From: Caldisericaceae bacterium
GTDB taxonomy: Bacteria > Caldisericota > Caldisericia > Caldisericales > Caldisericaceae
DNA length: 55,454 bases
Assembly (NCBI GenBank): GCA_036574215.1
Contig: JAINCR010000103.1
Span: 1 to 55,454 of the forward strand
Direction of reading: 5' to 3'
This document shows positions 1 through 55,454 of the stretch, piece by piece. Within the stretch, counting starts at the first letter, position 1. Each line of letters opens with the position of its first letter. Made by a program: the position numbers and the translations under genes. Under the pieces are notes generated by a model. It worked only from the letters and a program-made list of their open reading frames with translations, did not search any database and had not been told where the DNA came from.

Positions 1-32
1 TCCAATTTAAAAATTATTTCTTGGAAATACAT
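1..32 (-). CDS. glyQ: Glycyl-tRNA synthetase alpha subunit, N-terminal fragment
   Basis: Only the first codons lie in the window; the gene runs off the left edge on the minus strand. The visible residues, MYFQEIIFKL, match the conserved amino terminus of the alpha subunit of the two-subunit bacterial glycyl-tRNA synthetase. A GAGGTG ribosome site lies just upstream and overlaps the recO stop; two ATGs are adjacent and the second gives the better spacing. The recO-glyQ(-glyS) order is common in bacteria and supports the call. Identity rests on about ten residues plus context, so it is likely but not proven. Confidence 0.7.
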   Translation of the reverse strand, partial: MYFQEIIFKL

Positions 33-40
33 CATTCACC

Positions 41-745
41 TCACACAATTTTACTAATATTATTCTTAAAGCTATCGAATTCATTCAATTCTAATTTCAC
101 CCTCGCATATTCAAGCACTAAATCGAGAATTTCTTTAATATGATAACATTTTTTTATCTCTTCTGTATCCTTTAAAGTGCTCAATGTAAGAAATTCATCT
201 ATGACTTCTCTTCTTACGGGAATTCCAGAAATCGTATTGAAACCATCATTATCAATTGAGAAAAATTTAATATCATCAATATTACCTTTTAAATCAATGG
301 AAAAACCCATAAACTTCAAAAATTTTAAGATAAAAAACGCAAGATACTCGTAATTCAAGGCTTCATTACTCTCTTCTAAATCTTCTAAAAAATCTATAAC
401 GAAATTGTAAAGATTAACATCCTCCTGTTCGTATGGAAATGCATCTAAGATAAGCTTTTTCATGTAAAGCAATATAATGACTTTTGAAAAATTTGCTTTT
501 GAATTAGCATAATCTTTTTTTAAAACTGCTTCAGTTACAATATAATAATTGCCCTTCTTATAGAGTAGAAGATCTTCTAATGCAAATTCCTCTGTTAAAC
601 CTATTCTTTTTGATGTGGTTTTTCTTACTGATTTAAACTTTGCAGTTATCTTACCAAATTTATCAGTTAAGAGAACCACATACTTATCAAAATCTTTTGA
701 ATCAATTGAATTAATTGTTATTCCAGAAACTCTTATATAGCTCAT
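41..745 (-). CDS. recO: DNA repair protein RecO
   Basis: About 234 residues. The N-terminal part (1-80) fits the RecO OB-fold, opening with a short beta-strand region containing ITINSIDSKDFDKYVVLLTD; the rest is the helical RecO C-domain. The zinc cysteines found in many RecO proteins are not evident, as in some Firmicute-type members. RecO loads RecA on SSB-coated DNA together with RecR, which is encoded nearby at 3353-3970. An ATG at 745 is preferred over the adjacent in-frame TTG. The start nearly abuts the deoC stop and no good ribosome site is seen, so translational coupling to deoC is likely. glyQ follows closely. Confidence 0.85.
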   Translation of the reverse strand: MSYIRVSGITINSIDSKDFDKYVVLLTDKFGKITAKFKSVRKTTSKRIGLTEEFALEDLLLYKKGNYYIVTEAVLKKDYANSKANFSKVIILLYMKKLILDAFPYEQEDVNLYNFVIDFLEDLEESNEALNYEYLAFFILKFLKFMGFSIDLKGNIDDIKFFSIDNDGFNTISGIPVRREVIDEFLTLSTLKDTEEIKKCYHIKEILDLVLEYARVKLELNEFDSFKNNISKIV

Positions 746-748
746 CAA

Positions 749-1405
749 TTAAGAAACAATATCTATACTTTTGCTTGCACCAATTCTCGTTGCACCAGCT
801 TCGACCATACTCTTTGCAGTCTCAAAGTCCCTTATTCCTCCTGATGCTTTTACTCCAATGTTCTCAGGTATTACGGATCGTATAAGTTTTATGTCCTCAA
901 CTGTTGCCCCTCCACTACTAAAGCCAGTAGAGGTTTTAACAAAATGGGCACCTGCAGATACTACTAAAGTTGATGCAATAATCTTTTCTTCTCTTGTAAG
1001 TAAACTTGTTTCTATAATTACTTTTACTACATGACCACTTGCTACCTTAACAACTTCTTTTATATCGTTTTCAACTTCCTTGTAATCTTTTGCTTTTAGG
1101 TAACCAATTTTAATAACCATGTCAATTTCATCAGCTCCATCTCTTACTGCTTTTTCAGTTTCCTGTGCCTTTGCAAAAGTAGAAGATGCTCCTAATGGAA
1201 ACCCTACAACCGATGCAACCTTAACATTAGTTCCTTTAAGAATATTTTTTGCAAGACTTACAAAAGTTGAATTTACACAAACTGCATAAAATTGATATTT
1301 CACTGCCTCTTCACAAAGTCTTTTAATGTCTTCTGGGGTTGCTTCTGGCTTGAGAAGTGTGTGGTCTATAATACTTTTTAAATAATCTTTTGTTATTTCT
1401 GTCAT
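749..1405 (-). CDS. deoC: Deoxyribose-phosphate aldolase
   Basis: A 218-residue class I aldolase of the DeoC family that cleaves 2-deoxyribose-5-phosphate to glyceraldehyde-3-phosphate and acetaldehyde in deoxynucleoside catabolism. Visible motifs are IDHTLLKPEAT near the start, the cysteine-containing YAVCVNST, and HFVKTSTGFSSGGAT, whose lysine forms the Schiff base; GVKASGGIRDF is the phosphate-binding end. The ATG at 1405 follows GAGGTGATCGTA, an excellent ribosome site, so the in-frame GTG 18 bases upstream was not used. It probably heads the deoC-recO-glyQ unit. DeoB, which feeds it, is encoded at 46059-47228. Confidence 0.95.
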   Translation of the reverse strand: MTEITKDYLKSIIDHTLLKPEATPEDIKRLCEEAVKYQFYAVCVNSTFVSLAKNILKGTNVKVASVVGFPLGASSTFAKAQETEKAVRDGADEIDMVIKIGYLKAKDYKEVENDIKEVVKVASGHVVKVIIETSLLTREEKIIASTLVVSAGAHFVKTSTGFSSGGATVEDIKLIRSVIPENIGVKASGGIRDFETAKSMVEAGATRIGASKSIDIVS

Positions 1406-1461
1406 TACGATCACCTCAACCACATTATATTAAATTGCCAAATTTAATCAATTGTTAATGT

Positions 1462-1489
1462 TTGCAAAAGGGTTTGAAAATTGTATAAT
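1462..1489 (+). promoter_or_regulatory. Probable dnaX promoter, leaderless start
   Basis: TTGCAA (1462-1467) and a perfect TATAAT (1484-1489) are separated by 16 bases. The dnaX ATG begins 8 bases after the -10 box, where transcription should start, and no Shine-Dalgarno sequence lies between. The mRNA would therefore begin at or next to the start codon. Confidence 0.65.
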
Positions 1490-1496
1490 AAAGTGT

Positions 1497-3062
1497 ATGG
1501 AATATATTTCTTTGTATAGAAAATACCGTCCGCAGTCATTTGAAGAAGTTATATGGCAAACTTCTATAGTTAAGATTCTTCGTGAAGAGTTAAAACAAAA
1601 AAAGATTTCACATGCTTATATTTTTGCAGGACCAAAAGGAACAGGCAAAACTACTCTTGCAAGAATTTTCGCTAAAGGACTTAATTGTGTCAATGGCCCT
1701 ACAGATACACCCTGTTTGAGGTGCGTTAATTGTCAATCTATAGCAAATGGCACTAGCCTTGATGTTATAGAAATTGATGCGGCATCTAACAGAGGAATTG
1801 ATGAGATAAGAGATTTAAAAGAAAAAGTCCAATATGTTCCTGTTTCTTCTCGCTATAAAGTATACATTATTGACGAAGCACACATGCTTACAACGCAAGC
1901 TTTTAATGCTTTACTTAAAACCATAGAAGAGCCTCCTAAAAATGTTGTTTTTATTTTGGCAACAACTGAACCAGATAAAATTCCTCAAACAGTAACCTCA
2001 AGATGTGAAATTTTTTATTTTAAGCCAATTCCTGTAAACAAAATCGCAGAAAAAATTAAAGAGGTAGTTCAATTAGAAGGTGGAACCGTTAATGACCAAG
2101 CTGCTTCTCTTCTTGCAAGACTCTCATATGGATCTCTAAGAAATGCACTGAGTTTAGTAGAACAAGTTATTACCGTTTCAAAAGAGATAACAGAAGAAAT
2201 AGTTAGAAACTTTTTAGATGTTCCTGATGACCAACTTGTTTTAGAGTTTTTAGAGGCAATATTAAAAGGTGATAGAAAAGCAGTTTTTGAAAAAATTAAA
2301 AAGAACGAAGAAAATGGTATAAATCCAAAATTTTTCCTTAACAGCTTGATTGATTTTATCGACGACTTGATTTCTTTGAAAATTGGAGACTATGAAAGCC
2401 TAAAAGAAAAGCGCGATGAAAACACCTTCTTAAAAATGAAAGAGGTGCTAAAAAGCACTAGTTTAAAGAAGTTAATTAACATCTCTAAAACAATTCTTGA
2501 TACGTTTAACCAAATCAAATTCATACAAAACTCAAATTTCGTTATACTCATAAATATTCTTGATTTTATAGGTGAACTACCTCAAGATGATGAGTTAAAA
2601 AATGAACCAATTCAAACAAAAGGTATTAGTGAAGAAACTATTAATTTAGTTTCGCAAGATTTTGAAGAACCCAAAAAAGAGGTAGATATAAACCGATTTA
2701 AAGCCGTTTGGCAACTAATTGTTTCTGAAGTTAAAAAGAAAGAAGTTGCAATATCTGTGATTTTAACAAAACTCGAACCAGTTTCCTTTAAAGAAGGTGT
2801 TTTGGAGATTTTACTTGATAAGCCGTTTTATTTTGAACTACTGAATAAAAAAGAAAATAAAGATTTAGTTGAAGAAGCAATTAAAAAAGTTACTTTAGTA
2901 GATGTTAAGGTAGTTTACATAAAGCCTGAGGAAGAAAGAAAACTTACCAAAGAAGAAAGAATCAAAGAATTAGAAAATAAAAAAGAAATTAAAGAAATAT
3001 TAGAGCTTTTTGAAGGCACTATAACAGATGTAAGGGAGGAAAAAAATGAGAAACCTAAATGA
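1497..3062 (+). CDS. dnaX: DNA polymerase III subunit gamma/tau
   Basis: A 521-residue clamp-loader ATPase. The start at MEYISLYRKYRPQSF is the canonical DnaX N-terminus; the reading frame is open 15 codons further upstream but that part is not conserved and lies inside the promoter. Residues about 40-60 hold Walker A (GPKGTGKTTLARIF), followed by a four-cysteine zinc module (CVNGPTDTPCLRCVNC), DEAH (IIDEAHML) and sensor 1 (ATTEPDKIPQTVTSRC). Domain III follows to about residue 370, then a short lysine/glutamate-rich tau-like tail. It overlaps ybaB by 17 bases in the common dnaX-ybaB-recR arrangement. Confidence 0.95.
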   Translation: MEYISLYRKYRPQSFEEVIWQTSIVKILREELKQKKISHAYIFAGPKGTGKTTLARIFAKGLNCVNGPTDTPCLRCVNCQSIANGTSLDVIEIDAASNRGIDEIRDLKEKVQYVPVSSRYKVYIIDEAHMLTTQAFNALLKTIEEPPKNVVFILATTEPDKIPQTVTSRCEIFYFKPIPVNKIAEKIKEVVQLEGGTVNDQAASLLARLSYGSLRNALSLVEQVITVSKEITEEIVRNFLDVPDDQLVLEFLEAILKGDRKAVFEKIKKNEENGINPKFFLNSLIDFIDDLISLKIGDYESLKEKRDENTFLKMKEVLKSTSLKKLINISKTILDTFNQIKFIQNSNFVILINILDFIGELPQDDELKNEPIQTKGISEETINLVSQDFEEPKKEVDINRFKAVWQLIVSEVKKKEVAISVILTKLEPVSFKEGVLEILLDKPFYFELLNKKENKDLVEEAIKKVTLVDVKVVYIKPEEERKLTKEERIKELENKKEIKEILELFEGTITDVREEKNEKPK

Positions 3063-3366
3063 TCTTTTAAGACAAGCACAAGATTTACAAAAAAAACTTG
3101 AAAAAATAAACGAAGAGTTGGAACAAATAGAAATTGAAGGTTCGGCTCAAAATATTGTTAAAGCAGTTGTAAACGGAAAGCTTGAAATTATCTCAATAAC
3201 CTTTACCTCTGATATTAAGGAAATTGATAGTGAAACTCTTGCAGACCTTATAACTGTAGCCGTTAAAGATGCTCAAAATAAAGCAAAAGTTGTTGCGCAA
3301 GAAAAATTTGCAACTCTTGGTGCATTTTCTGGATTCTTACCGAACTTTCCAAATGGAATTAACTGA
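3046..3366 (+). CDS. ybaB: YbaB/EbfC family nucleoid-associated protein
   Basis: A 106-residue small DNA-binding protein with the family layout: an N-terminal amphipathic helix rich in Gln, Lys and Glu (about residues 1-32), a central beta region (AVVNGKLEIISITF) and a C-terminal helix with a Gly/Phe/Pro-rich end. Family members are dimers that bind DNA and often lie between dnaX and recR, as here. GGGAGG precedes the ATG inside the dnaX reading frame. The 3' end overlaps recR by 14 bases. Confidence 0.9.
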   Translation: MRNLNDLLRQAQDLQKKLEKINEELEQIEIEGSAQNIVKAVVNGKLEIISITFTSDIKEIDSETLADLITVAVKDAQNKAKVVAQEKFATLGAFSGFLPNFPNGIN

Positions 3367-3970
3367 GAAACTAAAAAATTTAATTGAAGAAATTGGGAAA
3401 CTTCCTTCAATTGGTCCTAAGACAGCCGAGAGGATTGCATTGTATATTATTTCTATTGATGAGAAACAAATTAAACAACTTATTGATACTATTGAAATTT
3501 CACGAAGCAATTTACATCTTTGCCCAGTGTGTTTTAATCTTACTGATAAAGATATATGCGAAATCTGTTCAAATCCTTCAAGAGATCATAGTACAGTTTG
3601 TGTGGTAGAAGAGATAACTGATTTACTTGCAATTGAAAAAACAAACGCCTTTAAAGGAGTGTATCACGTGTTACACGGAAGTTTGGACCCAGTAAATCAC
3701 AAAAATCCTGAAGATCTTTATATAAAAGAATTATTTGAAAGGATAAGAAGTAGTGATTTGAAGGAAGTAATTCTTGCAACGAATCCGGACTTTGCTGGCG
3801 AAATTACAGCAACATTCCTTGCAAAGTCAATAAGAAATTTTAATCCCAAATTGAAGATTTCAAGAATTGCTGTTGGTTTACCAAAAGAGGCAGAAATTGG
3901 TTTAGCCGATAGTATTACTCTCTCAACAGCCATTAAAGAAAGAAAAGAATATAAACACGAAGGAGGTTAA
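3353..3970 (+). CDS. recR: Recombination protein RecR
   Basis: 205 residues starting at [29 protein letters not shown], whose helix-hairpin-helix is the family hallmark. A C4 zinc finger ([19 protein letters not shown]) is followed by a Toprim domain with CVVEE and [11 protein letters not shown]. RecR works with RecO/RecF in loading RecA at gaps. The frame is open 28 codons upstream but those residues are non-conserved and lie inside ybaB, so the internal ATG was chosen. The stop overlaps the AGGAGG that serves eno. Confidence 0.95.
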
Positions 3971-3971
3971 A

Positions 3972-5255
3972 ATGAGTGAAATCATTTCATTAAAGGCAAG
4001 AGAAATTTTAGATTCAAGAGGTAACCCAACACTAGAAACAGAAGTTTACCTTGAAAGTGGTGTTATGGGTGTAGCGCAAGTCCCGTCAGGAAAATCTACA
4101 GGGAAGTTTGAAGCTTTAGAACTAAGAGATGGCGATAAAACTAGATTTAACGGCAAGGGTGTTTTAAATGCAGCTAAAAATGTAAACGAAGTAATCGCAG
4201 AAGAAATTGTTGGACTTGATGCATTAGATCAGTACCTTATTGATACGACTATGATTGAGTTAGACGGAACTCCTAATAAATCGAGGTTAGGTGCAAACGC
4301 AATTTTGAGTGTATCGCTTGCTGTTGCAAGAGCACAAGCTAATGAACTTGGCATACCTCTTTTCCAATACATAGGAGGAATAAATGCACAAGTATTACCT
4401 GTTCCACAGTTTAATATCATAAATGGTGGTGAGCATGCAGATTCTGGCCTTGACATTCAAGAATTTTTAATTTTGCCAGTCGGTTTTTCTTCAGTCAAAG
4501 AAGCGATTAGGGCAGGGGCAGAAGTTTACAGAACTCTTGAGGCAATACTTAAAAAATTTGGTTTTTCAGTAAGCGTCGGTGATGAGGGTGGTTTTGCTCC
4601 TAAAGTTAAAAACACTGAAGAAGCCTTAGATTTAATTGTGAGCGCAATTACAAGTGCAGGCTATGTTGCAGGAAAAGATATTCTACTTGGTATAGATACA
4701 GCGTCCTCAACATTCTATAAGGACGGATACTACCACTTTGAAGGAAAAGAACTAAAAAGTAGTGAAATGGTTGATTTCTATGAAAATCTTATAAAAAAAT
4801 TTCCTATTATTTCAATTGAAGATGGTTTAGCAGAAGAAGATTGGGACGGATGGATTGAACTTAATAAAAGATTAGGGAGTAAAATCCAACTCACTGGCGA
4901 TGACCTCTACGTAACAAACAAAGAAAGACTTTTAAAAGGGATTGAACTAAAAGCCTCAAATTCAATACTTATTAAGCTCAACCAAATTGGCACTTTAACA
5001 GAGACTCTTGAAGTGATGAGATTAGCAAATTCAAACGGGTTTAATGCAACTGTCTCTCATAGATCTGGAGAAACTGTAGATACTTTCATCTCCCATTTGG
5101 CTGTTGCATTAAATGTAGGGCAGATTAAATCTGGAGCACCAACAAGAATAGAAAGAATCGAAAAATATAATGAGTTAATTAGAATTGAAGAATTACTTGG
5201 TAATGCCGCAAGATTTGCAGGCATCAAGCCCTTTGAAAAACTCCTTAAATTATAA
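3972..5255 (+). CDS. eno: Enolase (phosphopyruvate hydratase)
   Basis: 427 residues, normal length. It converts 2-phosphoglycerate to phosphoenolpyruvate. Recognised are the N-terminal [22 protein letters not shown] (catalytic His), GDEGGFAP (catalytic Glu), [21 protein letters not shown] and GDDL (Mg ligands), the catalytic Lys in LIKLNQIG, and SHRSGET. The mobile-loop signature reads PSGKSTG rather than PSGASTG, and [12 protein letters not shown] departs from the usual MMNIINGG, so it is a somewhat divergent but catalytically complete enolase. AGGAGG precedes the ATG. It ends the dnaX-ybaB-recR-eno run. Confidence 0.95.
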
Positions 5256-5335
5256 AATCACGCTAATCCTATAATTGGGTGATTTCTCGAAGTTACATTA
5301 GAAAAGAGAAACCACCCACAAACTTTTTTTATTTA
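5256..5335. other. Convergent intergenic stretch after eno
   Basis: This 80-base spacer separates eno from a convergent membrane-protein gene. A weak 6-bp inverted repeat, AATCAC (5256-5261) with GTGATT (5279-5284), may be part of a terminator, but no U-run follows it directly. A T-run is present near 5323-5330. No confident terminator can be called. Confidence 0.3.
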
Positions 5336-5908
5336 TTAATATATGATCCTTCCAATAATATCAACTGCCAATGCCTCCACTACCCAGATTAAAGTTATTA
5401 AGATAAGTATTACTACACCCACCTTATAACTCTTTTTTTCTATGTTTTCAAATTTGTCTTTTTTAAAAACAACTATAGATAAAATTCCCATTATCCAGAA
5501 TGGTGATGTCCAAAGAAGAGTAATTAAGCCATATAAAATATTCTGTAGAAAAGGTGGATTATTGAGAATTGCAGAATCAGTAAGAAAAATAGTTACTCCA
5601 AATCCGACAAGTGCCAAGATTAGAGACAATGTTTTTGCTGTCTTAGAAAACTTCTCAGATTTCGAAGGATAAATAAGATATGCTATTAATAGTAGGGAAA
5701 TAACAATAGGGATAGTGAAAAGAAAAGCCCACTGTTCAAGGCCATACGCAATAAAACGCCCTTCATTTTCTGATGTCCAAGTAGAAGGTAGAGAAAGTTT
5801 AAACTGATAAAGACGAATGGAACTAACAGCAAAAGTCACAATAGCCAAAACTAAAAATATTACCGCTAATACTACTCCTACAATTTTTTTACCACCTCTA
5901 TTATCCAT
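5336..5908 (-). CDS. Multi-spanning membrane protein of unknown function
   Basis: 190 residues; not recognised. About five hydrophobic segments are visible: near residues 8-30, 57-77, 89-110, 120-147 and 163-188. A soluble, possibly external loop (about 31-56) lies between the first two and contains TWTSENEGRF. The last linker is basic (FKKDKFENIEKKSYK). There are no cysteines or recognisable catalytic motif. A strong AAGGAGG site sits 7 bases before the ATG, so it is probably expressed. It stands alone, convergent with eno and next to a decayed non-coding region, which suggests a locally unstable part of the genome. Confidence 0.6.
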   Translation of the reverse strand: MDNRGGKKIVGVVLAVIFLVLAIVTFAVSSIRLYQFKLSLPSTWTSENEGRFIAYGLEQWAFLFTIPIVISLLLIAYLIYPSKSEKFSKTAKTLSLILALVGFGVTIFLTDSAILNNPPFLQNILYGLITLLWTSPFWIMGILSIVVFKKDKFENIEKKSYKVGVVILILITLIWVVEALAVDIIGRIIY

Positions 5909-6217
5909 TTTATACCTCCTTACTTTTTTGTAAAAACTTTAGTTTTAAAACCTTCATCCATGTAATTTAGCCACGATAAGGGCATTTCGTTTAAAACCAC
6001 TATATAAATCGTTAGTTAACCAATGTGCAGGAAAGTCCTGACCCACTTTGCAAACCTACAAGCGCATAATTCTTAACAAATCGCTTTATAAATTTTTTTC
6101 CATATTTTGCACTTTGTGAAACTGTCGTATTTACCCCCTTAAATTATAATTCATTTTTTAGAAACTGGTTTTCTAGCAAATCCCGTAATTGAGTGACACC
6201 TCAAAGTTAGGAATAAT

Positions 6218-6355
6218 ACTTTATATTATAAATGCAGGAGACAAAGTAGAAAAAGAATTAAAGATGCAAAAAATCAATCCAAATTTTTGAAAGCAAAAGA
6301 ACGAATTTCAAGAGCACGTATTTAAGAATTAAGGAATTTTACTCAAAGCTTTTAG
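6218..6355 (+). pseudogene. Probable remnant of an IS605/IS607-type TnpB (OrfB) protein
   Basis: One frame reads TLYYKCRRQSRKRIKDAKNQ, then SKFLKAKERISRARI, a stop, then ELRNFTQSF and a second stop. The order and spacing recall the conserved TnpB segment in which a Tyr/Arg-rich stretch is followed by a Ser/Lys-Ala-Lys repeat helix and an N-x-R-x-D-F-x-H-K motif. The fragment is interrupted and lacks the catalytic region. The match was made by eye on about 45 residues, so the identification is tentative. Confidence 0.35.
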
Positions 6356-6413
6356 GAATATATGTATAGAAGAGTTTTAACTAGACTCAAATGAATTATA
6401 CAAAATAAAAAAT

Positions 6414-6442
6414 TTGACTTTTGCTTACAATTCTGTTAAAAT
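6414..6442 (+). promoter_or_regulatory. Promoter upstream of the mutM-like gene
   Basis: TTGACT (6414-6419) and TAAAAT (6437-6442) are separated by the ideal 17 bases. AAGGAGG follows at 6449-6455, about 50 bases before the ATG at 6507. The long distance from this ribosome site to the real start is odd (see findings). Confidence 0.7.
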
Positions 6443-6506
6443 AAAAATAAGGAGGATTTGGTAAAAGAATTTGCAAACACATCGGAGACAAAGAAATTAA
6501 ATAAAT

Positions 6507-7325
6507 ATGCCAGAGATAGTTGAAGTTGAATTTTTAAGAGAAGAAATATACTCCACGTTTGTAAATAGGAAAGTCGAAGAGGCTTCCCTGAACAAGGAGG
6601 ATCTTTCAAATGTCACCTCCAATGAAATAAGCACCTTACTTGAAAATCAAAAATTACTTTTAACAGATCGCGTAGGAAAAGTTCTCACTTTGAGTTTTTC
6701 AAATGACATAAATCTTATCATTCACTTTTTGCTTACTGGTTTTACGCGTTTAATTGACAAAAAAGACAAGGAAAATTACCAGTTTTACATTGTTTTTGAT
6801 AATAATAAAATTCTTGGAATTAGTGGAATCATGAAACCCGGCTTTATAAAGTTATATAAAACCAACAATATCTACACAATAGATGAAATAAAAAAACTCG
6901 GAGTTGATGTTTTAAGTAAAAATTTTACATTGGATAAATTTAAAATTTTACTTAGAGAAAACTGCAAAAAGTCAATTAAAGAAGTCTTAATAGACCAAGA
7001 AAAGTTGGCAGGGCTTGGAAATGCATATACAGATGAAATTCTGTTTCTTTCAAAGATTCATCCAAAAAGGAAATGTAAAGACATATCTAACGAGGAAATA
7101 GAAAACCTCTACAAAAATATCTTTACCGTTATAGAATTGGGTAAAAAATATGGAGGAGCAAGTGAGTTATCATTCGTGCATCTTAACGGGGAAAAAGGTA
7201 AATTTCACTTGCACTTTAATGTTCATAAAAGAGAAAATCAAAAATGTCCTGTCTGCGGAGACTTAATAGAGTCTATTAAAATTGGAGGTAGAACTTCTTA
7301 TTTCTGTCCAAAATGTCAGAGGTGA
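6507..7325 (+). CDS. Fpg/Nei-family DNA glycosylase/AP lyase (MutM-like)
   Basis: 272 residues, usual length for formamidopyrimidine-DNA glycosylases, which remove oxidised bases and cut the abasic site. The N-terminus is MPEIVEVE; after Met removal the catalytic Pro and adjacent Glu are in place. DRVGKVLTL holds the conserved lysine, KEVLIDQEKLAGLGNAYTDE is the helix-two-turn-helix, and the C-terminus ends in a zinc finger with Cys pairs CPVC and CPKC. It is divergent from the usual MPELPEVE signature, so Fpg and Nei specificity cannot be separated. A stop 7 bases upstream in frame excludes a longer start. comEA follows after 4 bases. Confidence 0.85.
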   Translation: MPEIVEVEFLREEIYSTFVNRKVEEASLNKEDLSNVTSNEISTLLENQKLLLTDRVGKVLTLSFSNDINLIIHFLLTGFTRLIDKKDKENYQFYIVFDNNKILGISGIMKPGFIKLYKTNNIYTIDEIKKLGVDVLSKNFTLDKFKILLRENCKKSIKEVLIDQEKLAGLGNAYTDEILFLSKIHPKRKCKDISNEEIENLYKNIFTVIELGKKYGGASELSFVHLNGEKGKFHLHFNVHKRENQKCPVCGDLIESIKIGGRTSYFCPKCQR

Positions 7326-7329
7326 TTTA

Positions 7330-7923
7330 ATGGAAGAATTAGACATAAAAAAGGTAGTTATTATTACAATTCTTTTAATTTTCATTGCTTTTGGAAGTGG
7401 CATTTTAGTTGGAAAGGCTATTTACAGCAAGCCACAAGAGATTCAGATTAGCACAGAGGAACAAAACACCCAAGAAGTGCTACCAAAGAAGATAAAAGTA
7501 TACGTAGCAGGAGAAGTTAAAAAACCAGACGTATATGAACTTGAAGAAGGTTCAATTGTTAAAGACGCAATTTTATTAGCAGGAGGAGCAACTGAAAATG
7601 CGAATCTATTAGCAATTAACCTTGCAAAAAGGGTTAATGATGAAGATCAAATCATTGTTCCTACTAAAAGTTTAGATATTAACGATTTAACATCTGAAAT
7701 AGCCATAGCTTCTTCAACTAAGTCGGCAACAGGGAAAATCAATATAAATACGGCGAGTAAAACTGAATTAATGGAACTCCCTGGCATTGGAGAAACTAAA
7801 GCTCAGGCGATTATTGATTTTAGAACAAAGAATGGACCATTTAAAAACCCTCATGATATTGTAAATGTATCCGGTATAGGCGAAAAAACTTACGAAAACA
7901 TAAAAGATCTAATTACCACCTAA
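7330..7923 (+). CDS. comEA: ComEA-type competence DNA-binding protein
   Basis: 197 residues. An N-terminal membrane anchor (about 7-28) is followed by a polar linker, an SLBB domain (about 55-115, IKVYVAGEVKKPDVYELEEG) and a tandem helix-hairpin-helix at the end (NINTASKTELMELPGIGETK, then VSGIGEKTYENIKDL). This is the classic ComEA layout of a membrane-bound receptor for incoming double-stranded DNA. AGAGGTG precedes the chosen ATG. Its stop overlaps the comEC start (TAATG). Confidence 0.9.
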   Translation: MEELDIKKVVIITILLIFIAFGSGILVGKAIYSKPQEIQISTEEQNTQEVLPKKIKVYVAGEVKKPDVYELEEGSIVKDAILLAGGATENANLLAINLAKRVNDEDQIIVPTKSLDINDLTSEIAIASSTKSATGKININTASKTELMELPGIGETKAQAIIDFRTKNGPFKNPHDIVNVSGIGEKTYENIKDLITT

Positions 7924-9725
7924 TGCTTGCATTTTTAGTAATATGTGCAGTTGCTAATTCAAATTTGCTTGCTATTTCTTTAGTTTTAAAGAATTTATTT
8001 TTGACTGGATTGTCAATTTTAATCTTTACTTTAATACTTACCATAACTAAGAAAAAATACCTTTTGGGACTAATTTTATTTTCATTGGTTGCTTTTGTAA
8101 CATCTTTCAAATATTACTCATTAGTCCTCAATCCATTAAATGAAAACTACTTAGGAAAAGACATTAAAATCATAGGAAAAGTAATTGACTATTGTGATTT
8201 AAAGGGCGATAAGTACTACTTCCACGTTCAAACGATTACACCTAATTCGAACATCTTAGCTATCTACGCAAGATCCTACCCTCCTGCATATGGCGAAATA
8301 ATTCAACTCAATGGGAGGATTTTTGAATCTAAAGTAAATGCTTTTACCTTAAAAGATAGGTATATAATTTCCGTGGATAAATTTGATACTCTTAAATCCA
8401 ATTTCTTTTTTAGAGAGCTTAATAACTTAAGACTTCTAATTATCAAAAGAACAAGGATTCTATTAAAAAGTGAGGCAGGTGAACTATTACTTTCATCACT
8501 AATTGGAGTAAATGCTCTTGAAAATGAAACTAAAACTTTTTTCAACTATACTGGCACAGCGCATATTTTCGCAATATCAGGACTACATATTGGAACCCTT
8601 TTTACGTTCTTTGTGCTTTTATTCAAAAAATTTTCAAAATACAGTCAAATACTTTCGCTTTTTCTTGTCTCTCTTTTTGTTATTTTTATTGGCATAAAAT
8701 TCTCTGCAATTAGGTCTTTTGTTATGCTATCTGTAGTTGTTCTGTCTTACTATCTTGGTAGAGGTAAAACACTTTTAAATTCTCTTTTCGTATCCATAGC
8801 CTTAATTTTTGCTATTTTTCCTGATAGTTTACTTTCAATTTCCTTTTATTTATCATGCACAGCAATGTTAGCAATTTCATTAAGTGAAAAACTATTCACG
8901 AAGAGTAACCTTATTAATAGTTTCACAACATCCTTCTTTGTAAACATTTTTGAAATACCAATTATTGCATATTTTTTTAATGTGGTTTCGATAACATCTT
9001 TCGTAGTAAATCTTGTTGTCATTCCATACATTGCTTTTATACTTCCTATAGGATTGTTTTTTGTTATAATAAGTTTATTCTCAAAAAAACTCGGAGTTAT
9101 ACTCTCGTATGTTGTAAACTTTCTCTATTCAATTCTTATTAAACTTGTAGAGATAGTTTCAAAAATACCACATGGTTTTGCACGTTTAAAAATTAATACT
9201 TTTGCATTCATATTATTAATCATCTTAGTTCTAGCTATTTATTTTTCTGTATCTAATAGAAAACGTTTACTCACAGCAGCAATAGGTATAGCCTACTTAT
9301 TTGTGCTATTTTCAGGTAATTTTTTAACAGGCGTTTACTCTTGTAATGTTAGAAATGTTGGCGCTATCTATGTTCGTAATAATAAGGCTAATTTACTTTT
9401 TATAGTCAAACCCACGCCTTACAATATAGAATACTACGATTTCTCAAATTTTTTCAGCAAAAACGCAATTTCATATGTTGATAAGTTGTTTATTATATAC
9501 CCTCTTGACATTAAAAGTGGAGCAGATTTAGTTAATTCAATTAAAAGAAACAATATTAAAATAGAAAAAATATTTGCAACTAAAGACATTGACAAAGAAT
9601 ATTTAGCAATAAATTTTCCAAATTATACAATAATAAACTCCCTTGAATACAAAATTCAAGAGTTTGAAATTGTCTACAAAAATAACTCCTTTGAAATAAA
9701 ATTTGCAAATATCGTCAATGACTAA
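7923..9725 (+). CDS. comEC: ComEC/Rec2-family DNA uptake channel
   Basis: 600 residues. N-terminal membrane helices and a DUF4131-type soluble domain (about 50-155) are followed by the Competence-domain core with AHIFAISGLHIGTLF and multiple membrane spans to about residue 460. The C-terminal 130 residues occupy the place of the metallo-beta-lactamase-like domain but contain no HxHxDH motif and are short. Full-length ComEC is usually 700-800 residues. The channel function, import of single-stranded DNA, is therefore likely while the putative nuclease is not. Coupled to comEA by a 1-base overlap; the 3' end overlaps the convergent gene. Confidence 0.88.
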   Translation: MLAFLVICAVANSNLLAISLVLKNLFLTGLSILIFTLILTITKKKYLLGLILFSLVAFVTSFKYYSLVLNPLNENYLGKDIKIIGKVIDYCDLKGDKYYFHVQTITPNSNILAIYARSYPPAYGEIIQLNGRIFESKVNAFTLKDRYIISVDKFDTLKSNFFFRELNNLRLLIIKRTRILLKSEAGELLLSSLIGVNALENETKTFFNYTGTAHIFAISGLHIGTLFTFFVLLFKKFSKYSQILSLFLVSLFVIFIGIKFSAIRSFVMLSVVVLSYYLGRGKTLLNSLFVSIALIFAIFPDSLLSISFYLSCTAMLAISLSEKLFTKSNLINSFTTSFFVNIFEIPIIAYFFNVVSITSFVVNLVVIPYIAFILPIGLFFVIISLFSKKLGVILSYVVNFLYSILIKLVEIVSKIPHGFARLKINTFAFILLIILVLAIYFSVSNRKRLLTAAIGIAYLFVLFSGNFLTGVYSCNVRNVGAIYVRNNKANLLFIVKPTPYNIEYYDFSNFFSKNAISYVDKLFIIYPLDIKSGADLVNSIKRNNIKIEKIFATKDIDKEYLAINFPNYTIINSLEYKIQEFEIVYKNNSFEIKFANIVND

Positions 9726-10071
9726 AGATTTTGTTTAATGCATCATTAATTGCATTTACAACAAGTAAAATGCAGTTCACTTTATCTTGTGGAATTTGAA
9801 AGAAATGCTCAAAATAGCCGATGTTGAAATTTCTAAAGTCTTTTACATCCTTTCCGATTGCTGATTCGGAGAATATAGAAGCACACGCTATTGCATAAGG
9901 ACAACCATCAACTTGGTATTTAATATCAGAGATTTGACCATCTTGAACTTTAAAATAGAAGATTACATAAGCTCCTTCCTCAGTTTGTGCTCTCCCAATT
10001 GAAGTAGGTTCTTTAATTCTCCCTACGTTTTTTGGTTTCATAAAATGTTCTATAACAATTTTTGGATACAT
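9715..10071 (-). CDS. NifU/IscU N-terminal-like scaffold protein, atypical
   Basis: 118 residues matching the IscU/NifU-N fold: VIEHFMKPKNVGRI at the start, FKVQDGQISDIKYQVDGC in the middle and DKVNCILLVVNAI near the end. Canonical IscU uses three cysteines plus an aspartate for Fe-S assembly. Here the second and third cysteines are present (VDGCPYAIACAS and KVNC), but the first Cys-Gly-Asp is replaced by EEGAYVIF and the His before the third Cys is Asn. Classical scaffold activity is doubtful; a carrier or different metal role is possible. AGAGG lies before the ATG. No cysteine desulfurase is adjacent. Confidence 0.7.
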   Translation of the reverse strand: MYPKIVIEHFMKPKNVGRIKEPTSIGRAQTEEGAYVIFYFKVQDGQISDIKYQVDGCPYAIACASIFSESAIGKDVKDFRNFNIGYFEHFFQIPQDKVNCILLVVNAINDALNKIFSH

Positions 10072-10148
10072 TTTTGCCTCTTTTAAATTATATCAAAAAT
10101 CATACTAAAAATTAAAAATGCATTATAATTCAAACATGGAGGTGAAAA
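10072..10148. promoter_or_regulatory. Divergent promoter region
   Basis: Two TATAAT boxes face away from each other: minus-strand at 10087-10092 for the IscU-like gene and plus-strand at 10124-10129 for the amidohydrolase. Both -35 regions are weak. The plus-strand gene has GGAGGTG ahead of its GTG start. Confidence 0.5.
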
Positions 10149-11312
10149 GTGTTACTTTTAAAGAATGCTAAAATTTTTACCATTTCAAATGGAACTTTAG
10201 AAAGAGGCAATATCTTAATTGAAGGTAAAAGAATTAAAGATGTTAGTGCTGAACCCATCCAAGTTGACGAAAACGTTAAGGTAATTGACCTTAATGGTAA
10301 AATGGTTTTTCCGTCATTTATCGACGCTCACACACACCTTGGCACTTTTTCTTTGGAAGGAACTGAAATGGATGAAGATGGAAATGAAATGACTAACTCT
10401 GCTACTCCTGGCTTAAGAGCTATTGATTCTATAAATCCTTTTGATCCTGCCTTTAAAGAAGCATTTGAATCTGGATTTATGATTGTTTTTACAGGAAGTG
10501 GTTCTGGAAACGTTATAGGTGGATTAAGTGTTATTATGAAAACATACGGAAATTTGGTTGACAAAATGATCATTAGGAATCCAGCAGGTTTAAAATGCGC
10601 CTTCGGAGAAAACCCCAAAAGAGTTTATACTTCAAAAAATCAAATTCCTACTACGAGAATGGGCACAGCAAAAGTTTTCAGAGAAACTCTCTTTAAAGCT
10701 AAAAATTATTACGAAAAGAAAAAAAGCGGTGAAAAGGTTGATTTTGATTTAGATATGGAAAGTCTTTACCTTGTTTTTGATCATCAAATTCCTTTAAGAA
10801 TCCACGCCCATAGAGCAGATGACATTGTGACAGCTATAAGAATTGCTAAGCACGAGTTTGGTCTTGATGTTGTAATTGAACATGGAACAGACTCAGCAAG
10901 AATAAAAGATTTTCTTGCTAGGGAAAATGTGCCTGTTATAGTTGGTCCTATTTTGGATGTTTCTCCTAAAGTTGAAACTAAATCAAATTCATTTAAAAAC
11001 CCTAAAGAATTAGTAGAAGCAGGAGTAAGAGTTGCACTAATGACTGACCACCCCGTTGTTTCAATTGGATACGCAAGAATCCAAGCTGGTTTAGTTGCAT
11101 ACGAGGGAAACCTTGGTTTTGATGAGACATTGAAACTCATTACAATAAACCCAGCAAAAATACTAAATATTGAAGAGGATTACGGAAGTATTGAGAAAGG
11201 AAAAATCGCTAATTTAATAATTTTCAACGAAAACCCCTTCTCTGTTCTTAGTAAAGCAGACACGATTATCTTTGAGGGGGATGTTGTTTTTGAAGGAGGA
11301 AAACATGTATAA
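10149..11312 (+). CDS. Metal-dependent amidohydrolase, imidazolonepropionase-like
   Basis: 387 residues, GTG start behind GGAGGTG. It is a member of the amidohydrolase superfamily (TIM barrel with a small beta domain formed by the two ends). Metal ligands are visible: His61/His63 (DAHTHLG), His219 in RIHAHRADD, His245 (VIEHG) and Asp300 (MTDHP). The end NPAKILNIEEDYGSIEKGKIA is typical of imidazolonepropionase-like and related hydrolases. The substrate is unknown; no histidine-degradation genes are near. It overlaps the next gene, a paralogue, by 8 bases, so the two proteins are probably made together. Confidence 0.85.
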   Translation: MLLLKNAKIFTISNGTLERGNILIEGKRIKDVSAEPIQVDENVKVIDLNGKMVFPSFIDAHTHLGTFSLEGTEMDEDGNEMTNSATPGLRAIDSINPFDPAFKEAFESGFMIVFTGSGSGNVIGGLSVIMKTYGNLVDKMIIRNPAGLKCAFGENPKRVYTSKNQIPTTRMGTAKVFRETLFKAKNYYEKKKSGEKVDFDLDMESLYLVFDHQIPLRIHAHRADDIVTAIRIAKHEFGLDVVIEHGTDSARIKDFLARENVPVIVGPILDVSPKVETKSNSFKNPKELVEAGVRVALMTDHPVVSIGYARIQAGLVAYEGNLGFDETLKLITINPAKILNIEEDYGSIEKGKIANLIIFNENPFSVLSKADTIIFEGDVVFEGGKHV

Positions 11313-12414
11313 GATCCATGCAAAAAAGTTATTTACAGGTGAAAATATCATTGAAGATGCAACTATCCTTTTTGATGAAGAAAAAATCGTTCATATTGGT
11401 GATGATATAAACGAACCTGTAAAAGAAACTTACAATACGTATTTTTTAATGCCTCCCCTTATCGATCTTGGTTCAGGTATTGGATTAAAAGAAGAATCAC
11501 TTGGCAGAATTGAAGGTGATGACTTAAACGAGGCAACTTCGCCAGTATACCCTGAACTTTTAGCATTAGATGGAATAAACCCCTATGATGAAGCCTTTGA
11601 TAAGGCAATATCAGGCGGAACTTTAATTAGTTTAGTTTTACCTGGAAATTCTAACCCAATTGGAGGCAGAGGAGCTCTTATTTATAACTATGGCAAACAA
11701 GTACTCGATATGACTATGAAGTCTCCGTTTGGAATTAAGTTTTCGATAAATACTGAACCGAAATCAACCTATGCCCCTAAAAATAAAACACCTTCAACTA
11801 GGATGGGTATTGCATATCTTATAAGAAACACCTTATATAAAGCAAAAGAATATCTAAAGGAACACAAGGAGCAAAACTTAACTTATGAATCTCTTTTAGA
11901 TCTTTTGAATAGAAAAGATACAGCTTTCTTCGCAAGCTTTAGAGCTGATGATATTGCAACCTCAATAAGAATAAGTGAGGAGTTTAATTTAAAAAGTGTT
12001 ATCCTATATGGAGTTCAGGCAAACTTAGTAAAAGAACTTTTAAAAGAAAAGGATATACCAGTCGTATATGGTCCCCTTATGTTCCCACGTTGGTCAATAG
12101 AACTAAAAGGATTATCTTCAACTGTCCCCATAGAACTTGTTAAGGAAGGTATTTTGGTTGCTTTGACTTCTGGTCATCCACTATTCCCAGCAAAATATCT
12201 TAGACTGAATGTAGGATTATTCATAAAGGAAGGCCTAAATGTTGCTGAAGCACTCCAAGCGGTAACTCTAAATCCTGCAAAAATCATTGGAGAAGAAAAT
12301 TTAGGTAAAATACAAGTTAACGGAGTTCCAAATTTAGTTGCTTATGATAATGAACCTTATGATACAGTAGCAAAAACTAATTTCGTATTTCTAAAAGGTA
12401 AAAGAATCCAATAA
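11305..12414 (+). CDS. Amidohydrolase paralogue lacking all metal ligands (pseudoenzyme)
   Basis: 369 residues, ATG behind GGAGG. It aligns end to end with the preceding amidohydrolase (shared INPxDxAF, TPSTRMGxAxLxRxTLxKAKxY, RADDIxTxIRI, NPAKI). Every expected metal ligand is changed: HTH becomes GSG (IDLGSGIG), the two histidines of RIHAHR become Ala and Phe (FASFR), EHG becomes LYG, and TDHP becomes SGHP. The fold is intact with no stops or frameshifts, so it looks like a selected non-catalytic partner rather than decay. It could form a hetero-oligomer with its neighbour or act as a binding protein. A strong terminator follows. Confidence 0.82.
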   Translation: MYKIHAKKLFTGENIIEDATILFDEEKIVHIGDDINEPVKETYNTYFLMPPLIDLGSGIGLKEESLGRIEGDDLNEATSPVYPELLALDGINPYDEAFDKAISGGTLISLVLPGNSNPIGGRGALIYNYGKQVLDMTMKSPFGIKFSINTEPKSTYAPKNKTPSTRMGIAYLIRNTLYKAKEYLKEHKEQNLTYESLLDLLNRKDTAFFASFRADDIATSIRISEEFNLKSVILYGVQANLVKELLKEKDIPVVYGPLMFPRWSIELKGLSSTVPIELVKEGILVALTSGHPLFPAKYLRLNVGLFIKEGLNVAEALQAVTLNPAKIIGEENLGKIQVNGVPNLVAYDNEPYDTVAKTNFVFLKGKRIQ

Positions 12415-12420
12415 TTAAAT

Positions 12421-12459
12421 AGCCTCCCTTAGGTATGTAACTAATTGCCTAGGGAGGCT
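12421..12459. terminator. Strong inverted repeat between convergent genes
   Basis: AGCCTCCCTTAGG (12421-12433) pairs with CCTAGGGAGGCT (12448-12459), a 12-bp stem with one bulged base and a 14-base loop. It lies between two convergent genes and can serve both. Only short T-rich tracts follow. Confidence 0.75.
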
Positions 12460-12477
12460 GTAGATTATCTTTGGTTA

Positions 12478-12954
12478 TTAATCCTTTATCTTCCTTTCAA
12501 TATAACTTTTGTAATCCTTTGTTATTGGTTTATAGTTCGAGTTAAAAAGTGGAGAAGAAATTAAAAAGTCAGCTGTAGCTCTATTGGTTGCTGTGGGCAA
12601 ATTATAAAGAGTAGCAATTCTTAAGAGAGCTTTAACATCGACATCATGAGGTTGTGGCTCCATTGGATCCCAGAAGAAAATTAGGTAATCAACTTTACCT
12701 TCCACAATTAATGCCGATAGCTGTACGTCACCGCCAAGAGGCCCTGATTTAAGTTTTATTATATTAGGGCTAACTCCCTTCTTTTTCAACGCCTCTTCAA
12801 CAAGCCGTCCTGTTGTACCTGTGCAAACAAGCTCACAAGTAGAGATTGTTCCCCAATTAAATTCAACCCACTCAATAAGATCTTTCTTTTCGCTATCGTG
12901 TGCAACAAGAGCAATCCTTTTCTTTTTAAAACTTGCATTTCTTTCATTATTCAT
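12478..12954 (-). CDS. mgsA: Methylglyoxal synthase
   Basis: 158 residues. It converts dihydroxyacetone phosphate to methylglyoxal, a bypass of lower glycolysis used when phosphate is scarce or sugar phosphates accumulate. Motifs: RIALVAHDSEKKDLIEW, LVCTGTTGRLVEEA (phosphate binding), SGPLGGDVQLSALI with the catalytic Asp, and FFWDPMEPQPHDVDVKALLR with the second Asp and His. It lies 78 bases after the end of the operon that carries both phosphofructokinases and may be read from it or from its own promoter. Confidence 0.95.
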   Translation of the reverse strand: MNNERNASFKKKRIALVAHDSEKKDLIEWVEFNWGTISTCELVCTGTTGRLVEEALKKKGVSPNIIKLKSGPLGGDVQLSALIVEGKVDYLIFFWDPMEPQPHDVDVKALLRIATLYNLPTATNRATADFLISSPLFNSNYKPITKDYKSYIERKIKD

Positions 12955-13032
12955 GTTTTCAATATTGTGAACACTTTTTTCTCAATCAAATTCTATTAAA
13001 ACACTAACAAAAATTACAAAAGTAGGAAACAT

Positions 13033-14211
13033 CTAATATGGCTTAAAATTCAAAACAGTTAAAACATGTAATTTAACACCCGTTGTTAATATATCTTCAT
13101 CAATATCAAACTTAGGAGAATGATTTGGATAAGATATACCTTTTTCCTTATTCAAGGCACCTAACCAGTAAAAGGCACCCTTTGTTTTTTCAAGGAAATA
13201 AGACATATCTTCACCACCCATTGAGATTGGAGCTTCACTCAAATTTTCTTCACCAACAACTTCCCTTGCGATACTCCTTATATACTCCGTTGCCTTTTCA
13301 TTGTTTATAGAAGGTGGATACCCAAAATTGTATATCATTTCAGCACTGCCAGCAAAAGCAGAAGCAATATTTTTAGCAATCATTTCTAATCTCTCTTTTA
13401 CAAATACAGAATCTTCATGCTCAAGCGACCTTACCGTTCCCAAAAGAAAAGCAGAGCCGGGTATAACGTTAAAAACATCGCCAGAAGAAATTTTTCCAAA
13501 TGATAAAACAACCGATTTTAGGGGATCTATATTTCTTGAAACTATTGATTGTGAAGCAATTACGATATGCGATGCAATAAGAATTGGGTCTATCGACTTA
13601 TGAGGGTATGCTCCATGCCCACCGTAACCTTTTACATTAATAGCAAATTCGTCAGCTTCACCGGTCATAATACCACCTCTAATTAAAACTTTATTTTTTT
13701 CATGAAAACCCGAAACATGTAGAGCAAAAGCATAATTAACTTTAGGATTTTCTAAGACACCTTCCTTTATCATGCCTAATGCTCCACCAGGATCTTTTTC
13801 CTCTGAAGGTTGAAAAAGAAATCTTACGTTTGCCTTTAAATCATTTTGATATTCCGAGATAACTTTTGCTGCAACAAGCAACATTGCCGTATGAGCATCA
13901 TGTCCACATGCATGCATCCTATTTGGGATCTTTGATTTGTAAGGAACATTATTTTCTTCTTGAATAGGAAGTGCATCCATATCGGCTCGAAGAAGGACTG
14001 TTTCAAATGAACTATTCACAATTAAATCCGCAACAACACCTGTTTTATTGACATTCTTTTTTACTTCAAGTCCAACACTATTTAGATAATTGTAAACTAT
14101 CTCTGATGTGCGAAACTCTTCAAAGGCAATTTCCGGGAACATATGTATTTCACGTCTTAAATTTACAACTTCGTTTTTTAGATCTTCGATCTTTTCATTG
14201 ATCGTCTTCAT
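13033..14211 (-). CDS. M20 family metal-dependent amidohydrolase/peptidase
   Basis: 392 residues, typical length of the M20D group (N-acyl amino acid amidohydrolase, hippurate hydrolase and similar). Motifs: LRREIHMFPEIAFEEF at the start, LLRADMDALPIQE, MHACGHDAHTAMLL (metal Cys/His), QPSEEKDPGGA (Glu pair) and GGEDMSYFLEKTKGAFYWLG. The dimerisation (lid) domain covers about residues 185-300. Substrate specificity cannot be told from sequence. Its start overlaps the preceding regulator gene by 17 bases, so it belongs to that operon and may be a target of the regulator. Confidence 0.88.
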   Translation of the reverse strand: MKTINEKIEDLKNEVVNLRREIHMFPEIAFEEFRTSEIVYNYLNSVGLEVKKNVNKTGVVADLIVNSSFETVLLRADMDALPIQEENNVPYKSKIPNRMHACGHDAHTAMLLVAAKVISEYQNDLKANVRFLFQPSEEKDPGGALGMIKEGVLENPKVNYAFALHVSGFHEKNKVLIRGGIMTGEADEFAINVKGYGGHGAYPHKSIDPILIASHIVIASQSIVSRNIDPLKSVVLSFGKISSGDVFNVIPGSAFLLGTVRSLEHEDSVFVKERLEMIAKNIASAFAGSAEMIYNFGYPPSINNEKATEYIRSIAREVVGEENLSEAPISMGGEDMSYFLEKTKGAFYWLGALNKEKGISYPNHSPKFDIDEDILTTGVKLHVLTVLNFKPY

Positions 14212-15601
14212 CTTCCGTCACCCATTCTATGTTATAATACCTCAATTTGTTAAATAAAGATTTTCTTGAGATACCAAGTATCTGTGCTGCCTTTGTCTTA
14301 TTTCCTTTTGAAACCTTTAGAGCCCTTAAAATTGCTTCCTTTTCAACTTTCTCTATAAGCTGAGGAAGTGTTAAATTTTCACTGTCATCAACTATTTCCT
14401 GATTGTTCTCAGATAAAACTTTTTGCCTTAGAGAAAGTGGTAAATCATCAACGAGAATAACTGGAGCAGAAGAAACTATTACCGCCCTTGCTATTGCGTT
14501 TTCTAATTCCCTTACATTGCCAGGCCAATCATAAGAAAGTAAAATATCAATAGCTTCCTTTGATATTCCGTTAACCTCTTTTTTATATTTTGTTGAATAT
14601 TTAGCAATAAAGTAATCAAAAAGTAACTTAATATCTTCTTTCCTCTCTCGAAGTGGTGGTAGTGTAATTGTTACAACATTCAACCTAAAAAATAAATCTT
14701 CTCGAAACTCCCCTTTGCTAACAAGTTCTTCTAAGTTTCTGTTAGTTGCTGCTATAATTCTTGCATTTGAGTAAATTATTTCGTTTCCTCCAACCCTTGT
14801 AAAAGTTTTTTCTTGAAGAACTCTTAATAGCTTTGATTGTAGATTTAAACTCATATCTCCGATTTCATCTAAGAAAATTGTTCCATCATTTGCCAACTCA
14901 AATTTACCAATTCTTTTTGAATAGGCATCGGTAAACGCACCTTTTTCATGGCCAAAAAGCTCAGATTCGAGGAGATTTTCAGGAATGGCTGCACAATTAA
15001 CAACTATAAAAGGTTTATTTTTCCTGTTACTATGCTGGTGGATGGCTTTAGCAACAAGTTCTTTTCCAGTTCCACTTTCCCCTCTAATAAGAACTGTTGC
15101 ATCTGAAACGGCTATTTTACCTATTTCTTTGTAAACTTCCTGCATTTTTGGTGAGTCGCCAATTATTTCTTCCTTAGTATAATCTAAAAATTTATTGTTA
15201 ACCAACTTTGGGGCATTTTCAGTTAACTCTTTTAACTCAATTGCTTTCTTTACTTTAATTTTTAACTCTTCAATATCAAACGGTTTTGTTAGATAATCAT
15301 ATGCTCCATTTTTCATCGCTTTAATTGCAAGATCGGAACTTCCATAAGCAGTTAAAAATATTACAGGTAAATTAGGTTTCATATCCCTAATCTTTGCAAA
15401 TGCTTCCATTCCATCAAGGACAGGCATTCTAATATCAAGAAGCACGCAGTCGTAATCACCATTTTTTACTTCAGTAACAGCCTTTTGTCCGTCGTCTACT
15501 TCGATAACATCATAACCTTCATCAATTAAAGTAACCAAGAGTAAATCCCTAATATTCCTCTCGTCATCTGCAACTAAAATTTTGTATTTTTTCATATTCA
15601 T
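14195..15601 (-). CDS. Sigma54-type response regulator (NtrC family)
   Basis: 468 residues in three parts. A receiver domain (about 4-120) has the acidic pair (VADDERN), the phospho-acceptor Asp in CVLLDIRMPVLDG and a Lys in LTKPFD. An AAA+ domain (about 145-380) has GESGTGKELVAKAIH, a sigma54-contact loop reading GAFTDA rather than the common GAFTGA, and FLDEIGDM. A Fis-type helix-turn-helix closes the protein (about 420-460, GNKTKAAQILGISRKSLFNKL). Its gene overlaps that of the sensor kinase by 4 bases (ATGA). The targets are not visible in this window. Confidence 0.93.
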   Translation of the reverse strand: MNMKKYKILVADDERNIRDLLLVTLIDEGYDVIEVDDGQKAVTEVKNGDYDCVLLDIRMPVLDGMEAFAKIRDMKPNLPVIFLTAYGSSDLAIKAMKNGAYDYLTKPFDIEELKIKVKKAIELKELTENAPKLVNNKFLDYTKEEIIGDSPKMQEVYKEIGKIAVSDATVLIRGESGTGKELVAKAIHQHSNRKNKPFIVVNCAAIPENLLESELFGHEKGAFTDAYSKRIGKFELANDGTIFLDEIGDMSLNLQSKLLRVLQEKTFTRVGGNEIIYSNARIIAATNRNLEELVSKGEFREDLFFRLNVVTITLPPLRERKEDIKLLFDYFIAKYSTKYKKEVNGISKEAIDILLSYDWPGNVRELENAIARAVIVSSAPVILVDDLPLSLRQKVLSENNQEIVDDSENLTLPQLIEKVEKEAILRALKVSKGNKTKAAQILGISRKSLFNKLRYYNIEWVTEDEDDQ

Positions 15602-16977
15602 GATTCTCTTTTTGGTAAGACTACTGTAAATTTCGTTCCAATCCCAACCTTACTTTCAACAAAAATCTCTCCACCATGTTCTTCTATAATTCTGTAAGCT
15701 ATAGCTAGACCCAAGCCTGTTCCTGAACTTTTAGTAGTGAAAAACGGCACAAATATGTCTTTCAAATTTTTTTCATCTATCCCTGAGCCATTATCAATTA
15801 TTTCAATTCTTACATGATTTTTTTCTTCTAAACAATTTATTTCAACATAACCTAAGTTTTTATCTATAGCCTGCACTGCATTAATCACAAGGTTTAAAAA
15901 TAGCTCCTCTAATTTCCTTGCATCAGCTACTAAAAAAATATCAGAGCAGTTAAGCTTAAATTCTATATTCTTTTTCTCATCGTAGTGCTTTGCAACTTCA
16001 ACAATATGAGTAAAAAAAGGTTTTAAATTAAACTTAGAAAATGATAGTGGAGATGGTCTACCGTATTTTAACAAATCATCTGCAATTCTCTGCAATCTTT
16101 CGCTTTCATTTATAATTGTAATAACGTATCTTTCCTCATCTTTTCCTTTTAATTTCTGAGAAAGAATCGAAGCAAAGCCTTTAATTGAAGTAAGAGGATT
16201 TCTTATTTCATGGACTATGCCTGCAGTGAAAAGACCAAGAGACTTTAATGCCTCTGTTCTTTTTATTTCTTCAATGTTTCTTTTTAAACTTAAAGCCATT
16301 GAGTTAATTGAGTCTGCTATATCTCCAATTTCTCCACCGTATTTAGGGAATTTAAAATCTAAATCTGTTTCTAATTTCTTTAAACCCCTTCTTAAAGAAA
16401 GAATTCTTATGTTGAAGAAAGAAGTTATTAACAATACAATGATCACAGTTATAAATGCAAGATAAAAGACAAGCCTATTTATCTTTAGAACAATTCCTTT
16501 AACATTTGAATTAATCCTTTCATACGGAACTGCTGCAAAAATGTATCCTCCACCAAAACTATCAGGAATTGCTGAAACGATTATTAAATTCTTCGTTAAT
16601 GGTTTTGGGGTGTTAACAGCATGAAAAGGCTCGTCAAATACTGGTATATAATAACCTAAACCAACATTTGAGTAGACAGTTGAAATAGTTGAAAAATAGT
16701 TATCTACAAGTGGTTTTAAGAAAACATTAATATAAACACGTTTAAGCGACGGAGAAATGCTATTATAACCTCTCAAAAAAGATTCTGCTTCATAAAACTT
16801 TTCGTAGCGTTCTTCAACCTGACTTACGATTATATTAATCCTACTTGATTGATTTGCAAGTTCATTTTGTAAAAGATAATCCGAAATATTAGTTGATATG
16901 ATAAAAAACACAGTGGTGATAAAAAACAAAAGCACAAAAATCAGTTGAAATCTAATGGAAAGAAAAAACCTCTTCAT
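15598..16977 (-). CDS. Sensor histidine kinase (NtrB/AtoS/ZraS type)
   Basis: 459 residues. One membrane segment lies near 8-30, then an external sensing region of about 130 residues, a second membrane segment near 168-192, HAMP, HisKA (GIVHEIRNPLTSIKGFASIL with the phospho-His) and HATPase_c (N box NLVINAVQAID, G1 DNGSGID, then FFTTKSSGTGLGLAI). It is the partner of the sigma54-type regulator encoded just downstream. The external domain is not recognised. Its ATG overlaps the pfkA stop by one base, so the two-component system is co-transcribed with glycolytic genes. Confidence 0.93.
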   Translation of the reverse strand: MKRFFLSIRFQLIFVLLFFITTVFFIISTNISDYLLQNELANQSSRINIIVSQVEERYEKFYEAESFLRGYNSISPSLKRVYINVFLKPLVDNYFSTISTVYSNVGLGYYIPVFDEPFHAVNTPKPLTKNLIIVSAIPDSFGGGYIFAAVPYERINSNVKGIVLKINRLVFYLAFITVIIVLLITSFFNIRILSLRRGLKKLETDLDFKFPKYGGEIGDIADSINSMALSLKRNIEEIKRTEALKSLGLFTAGIVHEIRNPLTSIKGFASILSQKLKGKDEERYVITIINESERLQRIADDLLKYGRPSPLSFSKFNLKPFFTHIVEVAKHYDEKKNIEFKLNCSDIFLVADARKLEELFLNLVINAVQAIDKNLGYVEINCLEEKNHVRIEIIDNGSGIDEKNLKDIFVPFFTTKSSGTGLGLAIAYRIIEEHGGEIFVESKVGIGTKFTVVLPKRES

Positions 16978-17939
16978 TACACCGAAACTTCCTCAATTAT
17001 TTTATAGAGATTGTAATTTATTTCTTTAGTCTTCGTAACAGCATCTTCCAGAGGGATGTGTATCAAATGATTATCTTTTATTCCCACAACATAACCAAAT
17101 TTATTATTCAAAGCCATATTAACTGCCTCTACTCCAAAAAGAGTGGCTAAAATTCTATCAAATCTTGTAGGTGACCCCCCTCGTTGTATGTAACCAAGCA
17201 CAGAAACTCCAACATCAAGATCAGGAAGTTTTTCCTTTATTATATCTTTAAGTTTATCTCCTTTGATAGCACCTTCTGCAGTTACAATCATATGGTGTTT
17301 TTTCTTTTTTTGTAAACCTACCTTTATGTTTTCAATAATCTTTTCAATATCAAATTTAATTTCTGGTATTAAAGCCATATCAGCACCACTTGCAAGAGCT
17401 GCTTCTACTGCAATAAAGCCTCTATTTCTTCCCATGACTTCGACTATAAATGTTCTATTGTGTGAAGTAGCAACGTCTCGTATTTTATCAATTGCTTCAA
17501 CGGCCGTATTTACTGCAGTATCAAAACCAATTGTGTAATCTGTTCCGTATAAATCATTGTCAATTGTTGATGCTATACCAACAATTGGAAAGTCTTTTTT
17601 GTAAAGAGACAGCGCTCCACTTTGAGATCCGTTACCACCGATTACTATTAGGGCATCAATACCTAAATCTCTCATATTTTGTATAGCTTTCTCCTGATAT
17701 GTTTCTTCCTTAAATTCTTCTATTCTTGAGGAAAGAAGTATAGTTCCACCCTCCTCTAAAATTCCACTAACATCTCTAGGAGAGAATTCTATAAAATTTT
17801 TTTCAACTAAACCCCTGTAGCCTTCCAAAACCCCAAAAACAGCAAGCCCATTTATGAAGCCAGCTCTCACGACGCTCCTTATCGCTGCATTCATACCAGG
17901 AGCGTCTCCTCCTGATGTTAAAACACCAATTCTTTTCAT
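16977..17939 (-). CDS. pfkA: 6-phosphofructokinase, ATP-type
   Basis: 320 residues, the length and pattern of bacterial ATP-PFK: RIGVLTSGGDAPGMNAAIR at the start, STIDNDLYGTDYTIGFDTA with the catalytic Asp, EVMGRNRG and YIQRGGSPT. The nucleotide-site signature normally read as GGDGS is GGNGS here, an Asp-to-Asn change at a position involved in Mg binding in E. coli PfkA. The neighbouring gene is a PPi-type paralogue, overlapping by 4 bases. ATP use is inferred from the Gly after the Asn, the usual ATP/PPi discriminator. Confidence 0.88.
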   Translation of the reverse strand: MKRIGVLTSGGDAPGMNAAIRSVVRAGFINGLAVFGVLEGYRGLVEKNFIEFSPRDVSGILEEGGTILLSSRIEEFKEETYQEKAIQNMRDLGIDALIVIGGNGSQSGALSLYKKDFPIVGIASTIDNDLYGTDYTIGFDTAVNTAVEAIDKIRDVATSHNRTFIVEVMGRNRGFIAVEAALASGADMALIPEIKFDIEKIIENIKVGLQKKKKHHMIVTAEGAIKGDKLKDIIKEKLPDLDVGVSVLGYIQRGGSPTRFDRILATLFGVEAVNMALNNKFGYVVGIKDNHLIHIPLEDAVTKTKEINYNLYKIIEEVSV

Positions 17940-18952
17940 CTACCAAAAATTTCTTTGAGTCTTATCCACTCTTCGTCAACAAGTTTGGGTCTATTCACAG
18001 CATCTTCCAAAGAAACCGAAATAATCTTATTACCAGAAAGTGCCGCCATTTTTCCGAATTCGTTATTATGAACCATGTCAATAGCGTGAACTCCGAGTCT
18101 CGATGCAAGTATCCTATCAAAAACAGTTGGTGGACCACCTCTCTGTATATGACCTATAACTGCACTTCTTGTAGAAACATTGAGCTTCTTTGAAATTAAA
18201 TCTGCAATGTATTCGTGAACTCCCCTTTTTTGTAAAAGTTTATGACCAAATTCGTCAACCTCAGTCTCTCTCTCGTTGGGAATTTCAATTCCTTCTGAAA
18301 CCACTACAAGTGCGTATCCTTTTTCTTTGAAGACTTTTTCCAAATGAGCAAACATAGCATCAAAATCAGGTTTTTCTTCCGGAATAAGGATCCAATCTGC
18401 ACCACCTGCAATACCAGTATAAAGCGCAACCCAACCTGCCTCTCTTCCCATAACTTCTAAAACTATTATTCTCTTATGGGATTTTGCAGTATCTCTCAAT
18501 CTATTTAAAGCATCAACTGAAACTTCCACTGAAGTAAAGAAACCAAAAGTGAAATCGGTTTGTGAAAGATCGTTGTCCATTGTTTTTGGCACACCCACAA
18601 CTTTAACTCCCATTTTGTAGAGTTTTAAAGCAACTGAAAGAGTATCATCACCACCGATAGCAACAAGTGCATCAATGCGATTTTTATTGAGAGTTTCTAT
18701 AACTTTAGAAGGGCCATTTTCTTCTTTAAAAGGATTTGTTCTTGATGTAAAAAGAATAGTTCCACCAATGTTAAAAATCTCTTCAACATCTTTTATTGAA
18801 AGAGTTCTTGTTTTATTTTCTATGAGCCCTTTCCAACCTTCCTCAAATCCTATAACTTCATCTCCATGATGATAAGCATTGTAAACTACTCCTCTTATTG
18901 CAGGATTTAAACCGGGGCAATCGCCGCCACCTGTTAAAACTCCAATTCTCAT
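17936..18952 (-). CDS. Phosphofructokinase, probably PPi-dependent
   Basis: 338 residues. It shares the PFK fold with the next gene (RIGVLTGGGDCPGLNPAIRG, FEEGWKGL, LEVMGREAGW, HIQRGGPPT). The two diagnostic positions are of the pyrophosphate type: GGDDT instead of GGDGS, and PKTMDND instead of STIDND. Such enzymes phosphorylate fructose-6-phosphate reversibly using PPi, saving ATP in fermentative organisms. The ATG at 18952 lies 6 bases behind AGGAGG and overlaps the pncC stop (TGATG). Prediction of the phosphoryl donor follows the established rule and was not tested. Confidence 0.9.
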   Translation of the reverse strand: MRIGVLTGGGDCPGLNPAIRGVVYNAYHHGDEVIGFEEGWKGLIENKTRTLSIKDVEEIFNIGGTILFTSRTNPFKEENGPSKVIETLNKNRIDALVAIGGDDTLSVALKLYKMGVKVVGVPKTMDNDLSQTDFTFGFFTSVEVSVDALNRLRDTAKSHKRIIVLEVMGREAGWVALYTGIAGGADWILIPEEKPDFDAMFAHLEKVFKEKGYALVVVSEGIEIPNERETEVDEFGHKLLQKRGVHEYIADLISKKLNVSTRSAVIGHIQRGGPPTVFDRILASRLGVHAIDMVHNNEFGKMAALSGNKIISVSLEDAVNRPKLVDEEWIRLKEIFGR

Positions 18953-19437
18953 CAATAACCTCCTACTAATAGTTTATATAATTGGTTTAGAGCAAAATTA
19001 ACAATTCTGTTTCTTATTATATCACGATTTCCTTTAAAATTAACTTCAAGTACGTAGTTTTTACCATTTTTAAAGGCAAAACCAACGTATGCAAGTCCAA
19101 CTGGTTTTCCTTCTATAGAATCAGGACCTGCTATACCTGTAGTTGAGATAGCAATATCACTATTAAACAAAAGTAGTGTGTTGATCGCCATATTTTTTGC
19201 AATCTCTGAATGCACAGTTCCAAATTTTTCGATCAGTTCTTGGGATACTTTAAGTATATGAGTTTTAGCAAAAACAGAATATGAAACTATGCCACCTAAA
19301 AATATCTTTGAACTTCCTCTAAAATCGGTAATGGTTTTCGAAAGCAAACCACCTGTAACTGATTCACTTACAGCGATCGACAAATTCTTTTCTATCAAAA
19401 ACTCTACAATATTTATACTATTACTCACCGCTAACAT
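18952..19437 (-). CDS. pncC: CinA C-terminal-type nicotinamide-nucleotide amidohydrolase
   Basis: 161 residues, a stand-alone CinA C-terminal domain. Motifs: LSIAVSESVTGGLLSKTIT with the serine nucleophile region, GSSKIFLGGIVSYS and STTGIAGPDSIEGKPVGLAY. The family deamidates NMN to nicotinate mononucleotide in pyridine-nucleotide recycling. No Shine-Dalgarno is seen; a TAAAAT box lies 8 bases before the ATG, which would give a near-leaderless mRNA. It is first in the operon leading to both PFKs. Confidence 0.9.
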   Translation of the reverse strand: MLAVSNSINIVEFLIEKNLSIAVSESVTGGLLSKTITDFRGSSKIFLGGIVSYSVFAKTHILKVSQELIEKFGTVHSEIAKNMAINTLLLFNSDIAISTTGIAGPDSIEGKPVGLAYVGFAFKNGKNYVLEVNFKGNRDIIRNRIVNFALNQLYKLLVGGY

Positions 19438-19469
19438 TTTATACTATTTTAAAGTTTTAGCAAGTCTTA

Positions 19470-19475
19470 TATAAT
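19470..19475 (+). promoter_or_regulatory. Probable -10 box of the proS promoter
   Basis: A perfect TATAAT lies 40 bases before the proS ATG in the short region divergent from pncC. No good -35 box is at the usual distance (TTTTAA-like only). A clear AAGGAG ribosome site follows at about 19502-19507. Confidence 0.5.
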
Positions 19476-19514
19476 ATGTAATAAATTGGTGTATTTAAGT
19501 GAAAGGAGCATAAA

Positions 19515-21224
19515 ATGAGAATAAAAGACTATTTTATTCCGACGCTTAGGGAAGACCCTCAAGATGCCGAAATCGAAAGCCATAAGTTAATGCTAAAAGC
19601 TGGATTAATTAGAAAAATGGCAGCTGGAATTTATTCTTTTTTACCGTTAGGACTATTAGCATTAAAAAAGGTAGAAAATATCGTAAGAGAAGAAATAAAT
19701 AATGCAGGAGCTATTGAATTGATTTTTCCTGCTATAATGCCAAAGGAACTTTGGGCTGAAACAGGAAGATGGGATATTTACGGCGATGAGATGTTCAAAC
19801 TACAAGATCGTAAAGGTAGATTTTTTTGCCTTGCTCCTACTCATGAAGAAGCAATTGTAGATCTTGTGCGTAAGGAAATAAAATCTTATAAGAATTTGCC
19901 AAAAACTTTTTATCAAATTCAAACTAAGTATAGAGATGAGATAAGACCAAGATTTGGTTTAATACGTGGAAGAGAATTTTTAATGAAAGATGCTTATTCA
20001 TTCGATACCTCCGAAGAAGGCCTTGAAGAAAGTTATAAAAAGATGTTTAATGCATACATAAGAATCTTTCAAAGGTGCGATCTTGAAGTTATTCCCATTG
20101 AAGCAGATTCAGGGGCAATAGGTGGAAAAGTTTCGCATGAATTCGTTGTTATTTCAGACTTAGGTGGAGAAAGTGAGTTCGTAAAATGTCCAAGGTGTGG
20201 TTATGCAGCAAATATTGAAGCAGCAAAATCCGAAGTAGATGAAGAAATTAAGAAAGAAGAAGTAAAAAATTTAGAAAAAATTTACACTGGTGAAGCGAAA
20301 ACTATAGAAGAAGTTTCTAAATTTTTGAATATTACTAAAGATAAACTCATAAAATCACTGGTTTATAAAATAGATAACAGTAAATTTATTCTTGCTTTAG
20401 TATTGGGTGTTGATGATTTAAACGAAATAAAATTGAAAAACTTTCTAAATGCAAGATTTATAGAATTAGCTAATGATGAAGATGTATTCAAATTATTTAA
20501 GGCTCATATAGGGGCAATTGGACCAGTGGATTCACCAATAGAAGTTATAATGGATAAAAGAATATTGCTTGGAAACAACTATGTGAGTGGAGCAAATAAA
20601 GATGGTTATCACTTTATCAATGTGAATGTGGAAAGAGATTTTAAACCAACTCATATAACCGATTTAAGAGTTGCAAAAGAAGGTGATCTATGCCCTAAAT
20701 GTGGCACAAAGCTCCAAAAATTTAATGGTATTGAACTTGGACATACATTTAAGTTAGGAACAAAATATTCAGAAAAAATGAACGCAACTTTTTTAGATGA
20801 AGAAGGAAAAGAAAATTACTTTATTATGGGTTGTTATGGAATAGGTATCGGAAGAACTTTACAGGCAATCATCGAAAAATTCCACGACGAAAAAGGAATA
20901 ACCTGGCCAAATAACATTGCTCCGTTTAAAGTTGAAGTAATTCCACTAAACTTAAATGATGAAAGTATCAAAAATGCAACAGAAAATGTATATAAATTAC
21001 TTCTTGATAATGGAATTGAGACACTACTTGATGATAGAGAAGAGTTAAGTGCTGGTGAAAAATTTAATGATGCAGATTTAATAGGTATTCCAATTCAACT
21101 AATAGTTGGCAAAGCTTATAAAAAAGAAGGTAAATTTGAAATAAAAATTAGAAAAACAAATGAAAGAATTTTCTTATCGACAGATGAAATAATTCCTAAG
21201 ATCAAAGAATTTTTAAGTAAATAA
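19515..21224 (+). CDS. proS: Prolyl-tRNA synthetase
   Basis: 569 residues, the bacterial type with an inserted editing domain. Class II motifs are seen in the N-terminal half (PAIMPKELW, LAPTHEEAIVDL, YRDEIRPRFGLIRGREFLMKD). The YbaK-like editing insertion spans about residues 235-390 and is bracketed by CPRC and CPKC cysteine pairs. Motif 3 reads CYGIGIGRTLQAIIE, and the anticodon-binding domain fills the C-terminus. AAGGAG precedes the ATG by 7 bases. It stands alone and ends at a strong terminator shared with acpP. Confidence 0.97.
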   Translation: MRIKDYFIPTLREDPQDAEIESHKLMLKAGLIRKMAAGIYSFLPLGLLALKKVENIVREEINNAGAIELIFPAIMPKELWAETGRWDIYGDEMFKLQDRKGRFFCLAPTHEEAIVDLVRKEIKSYKNLPKTFYQIQTKYRDEIRPRFGLIRGREFLMKDAYSFDTSEEGLEESYKKMFNAYIRIFQRCDLEVIPIEADSGAIGGKVSHEFVVISDLGGESEFVKCPRCGYAANIEAAKSEVDEEIKKEEVKNLEKIYTGEAKTIEEVSKFLNITKDKLIKSLVYKIDNSKFILALVLGVDDLNEIKLKNFLNARFIELANDEDVFKLFKAHIGAIGPVDSPIEVIMDKRILLGNNYVSGANKDGYHFINVNVERDFKPTHITDLRVAKEGDLCPKCGTKLQKFNGIELGHTFKLGTKYSEKMNATFLDEEGKENYFIMGCYGIGIGRTLQAIIEKFHDEKGITWPNNIAPFKVEVIPLNLNDESIKNATENVYKLLLDNGIETLLDDREELSAGEKFNDADLIGIPIQLIVGKAYKKEGKFEIKIRKTNERIFLSTDEIIPKIKEFLSK

Positions 21225-21257
21225 AAAAAGAGGGGACATAAACCCCCCTTTTTTTAT
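21225..21257. terminator. Bidirectional rho-independent terminator between proS and acpP
   Basis: A-run, AGGGG (21231-21235), 7-8 base loop, CCCCCT and a T-run. With an A-run on one side and a T-run on the other, it can terminate transcription from both strands, ending proS and the long minus-strand operon. Confidence 0.9.
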
Positions 21258-21268
21258 TTACAAGAGTT

Positions 21269-21511
21269 TTATTTAAGATTTTCCTTAATATACTCTACCG
21301 TTGCACCAAAAGTAGTGATTTTTTCAATATCTTCGTCAGGAATTTTCATTCCAAACTCGTCTTCCAATGCCATAGCAACATCAACCAGTGCTAATGAATC
21401 TGCACCTAAATCTTCAACATAACGTGATTCATCTTTAATTTTTTCTTCTTCAACACCTAGTTTTTCAACTATTACTTTTTTAACTTTTTCTCTTATTTCA
21501 TTCTCTTCCAT
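21269..21511 (-). CDS. acpP: Acyl carrier protein
   Basis: 80 residues, acidic and helical. The phosphopantetheine attachment serine is in EDLGADSLALVDV. The ATG at 21511 lies behind AAGGAGG; an earlier in-frame start five codons upstream precedes this ribosome site and was rejected. It carries growing acyl chains in fatty-acid synthesis. It is the last gene of the long operon and directly follows a FabZ-like gene with a 1-base gap, which suggests that the two proteins interact. Confidence 0.95.
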   Translation of the reverse strand: MEENEIREKVKKVIVEKLGVEEEKIKDESRYVEDLGADSLALVDVAMALEDEFGMKIPDEDIEKITTFGATVEYIKENLK

Positions 21512-21512
21512 A

Positions 21513-21965
21513 TTAACCTCCTTCAATTATTTTTACTGCTATAGTCCCTGTTGCAACTAATTTATTATTAACAAATACTTCAACTAAACTTTTTGCAATA
21601 CCTAACTTTAAACCAATCAAATTCGCAATGATTCTAAGAGTTTCGTTAAAATTAACTTTTTTAAAAAATTTAAAATCTTGAACAGAAGCAAGTAAGCCAA
21701 GAGAATTACTATACTTATTAACTGTCAACAGAATAAACGCAGAAACTTGAGCTGTTGCTTCAATAATATAAGCTTCAGGAATAGTTAAGTTATTAGAATT
21801 GATTGTGGGAAAAAATATCTCATCGTTTTTAAATTTTTTAATACCAATAGCCTTTTCCCCAGGGATAATTTCTTCAATTTCATCAACAAAGAGAAAAGGC
21901 TCTCTATGAGGAAGTAAGCTCAAGATCTTTTCTTTAGTAATCTTAAATTTATTTTTCATCTTCAA
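21513..21965 (-). CDS. FabZ-like hotdog-fold protein without the catalytic histidine
   Basis: 150 residues. ILSLLPHREPFLFVDEIEEI is the classic FabZ N-terminal signature and IIEATAQVSAF matches the helix carrying the conserved Glu. The segment that should read GHFPxxPxxPG, holding the catalytic histidine, is replaced by FFPTINSNNLTIPE. A normal 3-hydroxyacyl-ACP dehydratase reaction is therefore unlikely. Being beside acpP, it may bind acyl-ACP or act on another thioester. It overlaps the S1 gene by 17 bases. No frameshift or stop indicates decay. Confidence 0.72.
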   Translation of the reverse strand: MKMKNKFKITKEKILSLLPHREPFLFVDEIEEIIPGEKAIGIKKFKNDEIFFPTINSNNLTIPEAYIIEATAQVSAFILLTVNKYSNSLGLLASVQDFKFFKKVNFNETLRIIANLIGLKLGIAKSLVEVFVNNKLVATGTIAVKIIEGG

Positions 21966-23202
21966 GCAAAGCTCTTCTACTCAATTTCATTTTTCTATTT
22001 TCTTTATCAATTGAAAGAACTTTTGCCTTTATTTTATCTCCTATCTTTACAAAATTCTCTATTTTATCTATCCTCTTTGAGTCTAACTGGGAGATATGGA
22101 TAAGCCCTGTAATACCTTCTTCAAGTTCCACCACTACTCCAAAGGGGTGAATTCTTATTACAGTGCCTTCTACAACACTCTCGATTGGATATTTCTCTTC
22201 AACAGTATCCCATGGATGAGGCTTCGTTTGCCTTAGGCTAAGAGAAATACTTTGTGCATCAAGGTTTACAGACAACACTTTAACTTTTACCTTTTGCCCG
22301 ATTTTTAAAATTTCGTGTGGATCTTTTCTTCTACCCCAATTTAACTCATTTACACGTATCAATCCATCAATTCCATTACCAAGATCGACAAAGACACCAA
22401 AATCTTGGATTGACCTAACAAATCCCTCGTAAATAGCATCTTTTTTAATATTGACCAAGGCAAGTTTTCTAAGTTTTTCCTTTTCTTCCTTTAAAATATT
22501 TAATCTTGAAACAATTACCCTTTTAACTTTTGGCTCTATTTCTATTAACTCAACTTCAAACTCTTTTCCAACATATGAATCAAGAGTCTCGCCTTTTGTA
22601 AGACCCACTTGAGATTGTGGAAGAAACGCAGAAATCCCATCAATATCCAAAAGCAAACCACCTTTTATCACTCTAACAACATTTGCTTTTACTCTTTCGC
22701 CCTTTTTCATTTTTTCTATCAATTCGTTATACTTTTTTGAAATATCAGCAAGCTTTTTTGAAAGAACCAAATTTGGACCATCTCTTAAGACCATCACTTC
22801 AATTTTATCTCCGATTTTTACAACCTCTTCTGGAGAAATAATTTGCTTATTGCTTAATCCTTTCAATGGAATAAAGACGTCTTCCTTTGTTTGAGCGCTT
22901 ACATAAACACCTTTAGGGTCGATTTTTACAACGGTTACTGTTATAATATCACCAGCTTTATACTCTTTAGGAAGAAAATTGTTATTTGATATAGCCTTTT
23001 GATTTGAATTGTTTGCACTCTTATCAGTTATTTTTTCTTCCTTAATTACTTCTTTCGCTTGTTCTTCTACAGTTTTATTTTCCACCTTTTCACTACTTAT
23101 ATCTACCTCTCTTCTTTGGGGAAGTTTTTCAACAGAAACTTTTTCAATAATGTCATTTACATCATCTGGATTAACTTTTTCATAAATATCTCTTTCTTCC
23201 AT
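21949..23202 (-). CDS. rpsA: S1-domain RNA-binding protein, ribosomal protein S1-like
   Basis: 417 residues. An acidic, low-complexity N-terminal region (about 1-78) is followed by four S1 OB-fold repeats starting near residues 80, 165, 250 and 335. The third and fourth are the most typical (GFVRSIQDFGVFVDLGNGID; GTVIRIHPFGVVVELEEGIT). Four-repeat S1 proteins are usual outside Proteobacteria, where six are present. It probably helps mRNA bind the ribosome. AGGAGAGGTGG precedes the ATG. Its position before FabZ-like/acpP and after ptb is within the same operon. Confidence 0.88.
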   Translation of the reverse strand: MEERDIYEKVNPDDVNDIIEKVSVEKLPQRREVDISSEKVENKTVEEQAKEVIKEEKITDKSANNSNQKAISNNNFLPKEYKAGDIITVTVVKIDPKGVYVSAQTKEDVFIPLKGLSNKQIISPEEVVKIGDKIEVMVLRDGPNLVLSKKLADISKKYNELIEKMKKGERVKANVVRVIKGGLLLDIDGISAFLPQSQVGLTKGETLDSYVGKEFEVELIEIEPKVKRVIVSRLNILKEEKEKLRKLALVNIKKDAIYEGFVRSIQDFGVFVDLGNGIDGLIRVNELNWGRRKDPHEILKIGQKVKVKVLSVNLDAQSISLSLRQTKPHPWDTVEEKYPIESVVEGTVIRIHPFGVVVELEEGITGLIHISQLDSKRIDKIENFVKIGDKIKAKVLSIDKENRKMKLSRRALLEDEK

Positions 23203-23223
23203 ATTCCACCTCTCCTTTTAAAT

Positions 23224-24138
23224 TTATCTTTCAGAAACTAACGCTGCTAGTGCTAATGAATACAGCTTTGATTTTTCACTATCACCTCTTGATGTAAGAA
23301 CTGCTGGAGCAATTGTCCCAGTTACTATAGCTGCAATTTCTGCATTACCAAGTTTAGTTAGTGCTTTAAAGAATGCATTACCTGCTTCAATGTTAGGCAT
23401 AATGAGTATATCAGCATCTCCAGCAACTTCTGAGCTAACTTTCTTAATTTCTGCTGCTTCTTTAGAAACAGCTAAATCCATTGCAAGTGGGCCATCAACG
23501 ATGCAGTCTTTTATTTGGCCTCTTTTATTCATGACGGAAAGAATGGCCGCATCAACTGTTGCCTGCATCTTTGGAGAAACAGTCTCTACTGCTGCAATTA
23601 CAGCAACTTTAGGTCTTTCTATACCCATCTTTTTAGCAATTTGGACATCGTAATTTATCATTGCCTCTTTCATTGAAAGGTCCGGCTGCGGGATAACTGC
23701 AACATCGGAAGCTATTAAAAGTTTGTGATAGTTTGGTGATTCAATTACAGCTGCATGTGAGAGCACTCTACCTTCAGGTAAAAGCCCCTCTTGCTTGTCA
23801 AGAAGCCCTCGCATGTAGGTAGCAGTTTGACATAGGCCCTTCATAATAAAGTCTGCTTTTCTTTCCCTCACAAGTCTAACTGCCTGTCTTACGGCTTCCT
23901 TTTCATCTTTTATGTCAACAACTTCAAACATTGACATATCAATGTTATTTGACTCACAAACACGTCTGACCTCATCCTTGTTTGCAAAAATAGTTGCATT
24001 CAAAATCCCCTCTTTAATAGCAAGGGAAACAGCCTGTAGTGTATGCAAGTCTTGCCCATAAGCAACTGATACCATTTTCTTTTCTTTTAGTGTTCTTACG
24101 GCATTAACTAAATCTTCAAGTTTTTTTATTGTTTCCAT
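23224..24138 (-). CDS. ptb: Phosphate butyryltransferase / phosphate acyltransferase
   Basis: 304 residues of the Pta/Ptb family. It swaps CoA for phosphate on an acyl group. Conserved parts: ADFIMKGLCQTATYMRGLLD, HAAVIESPNYHKLLIASDVA and DADILIMPNIEAGNAFFKAL. Length and the adjacent butyrate kinase favour Ptb over acetate-type Pta. The ATG at 24138 has GGAGG 7 bases upstream. With Buk it forms an ATP-generating pair acting on butyryl-CoA or branched acyl-CoAs from amino-acid fermentation; substrate choice cannot be decided from sequence. Confidence 0.9.
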   Translation of the reverse strand: METIKKLEDLVNAVRTLKEKKMVSVAYGQDLHTLQAVSLAIKEGILNATIFANKDEVRRVCESNNIDMSMFEVVDIKDEKEAVRQAVRLVRERKADFIMKGLCQTATYMRGLLDKQEGLLPEGRVLSHAAVIESPNYHKLLIASDVAVIPQPDLSMKEAMINYDVQIAKKMGIERPKVAVIAAVETVSPKMQATVDAAILSVMNKRGQIKDCIVDGPLAMDLAVSKEAAEIKKVSSEVAGDADILIMPNIEAGNAFFKALTKLGNAEIAAIVTGTIAPAVLTSRGDSEKSKLYSLALAALVSER

Positions 24139-24177
24139 AAACAACCTCCTAGAGTTTGATTTTAATATTATATCACA

Positions 24178-25239
24178 TTAAGCGTAAACTTTAGCAACTT
24201 CTTCACCGTTTAAAACTCTTAAAGCAGCAAAAGCAAGAGCCTCTAATTCAAATTCTCCAGGATAAGAAACGACTTTAGCAATAAAACTCACTCTTTTTTC
24301 AATCTCATTTACGACTTCTTCATTATAGGCAACACTTCCAGTAATTATTATTACTTCAACTTCTCCTTTTAAAACGGTCGCCATTGCTCCAATTTCTTTA
24401 GCAATTTGGTAGCACATTGCTTCAAGAACTTCTTTTACAGAGGGGTCTTTTTTTGCTTGTGTTACAACCTCTTTAATATTATTTGTGCCAAGGTAAGAGT
24501 AAACACCGCCTTCTTTTGTAAATAACTTCAACAAATCACTCCTTGAAGATGCACCAGAATAAGCTAAATTAACGACTTCAATTGAAGGTAAACTACCTGC
24601 ACGCTCTGGAGAAAAAGGTCCACCTTCGTTTGCATTATTCACGTCCACTATTCTGCCGTTCTTAACTGCAGCAATAGATATACCTCCCCCAAGATGTGCT
24701 ACAACTGCATTTAGCGATGAGATTTTCGTTCCGTTTTCTTCTGCATAGCGATATAAGGATGCTCTAATGTTTAAAGCATGCAAAAGTGATTTTCTTTTTA
24801 TCTCTTTTATACCTGAAATTCTTGCAAGGTCGTCAAACTCGTCAACGCATACAGGATCAGCGATATACGCAGGTTTGCCAATCTTAATGGCAATTTCATA
24901 GGCAATTAAACCCCCAAGTGTTGAGGGATGCTCTTGTTCTTTAGAATAATTTATTAGATCCTTTATTAAAGCTTCATTAACAATATAGGTTCCAGCATCA
25001 ATTGGTTTGATGATTCCTCCCCTTCCAACGACTGCATCAATTTCTTCTAAAGAAATACCTTTTTCGTTTAGAGATTTTAAAATAGTCTCTTTTCGAAAAT
25101 CGAGCTGATCTAAAACCGACTTAAATTTACTTATTTCTTCTTTCTCATGCCTGATTGTTTCTTCGAAAACTGCCTCACGGTTGTTAAACACAGCAATTTT
25201 CGTAGAAGTTGAACCAGGGTTAATTACTAAGATTTTCAT
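24178..25239 (-). CDS. buk: Butyrate kinase
   Basis: 353 residues of the acetate/butyrate kinase (ASKHA) family. Motifs: ILVINPGSTSTKIAVFNN at the start, VVGRGGIIKPIDAGTYIVNE, AHLGGGISIAAVKNGRIVDV and NEGGPFSPERAGSLP. These pattern with Buk rather than AckA, which is longer and reads NAGSSSLK. It makes ATP from acyl phosphate supplied by Ptb. GGGAGG lies before the ATG, which overlaps the recN 3' end. Confidence 0.93.
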   Translation of the reverse strand: MKILVINPGSTSTKIAVFNNREAVFEETIRHEKEEISKFKSVLDQLDFRKETILKSLNEKGISLEEIDAVVGRGGIIKPIDAGTYIVNEALIKDLINYSKEQEHPSTLGGLIAYEIAIKIGKPAYIADPVCVDEFDDLARISGIKEIKRKSLLHALNIRASLYRYAEENGTKISSLNAVVAHLGGGISIAAVKNGRIVDVNNANEGGPFSPERAGSLPSIEVVNLAYSGASSRSDLLKLFTKEGGVYSYLGTNNIKEVVTQAKKDPSVKEVLEAMCYQIAKEIGAMATVLKGEVEVIIITGSVAYNEEVVNEIEKRVSFIAKVVSYPGEFELEALAFAALRVLNGEEVAKVYA

Positions 25240-26941
25240 TATGCCACCTCCCTAATAATTCTTTTGCTTGCTGAATTGTTGTTTCTGTAATATTACTACC
25301 AGAAATCATTCTTGCGATTTCATCAATCCTTTCATATTCATTGAGTTTTTTCATTTTTAAAATCGTATCGTTCCCTTCGACTATTTTTTCAACAGTAAAA
25401 TGTTCTCCAGGTAAAGAAGCAATTTGAGGCAGATGTGTAATTACTATTACTTGTCTAAATTTTGAAATATTGAACAATTTTTCAGCTACTTTTTCTCCTG
25501 TTTTTCCACCAATTCCTGCGTCAACCTCATCAAAAGCAAGCACAGGTATATCATCAATATCAGCTATAACACTTTTTATTGCAAGCATAACCCTTGAAAG
25601 TTCACCACCAGAAGCAATCGAAGAAATTGGCTTTAAATCATGTGGAGGGTTGGTGCTTATCAAAAATTCACATGTATCGATTCCGTCTGAAAATAATTTT
25701 AATTTCCTTCCTTCGATGTCAATGCCGTCTGGATCTTCAACAACCTGTAAAGATACTTTAAACAAAGCACTCTCCATTGCTAAATCTTTGAGTTCATCCT
25801 CAACTTTTTCCTTAAACGTTTTAGCTACCTCTCTTCTTATTTTAGAGAGTTCTATCAAGTCTTTTTTCAGTTGTTCTTCTAAATCCAAGATCTTTTTTCT
25901 TGTTTCTTCTATTTTAGTAGAAAGATCGTTAAAATTTTTAACCTTTTCTTTTAATTCTTCAAGGTAAGTTATTAAACCACTTACATTACGTTTGTATTTC
26001 AGTTTTAATCTATTTATTTCATCAAGTCTTGCCTCAACAAACGATAATCTTTCAGGGTCCAACCTTACATTTGAAAGTACATTTTCCAAATCTCTAACAC
26101 ATTCTTTTAAATCTACATAGTCCGACTCAATCCTTCCTTTAATCTCTTTGAATTCTTTTACAAAACTTTCAAACTGCGAAAGGATATTTAAAGAAAAAGA
26201 TAACTGTTTCAAAAGAGAGCCATCACCTTCTGTAAAAGTTTGTAAAATAGTAGATATCTTTTCAATGATTTCTTTCACATTGGTAAGAAGTTTATATTCT
26301 TCTTCAAGTTCCTCTTCTTCACCTTCTCTTAGTTTCGCCTTTTCAAGTTCGGCAATTTCATAATTTATAAAATCCGTTTCTGCACGGGCCTTATTATCCA
26401 TTTCTTCAAGTTCCTTTAGATAATTTTTGAGTTCCTTATACCTTGAAATATTGTTTATAACGCGCTCCTTTAGGTTTGAAGTTCTTGAAAAACCAAACTT
26501 ATCAAGATAAAAAAGGTGTGAGGATTTATCTAAAAGACTTTGGATATCGTGTTGTCCATGTAAATCAACAAGAGTTTTTCCTATTTGAGAAAGTTGTTTT
26601 TGTGAAACCAAATGTCCGTTGATAATTGTTTTCCCTTTAACTTTAGAAATTGTCCGTGAAATTACAAGGACGTCCTCATCATCATAAAGTGAAAAACTTT
26701 TAAGAAGTGATTTTGCTTTTTCATTGTCAGATATAAGGAAGCTTGCCTCTACTGTAGCAGTTTCTTCACCTATTCTTATCATATCGGTTGTCGTGTCGCC
26801 ACCGCATACAACAGAAATTCCATTAATAATAACACTTTTACCAGCGCCAGTTTCCCCAGTTATAATTACAAGGTTTGAATTAAAAGAGACCTCAACTTTT
26901 CTTGCAATAGCGAAGTGGTGTAAGATCAAACCAAGAATCAT
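25220..26941 (-). CDS. recN: DNA repair protein RecN
   Basis: 573 residues, an SMC-like ATPase for double-strand break repair. Walker A is ITGETGAGKSVIINGI; a long coiled coil occupies about residues 150-370; the C-terminal half has the ABC signature (SSIASGGELSRVMLAIK), Walker B (VLAFDEVDAGIGGKTGEKVA) and the H-loop (VITHLPQIAS). Normal length. It lies 2 bases after nadK in the long operon; the tlyA-nadK-recN order is widely conserved. Confidence 0.96.
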   Translation of the reverse strand: MILGLILHHFAIARKVEVSFNSNLVIITGETGAGKSVIINGISVVCGGDTTTDMIRIGEETATVEASFLISDNEKAKSLLKSFSLYDDEDVLVISRTISKVKGKTIINGHLVSQKQLSQIGKTLVDLHGQHDIQSLLDKSSHLFYLDKFGFSRTSNLKERVINNISRYKELKNYLKELEEMDNKARAETDFINYEIAELEKAKLREGEEEELEEEYKLLTNVKEIIEKISTILQTFTEGDGSLLKQLSFSLNILSQFESFVKEFKEIKGRIESDYVDLKECVRDLENVLSNVRLDPERLSFVEARLDEINRLKLKYKRNVSGLITYLEELKEKVKNFNDLSTKIEETRKKILDLEEQLKKDLIELSKIRREVAKTFKEKVEDELKDLAMESALFKVSLQVVEDPDGIDIEGRKLKLFSDGIDTCEFLISTNPPHDLKPISSIASGGELSRVMLAIKSVIADIDDIPVLAFDEVDAGIGGKTGEKVAEKLFNISKFRQVIVITHLPQIASLPGEHFTVEKIVEGNDTILKMKKLNEYERIDEIARMISGSNITETTIQQAKELLGRWHNENLSN

Positions 26942-26943
26942 AA

Positions 26944-27765
26944 TTATTTCCCCCAGTTAAACTTTTTGTTTAAAATCTTAAAAAAGTTTATTCCTTTGAT
27001 ATGCAAAACCTTCAATTTTTTATCACTAAGTTTAAAGGTTATACGGTCCAATTTTTTCAATTTAGTGACCTCAACTCCATCACTTAGGAAATGGAAATTG
27101 CCAGAAGATATGATTTTGAGCGTAAGAGTGTTTTCCTTAGATAAGATTAAAGGCCTGTAAGAAAGTTTATGCGGAGCAATAAGAGCAAATTCAAATACCG
27201 AAGCGTGAGGATGAATGATTGGACCATTGACTGAAAGAGCATAAGCCGTAGAACCTGTTGAAGTTGCAATAATAACACCGTCACATCTAAAAGTTCCTGC
27301 TTTAATACCATCGACGCAAATTTCTATCTGTAGTATTTTATCATTAATCTCTCTTTGTATTACAAAATCATTAACTGCATAAAAATATTTCTGTAAGAAA
27401 TTATTAGATTCTGCTAATAAAATCGACCGCTCCTCAATGAAGGATTCACCATTCAACAGTTTATCGATTGCAAAAAAAACGTCCATTCCTTCAACATCTG
27501 TAAGGAAACCAAGATTACCAAGGTTTACCCCTAAAATTGGAACGTTATTTTCTAAGGCAGTTCTTGAAGCACTTAGAAAGGTTCCATCGCCACCGAGACT
27601 TAATATAATAATTTCCTCACCAAAGTACTTACTTTTCAGTTCTATCTTATCGATTACTTCAACATTTCTCTTTTTAAGATACTCTTTAACTTTTTTTGCA
27701 ATGTTAATTAAAGAAGGATCGTCTTTATAAAATACCCCAACTTTTCTTACGATAATCTCTCCCAT
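26944..27765 (-). CDS. nadK: NAD kinase
   Basis: 273 residues. It phosphorylates NAD to NADP. Motifs: ILSLGGDGTFLSASR (GGDGT), GVNLGNLGFLTDVE, NDFVIQR (the NE-type motif is ND here), and GVIIATSTGSTAYALSVNGPII. The start overlaps tlyA by 19 bases. No separate promoter is seen. Confidence 0.95.
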   Translation of the reverse strand: MGEIIVRKVGVFYKDDPSLINIAKKVKEYLKKRNVEVIDKIELKSKYFGEEIIILSLGGDGTFLSASRTALENNVPILGVNLGNLGFLTDVEGMDVFFAIDKLLNGESFIEERSILLAESNNFLQKYFYAVNDFVIQREINDKILQIEICVDGIKAGTFRCDGVIIATSTGSTAYALSVNGPIIHPHASVFEFALIAPHKLSYRPLILSKENTLTLKIISSGNFHFLSDGVEVTKLKKLDRITFKLSDKKLKVLHIKGINFFKILNKKFNWGK

Positions 27766-28538
27766 GCTTCACCAACGATTTTATCAATAATTTCATCTTT
27801 AACAAAATCTCCTTCTTTTTTTATGAGGTAAAAAAATTCAATATTTCCTTTCCCTCCCTTTATGGGGGAGATTGTTGCTTCAGTAACTACAAGTCCCAAA
27901 TTTCTTATTTTAGAAGCAACTTCTCTTAAAATAATTGTATGAAAATTTTTATCTCTTATAATCCCTTTTCTCAGATATTTTCTTTCACTTTCAAATTGAG
28001 GCTTAATTAATGCAATAATTAATCCATCCTCATTCATTAGATTTACTACAGTGCTAAGTATCTTTAAAACAGAAATAAACGATACATCAATTGTAATGAT
28101 ATCAACTTTTTCTTTAATTATTTCGTCAGTTAAATAGCGCGCATTAATTCCTTCAAGTAAAATAAGCCTTTGATCTTCTCTTAGTGATACATCTATAAGA
28201 CCCTTTCCAACGTCTACCGCATAGACTTTTGATACTCCATGTTTCAGAAGACAATCAGTAAAACCACCAGTAGAACTTCCAACGTCAAGAGCAATTTTAC
28301 CCGATACGCTAATTTTAAATTCAGAAATCGCAAAATCAAGTTTAATGCCTCCTCGACTAACAAACTGATTGCTATCTTTAACAATTTTTATTGAATCTTC
28401 CTCTGATACTAATTCGCTAGGTTTGATTGCTTTTCTTCCGTTGACTATAACTTTACCTTCAAGTATGTGATACTTAGCTTCGGTTCTACTTGAAACTAAA
28501 CCTCTTAATAAGATCTCCTCATCCAATCTTTTTTTCAA
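27747..28538 (-). CDS. tlyA: TlyA-family rRNA 2'-O-methyltransferase
   Basis: 263 residues. An N-terminal S4 RNA-binding domain (RLDEEILLRGLVSSRTEA) is followed by an FtsJ-like Rossmann methyltransferase domain: FVSRGGIKLDFAI, ALDVGSSTGGFTDCLLKHG (SAM binding), ITIDVSFISVLKIL and ALIKPQFE. The family methylates 16S/23S rRNA ribose; a hemolysin label used for this family is historical. Overlaps dxs by 20 bases and nadK by 19. Confidence 0.93.
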   Translation of the reverse strand: MKKRLDEEILLRGLVSSRTEAKYHILEGKVIVNGRKAIKPSELVSEEDSIKIVKDSNQFVSRGGIKLDFAISEFKISVSGKIALDVGSSTGGFTDCLLKHGVSKVYAVDVGKGLIDVSLREDQRLILLEGINARYLTDEIIKEKVDIITIDVSFISVLKILSTVVNLMNEDGLIIALIKPQFESERKYLRKGIIRDKNFHTIILREVASKIRNLGLVVTEATISPIKGGKGNIEFFYLIKKEGDFVKDEIIDKIVGEAWERLS

Positions 28539-30339
28539 TAAGCTTCTCTCCTAATTCAACAATTTTTTGGGAGGTAAGTCCGTATTTCTTTAATAACTCA
28601 CTTCGCTTACCTTGCTCTGGATAAAAGTCATCTATGGCTATGCTCTCAGTGATAACTCCGAAAGGCGCAAGAAAATTGGCGATCATCTCACCAAAGCCAC
28701 CTTTTTTAATTCCATCTTCAACAGTAATTACCCTTTTACTTTTTAGAGCAGCTTCTAAAATTAAATTTTTATCAAATGGTTTTACAAAAATTGCGTTAAT
28801 CAATCCAACACTATAACCTTTTTGTTTAAGATACTCATATGCCTTTAATCCTTCGTAAAAAAGTGGACCTAATGTGATTATAGTTAATTGAGTTCCATCG
28901 GCTATCTTCTCGCCTGTTCCAATTTTTAAAACGAATTTTTCACTAAAACCATCTTTTGCAACATCTTTAGGATATCTAATAAGAAAAGGCACGCTTGATA
29001 TCATGGCAAGTTCCATTAAACCCTTAAGCTCAAATGCATCTTTTGGTGCTGAAATTACAAAATTTGGGATAATACTTGAAAAAGCTATATCAAAAATACC
29101 CTGGTGTGTAGGGCCATCATCAGAAACGATTCCAGCTCGGTCAACACAAAAAACCACAGGAAGTGATAAGATACCAACATCATGGATCATTTGATCAAGT
29201 GCCCTCTGTAAAAAAGTTGAATAAATCGCAACATATGGCTTAAAACCTTCCTTCGCAAGAGCGGCAGCAGTTGAAACAGCACACTGTTCGGCAATTCCTA
29301 CATCTAAAAAGCGGGTTGAAAAAGATTCTCTCATCAAGCTTGTTTTAGTGCCATCTGGCATTGCAGCGGTAATTGCAAAAATCTTGTCGTTATTTTTTGC
29401 AAGTTCTACGAGGGTTTCTCCAAAAACTTCAGAAAATGTCTTTTCTAATTTATCTTTTTTAGTATTATCTACTTCATAAAAAGGTTCTGCACTATGATAT
29501 TTCTCTGGAAAATTTTCAGAAAGTTCAAAACCTTTGCCTTTTTTTGTAATTACATGCAATAAAATTGGGGCATCAATTTTTTTAATCCTTTCAAGAGTAT
29601 TAATCAACTCGGGTATGTTGTGCCCATCAACGGGACCAATATAAGTAAAACCAAATTCTTCAAACAACACGCTTGGTAAAATGAGTTGTTTGATTGCAAG
29701 TTTTAATCTCTTACCAAAATTTCTTCCAAGGATACGTTTAAATGATTGGTATATAGATGAAGATCGCAGTTTATACAAGTATTTTGAAATTGCCCCAACG
29801 TTTCTTGAAATAGACATGCCATTGTCGTTAAGGACTATAATACACTTTTCACCAAGATGACCTAAATTATTTAAACCTTCATACGCCTCTCCACCTGTTA
29901 GAGCACCATCACCAATGATTGTAATGATGTTATAACTTTCTCTTTTTAGTTCTCTTGCTTTTAAAAGCCCAAGAGTGAGTGCAAGGGAAGTAGAGGCATG
30001 ACCTGCAATAAAATAGTCGTATTTACTTTCTTCTGGGTTTGCATATCCACTTATGCCCCCAAATTGCCTTAAAGTATAAAAATTGTCTTTTCTTCCCGTT
30101 AAAATTTTATGTGCATATGCTTGATGTGAGACGTCAAAAAGGATCCTATCAACTGAAAAATCAAAAACATAATGCAATGCTATTGTAAGATCAACAACTC
30201 CGAGGTTTGAAGCAAGATGCCCGCCATTCTTTGAAACTGTATCAATTATCAAAGTTCTAATTTCATCTGAAAGGGCATTTAGCTGGTTTAAATCTAACTT
30301 TTTTAAATCTTCAGGGGAGTTAATACTTTCCAAAAGCAT
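28519..30339 (-). CDS. dxs: 1-deoxy-D-xylulose-5-phosphate synthase
   Basis: 606 residues, TPP-dependent first enzyme of the MEP isoprenoid pathway, joining pyruvate and glyceraldehyde-3-phosphate. Motifs: GGHLASNLGVVDLTIALHYV, FDVSHQAYAHKILTGR, the TPP site IGDGALTGGEAYEGLNNLG with NDN downstream, and GIAEQCAVSTAAALAKEG with the catalytic Glu; the transketolase C-domain fills the end. Next to ispA (1-base gap), making a precursor-to-prenyl module. Confidence 0.96.
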   Translation of the reverse strand: MLLESINSPEDLKKLDLNQLNALSDEIRTLIIDTVSKNGGHLASNLGVVDLTIALHYVFDFSVDRILFDVSHQAYAHKILTGRKDNFYTLRQFGGISGYANPEESKYDYFIAGHASTSLALTLGLLKARELKRESYNIITIIGDGALTGGEAYEGLNNLGHLGEKCIIVLNDNGMSISRNVGAISKYLYKLRSSSIYQSFKRILGRNFGKRLKLAIKQLILPSVLFEEFGFTYIGPVDGHNIPELINTLERIKKIDAPILLHVITKKGKGFELSENFPEKYHSAEPFYEVDNTKKDKLEKTFSEVFGETLVELAKNNDKIFAITAAMPDGTKTSLMRESFSTRFLDVGIAEQCAVSTAAALAKEGFKPYVAIYSTFLQRALDQMIHDVGILSLPVVFCVDRAGIVSDDGPTHQGIFDIAFSSIIPNFVISAPKDAFELKGLMELAMISSVPFLIRYPKDVAKDGFSEKFVLKIGTGEKIADGTQLTIITLGPLFYEGLKAYEYLKQKGYSVGLINAIFVKPFDKNLILEAALKSKRVITVEDGIKKGGFGEMIANFLAPFGVITESIAIDDFYPEQGKRSELLKKYGLTSQKIVELGEKLIEKKIG

Positions 30340-30340
30340 T

Positions 30341-31231
30341 TTACTTTAAATCCTTCAAATAAAAATTCAATAAACTTTTTAAAATATCGTATTTTTCACC
30401 GTAAAAGGACAAAAAGCCTAACGCTTTATTTTTAATATCTAAACCCATTTCATAAGCCTTATCTAGACCATATAGGTTTACAAAAGTTGCTTTTCTATTT
30501 TTTTTATCTTGCATAACATCTTTTCCAAGTTCTTCCAGAGTAGAAGTTTCATCCAAAATATCATCTTGAATTTGATATGCAATGCCAAAATTTTCAGCAA
30601 AACGGGTAAGGTTCATCAACTCTTCATTAGATACATTAGCAAGAATTAAAGCAGTTCTCACAGCGAGGATAAATAGAGATGCAGTTTTTCTTCTTTCAAT
30701 ATAGAAAATCAAATCATCATCAACTGCCTCATTCTCCATTGTAACCATATCCATTACTTGCCCACCCACAAGTCCTTTAACGCCACTGAGTTCAGCAAAT
30801 TCATGGATAATCCTTAACAAATTTTCTTCAGTAAATTTTGCAACTAACTTTGAACTTGAGATAATATCAAAAGCAAGTGAAATAAGGGCATCACCTGCAA
30901 GAAGAGCCATATCACTTCCATAGATCTTATGACAGGTAGGCCTTCCACGTCTCATTTCACTATTGTCCATTATTGGTAGATCATCATGAATAAGAGAATA
31001 AGTATGTATGAGTTCTAACGCTGAGGCAAAAGGTAAAGCATCTTCTATATTTTTACTGTTGGACTCATATGTTGCAAGTAGTAAAATAGGACGTAGTCTT
31101 TTACCGCCACTTACTAGACTGTAATTAATAGCTGCATACAATGGTGAATCTTCTTTTATTTTATCTAAAACTTTTACTAAGTAATCTTCTACTGTCTGCT
31201 TTTTTTCTTGTATGAATTCTTCTATTTCCAT
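30341..31231 (-). CDS. ispA: Polyprenyl (farnesyl/geranylgeranyl) diphosphate synthase
   Basis: 296 residues, trans-isoprenyl diphosphate synthase. The first aspartate-rich motif is HDDLPIMDNSEMRRGRPTCH, with a two-residue insertion as in bacterial type II FPP synthases, and the second is IAYQIQDDILDE. GGKRLRPILLLA is the substrate-binding start. Chain length (C15 or C20) is not decided. It is co-transcribed with dxs. Confidence 0.92.
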   Translation of the reverse strand: MEIEEFIQEKKQTVEDYLVKVLDKIKEDSPLYAAINYSLVSGGKRLRPILLLATYESNSKNIEDALPFASALELIHTYSLIHDDLPIMDNSEMRRGRPTCHKIYGSDMALLAGDALISLAFDIISSSKLVAKFTEENLLRIIHEFAELSGVKGLVGGQVMDMVTMENEAVDDDLIFYIERRKTASLFILAVRTALILANVSNEELMNLTRFAENFGIAYQIQDDILDETSTLEELGKDVMQDKKNRKATFVNLYGLDKAYEMGLDIKNKALGFLSFYGEKYDILKSLLNFYLKDLK

Positions 31232-31248
31232 ATAGGAACCTCTTTATC

Positions 31249-31524
31249 TTAGTAAATTTCAAAATCGACAAATTCATTCTTCACTTGAGAATATTTAACA
31301 TCCACTTTATCTACCCTTGCTCCATATGGTCCTCTTTTAACAATTTCAATAAACTGTTTTAAAGAAGCCTCTGTGCCATCAACAACTATATGAACTGATC
31401 CATCGATTAAATTTTCCACAAACCCAGTTAAGCCAATCTTTCTTGCATGAGTCCTTGTAAAATATCTAAAGCCTACTCCTTGCACAATGCCATAAACATA
31501 AATTTCAGCTCTTAACTTCTCCAT
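31249..31524 (-). CDS. acyP: Acylphosphatase
   Basis: 91 residues, full length for the family. VYGIVQGVGFRYFTRTHA contains the phosphate-binding loop and catalytic Arg; GLTGFVENLIDGSVHIV contains the catalytic Asn. It hydrolyses acyl phosphates such as 1,3-bisphosphoglycerate or acetyl phosphate. It overlaps nusB by 20 bases. Its presence in the same operon as Ptb and Buk, which handle acyl phosphates, may be chance but is suggestive. Confidence 0.95.
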   Translation of the reverse strand: MEKLRAEIYVYGIVQGVGFRYFTRTHARKIGLTGFVENLIDGSVHIVVDGTEASLKQFIEIVKRGPYGARVDKVDVKYSQVKNEFVDFEIY

Positions 31525-31912
31525 ATTTTTGTCTTAAATAATTTCTTAATACACCATTTACAAAATTGCCAGAATCGGAACTCCCGTATTTTTTTGCTAA
31601 CTCTACTGCCTCAAACACAATGAAACCTTCGCTATCAAAATTAGAATCAATCCCAAATATAGCAATCCTTAAAATTTCCTTATCTACGGTGTTTATCCTA
31701 TCTAAGTTCCAATTTTCTAAAAGAGGAGAAATTTTTTCGTCAATCTCATTAATTTTACTGAGTGTGCCATCAAGAAGTTTTAAAGCATACTCTAGCACAT
31801 CTGCCGGTTCATATTTAAAAGGTAATAGAGCATCTGGAACTTCATTTTTTCCAATATCAACTGCATACATTGCTCTTACAGCAATTTCAATACCCTTCTT
31901 TTTAGCGCTCAT
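31505..31912 (-). CDS. nusB: Transcription antitermination factor NusB
   Basis: 135 residues, all-helical. The N-terminal helix starts KGIEIAVRAMYAVDIGK; the conserved C-terminal core has DKEILRIAIFGI and VFEAVELAKKYGSSDSGNFVNGVL. NusB acts with NusE (S10) on boxA RNA in rRNA antitermination. Overlaps the Asp23-type gene by 11 bases. Confidence 0.93.
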   Translation of the reverse strand: MSAKKKGIEIAVRAMYAVDIGKNEVPDALLPFKYEPADVLEYALKLLDGTLSKINEIDEKISPLLENWNLDRINTVDKEILRIAIFGIDSNFDSEGFIVFEAVELAKKYGSSDSGNFVNGVLRNYLRQKYGEVKS

Positions 31913-32186
31913 TCACTACATCCTCAAACTCAATGGAAATTTCATTTACTTTAAAAGGTGTAATACTTTCGACTTCTAATTTTATTGTTTTTTTAATTTC
32001 ATCTGAAAGTCTGACAAGGTTAAAACCAAAAACTGCAGTAATTTTTACAAAAACTGAGATAATAGAATCCAAATGCTCCACATTTACAGAATTTCTATTT
32101 GGCAGTTTGGCAACACCATCAATTTTAAGCAAAGCCTCTTCAATTATTGATTTTAGTGCCTCAGTAGATAAAATTATTTTGCTCAT
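31902..32186 (-). CDS. Asp23/Gls24-family protein
   Basis: 94 residues. It fits the Asp23/Gls24 fold by length, context between efp and nusB, and the central pattern where a Gly-Val segment (KIDGVAKLP) is followed by a VFVKITAVFGFNLVRLSDEIKK-like strand-helix unit. Such proteins are common in Firmicutes and related thermophiles and are tied to envelope stress or membrane association; the exact role is unknown. Its start overlaps the efp stop by 4 bases. Confidence 0.75.
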   Translation of the reverse strand: MSKIILSTEALKSIIEEALLKIDGVAKLPNRNSVNVEHLDSIISVFVKITAVFGFNLVRLSDEIKKTIKLEVESITPFKVNEISIEFEDVVNER

Positions 32187-32746
32187 TTATTCACCCTCTC
32201 TAAATATTCACCAGTTCTCGTATCAATTCTTATAATGTCTCCTTGATTAATAAATAGTGGTACCTGCAATTTATATCCAGTTTCTACAGTTGCAGGCTTC
32301 ATTGCCGATGTTGCAGTATCTCCTTTTACTCCAGGTTCAGTTTCAATAACTTCAAGTTCTACGAAATTTGGAAGTTCAATAGAAACAGGTTTTTCTTTGT
32401 AAAATACCACTTGTAATTCTAAATTTTCTTTTAAAAAGTTTGCATTTTCTCCAACATCATCAATGCCTAAATATAGTTGCTCGTATGTTGTTAGGTCCAT
32501 AAAAACAAAATTATCCCCTTCTCTGTACAAGTATTGCATAGGTTTTCTTTCAAGGAAAGCCTTTTTAAATTTTTCTTCTGGTCTAAAAGTCCGCTCAATA
32601 ATATTCCCAGATTCAAGACTCTTCATCTTTATTCGAACAAATGGAGAACCTTTTCCGGGCTTTATGTGTTGATATGAAATAACCACAAATAGTTCTCCTT
32701 CAATTTCAAAGGTTACCCCATTTCTCAATTCATTTGCTGAAATCAT
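32183..32746 (-). CDS. efp: Translation elongation factor P
   Basis: 187 residues in three beta-barrel domains. ISANELRNGVTFEIEGELF starts domain I; HIKPGKGSPFVRIK holds the loop lysine that many bacteria modify; the end (FINQGDIIRIDTRTGEYLERVNK) is the usual C-terminus. EF-P relieves stalling at polyproline. TGGAGG precedes the ATG at 32746; an earlier in-frame start lies before this site and was rejected. First gene of the 14-gene operon. Confidence 0.97.
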   Translation of the reverse strand: MISANELRNGVTFEIEGELFVVISYQHIKPGKGSPFVRIKMKSLESGNIIERTFRPEEKFKKAFLERKPMQYLYREGDNFVFMDLTTYEQLYLGIDDVGENANFLKENLELQVVFYKEKPVSIELPNFVELEVIETEPGVKGDTATSAMKPATVETGYKLQVPLFINQGDIIRIDTRTGEYLERVNK

Positions 32747-32776
32747 AATTACCTCCAACTAAAAAATTCTTTTTTA

Positions 32777-32804
32777 ATTATAATCTAAAATAATTTTTAT
32801 TCAA
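32777..32804 (-). promoter_or_regulatory. Promoter of the efp-acpP operon
   Basis: On the minus strand TTGAAT (32799-32804) and a perfect TATAAT (32777-32782) are 16 bases apart, 30 bases before the efp ATG. It is the only clear promoter I see for the 14 following genes, though internal promoters cannot be excluded. Confidence 0.7.
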
Positions 32805-32808
32805 CCTT

Positions 32809-33414
32809 TCAAACACCACTTCTAAGATGTAAAATTTTTGCTACTTTCACTCTATGTTTAAATACAACAATAAGAAGAGAAGATAAAAGCCACTTAATTA
32901 AAAAAATATCTTTGGAATAGAAAATCAGAAATATAGCTACAATATAACCCAAAGCCTCACTCTCAACAAAATAGGAAAAATCATATAACCTTATTTTAAA
33001 AATTCTTACAAAAAGATAGATAATAAGAAATGCAGTAAGAGTCTCTAAAGCAAGATTAAAATTAATTGCAAAAAAACCACCTAGCATCATTGCTATTCCA
33101 GTCCCTCCACTAAAGTTAAAAAATACAGGAAAATCATGACCCAATATAGCAAAAGCAAAACCAATAGCAATAATATTCTCCTCCTGTAAAAAGCGAATAC
33201 CGTATTGCATCAAGAAAAAGCCTTTTAAAAAGTCAAAGATAAAAACAACTATACCTAAAAGTTTATTTATATTCAAAAAAACGTTTGTGGCGCCTGCATT
33301 ACTATCACCAAAATTTCTAATGTCTTTTTTAGAGAAAAGGTAAGTAATAATATATGCAGAATTTAGAGAACCTATTAAATAACAGGTTAAGGAATAAAGA
33401 ATAATTTTTTGCAT
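32809..33414 (-). CDS. plsY: PlsY-like glycerol-3-phosphate acyltransferase
   Basis: About 201 residues, five to six membrane helices. The three PlsY motifs are recognisable: LIGSLNSAYI with DIRNFGDSNAGATNV, DFLKGFFLMQYG, and GHDFPVFFNFSGGTGIA. Two positions differ from the consensus: GSGNPGATN is GDSNAGATN, and the lysine of GGKG is Thr. PlsY uses acyl phosphate to acylate glycerol-3-phosphate in phospholipid synthesis. The start is uncertain: ATG at 33414 is used here; a GTG at 33441 is also in frame. There is no clear ribosome site. Confidence 0.75.
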   Translation of the reverse strand: MQKIILYSLTCYLIGSLNSAYIITYLFSKKDIRNFGDSNAGATNVFLNINKLLGIVVFIFDFLKGFFLMQYGIRFLQEENIIAIGFAFAILGHDFPVFFNFSGGTGIAMMLGGFFAINFNLALETLTAFLIIYLFVRIFKIRLYDFSYFVESEALGYIVAIFLIFYSKDIFLIKWLLSSLLIVVFKHRVKVAKILHLRSGV

Positions 33415-33461
33415 ATACATACTATAGTTTATAAAAATCACAATTTCTTCACAATTTCGGC

Positions 33462-33467
33462 TATAAT
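33462..33467 (+). promoter_or_regulatory. -10 box of the response regulator gene, nearly leaderless
   Basis: TATAAT ends 9 bases before the ATG at 33477, so the transcript would have at most a few untranslated bases. No Shine-Dalgarno sequence is present and the -35 region is weak. Confidence 0.5.
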
Positions 33468-33476
33468 AATTTTGAG

Positions 33477-34148
33477 ATGAAAAAGATATTAATCGTGGAA
33501 GATGAAGAAAGTATAAGAAATTTGGTAAAACTCTACCTCAAAAAAGCAGAGTATGAAGTTATTGAAGCAAAAGACGGTAGAGTTGCTCTTCTAAAATTTG
33601 AGACAGAAAAACCAAACTTAGTGATTTTAGATTTAATGATACCTTACATAAGTGGAGAAAACGTTGCAAAGGAAATTAGAAAAAGGTCAAATATTCCAAT
33701 TATAATGCTCACGGCAAAAGCTGACGAAGAGAATAGAATTACTGGCTTAGAAATAGGAGCTGATGATTATGTGGTAAAACCCTTCAGTCCGAGAGAATTA
33801 GTGCTTAGAGTAAAAAACATTTTGAAAAGAAGTTACCAAGATGAGAGCAATATAGTTATAAAAGACTTGGAGATCATACCTAAAGAGATGAAAGTGCTTA
33901 AAAACGGGGTTGAAATAGAATTTACAACAAGAGAATTTAGGGTTTTATTTACACTTGCAAAGAAAGCGCCTGCAGTTTTATCCAGAGAAGAAATTATGGA
34001 TGAAATTTACGACGAATACGATGATGTTGTGTTCGATAGGACTATAGATGTATTTATAAAAAATATAAGAAAAAAACTCAAAGACGACCCCAAAAATCCA
34101 CATTATATTGAATCTGTATATGGCGCAGGTTACAGGTTGCTAAAATGA
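33477..34148 (+). CDS. OmpR/PhoB-family response regulator
   Basis: 223 residues. Receiver domain 1-118: ILIVEDEESIRNLV (acidic pocket), LVILDLMIPYISG (phospho-Asp), MLTAKADEENR (Thr switch) and VKPFSPREL (Lys). The winged-helix DNA-binding domain follows (about 128-222, EIEFTTREFRVLFTLAKKA and the HIESVYGAGYRL-like end). It overlaps the kinase gene by 4 bases. What it senses or controls is not evident from context. Confidence 0.95.
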   Translation: MKKILIVEDEESIRNLVKLYLKKAEYEVIEAKDGRVALLKFETEKPNLVILDLMIPYISGENVAKEIRKRSNIPIIMLTAKADEENRITGLEIGADDYVVKPFSPRELVLRVKNILKRSYQDESNIVIKDLEIIPKEMKVLKNGVEIEFTTREFRVLFTLAKKAPAVLSREEIMDEIYDEYDDVVFDRTIDVFIKNIRKKLKDDPKNPHYIESVYGAGYRLLK

Positions 34149-35215
34149 AATTCAGAGTAAAATTTATTTTAAGTCATATTATTGTTAGTCTCACTTCAGC
34201 TGTAATTTCCATACTATTAATAAACTATTTTGTAAGGTATTTTTTCATAAGGATTTTTGTAGGGAAAGGAGTATCAATCATAATTCCAGAAGCAGGGACT
34301 AGATTTTTAAATAACGTAAAATTTGTCATTCTTATATCTGGGCTCATTTCAGTTATCATTGGTTTTGTTTTAGCACTTAGCATCTCAGAGTATATCTTAA
34401 AGCCGATTATACAGATGAAGGAATTTGCAAGAAGAATCTCACAAGGTGACTTCAAAGCAAGGCTTAAAAAAAATACAGATGATGAAATTGGAGAGCTTAC
34501 AGAATCGTTAAACTACATGGCATTTCATCTTGGTGAAATTGAATCAATGCGAACAAAACTAATGCAGAACATTTCTCACGATCTTAGGACGCCACTCTCC
34601 TCCATTAAAGGATATCTCGAGGTTTTAATTGATGAAAGTTTTTCTAACGAGGAAAAAGAAAATGCAAAAGAAATTATTAGAAAAGAAATCGAAAAAATGG
34701 AAAAAATGACAAAAGATTTAACAAAACTCTCCACTGCCGATAGTAAAGCACTTCCTTTAGAATTTGAGAAAGTCAATTTAACAAATATATTGAAAGAGAC
34801 CTTTAATGCCTTTAAATTAAAAATAGAAGAAAAAGGAATTAAAGGGATTCTTTTACTCGAAGATGAGGACATCTATATAATGGGAGATGTTCAAAAATTA
34901 AAAGAAATATTCTCTAATTTGCTTGATAATGCACTTAAATTTACGATGCATGGTTACATAAAAGTAAAATTATCCAAAGAAAAAGACAAAGCGGTTGTTG
35001 AAATAAGAGATACTGGAATTGGCATAAAAGAGAAAGACCTACCTCTTATTTTTGATAGATTCTACAAAGTTCATGTAAACTCTGATGATTCTGGGCTTGG
35101 TCTTGGACTTTCAATCGTAAAAGAATACACGTATGCACACAACGGAGAATTAGAAGTTAAAAGCGAAGAAAACGTTGGCTCAACTTTCATTTTAAAATTT
35201 AAAATCGTTAATTAG
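34145..35215 (+). CDS. Sensor histidine kinase
   Basis: 356 residues. Two membrane segments (about 8-30 and 55-80) enclose a short external loop, then HAMP (ILKPIIQMKEFARRISQGDF), HisKA (MQNISHDLRTPLSSIKGYLE) and HATPase_c (NLLDNALKFT, DTGIGIKEKD, GLGLGLSIVKEY). The sensing loop is only about 25 residues, so it may sense membrane state or a partner protein. The 3' end overlaps the convergent membrane protein gene by 8 bases. Confidence 0.94.
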   Translation: MKFRVKFILSHIIVSLTSAVISILLINYFVRYFFIRIFVGKGVSIIIPEAGTRFLNNVKFVILISGLISVIIGFVLALSISEYILKPIIQMKEFARRISQGDFKARLKKNTDDEIGELTESLNYMAFHLGEIESMRTKLMQNISHDLRTPLSSIKGYLEVLIDESFSNEEKENAKEIIRKEIEKMEKMTKDLTKLSTADSKALPLEFEKVNLTNILKETFNAFKLKIEEKGIKGILLLEDEDIYIMGDVQKLKEIFSNLLDNALKFTMHGYIKVKLSKEKDKAVVEIRDTGIGIKEKDLPLIFDRFYKVHVNSDDSGLGLGLSIVKEYTYAHNGELEVKSEENVGSTFILKFKIVN

Positions 35216-36596
35216 CCTTTACATTCTCTAACTCTTCCAACATTTTTATAGAATTAGTTTTAAGTTGATTAAACAAGACACTATCAATTTCGCAACCTGA
35301 ATATTCAACAAAGTAAAAAGCGTCAACTAACTTTGAAAAATTTTCACTTGTAAGATAGTTTTTAATGCTATTAAGAAACTCTTTTGGAGTTACACTTTCA
35401 GAGTAATTAAAACCTCGTTTTATGAGTGTCAAAACTGAAAGAAAATACAGATACTCAATAAATTCCTTTTTACTTGAAATCATTGCTAGATATTTAACGC
35501 CAAATTCCTTGTATTTTTTAGATAATGTTTGAAGTTTATCCTTAAAAGCATCTCCTGTTAATGGAACTAAAATTTCCCCATTTAGTTTGTAGAGATAAAA
35601 GGCCAAAGCAACAAACCCCAATACCGTTAAAATAGTTAATGCAAAAATTATTAAAAAGTCTCTATTTTTAATGTGATAAAAGAGCAAACTAAAAATTACT
35701 AAGAATAGAATTAAAAAAAACGAAATAATTAAAGAGACTTTAAAATTAGAATTATAAAATTTCGAATAATTACTTTCATGCTTTCTTGCATATAAATTCA
35801 TTATGAAAAGCACAAAACCATAAACAAGGATAAGCAGAACAAAGGGATAAATAAAATTACTTTGATCAATATTAAAACTTTGGAAACTTATGTTATAAGT
35901 TGTTAAGGTTAATAACATCAAAATAATTGTAGGTAGTATCGACAAAAAAATTAAAACTTGTTTTAGACTGTTTCTTTTTGGTTGTAAGATCTTTACCTTA
36001 TTAAAATTTGCTTTAACTACAAAATACAAAAAAACAAGAAGTCCAATTAAGATAAATAAAGCAAAAACAATAGCAATAATATTTGTAAAAGATAAGTTCT
36101 TTACTTCCACTTGTTCATTAATAATCCCACCTAAATTATTAGGGGAATTCTGTAAATTCGTGTGTAATTCTTCTTTAGGAATAGGTGTAAAAAGAAAACT
36201 AGCAATAGAAACAAATGTCTGTGAAAAATTAATTTTTAAAAATGGTAAAATATCTATATTTAGCAATCCAAAAAGTGGGACGAAAGATAAATAAAAATAC
36301 ATTTTTTTATTAAATATTCCGTTTCTTTTTAGCTTATCTATAAGATAAAAGTATAGAGAGAGAAACGAAAGAACATTCAACCAAATGTTAAAATGAAATA
36401 TAGAACTAATAATAAAACTACCAAACAAAAAGCTAACAGGAGTAAAATCATACTTAAAAGAAAGATAAAAAAACAGCAACAAGAATAAAAAGGCGATTAA
36501 CAACAAAACAATACGCAACTCATACTTTGCAATATTTTCGATTAGAAATTTTGCTACTACCAATAAAAGTTGAATATTAAAAATTGCATAAACCAT
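35208..36596 (-). CDS. Membrane protein with C-terminal DUF4129-like domain
   Basis: 462 residues. About nine hydrophobic segments, in groups near residues 5-125, 165-195, 210-270 and 285-340, precede a cytosolic C-terminal domain. That end resembles DUF4129 (FLSVLTLIKRGFNYSESVTP, then KEFLNSIKNYLTSENFSKLVDAFYFVEYSG). DUF4129 usually ends transglutaminase-like proteins in MoxR-DUF58 loci; no transglutaminase Cys-His-Asp triad is evident here. It is third in that operon, 3 bases after the DUF58 gene. Function is unknown, likely membrane or envelope maintenance. Confidence 0.65.
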   Translation of the reverse strand: MVYAIFNIQLLLVVAKFLIENIAKYELRIVLLLIAFLFLLLFFYLSFKYDFTPVSFLFGSFIISSIFHFNIWLNVLSFLSLYFYLIDKLKRNGIFNKKMYFYLSFVPLFGLLNIDILPFLKINFSQTFVSIASFLFTPIPKEELHTNLQNSPNNLGGIINEQVEVKNLSFTNIIAIVFALFILIGLLVFLYFVVKANFNKVKILQPKRNSLKQVLIFLSILPTIILMLLTLTTYNISFQSFNIDQSNFIYPFVLLILVYGFVLFIMNLYARKHESNYSKFYNSNFKVSLIISFFLILFLVIFSLLFYHIKNRDFLIIFALTILTVLGFVALAFYLYKLNGEILVPLTGDAFKDKLQTLSKKYKEFGVKYLAMISSKKEFIEYLYFLSVLTLIKRGFNYSESVTPKEFLNSIKNYLTSENFSKLVDAFYFVEYSGCEIDSVLFNQLKTNSIKMLEELENVKAN

Positions 36597-36599
36597 GCC

Positions 36600-37811
36600 T
36601 TACACCTCAAGTAAGCTTAAATAGTCTTTTCCAAGTACTGGGTAGAGAGTTACCCCTTCCTTTTCAAGGATATCCTTAAGAGTATTTAACTCATTTATAG
36701 ACGGCGGCTCTTTAAAATAGTAATAAGGGGGCTTTTCATTAGGAAAAACAAATGTTTCATCAACTAACAGCACGATATTAATTTTAGAAAAGTGGTATTT
36801 AAGTCTAAAGAGTAAAAGAAGTGTATCAAAATTAATTTCCTTGTCAATATAGAAAAGTTCACTTCCAAATTCACTTTTTTGAATAAGCGCCTTTATAAAA
36901 AATCCTGTTTCGAAAGCGTCGTTGAAATTTTTTGAAAGAGTCTTAAAACATTCAAGGAGATGATACTCACTAGAATCTAATTTAATATCAACAAAATCTT
37001 TAGAATTTACTATCACAGAAAAAGGTAAATGATACTTATTTGCATAATAAAGAATTGATGCTGCAACGGAAGTTGCGGCGTCTAAAAACTTAAGAGATTT
37101 TTTGTAATAATTAACTGCAACGTATATACGTTTAGAAGCAGAAAAGTCAAATTCTTTAACAACCAGCTCCCCTTTATGCGCAGTCTGTTTCCAATGGATG
37201 AGTTTTACAGGATCACCTGGAGCGTAGTCTCTTACACCTGCAACATAAGAGTAATCAAAATTAATCCTATATTTAGCTTTTATTCCTTCGTAAGGATCTA
37301 ACAGTTTTATATTGAGTTTCGATAAGGAAACAAGTTTTGGGAAGACGAAAATAGTTTTAAGTTTTCCGTATTTTTTAACAAACACAAAGAGGTTTAGAGG
37401 GTCTGTAACAGCAACAGTTGCGCTACCTATTTCATATATACCTCTTCTATTGCTAACAAGATTAGCCTCAAATTTATCATCCATCTTTTTACCAAATAAT
37501 AAATTACTTGATTTGTTTGAAATTGAAACAATATATGGTGGGAGGTCTATTTTGTATAAAACCTTAAAAGGAAGAAAAGAATTAAAAAGAAAAGTATAAT
37601 TAATTTTGAACGGTGATTTTTGGGTTGTAGTATAATTTGTTATATCACTATCTACTAAAATTTCCATTCTTCTTAAAGCAATCACATAAAAGATAACGTA
37701 AACAGCTGAAATAAAGAGTAATAAATAGAAGATGAAACCAAAAAATGCAGTCATTAATAATAGTGCAATTAAAAAGAATTTGCTGCCTTTCCTAAGATAT
37801 CTCATTTTCAA
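36600..37811 (-). CDS. DUF58 protein of a MoxR locus
   Basis: 403 residues. Two adjacent membrane segments near the N-terminus (about 10-47) are followed by a beta-rich region and the DUF58 signature RDYAPGDPVKLIHWKQTAH at about 193-211. The remainder resembles a von Willebrand A-like fold. Such proteins pair with MoxR ATPases, which are thought to act as chaperones for them. The gene overlaps the MoxR gene by 20 bases, so they are translated together. Confidence 0.88.
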   Translation of the reverse strand: MKMRYLRKGSKFFLIALLLMTAFFGFIFYLLLFISAVYVIFYVIALRRMEILVDSDITNYTTTQKSPFKINYTFLFNSFLPFKVLYKIDLPPYIVSISNKSSNLLFGKKMDDKFEANLVSNRRGIYEIGSATVAVTDPLNLFVFVKKYGKLKTIFVFPKLVSLSKLNIKLLDPYEGIKAKYRINFDYSYVAGVRDYAPGDPVKLIHWKQTAHKGELVVKEFDFSASKRIYVAVNYYKKSLKFLDAATSVAASILYYANKYHLPFSVIVNSKDFVDIKLDSSEYHLLECFKTLSKNFNDAFETGFFIKALIQKSEFGSELFYIDKEINFDTLLLLFRLKYHFSKINIVLLVDETFVFPNEKPPYYYFKEPPSINELNTLKDILEKEGVTLYPVLGKDYLSLLEV

Positions 37812-38742
37812 AGTCTACATCTTTGGGCACTTTTACCGTGTCTAAAACTTCAAATACAACATCGCTTGTTTTTTTACCCCTAAGCTTTGCTTCAGCTTTT
37901 AAAATAATTCTATGATTAACAACATCCAAAACTGACTGTTTCACATCATCTGGAATTACAAAATTTCTGCCTTCAATAAAAGCTCTCGCTTGTGAGACTT
38001 TCATTAAATGTATTGTTGCTCTTGGGCTTATGCCCAAATAAACATCTTTATGAGTTCTTATATTAGAAGCAATATCAACAATGAAATCATAAATTTTTGG
38101 ATGAATGAAAACCTTTTTGACACTTTCTTGTAAAGTAAGCAAATCTTCTCGGCTTCCAATTAGTCTTGAATTTTCTATAAGTTCGTGAGTCTTTTCCTGT
38201 TGTAAGATTTTGGTTTCATAAGACCTATCTGGATAGCCAACGGAAAGTCGCATAAGGAATCTATCAAGTTGAGCCTCTGGGAGAGGAAACGTTCCTTCGT
38301 ATTCAATAGGATTTTCTGTTGCAAAAACAATAAAGGGCTTTTCAAGTTTATACACTTTCCCTTCTATTGTAACACCGTACTCTCCCATTGCTTCAAGTAA
38401 AGCTGACTGGGTTTTTGGAGTAGCACGGTTGATTTCATCTGCAAGTAAAATGTTAGTAAATATAGGGCCAAATTTAATTTCGAATTTCTTGGTTTCCATA
38501 TCATATACTGTAACACCTATAATATCTGACGGAAGAACATCGGGTGTAAACTGTATCCTATGAAACGTCATGTTAAACGAGTTTGCAACAGCTTTAGCAA
38601 GGGTTGTTTTCCCCGTACCAGGCACATCTTCAAGTAATACGTGCCCATTAGCAAGTAGCCCAATTACAACCTTTTTTATTACTTCTTCCTTTCCTAAAAT
38701 TACACTATTCAAATTATCCAACAACTTTTCGATTATTTCCAT
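37792..38742 (-). CDS. MoxR-family AAA+ ATPase
   Basis: 316 residues. Walker A GTGKTTLAKAVA, Walker B ILLADEINRATPKTQSALLEAMGE, sensor 1 FATENPIEYEGTFPLPEAQLDRF and the arginine-containing SPRATIHLMKVSQARAFIEGR are the family hallmarks. It belongs to the MoxR/RavA group that helps assemble or activate partner proteins. The ATG at 38742 sits behind TGGAGGT; an in-frame ATG four codons earlier overlaps that site and was rejected. Confidence 0.94.
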   Translation of the reverse strand: MEIIEKLLDNLNSVILGKEEVIKKVVIGLLANGHVLLEDVPGTGKTTLAKAVANSFNMTFHRIQFTPDVLPSDIIGVTVYDMETKKFEIKFGPIFTNILLADEINRATPKTQSALLEAMGEYGVTIEGKVYKLEKPFIVFATENPIEYEGTFPLPEAQLDRFLMRLSVGYPDRSYETKILQQEKTHELIENSRLIGSREDLLTLQESVKKVFIHPKIYDFIVDIASNIRTHKDVYLGISPRATIHLMKVSQARAFIEGRNFVIPDDVKQSVLDVVNHRIILKAEAKLRGKKTSDVVFEVLDTVKVPKDVDFENEIS

Positions 38743-38768
38743 CCGTACCTCCATACAAAAATCATTTT

Positions 38769-38796
38769 ATTATAATAATTCTTAAAATATACTCAA
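38769..38796 (-). promoter_or_regulatory. Promoter of the MoxR operon
   Basis: Minus strand: TTGAGT (38791-38796), 16 bases, TATAAT (38769-38774). Its -35 box is one base away from the -35 box of the divergent antiporter promoter. Confidence 0.7.
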
Positions 38797-38797
38797 C

Positions 38798-38825
38798 TTG
38801 ACTTTATTAACACTTTAAATATACT
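38798..38825 (+). promoter_or_regulatory. Promoter of the antiporter gene, leaderless
   Basis: TTGACT (38798-38803), 16 bases, TATACT (38820-38825), then six bases and the ATG at 38832. The transcript should begin at the start codon. No ribosome site is present. Confidence 0.75.
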
Positions 38826-38831
38826 AAGTTT

Positions 38832-39995
38832 ATGGAAGAGTTCCTTATCTTCATAAGCCTTTCAGTACTTATCGGAGGAATTTTGTCATATTATATTACA
38901 AGATCAAAATTTCCGACTATCACTGGCCTCATAATAATTGGATTGTTGGTTTCAGCAACATCTTTCATAAAGAGATACTTGCTGAATTATCAGGATTTTG
39001 TTGCTCTTGTTATAGAAATTACTCCAGTTTTACTTGTGTTCAGAGCTGGCCTAGAATTGACCCATGTAAGATCTTTTACCAAAAAGATTTTAATTGCATC
39101 AATTATCCAATCTTTGATCACGTATTTGGTCATATTTCTGATTACAAAGTTCGTTATGGAATTAAACAATATCGAATCACTTGTAATGGGCACCATATGG
39201 ATGGTAACAGGAACAGATGTTTCAATAACTATCATAAAAAACTTAAAAATTGCTCAAGATTTAAAAGAAAAATTAGCAAGTTGCACAATCATTGATGATT
39301 TAATAGCAGAAATATTCTTTTTTCTATCTTTCCCTCTGCTACATTTTTCTTCAGACTTACAAGGAAAAACTTCTCAAATATTTTTTCTTTCATTACAGGA
39401 AGTTGTTCTTTCCATTTTATTAGGATTTTTTTTAGGGATTGCGCTCTCACTTTTTATTAAACTAACAAAATTAAGATTCATAAAGTTTACAACTGCATTT
39501 TCAATTATTATTCTCTTAATAGGTATCTCAAGCATCTTAAAAACACACAGTCTTATAGTATCACTACTTGCTGGAACTGTAATATCTATAATGATTAAAA
39601 AGGAATACGTTTTTTCAATCCTAAACTCACTAAGAGAGTTTGAAAATATTTTTTATACCCTCTTTGTAATTGTTATAATTGGTTCGGTCACAATTTTTAA
39701 TCTCGAAAAAAGCCTATACTTAGGTTTAGTTACATTAATAATAAGGTTTATAGGAAAAAGCATCGGCGCTTTCGCAATTGAACAAACAAAGTTATTGGAT
39801 GATGCTACATTCTTAGATATAGTAGTAAGTCTTGCTCCACAATCTATCCTTAGCCTATATTTTGCTTATAAAATAAAAGATTTGGTTACTAGAACAAATT
39901 TAGAAGTGCTTCCCATTACCATTGCAGGAGTTATAATATTTGAAATATTTGGTTATTTAATTATTTACAAACTCGAATTAAATAAAGAAAATTAA
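38832..39995 (+). CDS. CPA2-type cation/proton antiporter
   Basis: 387 residues, about 11-13 membrane helices. TIIDDLIAE carries the paired aspartates of electrogenic CPA2 antiporters (NapA/KefB type). VLLVFRAGLELTHVRSF and FPTITGLIIIGLLVS match conserved helices of the Na+/H+ exchanger domain. There is no regulatory TrkA-N domain as in KefB. It probably exchanges Na+ or K+ for protons. Divergent from the MoxR operon; the 3' end overlaps a convergent MFS gene by 18 bases. Confidence 0.88.
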   Translation: MEEFLIFISLSVLIGGILSYYITRSKFPTITGLIIIGLLVSATSFIKRYLLNYQDFVALVIEITPVLLVFRAGLELTHVRSFTKKILIASIIQSLITYLVIFLITKFVMELNNIESLVMGTIWMVTGTDVSITIIKNLKIAQDLKEKLASCTIIDDLIAEIFFFLSFPLLHFSSDLQGKTSQIFFLSLQEVVLSILLGFFLGIALSLFIKLTKLRFIKFTTAFSIIILLIGISSILKTHSLIVSLLAGTVISIMIKKEYVFSILNSLREFENIFYTLFVIVIIGSVTIFNLEKSLYLGLVTLIIRFIGKSIGAFAIEQTKLLDDATFLDIVVSLAPQSILSLYFAYKIKDLVTRTNLEVLPITIAGVIIFEIFGYLIIYKLELNKEN

Positions 39996-41135
39996 AATAG
40001 CAGAAAAAATTGCAAGAAATCCACCAAAAAAGAACGGCGCAGAAGGAGCAACGTATTGGTACAAAATCCCAGCGATTAAAGATGCTGGAAAAGACATTAT
40101 CCCAACTGCGAAATTGTATAAACCATAGGCTGTGCCTCTTACTTCGTCTTTTGCTACAAAATCTGAGATGTAGGCTCTCTGTGAACCTTCAGAAAGTGCG
40201 TAATAGACTCCATAAATTGCAAAAATCCACCAGAAAGAAGTCTCAGATTTTGCAAGAGCAAATGCCAAGTAAGAGATTCCATAAATAGTTAATCCTAAAA
40301 TCAAAGTAGCTTTTCTACCAATTTTGTCAGAAAGAATGCCAAATGGAGTAGATAAAATTGCATAAACTATAGTATTAACAAACCACATAAGGAGTATTGT
40401 AGTTGAAAATATCCCAAATGAACTTGCATACATAGTAATAAAAGCATCTGAACTATTCCCCAAGGTAAAGATCGTAATGGCAAACAAAAAGATGTAAAAT
40501 TTCTTACCTAAATTTAAATTCTTAAAAAAGGTTCCCTGAGATTTTTTTATTTCTTTTTCTAATTTTTTCTCTTTTACAAAAAACAGGATGAGAACAGCAA
40601 TGACTGCAGGAATTAAAGCAATCTTAAAGACTGCTTCATAGTTAGTTTTTCCAAATTTATCAAGAACCCAAAATGCTAAAAGTGGGGCTACTGCTGCTCC
40701 AAAAGTATCAAGTGCTCTATGAAAACCAAAATAAAACCCTCTATTTGTTTCATCTGTATAAGAGGCAATCAAAGCATCTCTTGGAGAAGTTCTTATACCC
40801 TTTCCAATTCTTTCAAAGAATCGCACAATAAGGACTGAAAACGGAGTCTTTGAAAAAAGTAAAAAGAACTTTGATACAGTTGATTCAGCATATCCAAAAA
40901 TAGTGAGCCACTTTCTATTCCTAATTTTATCTGAAATATAACCAGAGAATATCTTTAAAATAGAAGATGTTGTCTCTGCAAGGCCTTCAATAACTCCTAT
41001 GAAAGCACCACCTGCACCTATCGACTCAAGAAAAAGGGGTAATACTTTTACGATCATTTCAGTTGAAACGTCTGTGAAAAAACTCGTAAGGCCAAGGATA
41101 ACTACATTGATAATGTTTGCTCGTGTTTTTTTCAT
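39978..41135 (-). CDS. MFS transporter
   Basis: 385 residues, 11-12 membrane helices. Typical features are SGYISDKIRNRKWLTIFGY and, in the second half, GILSDKIGRKATLILG, the repeated MFS loop motif. RFFERIGKGIRTSPRDALIA is characteristic of a bacterial MFS subgroup. The substrate is unknown. It lies one base after the MoeA-PBP fusion gene, which raises the possibility of a molybdate- or cofactor-linked substrate, but this is only context. Confidence 0.88.
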   Translation of the reverse strand: MKKTRANIINVVILGLTSFFTDVSTEMIVKVLPLFLESIGAGGAFIGVIEGLAETTSSILKIFSGYISDKIRNRKWLTIFGYAESTVSKFFLLFSKTPFSVLIVRFFERIGKGIRTSPRDALIASYTDETNRGFYFGFHRALDTFGAAVAPLLAFWVLDKFGKTNYEAVFKIALIPAVIAVLILFFVKEKKLEKEIKKSQGTFFKNLNLGKKFYIFLFAITIFTLGNSSDAFITMYASSFGIFSTTILLMWFVNTIVYAILSTPFGILSDKIGRKATLILGLTIYGISYLAFALAKSETSFWWIFAIYGVYYALSEGSQRAYISDFVAKDEVRGTAYGLYNFAVGIMSFPASLIAGILYQYVAPSAPFFFGGFLAIFSAILIFFI

Positions 41136-41136
41136 T

Positions 41137-43050
41137 TTAAAAACTCCTTATTTCTCCTTTAAAAATATAGCCTTTAAAATTTTCTACATTTTTTTTAAAT
41201 GCTTCTGAATGCATCACTTCAAGAAAATATTTTATTTTAGAGTTTTCTTTCTCTTCATAATCTATAAGAATTTCATACTCCTCCTCGCCGAGTTTTATAA
41301 AATCAAGGTCAAACAAATTTGCAACATACTCTATACCCAAACCACAATCTGCTAAACCACTTAAAACAGCATTTGCTACACCTAAGTGTGTAATTTCCTC
41401 AACATCATAACCTTTTATGTTATTAGGATCAATATAATTACTTTCAAGTAGATAATCTAAAAAAATTCTAGTGCCGGAACCTTTTTGCCTATTAACAAAA
41501 ACAACGTCTTTCCTCAGCAAATCATTTATAGAGTAGATCTTTTTTGGATTTCCTTTCTTTACTATTAAACCTTGGTTTCTTAAAGCAAAAAGGATTCTTA
41601 AAATTTTCTTATCTTTAAGATATTTCTTTATATAAGATTCGTTATACGTCCTTGTTTCTTTATCAAAGAGATGTATTGAAGTAAAGAAGGTTTCACCTCT
41701 TAAAAAAGAAAGAAGACCTCCTAAACTACCAGTATTTACAATACCAAATTTAAATTGTGGATTTTGCTTTTTTGCAAAATTTAACAGGAATTCTAACATT
41801 GGATCGTTTGAGCCAATAAAAAGAAGTTGGTTATTCAACTCATCTATACTTTTTAAAAGCTCAACTTCAATGGACGAATTTGCAGGAATGCCCTCAAGAT
41901 CATCTTTTATACTAATTAAACCATCTGAATTTACAACTGAGGAAATGTTAGATGCACCCCTTTTTAATGGAACAACAATCAGTTCATCATGAACATTTGA
42001 GATTTTTACCCGAACAAACTCTTGTACACCTAAGCTTGAAGGAATATCTCTTTTGACAACTCCTTTTGCTTTCGATGGATAATCAAGGCTCACACCAGTT
42101 ATTTCTTCCATAAAAATTTTTAAAAATATTTTTGCATCAATGTAATTAGACACAGGGAACCCAGGAAGTCCAATAAGAGGGGTATCTTTATTAAATCCTA
42201 TAACGATTGGTTTTCCTGGTTGGATTGTAATTCCATGGAATAAAATTTCACCAAAGCTTTCAAAAACATCTGCAATTAAGTCTTTTGTGCCCTTGGCAGA
42301 ACCACCAATTATTACAATAGCATGGAATACATCTTTTACATTATCAATTGTGTCTCTTAAAACCTTAAAATCATTCGGTAAGACCTCGTCAAAAACATTT
42401 GCTTCTCCTCCGTATGCCTCAACAATTGAAGAAACCATATACGAATTTGAATCAACAACATCTCCTTTTTGGAGTGGTTCATTTATCCTTTTAACTTCCT
42501 CACCTGTTGCAATGATAAGTACTTTGGGCTTTTCAAAGACAAAAACCTTTTCGTTTAATGAAGAAATCAAAATACCAACGTGCTCTGGTCTTATTTTTTC
42601 ATAAACTGGGATGATTATTTCTCCTTTAGAAAAATCCTCTCCTATTGTTCTTACATTTTCATAATAATGAAGTGGGTTAAATACGCTTACAAGGTTATCG
42701 TCAACTTTTACATCTTCTACCATCGCAACACAATCAAATGGAAAGTCCAAAATATCACCAGTATTAACATATTTTGCATTTTTACCAATCACAAATGTTT
42801 TAGGATTCGAAATAGTTGCATTTGAGGTTGAGGAAGAAATAAGTGCAAAACCATCAACTGCAGAGGCGTTGTAAAAAGGTTCTGATATTTTAGCATAAAC
42901 CTCTCTTGAAGTAATTCTTCCTAGCGAATCGTAAGTTGGAATTTCTTCTTCTTTTAAGGATTTAAAAATCCTAAGGTCTCTTAATTTTTCTCTAAATACG
43001 TTAACTGCTTCAGCAAGACTCTTTCTTTTCAAAAAAATTTCTTTTTTCAT
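41137..43050 (-). CDS. MoeA-type molybdopterin protein fused to a substrate-binding domain
   Basis: 637 residues. Residues 1-405 are MoeA: EPFYNASAVDGFALIS, VNTGDILDFPFDCVAMVEDV, VLIIATGEEV, IVIIGGSAKGTKDL and HGITIQPGKPIVIGF, then MoeA domain IV. Residues about 410-637 resemble the PBP-like/LysR-substrate-type domain (VFVNRQKGSGTRIFLDYLL, HLGVANAVLSGLADCGLG). MoeA inserts molybdenum or tungsten into the cofactor; the extra domain may bind oxyanion or regulate. The architecture is known in archaea and anaerobes. It is preceded by a promoter that makes the mRNA leaderless. Confidence 0.9.
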   Translation of the reverse strand: MKKEIFLKRKSLAEAVNVFREKLRDLRIFKSLKEEEIPTYDSLGRITSREVYAKISEPFYNASAVDGFALISSSTSNATISNPKTFVIGKNAKYVNTGDILDFPFDCVAMVEDVKVDDNLVSVFNPLHYYENVRTIGEDFSKGEIIIPVYEKIRPEHVGILISSLNEKVFVFEKPKVLIIATGEEVKRINEPLQKGDVVDSNSYMVSSIVEAYGGEANVFDEVLPNDFKVLRDTIDNVKDVFHAIVIIGGSAKGTKDLIADVFESFGEILFHGITIQPGKPIVIGFNKDTPLIGLPGFPVSNYIDAKIFLKIFMEEITGVSLDYPSKAKGVVKRDIPSSLGVQEFVRVKISNVHDELIVVPLKRGASNISSVVNSDGLISIKDDLEGIPANSSIEVELLKSIDELNNQLLFIGSNDPMLEFLLNFAKKQNPQFKFGIVNTGSLGGLLSFLRGETFFTSIHLFDKETRTYNESYIKKYLKDKKILRILFALRNQGLIVKKGNPKKIYSINDLLRKDVVFVNRQKGSGTRIFLDYLLESNYIDPNNIKGYDVEEITHLGVANAVLSGLADCGLGIEYVANLFDLDFIKLGEEEYEILIDYEEKENSKIKYFLEVMHSEAFKKNVENFKGYIFKGEIRSF

Positions 43051-43057
43051 TGATGTT

Positions 43058-43063
43058 ATTATA
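43058..43063 (-). promoter_or_regulatory. -10 box of the moeA-type gene, leaderless
   Basis: Minus strand TATAAT followed by seven bases (AACATCA) and the ATG. Transcription should start at or next to the start codon; no Shine-Dalgarno is seen. The -35 region is poor. Confidence 0.55.
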
Positions 43064-43126
43064 ATTAGGTTTCAAAAAATTTGCTACAAAAAGAAGTAAT
43101 TTATAATATCTTTCTTTACAAGATTT

Positions 43127-43699
43127 TTAATATTGTTTAATTTCTTTAACATAATAACTTATAACAATTTTTCCATATGTTTTTTCTTTAAATTTACGCA
43201 GAATAAAATCACCTTCATACATATCCAAAAGTTTCTCGTAAATCGCATGCTCAACGATAACAACTGCAAATTCGGCAAGATACTTGAAAAAACACAATTT
43301 TTCTAAGGTTAAACTGGATAATAGAGTCTTATAAGGGGGATCAAGAAAAACAAAATCAAAAAAGACATCCTCATTAAAATTTCTTAAAAATTTAAAAACG
43401 TCCTCTTTAAAAATTTTTATTTGCTTTTCAATTCCAAACTTCTTTATATTTTTAAAAATAGTATTTACCGCCTCATGATTTTTTTCAACAAAATAAGCAA
43501 ATTTTGAGCCTTCACTTATCGCTTCAATTCCAACTGCACCAGAGCCTGCAAATAAATCGAGGAAAGTTTTACCTACAATTTCAAAACGGATAACATCAAA
43601 AATTGCTTCTCTCACTCTATCAGAAGTGGGCCTAAGAGTAAGATGCCTTGGTGGAGAAATGAGTTCTATTCCTTTAAATGCACCTGAAACTATTCTCAT
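43127..43699 (-). CDS. rsmD: 16S rRNA (guanine(966)-N2)-methyltransferase RsmD
   Basis: 190 residues. MRIVSGAFKGIELISPPRH and RPTSDRVREAIFDVI are the characteristic N-terminal signature; FLDLFAGSGAVGIEAISEG binds SAM and FVFLDPPYKT is the catalytic DPPY-type motif. It methylates G966 of 16S rRNA. The start codon shares a base with the recG stop; recG-rsmD order is frequent in bacteria. Confidence 0.94.
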   Translation of the reverse strand: MRIVSGAFKGIELISPPRHLTLRPTSDRVREAIFDVIRFEIVGKTFLDLFAGSGAVGIEAISEGSKFAYFVEKNHEAVNTIFKNIKKFGIEKQIKIFKEDVFKFLRNFNEDVFFDFVFLDPPYKTLLSSLTLEKLCFFKYLAEFAVVIVEHAIYEKLLDMYEGDFILRKFKEKTYGKIVISYYVKEIKQY

Positions 43700-46062
43700 T
43701 AGCCTACCTCAATAAGCAAAATAGCATCTTCATACTTTTTTGAAATTATCCTCTTAAGTTCTTCAACACGCTCTTCTTCCCACGTTATCTCTTTATTTAT
43801 CATCGATAAAGCTTCACTTCGAGCTTGCTCAAGTAAAGTAATACTATCTTCTTGCATAAGAGAATATAAGTGCAAATTTGATAAACCAGATTGTTTTGTC
43901 CCAAAAATCTCACCTTCCCCCCGCAGGCGCAAGTCCTCCTCTGCAACTTCAAAACCATTATTTGTTTTCTCTAATATTCTCAATCTCTCAACACTCTCTT
44001 TTGAAGGAGTTCTTACAATAAGCAAGCAGTAGGATTGAAGGTCACTTCTTCCAACACGACCTCTCAATTGATGCAAAGTTGCAAGCCCAAAACGATCTGC
44101 ATCTTCAACAACAATTACTGTTGCATCTTTGACATCAACTCCAACTTCAACTACAGTTGTTGAAACAATTGCCTGAATATCACCATTTTTAAAATCATCA
44201 ATGACTTTCTGTTTATCAACCGAAGGCATCGCACCATGCAATTTTGCAATTTTATAATTCTTAAGATGTGTGTTTTTCAATTTATTAAAAAGTGTCTCAA
44301 CCGATTTTACTTCTAAAGAATCTGAATCCTCAATTAATGGGCAAACTATGTAAGCTTTATGGCCTTTATTAAGCTCTTCTTGAACAAGGGAATAAGGACT
44401 TTCTTCATCATTTAAGAATACCTTCGTTATAACTGGCTTTCTTCCTTTAGGTAAAACTCTTATTTCACTTATATCCAAATCACCATACAAAGTTAAAGCA
44501 AGAGTTCTTGGAATAGGGGTTGCACTCATAACAAGGGTGTGAGGTTGTATGGCTTTATTCTTTAATGCCCCTCTTTGCATAACACCAAACCGATGTTGCT
44601 CGTCAACAACAACAAGGCCAAGCTTCTTAAACGATACGTCTTCCTCAATTAGAGCATGGGTTCCAATAATTATATCAATATTCCCATTTTGAAGATCATC
44701 GAGTATTTTCAACCTCTCTTTTCTTTTTGTGCTTGAGGTCAATAAAGCAATGTTCATATTGAGATTTTTAAAAATATTGAGTGCATTTTTGAAAGTTTGC
44801 TCTGCGAGAATCTCGGTAGGACTCATTATCGCTGATTGAAAACCATTTTTATAGGCAACATAGGAAGCAAAAAGAGCAACAACAGTTTTACCAGAGCCTA
44901 CATCGCCGTGAATTAATCTATTCATAGGATGATGAGAAGAAAAATCCTTTAGTATGTGAGACATTGTCTTTAGTTGGTCGGAAGTTAATTCAAAAGGTAG
45001 CAAAGAAGAAAACTCATCAATAAAAGAATTTTTAGTTGTAAAAGCATAACCTTCAAGTTTTTTAAAAGTCCTTTTTCTATTCAGAAGTAAATACTGGAGT
45101 TCAAACAATTCATTAAAAATAAGTCTTTTCTTTGATTTACTTATATCCTGAAATGATTGTGGAAAATGTATGTTTCTTATAGCAAAATCTAAATCCACCA
45201 AGTTATTCCTTTCCAAAACCTGCTTATCAATATAATCAAAAATTTTGTATGGAATTGAGTCTATAAAATTCTTAATTTTAGACCTCATTACTTTTTCGTT
45301 TAAACCTTCTGTTAAAGAATAAATCGGGGTAATTCTTAAAGCATTTAAAGGCTCTTTTCCTTCTTCTACAATTTCATACGCTGGTGAAGGCATTTCCCAC
45401 TTGCCGTAAGAAAATTGAACCTTGCCATAAAGGTAAAGCTCCATTCCTACTTTGAAAATCTTTTTTAGATAACCTTGGTTAAACCAAACAGCAATTATAA
45501 AACCCGTTCCATCAGTTGCAAGGACAGTTAAAATATTCAATTTGCCTTTTTTTTCTTCAATATTTCTTATTCTTACCTTTAGCAGAGCATTTTCGCCTGT
45601 TGTAAGATTCACGATTTTTTTAACATCTCTTAAATCTAAATATTCTCTTGGAAAATACATGAGTAAGTCGTAAGCAGTTTCTATACGAAGTTTGTATAGT
45701 TTTTTAGCAAGCTCAGGTCCAATTCCTTTTACATACTGAACGGGGATAAAAAGTTCAGATAGTTTTGTTTTCTTTAAACTATTTTCTACTTCATTTGAGA
45801 TTTTAGATTGCCTAACGTGGCTATCTTTCTTTAAATTAGATTCAATTAAAGACAAACATTCCCTAATGATAATTTTTCTTTCTTCGGAAGTCCTCTCATC
45901 GTAATCTTTAAAAAGTTTTGTTAACTTTCTTTTTAGGTTTACATCATCTAAATCAGTAAGAGATTTCAGAATAAATTTATCCAAACCTCCAATTACAGCA
46001 TCGTTATTGCAACCACGTTTAAGTTCAAGTCTAAGTGGATTAGTAAGTTTTTCAAAATTCAT
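43699..46062 (-). CDS. recG: ATP-dependent DNA helicase RecG
   Basis: 787 residues, longer than the E. coli enzyme (about 690) by an N-terminal helical extension of about 100 residues, as in Thermotoga RecG. A helix-hairpin-helix/wedge OB domain follows (YVKGIGPELAKKLYKL, DLLMYFPREYLDLRD). Helicase motifs: IHGDVGSGKTVVALFA, VVDEQHRFGVMQR, MSATPIPRTLALTLYG and a C-terminal HQLRGRVGRS. It remodels stalled forks and Holliday junctions. A 4-base overlap links it to deoB. Confidence 0.96.
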   Translation of the reverse strand: MNFEKLTNPLRLELKRGCNNDAVIGGLDKFILKSLTDLDDVNLKRKLTKLFKDYDERTSEERKIIIRECLSLIESNLKKDSHVRQSKISNEVENSLKKTKLSELFIPVQYVKGIGPELAKKLYKLRIETAYDLLMYFPREYLDLRDVKKIVNLTTGENALLKVRIRNIEEKKGKLNILTVLATDGTGFIIAVWFNQGYLKKIFKVGMELYLYGKVQFSYGKWEMPSPAYEIVEEGKEPLNALRITPIYSLTEGLNEKVMRSKIKNFIDSIPYKIFDYIDKQVLERNNLVDLDFAIRNIHFPQSFQDISKSKKRLIFNELFELQYLLLNRKRTFKKLEGYAFTTKNSFIDEFSSLLPFELTSDQLKTMSHILKDFSSHHPMNRLIHGDVGSGKTVVALFASYVAYKNGFQSAIMSPTEILAEQTFKNALNIFKNLNMNIALLTSSTKRKERLKILDDLQNGNIDIIIGTHALIEEDVSFKKLGLVVVDEQHRFGVMQRGALKNKAIQPHTLVMSATPIPRTLALTLYGDLDISEIRVLPKGRKPVITKVFLNDEESPYSLVQEELNKGHKAYIVCPLIEDSDSLEVKSVETLFNKLKNTHLKNYKIAKLHGAMPSVDKQKVIDDFKNGDIQAIVSTTVVEVGVDVKDATVIVVEDADRFGLATLHQLRGRVGRSDLQSYCLLIVRTPSKESVERLRILEKTNNGFEVAEEDLRLRGEGEIFGTKQSGLSNLHLYSLMQEDSITLLEQARSEALSMINKEITWEEERVEELKRIISKKYEDAILLIEVG

Positions 46063-47228
46063 TTATAAATTAGATTTAAAAAACTCTCTCCATTAATTCT
46101 TTCCACGTTAAAGATCTCAGAAATCGTTGCAGAAATGTCGGCAATTGATTTACGTAAACCTAGGTTAACATTAGGTTGGATATGTTTCCCATATACTATT
46201 AGAGGAGTAAATTCTCTTGTATGGTCGGTATGATTCTTAAAGGTAGGATCACAGCCATGGTCTGCTGTTATCAAAAACATATCGTAGTCCTTCAAACCAT
46301 TAAGTATTTTAGGTAGATAATTATCCACATCTTTCAAACCTTTTCCATACGATACAAAATCTCTTCTGTGCCCCCAATTTGCATCAAATTCAACAAGATT
46401 CGTAAAAATAATGCCATGGTAATCTTTATTTATCTCTTGAATAGTTTTCTCAAGACCATCGGTATTGTTATCGGTATGAACGGATTCAGTTAGACCTGTT
46501 CCTGCAAACAGATCATGGATTTTTCCAATTCCAACTACATTTAATCCCTTTTCCTTAATAAGATCAAGCACGGTTTTGTGAGGTGGCTTTACGGCATAAT
46601 CCCTTCTTTCCGAAGTCCGAATAAAACCAGTTTCTAAAGATCCTACAAATGGACGAGCAATAACCCTTGCAACTTCATGTTCACCAATGCAAACCTCAAA
46701 CCTTGCAATCTCGCACATTCTGTATAACTCTTCAAGTGGAATTACATCTTTGTGGGCTGCAATTTGAAACACAGAGTCTGCAGATGTATAAACAATTGGA
46801 TTTCCAGTTTTTTTATGTTCTTCATAAAACTCTTTTATGATTTCTGTGCCAGAAGCAGGTTTGTTTCCAATCACTTTTTTATGAGTTAATGCCTCAAATT
46901 TTTCAATAACCTCTTTAGGAAACCCATTTGGATATGTAGGAAAAGCCTTTTTTAGAATTACACCAGTCATCTCCCAATGTCCACTAATTGAATCCTTCCC
47001 TTTAGAATTTTCTTTTAATCTTCCATATGAAGCGATATAATTTCCAGGTTCATTGAAAATTACACCACGCAAACCCAATTTTTCAAGATTTGGAAAAGTT
47101 AAATCCGGATTGTATTGAATCGTATGTAAAAGGGTGTTTGCTCCCCAATCACCGTATTCAATAGCATCTTCTGCTTCACCTGCACCGACGCTATCAAGCA
47201 CTAAAATTATAACTCTTTTAATTTCCAT
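46059..47228 (-). CDS. deoB: Phosphopentomutase
   Basis: 389 residues of the alkaline-phosphatase superfamily. It interconverts (deoxy)ribose 1- and 5-phosphate. Metal/catalytic signatures: VIILVLDSVGAGEAEDA, KGKDSISGHWEMTG, SADSVFQIAAHKD (phospho-Thr region), and TADHGCDPTFKNHTDHTREF. GGGAGGTAGCA places the start at the ATG at 47228 and not at the ATG six codons earlier. Its product feeds DeoC, encoded at the other end of the window. Confidence 0.95.
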   Translation of the reverse strand: MEIKRVIILVLDSVGAGEAEDAIEYGDWGANTLLHTIQYNPDLTFPNLEKLGLRGVIFNEPGNYIASYGRLKENSKGKDSISGHWEMTGVILKKAFPTYPNGFPKEVIEKFEALTHKKVIGNKPASGTEIIKEFYEEHKKTGNPIVYTSADSVFQIAAHKDVIPLEELYRMCEIARFEVCIGEHEVARVIARPFVGSLETGFIRTSERRDYAVKPPHKTVLDLIKEKGLNVVGIGKIHDLFAGTGLTESVHTDNNTDGLEKTIQEINKDYHGIIFTNLVEFDANWGHRRDFVSYGKGLKDVDNYLPKILNGLKDYDMFLITADHGCDPTFKNHTDHTREFTPLIVYGKHIQPNVNLGLRKSIADISATISEIFNVERINGESFLNLIYK

Positions 47229-47261
47229 TGCTACCTCCCATTGCATAACATCGCTTTTATT

Positions 47262-47267
47262 ATTATA
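47262..47267 (-). promoter_or_regulatory. -10 box of the deoB operon
   Basis: Minus-strand TATAAT 33 bases before the deoB ATG, with a GGGAGG ribosome site between. The -35 box is weak (GTTTTC at 17 bases). Confidence 0.5.
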
Positions 47268-47291
47268 ATTAAATTGACTGTTTTGAAAACT

Positions 47292-47320
47292 TTTTGCTTT
47301 TAAGATATTTTAGTTAAAAT
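47292..47320 (+). promoter_or_regulatory. Promoter of the lipoyl-transfer gene, leaderless
   Basis: TAAAAT (47315-47320) lies 7 bases before the ATG; TTTTGC (47292-47297) is a weak -35 at 17 bases. No ribosome site is present, so the mRNA should start at the ATG. Confidence 0.5.
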
Positions 47321-47327
47321 TATAAAG

Positions 47328-48128
47328 ATGTTTAGATTAATCGATACCAAAGAAAACAATGGAGCATTTAACATGGCAATAGATGAAGCCCTGTTAATTG
47401 CCCAAGCAAAATATGGTTCAAGTCCCGTTTTGAGGGTTTACAAATTTGTTCCTCCAACTCTTTCAATTGGCTATTTTCAATCGGCAATTAAAGAAGTTGA
47501 TTTTGAAAGTTTAACAAAAAAAGGTTATGGTTTTGTAAGAAGACCCACAGGAGGAAAAGCTGTCCTACACGACAGAGAATTAACATACAGTATTACAATT
47601 ACATACCCACATAGAATACTCAAGATGAACCTGTTAGATTCATTTCACCACCTTTCAACAGGGATAATAAAAGCAATAGAATACCTTGGAGGAAACGCAT
47701 ACTTTTCTAAAAAAGAGGACAAGAATTTTTCTAATCCTTCTTGCTTTGCTTCTCCAACGTTTTCTGATATCTTACTTAATGAAAAAAAGGTTGTAGGTTC
47801 AGCACAGATGAGAAACAAAATTGGTTTGTTGCAGCACGGTTCAATAATTTATGAGGTTGATGTAAGAGACATTTTTGAGTGCTTCAATCTTGAAGAAAAA
47901 ACAAGGCAAAGACTTATAGAGGATGGTCAAAATAAAATTACTTCACTCTCACAAGAATTAAAAAGAAAAATAACCTTTGAAGATGTTAAAATTAACTTAA
48001 TCAAAGGCATGCAAGAAATTCTAAACGAAGAGATTGTTGAAAGTAAATTAACTTCTTTAGAACTTGATATTGCATACGATTTATATAAAAACAAGTATAA
48101 TACTAAAGAATGGAATTTTAAAAGATGA
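47328..48128 (+). CDS. LipM/LplA-family lipoyl or octanoyl transferase
   Basis: 266 residues of the biotin/lipoate protein ligase fold. LRVYKFVPPTLSIGYFQ, VRRPTGGKAVLHDRELTYS and KKVVGSAQMRNKIGLLQHGS contain the conserved Arg-Arg-Thr-Gly-Gly and lysine. NPSCFASPTFSD has a Cys at the site used as the acyl-thioester nucleophile by LipM octanoyltransferases, favouring that function over ATP-dependent ligation. It lacks the extra C-terminal domain of E. coli LplA. It heads the plus-strand run that continues with secreted foldase genes. Confidence 0.85.
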   Translation: MFRLIDTKENNGAFNMAIDEALLIAQAKYGSSPVLRVYKFVPPTLSIGYFQSAIKEVDFESLTKKGYGFVRRPTGGKAVLHDRELTYSITITYPHRILKMNLLDSFHHLSTGIIKAIEYLGGNAYFSKKEDKNFSNPSCFASPTFSDILLNEKKVVGSAQMRNKIGLLQHGSIIYEVDVRDIFECFNLEEKTRQRLIEDGQNKITSLSQELKRKITFEDVKINLIKGMQEILNEEIVESKLTSLELDIAYDLYKNKYNTKEWNFKR

Positions 48129-48138
48129 GAGGTGAAAT

Positions 48139-49731
48139 ATGGGAAAAGAAAGTAAAATTAGACAACTTAGAAAACAGGGTAAAATACCTAAAGTTGTGCA
48201 TAATAGGAAGCCTTCTAGGTTAGCAAGAATTATTGTTCCGATATTAATATTTCTTTTTATTTTTGGAATAGTATCATCTGTATGGGGGTATGTTGAAAAA
48301 GATACAGTTGCAAAGGTCGGAAGAGAAAGCATTACATTTAACCAAGTAGACCAGTATCTAAATTACTATAAAGATCTCTACAGCCAGCTTGGACAAACAC
48401 TAACTGCCGCACAAGAACAACAATTCAAAGAGAGTATTATTAATAACCTCATTGAAGAATCCCTTCTGGTCCAGTATGCAAAAGACCACAATCTAAAAGC
48501 AGACGAAGCAACTTATAAGAAAAACTTAAGCGATCAAATTAATAGTTATATCGACCAGCAAAAAAAGCAAATTGGGGAAGCTAATTTTAATAATTATGTA
48601 ACTGCTCAATACGGTTCTCTTGATGCATTCAAAACATACCTTGAGAAGGTCTTTGGACCATCAGTTGAAAGACCATTACTTGCCGATGCCGCATTAAATG
48701 ATAAGAACAAAGACATTAAAGTAACAGACGAGGAAATTAAAAAGTTTTTCAATTCTGTTAAAGAAGTCTCTGCAGAGCATTTACTTGTTTTGTTACCAAA
48801 TAATAGGGCTGAACAAATAGCAAATGATATTTTAAAAGAGATTAACGAGAAAAAATCAACAAAAGATTTTAACTTCAAGATTTTTGCAGAGAATAAAGTC
48901 AAGGAAATAAACGACAAAGAAGGTAAAGAAGTTTTAAAGTATGAAAACCTTGGATATTTTGGAAAAGGAGTTATGGTTAAAGAATTCGAAGATGCCGTTT
49001 TTAATGAAAATGTAAAAGTGGGAGACATTATAGGTCCTGTAAAAACAGAATACGGATTTCATATCATCCATATCTTGGGGGAAAAGACAGTTCAGGAAAC
49101 ATACGATCAACCAGAAAAAGTCAATGTGAGGATGGTCAAATTTAATTTTACTCCAAATGATAGTAAATCACAAGATTTAGCGTACACCTCAGCAAATAGC
49201 ATATCAATCCAAACAAAAAGGGGAATGGACTTTATTGAAGCAGTAAAAAGATTCTCACAGGATGAAGCAACAAAAAACAACAATGGAGAAACAGGATACT
49301 TTACTAAAGAAGAAAGACCTGAGATATTCAACGCAGTAATTAAACTAAAGAAGGGAGAAATCACTTCCCCAATTAAAACTCAAGATGGTTATGTTGTTGC
49401 ACAGTTAATCGATATTCAACCTGCTAAAGAAGCTACACTCGCTGACAAAGATACCTACGCAAAGGTAAAAGACGAGCTCATAAACGTAAAGAAGCAAGAG
49501 GTTAAAAAGGCATTCATTGAAGAACTTAAAAAACAATACGGAGTAAGGACAACAAATCCTGGAAGAATTATTGCTAATTTCTTAAGAAAATTTGTTGCAA
49601 CTCCATTCAACAATTTACAAGCTTGGATAAATAGCTTATCCAAATCATCTACTATCACCCCTTCTAACCCTAGCACAGGAACAGATGGGACTGAACCTCT
49701 ACAACCCATAAACCCTTCTTCAGGAAGCTAA
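48139..49731 (+). CDS. Membrane-anchored peptidyl-prolyl isomerase (SurA/PrsA/PpiD-like)
   Basis: 530 residues. A basic cytosolic start (about 1-30) leads into a single membrane segment (about 32-52). The rest is external: a SurA-N-like chaperone region (about 55-185), a parvulin domain (about 210-320, VSAEHLLVLLPNN through KTEYGFHIIHIL), and a second parvulin-like repeat (about 335-430, ending IKTQDGYVVAQLID). The tail is Ser/Thr/Pro-rich (about 500-530). It helps fold exported proteins. GAGAGGTG precedes the ATG. Confidence 0.88.
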   Translation: MGKESKIRQLRKQGKIPKVVHNRKPSRLARIIVPILIFLFIFGIVSSVWGYVEKDTVAKVGRESITFNQVDQYLNYYKDLYSQLGQTLTAAQEQQFKESIINNLIEESLLVQYAKDHNLKADEATYKKNLSDQINSYIDQQKKQIGEANFNNYVTAQYGSLDAFKTYLEKVFGPSVERPLLADAALNDKNKDIKVTDEEIKKFFNSVKEVSAEHLLVLLPNNRAEQIANDILKEINEKKSTKDFNFKIFAENKVKEINDKEGKEVLKYENLGYFGKGVMVKEFEDAVFNENVKVGDIIGPVKTEYGFHIIHILGEKTVQETYDQPEKVNVRMVKFNFTPNDSKSQDLAYTSANSISIQTKRGMDFIEAVKRFSQDEATKNNNGETGYFTKEERPEIFNAVIKLKKGEITSPIKTQDGYVVAQLIDIQPAKEATLADKDTYAKVKDELINVKKQEVKKAFIEELKKQYGVRTTNPGRIIANFLRKFVATPFNNLQAWINSLSKSSTITPSNPSTGTDGTEPLQPINPSSGS

Positions 49732-49732
49732 C

Positions 49733-50575
49733 ATGAAAAGCAGTCAAACTTTTAAGAAAAAAAGGAAAATAAATATTAAAAAATTATTAATTCCTATCTT
49801 ATCACTATTGGTTATTGTTGCAATATTTATAAGTGTTTACACCTCGGTATTTTTGCCATGGAACAATGTGTTTCTTGAAGTTGATAAAAATAAAATAACT
49901 TACGATGAAATAAATTACCAAATTTACCTTGCAGCAAAAACTCTGAACGCACAGCTGCCTAGCCTCACTTCATCAGATCCAAAAGAACTCGTTGCAGCAA
50001 AGAATGTGTTGCAACTTGCATATGTAAATACCATTTCCGATACAATTCTTAAGAATTTATCGGAGAAAAACAATCTGAAGGTTTCACAAACTGAAATCAA
50101 TAACTACGTTAATAACCTAAAGGAAGAGATAGGAAAAGATTTTACCAATAAAGACCTTGCTCTTGAAGACTTCTTGATAACTATTAATGTAAGCAAGAAT
50201 TCTTTTCCTAAGATCGTAGAGAAACTTCTTTTAGCTAAAAAAGAAGAAGATGAACTTACCAAAAATATCTCAGTGAGCGAAAAAGAGGTTAAAGATTTTT
50301 ATAACGATTTCTGGACTGCCTATACCAGTGATCAAAACAAAAAAGATGCGTACTTTAAAGAAAACTACTCACTTATAGAGAAGGATGCGTTAACAAATAA
50401 GAAAAATAATTATGTAAACCAAACCCTTAGGCAAACACTAATTCGGGATAATATAAATTTAATAAAGGTTGATAACCCCTACAAAAAACTTATGAGGTTC
50501 TGGTATGGGACTTTCTTGGGAACAGATATTCCTGAAATCTATAGAATAACAAACATACAAGATCTTTTGACATGA
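49733..50575 (+). CDS. SurA-N-like exported protein without a PPIase domain
   Basis: 280 residues. A very basic N-terminus (1-20) is followed by a membrane segment (about 20-42) and an external helical region that starts VFLEVDKNKITYDEINYQIY, matching the opening of SurA/PpiD chaperone domains in the neighbouring foldase (VAKVGRESITFNQVDQYL). No parvulin repeat follows. It is likely a derived paralogue that kept only the chaperone part, perhaps as a partner of the preceding foldase. It begins 1 base after it and overlaps the next gene by 4 bases. Confidence 0.6.
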   Translation: MKSSQTFKKKRKINIKKLLIPILSLLVIVAIFISVYTSVFLPWNNVFLEVDKNKITYDEINYQIYLAAKTLNAQLPSLTSSDPKELVAAKNVLQLAYVNTISDTILKNLSEKNNLKVSQTEINNYVNNLKEEIGKDFTNKDLALEDFLITINVSKNSFPKIVEKLLLAKKEEDELTKNISVSEKEVKDFYNDFWTAYTSDQNKKDAYFKENYSLIEKDALTNKKNNYVNQTLRQTLIRDNINLIKVDNPYKKLMRFWYGTFLGTDIPEIYRITNIQDLLT

Positions 50576-51357
50576 AGAAAACACTGTTTACAATCGTAAT
50601 TCTCCTTGTAGTTTTTTTACTTATGTTTGTTGTTGAGGAGGTAGATGTTAGTGATAAAAGTTTAAATACAGGGGTTGCTGGTGCAAAGGTCAATAACTTC
50701 ATTACGGATCCATATGGGAAAACTGTTTTTTTGAATTTCTCATTTGCAAACCTTCTAAGCGTTGAAAGGATCGGTTACAAAACAACATTGGTCAAATTAC
50801 CATTTAGATTACTTTTTAGAAAAACTGATGTTCAATTAGAAGAAGGAGACGCTCAATACATTAAAGAGCAAATAAATTCATGGCTTGGAAGTGTTATAGA
50901 CTACAAATACACTTTCCAAAACATAACGAAAGATAAAAACTACACATTTACGCAGATAATTGATGGAGACAACATCTACACTAAAACCTTATATACCACA
51001 AATGAAAAAACTACTTCTTTAGAGATTTTTGTTTTAAATGGAAAGGTGTACACAAAAGAAGACGGTGGCTCACTAAGAGAAATTACAGAAAATAAAGAAG
51101 ATTTCTTAGATTCTAACTTAATTCTTATCCCTTTGTCAGATGTAATTTACGATTTCTTTTCTGAGGTTAATGAAAAAGTGATTTTTGAAAGCCCTCAAAA
51201 AATTGTTTTTATAGGTAAAAATGCTAATTTAACTATGGAACTATTAACCGACGGACAGCCAGAAAAATTTACTTTAGAAGTATTAATGCCTGTAGAAGAA
51301 ACCTCTATTTTAACAGTTGACTTAAAAAATACATCGGTGAGCATAAATGAAAACTGA
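50572..51357 (+). CDS. Exported or membrane-anchored protein of unknown function
   Basis: 261 residues; not recognised. An N-terminal hydrophobic segment (about 5-21) with a Lys-Lys start is a signal anchor or signal peptide without a lipobox cysteine. The rest is polar and beta-rich with alternating strands (TFTQIIDGDNIYTKTLY, SLEIFVLNGKVYTKEDGG), suggesting a lipoprotein-carrier-like or beta-sandwich fold. There are no cysteines or catalytic motif. It overlaps both neighbours, so it is probably made along with the foldase proteins and the degenerate DUF885 protein. Confidence 0.5.
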   Translation: MKKTLFTIVILLVVFLLMFVVEEVDVSDKSLNTGVAGAKVNNFITDPYGKTVFLNFSFANLLSVERIGYKTTLVKLPFRLLFRKTDVQLEEGDAQYIKEQINSWLGSVIDYKYTFQNITKDKNYTFTQIIDGDNIYTKTLYTTNEKTTSLEIFVLNGKVYTKEDGGSLREITENKEDFLDSNLILIPLSDVIYDFFSEVNEKVIFESPQKIVFIGKNANLTMELLTDGQPEKFTLEVLMPVEETSILTVDLKNTSVSINEN

Positions 51358-52873
51358 AAGTGATCTTGAAGCAATTATTGAAAACTTCTTTGATGATTAT
51401 TACTATACTTTTTCTTCATGGGCAACATTGAGTGGTATACACAGGTATGACTACAAATTATCAAGTTTAACAAAATCTGATATAAATACTTTAAAAACAA
51501 CCATAGGAAACACTCTAAATAGTTTAAAACTATTTGAAGAGAAAAGTAGAAATTACAAAACTCAAGATATAAAAATATTTAGGAAATTTCTTACAAATTT
51601 AGGAGAATTTTTGAACTCTGGCCTAACAGATAATATTCCGTTCATTATCTATGATACTGCTATTGGGATCCTTTCAGTTGCCTTAACGGAAGCAAAACCA
51701 GTTAGCATAAAAAGTAGCAATTTCAGCGAAAGGATTAGCGAACTAAAGAAAATACCACAAACAATTACAGAACATACTGAGTCATTCTCAGAATTAACAG
51801 AAAACTCAATATTAGAAACTTTAGACAGACTTGGGTTATTCATTGACCACTTTTCTGCTTTCTTTTTATCAAAAAGTGATGTAGATAAACGCAAAAACCT
51901 TAAGAACGAAAGAACAGAAGTAAAAGAAACAATCGAATACATACAAAAAATCTTAAAAGGCTTGAATAAAAATAATTTTTCAATCAATGTTAAACCGTAT
52001 ATTACCTTAAACAATTTTGAAAATAGTTCACCAATAGACCTTAAAAAGACGCTTGAAAAAAATCTCAACATTTTAAGTCAAGAGATCGTTAAAAAAGCAA
52101 GAGAAATAAGAATAACTGCTCCTTACTATGAAACACTAAACGAAACAATCACTTCCTTAGAAAAAGTAAATGAAAAAGACATTTTAGAAATCATTGAGAT
52201 TGTTGAGAACCTACAAACAAAACTTTTTGGTTTAAAAATAGAAACCCAATGGAAAATCAATTTCGTTCCAAGAGAAATCTTCGATTTAATTGATGAATTC
52301 AATCTTTACGTTTTTGGAGCAGGTGAATTTGATAATAAAAATGAGATTGCAATATACATAAGTGAAGAAATAAATATTAATAAATTCATCATCGATTTTA
52401 TAAACCACGGAAGTATCGGAAAGGGGTACATCAACCAATACATGCAAAAAAGCCAATCTAAAAGAAAATACATCATAAACCCTGTTGTAGTTCAAGGGTT
52501 CATCACTTACATAAGAAAACTTGCCTTTGAAGAAATAAAAAATAAATTTTCGGAACAATTTGAATTGTATTACTATTACTATGAATACGTAAACACATTA
52601 CTTGCATATATTTTTAATGAAATTTTCTTTAGAAACATACCAACTTTTGAAATAGAAAATATAATTAATAATGATAGAATAATAATCGAAAAGGAAAAAT
52701 TTAAAGAAAAATTGACTTTTGATTTAGGAAATACATTTTTGGGTATGCAAGGAAACTACATCATTACTGAACTAAAAAATAGCACTAAAGTTAAATTAGA
52801 AGAATTTAATAAAAAACTAGTGGAGAACGTGTTGGGTCAGTTAAGTGTTCTAGAAAGAAAATTAAAATCATGA
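51347..52873 (+). CDS. Degenerate DUF885-like protein, probably catalytically inactive
   Basis: 508 residues. No signal peptide is visible. The N-terminus, WATLSGIHRYDYKL at about 25-38, matches the start of DUF885 metallopeptidase-like proteins, and the C-terminal order of blocks also fits. The expected zinc motif HExxPGHH is NHGSIGKGY (353-361), losing the Glu and a His, and the later EGWAxY block is QGFITY (383-388). The rest is helical and free of stops. I infer a conserved fold without peptidase activity. It overlaps the unknown exported protein gene by 11 bases and the deoxynucleoside kinase gene by 4 bases. Confidence 0.5.
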   Translation: MKTESDLEAIIENFFDDYYYTFSSWATLSGIHRYDYKLSSLTKSDINTLKTTIGNTLNSLKLFEEKSRNYKTQDIKIFRKFLTNLGEFLNSGLTDNIPFIIYDTAIGILSVALTEAKPVSIKSSNFSERISELKKIPQTITEHTESFSELTENSILETLDRLGLFIDHFSAFFLSKSDVDKRKNLKNERTEVKETIEYIQKILKGLNKNNFSINVKPYITLNNFENSSPIDLKKTLEKNLNILSQEIVKKAREIRITAPYYETLNETITSLEKVNEKDILEIIEIVENLQTKLFGLKIETQWKINFVPREIFDLIDEFNLYVFGAGEFDNKNEIAIYISEEININKFIIDFINHGSIGKGYINQYMQKSQSKRKYIINPVVVQGFITYIRKLAFEEIKNKFSEQFELYYYYYEYVNTLLAYIFNEIFFRNIPTFEIENIINNDRIIIEKEKFKEKLTFDLGNTFLGMQGNYIITELKNSTKVKLEEFNKKLVENVLGQLSVLERKLKS

Positions 52874-53490
52874 AACCTAAATTTATTGTTGCCATTGCAG
52901 GAAATATTGGTTCTGGAAAATCAACATTATCAAAATACCTGAGTGAAAAATGGGGGTTTAATGTTTTGCCAGAACCTGAAGCAAAAAACCCTTTTATAAA
53001 GAAATTTTATAAAAACCCTGAAAGATGGGCATTTCACTCTCAACTTTTTTTTCTTACGGAAAGAGCAAATCTACAACTGAAAATTGAAAAAAACTATTCT
53101 AATATCATTCTTGATAGAACTATATACGAAGATGCAGAAATATTTGCAAATTTGCTCTTAAGTAATGATGAGTATAAAATATACAAAAAAATTTACGAGA
53201 ACTACATTGAATTAATTACCCCTCCCAATTTTGTCATTTATTTAAAAACTTCAGTAGATACACTAATGAAAAGAATAAAAGAGCGTGGAAGGAGTTATGA
53301 AAAAAATATTAAAAAGAGTTATATAAAGAAGTTAAATGATTTGTATGATGAGTGGATAACAAAATTTTCAATAGCACCTGTTATAACTATTGACACAGAC
53401 CAATATGAGATATATAGTTTATTTGGTGATATAGAAGACGTAAGAAAAAAAATTGAAGTATTTTTCTGGAGAATAAATGAAAGAAAATGA
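52870..53490 (+). CDS. Deoxynucleoside kinase
   Basis: 206 residues of the dNK family (deoxyadenosine/deoxyguanosine kinase type). P-loop IAGNIGSGKSTLSKYL, LPEPEAKNPFI (substrate Glu), HSQLFFLTERANLQ, LDRTIYEDAEIF (DRS-type motif, Thr for Ser) and the lid KRIKERGRSYE. It phosphorylates salvaged deoxynucleosides; base preference is uncertain. It overlaps both neighbours and lies just upstream of an ATPase and tmk. Confidence 0.9.
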   Translation: MKPKFIVAIAGNIGSGKSTLSKYLSEKWGFNVLPEPEAKNPFIKKFYKNPERWAFHSQLFFLTERANLQLKIEKNYSNIILDRTIYEDAEIFANLLLSNDEYKIYKKIYENYIELITPPNFVIYLKTSVDTLMKRIKERGRSYEKNIKKSYIKKLNDLYDEWITKFSIAPVITIDTDQYEIYSLFGDIEDVRKKIEVFFWRINERK

Positions 53491-54970
53491 AGTAGATTTT
53501 GAAAAAGAAGCTTTTTTAAGAATATTACCAGAGGATATAAAAAATAAACTCGTTGAAATTGGGGGTTTTGAGTCTCTAATTGAAGTTGTACTTGATTTGG
53601 GTCGGTATCCTGAGGCTCGCTATACTGATAAGACAATTTACTTAAGGGAAGAGCCAGTTACAAGAGAAGAAATTAATGAGACTTTAAATAAAATAGGCGT
53701 CTTTGATAGAGATCACAGGGCAGGAATTGAAAAAACTCTCCATAGAATCTCTGGCATTTTCAATAGAAAAGGTGAGGTTATTGGTCTTACCTGTAGAGTC
53801 GGAAGAGCTATTTACGGCACCATTGACCCTCTTAAAGACATTATCGTTAGTGACAAGAATATTCTACTTTTAGGAAAACCGGGTGTAGGAAAAACTACCT
53901 TATTAAGAGAAACTGCACGCGTCCTCAGTACAGAACTTAAAAAAAGAGTTATAGTAATCGATACCTCAAACGAAATTGGCGGAGATGGTGATATTCCTCA
54001 CCCAGGTATAGGCAGCGCAAGAAGAATGCAAGTGCAAACTGGAGTTCCGCAAGAAGAAGTTATGATTGAGGCAGTCGAAAACCACTTCCCAGAAGCTATC
54101 ATTATTGACGAGATAGGTCGAATAGAAGAAGCAAAGGCATGTAGAACTATTGCAGAAAGAGGCGTTCGATTAATTGCAACAGCGCATGGAAATAGTATTG
54201 AAAACTTAATGGTCAATCCAACCTTACAGGACCTAATAGGCGGAATTACCTCCGTTACATTAAGTGACGAGGAAGCCATAAGAAGGGGCACTCAAAAAAC
54301 AGTCTTAGAAAGAAAATCACCACCAACTTTTGATGTCCTTATTGAGATAAGAGAAAGAGGGGTTTATGCCATATACAACGATGTTGCAGAAACAGTTGAC
54401 GCTATTTTACGTGGTTTTCCAGTTTTTCCTGAGATAAGAAAAGCTTCAGATGAAATCAAACCCAAAAAAGAAACAGCAGAAAACTTTGAAAATACTTTAA
54501 AAAATAGAGAAGAAAAGCAAGAACTAAAAATTTTTGTTTTAGGTATCAATTCTAGTTATGTTGAAAGAGCAATCCATGCGGTTAGAATTGGTGGAAAAAT
54601 CGTAAAAGATTTAGAAAAGGCAAACTTGATACTATGTGATAAGAAATCACTTGAAAAAAGAAAAGATTTACTTGAATATGCTTCAAATTTGGGAATTAAA
54701 ATAAAAGTATTAGAAAAAACTTCGTTAAGTGGCATAAAAGAATTTTTAAAAAAATCGTTTAAAGTTAAAAAGAATGAAAAAGTTATTAACTTTACAGATA
54801 TAGAAAATCTCGTGGAGGAGATTACAGCAAGTGGTGTTTCTAAAGAATTAGAAGGAGAGGAAGAAGATCTTAAAGAAATTGCCGATTTTATTGAAAAATT
54901 TGGCTTAGTAACAGAGTTAGTTGGATTAAAACCTCACCTTAGACTCTTAATCTACCCAAGGAGAAAATGA
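53477..54970 (+). CDS. Ycf45/SpoIIIAA-like P-loop ATPase with R3H-like end
   Basis: 497 residues. A helical N-terminal domain (about 1-110) is followed by a secretion-type ATPase core: ILLLGKPGVGKTTLLRETA (Walker A, about 133-151), VIDTSNEIGGDGDIPHPGIG, and AIIIDEIGRIEEAKACRTIA (Walker B), then ATAHGNSIENL. The region after about residue 340 has an extra domain (NSSYVERAIHAVRI) and a C-terminal end resembling R3H (LVGLKPHLRLLIYPRRK). Such proteins occur in cyanobacteria, plastids and Firmicutes and bind nucleic acid by inference; the role is not established. Its stop overlaps tmk. Confidence 0.82.
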   Translation: MKENEVDFEKEAFLRILPEDIKNKLVEIGGFESLIEVVLDLGRYPEARYTDKTIYLREEPVTREEINETLNKIGVFDRDHRAGIEKTLHRISGIFNRKGEVIGLTCRVGRAIYGTIDPLKDIIVSDKNILLLGKPGVGKTTLLRETARVLSTELKKRVIVIDTSNEIGGDGDIPHPGIGSARRMQVQTGVPQEEVMIEAVENHFPEAIIIDEIGRIEEAKACRTIAERGVRLIATAHGNSIENLMVNPTLQDLIGGITSVTLSDEEAIRRGTQKTVLERKSPPTFDVLIEIRERGVYAIYNDVAETVDAILRGFPVFPEIRKASDEIKPKKETAENFENTLKNREEKQELKIFVLGINSSYVERAIHAVRIGGKIVKDLEKANLILCDKKSLEKRKDLLEYASNLGIKIKVLEKTSLSGIKEFLKKSFKVKKNEKVINFTDIENLVEEITASGVSKELEGEEEDLKEIADFIEKFGLVTELVGLKPHLRLLIYPRRK

Positions 54971-55454
54971 TGTTTATAACTTTTGAAGGAATAGATGGTG
55001 CAGGAAAAACAACTCAAGCAAAATACGTTAAAGAATTTTTAGAGAATCTTGGTTATAGGGTAATATTAACGAAAGAACCAGGTGGAACAAAATTTGGAGA
55101 AAAAATAAGAAGTATTCTTTTAACTGAAGAAATGGATGGGTACTCTGAGTTTTTACTGTTTGCAGCTGATAGAAACATGCATGTTAAAACATTAATAAAA
55201 CCAAAACTTAAAGAAGGTTATATTGTATTATCAGATAGATTTGCGGAAAGTTCGATTGCATACCAAGGGTTCGGAAGAGGTGTTGATCTTGATTTTATTG
55301 AGAGAGTTCACAATGAAATTCTTTTAAACACATACCCAGATTTAATATTTTTAATTGATATTCCTGTAAAAGTTGCTTTAAACAGGTTAGAATCAAAAGA
55401 TAGAATAGAAAAATCGGGAGAAGATTTTTTACAGAGGGTTAGGAATGGTTATCT
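54970..55454 (+). CDS. tmk: Thymidylate kinase, 3'-truncated by the window
   Basis: The first 161 residues are visible and the gene runs off the right edge. MFITFEGIDGAGKTTQAKYV is the P-loop, TKEPGGTKFGEKIRSILL the dTMP-binding Glu-Pro-Gly-Gly motif and LSDRFAESSIAYQGFGRGVD the DR motif. It makes dTDP. The ATG at 54970 has AAGGAG upstream and overlaps the preceding stop (ATGA); another in-frame ATG lies 3 bases earlier. Confidence 0.95.
   Translation, partial: MFITFEGIDGAGKTTQAKYVKEFLENLGYRVILTKEPGGTKFGEKIRSILLTEEMDGYSEFLLFAADRNMHVKTLIKPKLKEGYIVLSDRFAESSIAYQGFGRGVDLDFIERVHNEILLNTYPDLIFLIDIPVKVALNRLESKDRIEKSGEDFLQRVRNGY

Follow-up and report, generated by a model that had tools for sequence, protein, structure and literature searches.

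The window, as the whole 55,454-nucleotide contig analysed here is called, contains a predicted amidohydrolase gene (gene A) and directly behind it a metal-less paralogue (gene B), which together probably belong to a known kind of system, the enzyme–pseudoenzyme pair represented by pseudo-dihydroorotase and the prozymes. Protein B is probably a subunit without catalytic function that serves to stabilise or activate protein A. We infer that the two genes are co-transcribed as a two-gene unit and that their products would associate into a hetero-oligomeric amidohydrolase. In this complex, catalysis would fall to A. Protein B, an old paralogue whose metal site has been lost, would have been retained since then in a prozyme-like role, as a non-catalytic structural, scaffolding or activating subunit. 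This proposal was based on homology, fixed loss of the ligands, purifying selection, linkage with co-loss, and the predicted fold.

The window came from the draft genome (1.3 Mb) of a heat-loving Caldisericum-type bacterium of the Caldisericaceae. A genome of the same genus, G004, consisted of a single 1.56 Mb contig, and the named relatives were Caldisericum, Caldisericales and Candidatus Cryosericum. Gene A (10149–11312) encoded 387 residues from a GTG start, with GGAGGTG (10138–10144) read as its ribosome-binding site, and gene B (11305–12414) encoded 369 residues from an ATG start, both on the forward strand as were all their features described below. The ribosome-binding site read for gene B, GGAGG (11295–11299), was located inside the 3′ end of gene A, five bases ahead of the ATG. 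The start of the listed open reading frame, a TTG at 11272, was unlikely to be the start of gene B, and the ATG at 11305 with its GGAGG was preferred. The reading frame of gene B was open throughout. The two proteins were aligned by BLASTP with 35% identity over 372 columns (E = 1e-64), a similarity that is, on this alignment, far above chance. The coordinates, the whole-length alignment and the 8-base overlap (11305–11312) given by an earlier sequence-only reading were confirmed by the open reading frames and by the BLASTP alignment. A strong hairpin (12419–12461, forward strand; MFE −26.5 kcal/mol, z −4.2) was located 3′ of gene B and ahead of a convergent MGS-domain gene (12478–12954, reverse strand). 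This hairpin is the probable shared terminator of the two convergent genes, and no strict T-run terminator match was found at it.

Protein A matched the Pfam families Amidohydro_3 (4e-20) and Amidohydro_1 (2e-18) with 67–73 bits, above the cut-offs of 25–30. The closest solved structure by sequence was 3ooq of Thermotoga maritima (7e-95), and the AlphaFold2 model of A (mean pLDDT 94.4) was well matched to it with TM values of 0.94–0.95; the model also resembled prolidase-type enzymes in fold. In subtype-I amidohydrolases, the HxH motif is located on strand 1, a lysine on strand 4, histidines on strands 5 and 6, and an aspartate on strand 8. In protein A, alignment and model gave H61-T62-H63 (10329–10337) as the HxH motif of strand 1, K149 (10593–10595) as the lysine of strand 4, H219-A-H221 (10803–10811) on strand 5, H245 (10881–10883) on strand 6, and D300 (11046–11048) on strand 8, the strands being counted by our own reading of the predicted secondary structure. 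Residues H61, H63, K149, H219, H245, and D300 were at or adjoining the predicted strand ends. The metal-ligand positions were intact and formed a full set, and in the model their placement is subtype-I-like. By its Pfam matches, fold and ligand set, A was assigned to the metal-dependent amidohydrolase superfamily and is a predicted enzyme. The NCBIfam matches of both A and B were all below the cut-offs, and therefore no specific enzyme name is justified for either protein.

Protein B scored 23.0 against Pfam, just under the gathering score of 25. Its closest solved structure by sequence was again 3ooq (1e-65), and its AlphaFold2 model (mean pLDDT 94.5) gave TM values of 0.94–0.96 to that structure. 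After 3ooq, the next fold neighbours of A and B were of the prolidase, Arg/Lys carboxypeptidase and triazine-hydrolase types, with TM values of about 0.6. The metal site was lost from this fold. In the alignment, HTH was replaced by G56-S57-G58 (11470–11478), within a conserved S-G-I-G-L sequence, HAH by A210-S-F212 (11932–11940), H245 by Y235 (12007–12009), and D300 by G290 (12172–12174). The motifs were thereby changed from HTH to GSG, RIHAHR to FFASFR, EHG to LYG, and TDHP to SGHP. Compared with the metal ligands of the amidohydrolase superfamily, B had G56, G58, A210, Y235, and G290 at the ligand positions, and K145 (11737–11739) was the sole former ligand position kept. The sequence-only reading had described every metal ligand as replaced, which was correct for the HTH, RIHAHR, EHG, and TDHP motifs and incorrect for the strand-4 lysine. 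If K149 is a bridging ligand in A, its equivalent alone would survive in B, without a partner. To name B an amidohydrolase on grounds of homology gives a misleading idea of its catalytic ability.

Eighteen other genomes, belonging to two families, contained orthologues of B, some of which were cut at contig ends. Wherever the sites were covered, HxH was changed to x-S-G, the strand-5 histidines were lost and the aspartate of TDHP was replaced by glycine, and none of the orthologues had the metal set; the conservation of the ligand losses, which the sequence-only reading had put forward for checking, was thus established. The strand-6 histidine was replaced in every B sequence except that of G011, which had AHG and lacked the other ligands. 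The adjacent A copies all contained the complete ligand set. The residue of B equivalent to K149 was lysine in the genus Caldisericum and in Cryosericum, and arginine in most other Caldisericaceae. Pairwise dN/dS values, calculated by NG86 and given for the pairs with usable dS since several distant pairs were dS-saturated, were 0.05–0.17 for B and 0.04–0.13 for A. Purifying selection therefore acts on gene B, though a little less strongly than on gene A, and in most comparisons B evolved at a somewhat higher rate than did A. Residues lost across the orthologues, a fold that was kept and selection on the gene, by which an enzyme–pseudoenzyme pair is recognised, were all found for B.

The invariant columns numbered 128 in A and 81 in B, of which 46 were common and identical, including TRMG and R-x-DD. 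The B orthologues retained TRMG, R-[AS]-D-D, and GHP, and they also had an invariant S-G-I-G-L of their own, which was part of the strictly conserved S-G-I-G-L-x-E-E-S, together with a strictly conserved [SA]GHP. In the active-site region, residues H245, T247, D248, E154, N155, and R158 were invariant in A and variable in B. These patterns bear on the main rival to a subunit role, an unlikely one that nevertheless carries some weight, in which B would be a ligand-binding sensor or allosteric regulator that kept the metal-less pocket, bound the ligand of A and controlled A or another target. The invariance of TRMG, R-x-DD, GHP, and other residues near the former active site would be in line with such a sensor, whereas the variation in B at the six A-invariant positions points to a remodelled pocket, and B carried no DNA-binding or signalling domain. 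The strictly conserved set of B (S-G-I-G-L-x-E-E-S and [SA]GHP) could also belong to an enzyme with a new, metal-independent activity. This is improbable, since no plausible new catalytic set was found in B and the strict dependence on the neighbouring A would be left unexplained.

In the phylogenetic trees, all B sequences formed one clade (100/100) with a long stem, and all A sequences of the Caldisericota formed a separate clade (100/100). Both clades spanned Caldisericaceae and Cryosericum, which indicates that A and B predate the split between these two families. On the same grounds, an origin of B by a recent, genus-level duplication of A was ruled out. In the AU test, neither a constraint placing A and B as sisters (p 0.117) nor a constraint placing B with the metal-less domains of other phyla (p 0.21) was rejected; in the best tree, the latter domains were apart from B. 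In line with a functionless, decaying duplicate, B was more divergent than A and was left as remnants in two Cryosericum genomes. However, the frame was open in many genomes, the dN/dS values of 0.05–0.17 indicated constraint and the retention was older than the two-family split, so that this explanation has next to no probability. A decaying or one-off copy was ruled out by the conservation and the dN/dS values, and the sequence-only reading, which had noted neither stops nor frameshifts and no decay in B and had proposed the dN/dS estimate, agreed with these results.

The two genes were strictly linked. Gene A was carried by 18 of the 49 genomes of the class, and gene B was directly downstream of it in all 18, the two genes overlapping by up to 8 bases or being separated by up to 5; no case of A without B was found among the 49 genomes. 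The pairing in related genomes that the sequence-only reading had put forward as a check was thereby observed, the inactive member co-occurring with the active one in 18/18 cases and occurring only as remnants in two other genomes. Neither gene was present in G006, a genome of this family that was 99% complete. The flanking genes were alike upstream in the window and G004 and alike within groups of close relatives, the Cryosericum genomes for instance, and were mostly different between genera while A and B stayed together, which indicates that A–B travels as a unit. Both remnants were in the Cryosericum group: in G030, the C-terminal part of B was present alone, and in G034, a short open reading frame (contig L025, about 1459–1758) joined the N-terminus of A to the C-terminus of B. 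As would be expected, these remnants fit deletions that removed A and B together, and the open reading frame of G034 would correspond to one deletion through the pair. In Caldiserica bacterium UBA4770, three xanthine-dehydrogenase-like subunit genes were located directly after A–B on the same strand (L049, 7178–10821).

The wider survey consisted of a family scan of named genomes followed by ligand typing. Many relatives contained a single active-type gene, and an A-type protein therefore need not have a partner. Tandem pairs with ligands in both copies were found in Fermentithermobacillaceae, Halothermothrix, Lachnospiraceae, and Heimdallarchaeota. Such single genes and doubly active pairs, like the higher evolutionary rate of B, count against the subunit role. 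In a tandem copy of Bathyarchaeota (L109, 7144–8313), the first histidine of HxH was replaced by glutamine (QxH) and the other ligands were present. In Planctomycetota, Acidobacteria, Gemmatimonadota, and two further groups, an active-type copy either had one or two metal-less copies as neighbours or was joined to them in one protein. Several single chains of 1,378–1,476 residues had the domain order dead–active–dead (fusions at L151, 675–4949; L152, 590–4723; L153, 480–4907; and L154, 614–4996). In an Erysipelotrichaceae pair (L120, 176–1330 and 1318–2481), the metal-less copy was the first gene and not the second.

The fusion of active and metal-less domains, as read from these chains, argues for live and dead family members working in one complex and is the strongest indirect evidence for it. 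It also bears on a further explanation, that A and B have separate jobs and are merely co-transcribed. Adjacency by itself is no proof of association, and one family member suffices in many relatives; nevertheless, the 18/18 pairing, the joint loss and the active–dead fusions of other phyla make separate jobs very improbable. The sequence-only reading had suggested that B was retained as a partner with a structural, regulatory or sensing function, and the strict linkage, the co-loss and the fused homologues elsewhere point in that direction. A broader proposal, which is tentative and somewhat doubtful, is that hetero-oligomers are the basic form of this subfamily, and that on repeated occasions one of their members turned into an obligate activator after losing its metal site. 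Repeated loss would be represented at least by the Caldisericota, the planctomycete/acidobacterial group and an Erysipelotrichaceae bacterium. If true, evolution would have run the same natural experiment several times, turning an enzyme into its own regulatory subunit, with forms from two genes to three fused domains.

The gene context of the family consisted mostly of single-gene or pair-only units. In a selective survey without a background control, the family neighbours elsewhere included genes for M14, M20, M24, M3, and S9 peptidases and asparaginase, and further neighbours were FmdA/AmdA and hydantoinase A genes. As a clue to the substrate, this context, together with the xanthine-dehydrogenase-like subunit genes of UBA4770, is suggestive only, and a guess would be that A acts on a small peptide or another C–N bonded amino-acid or heterocycle derivative.

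Several known systems were compared with the A–B pair. The Thermotoga maritima protein 3ooq, an amidohydrolase of unknown function, has a full ligand set like A and unlike B. The pseudo-dihydroorotase (pDHO) of Pseudomonas aeruginosa is an inactive chain of the amidohydrolase superfamily that is required for ATCase activity (PMC7053772). Like B, pDHO is a metal-less member of the superfamily, and it is an essential non-catalytic subunit; its partner, however, is an unrelated transcarbamoylase, whereas the presumed partner of B is its own active paralogue. In the prozymes of trypanosomatids, the live enzyme is activated by its own dead paralogue, as for AdoMetDC (PMC5201418) and deoxyhypusine synthase (PMC3663545). 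The prozymes have other folds, are eukaryotic and interact with their enzymes as experimentally demonstrated, whereas A and B are proposed to associate. The dead–active–dead arrangements are of the same subfamily as A–B and likewise couple an active copy to metal-less copies. They differ in that several look exported, with signal-peptide-like starts, in that some are fused, and in that the best tree groups their dead domains separately from B.

Among openly licensed papers, a limited search found neither an account of a metal-less partner in the 3ooq family nor a paper on 3ooq. To our knowledge, few bacterial pairs have been documented in which an enzyme is accompanied by its own dead paralogue. 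The A–B pair is deeply conserved and minimal, and its two small proteins of a thermophile should express easily. The relatives display single active genes, tandem active–active pairs, active–dead pairs, and fused dead–active–dead chains, and with these stages present the path from a duplicate to a non-catalytic subunit is directly testable.

Another tandem of overlapping paralogues was observed in the window. Two phosphofructokinase genes (16977–17939 and 17936–18955, both on the reverse strand) differed in that one had GGNGS where the other had GGDDT (PPi-PFK-like), and from these motifs they are possibly another divergent enzyme pair.
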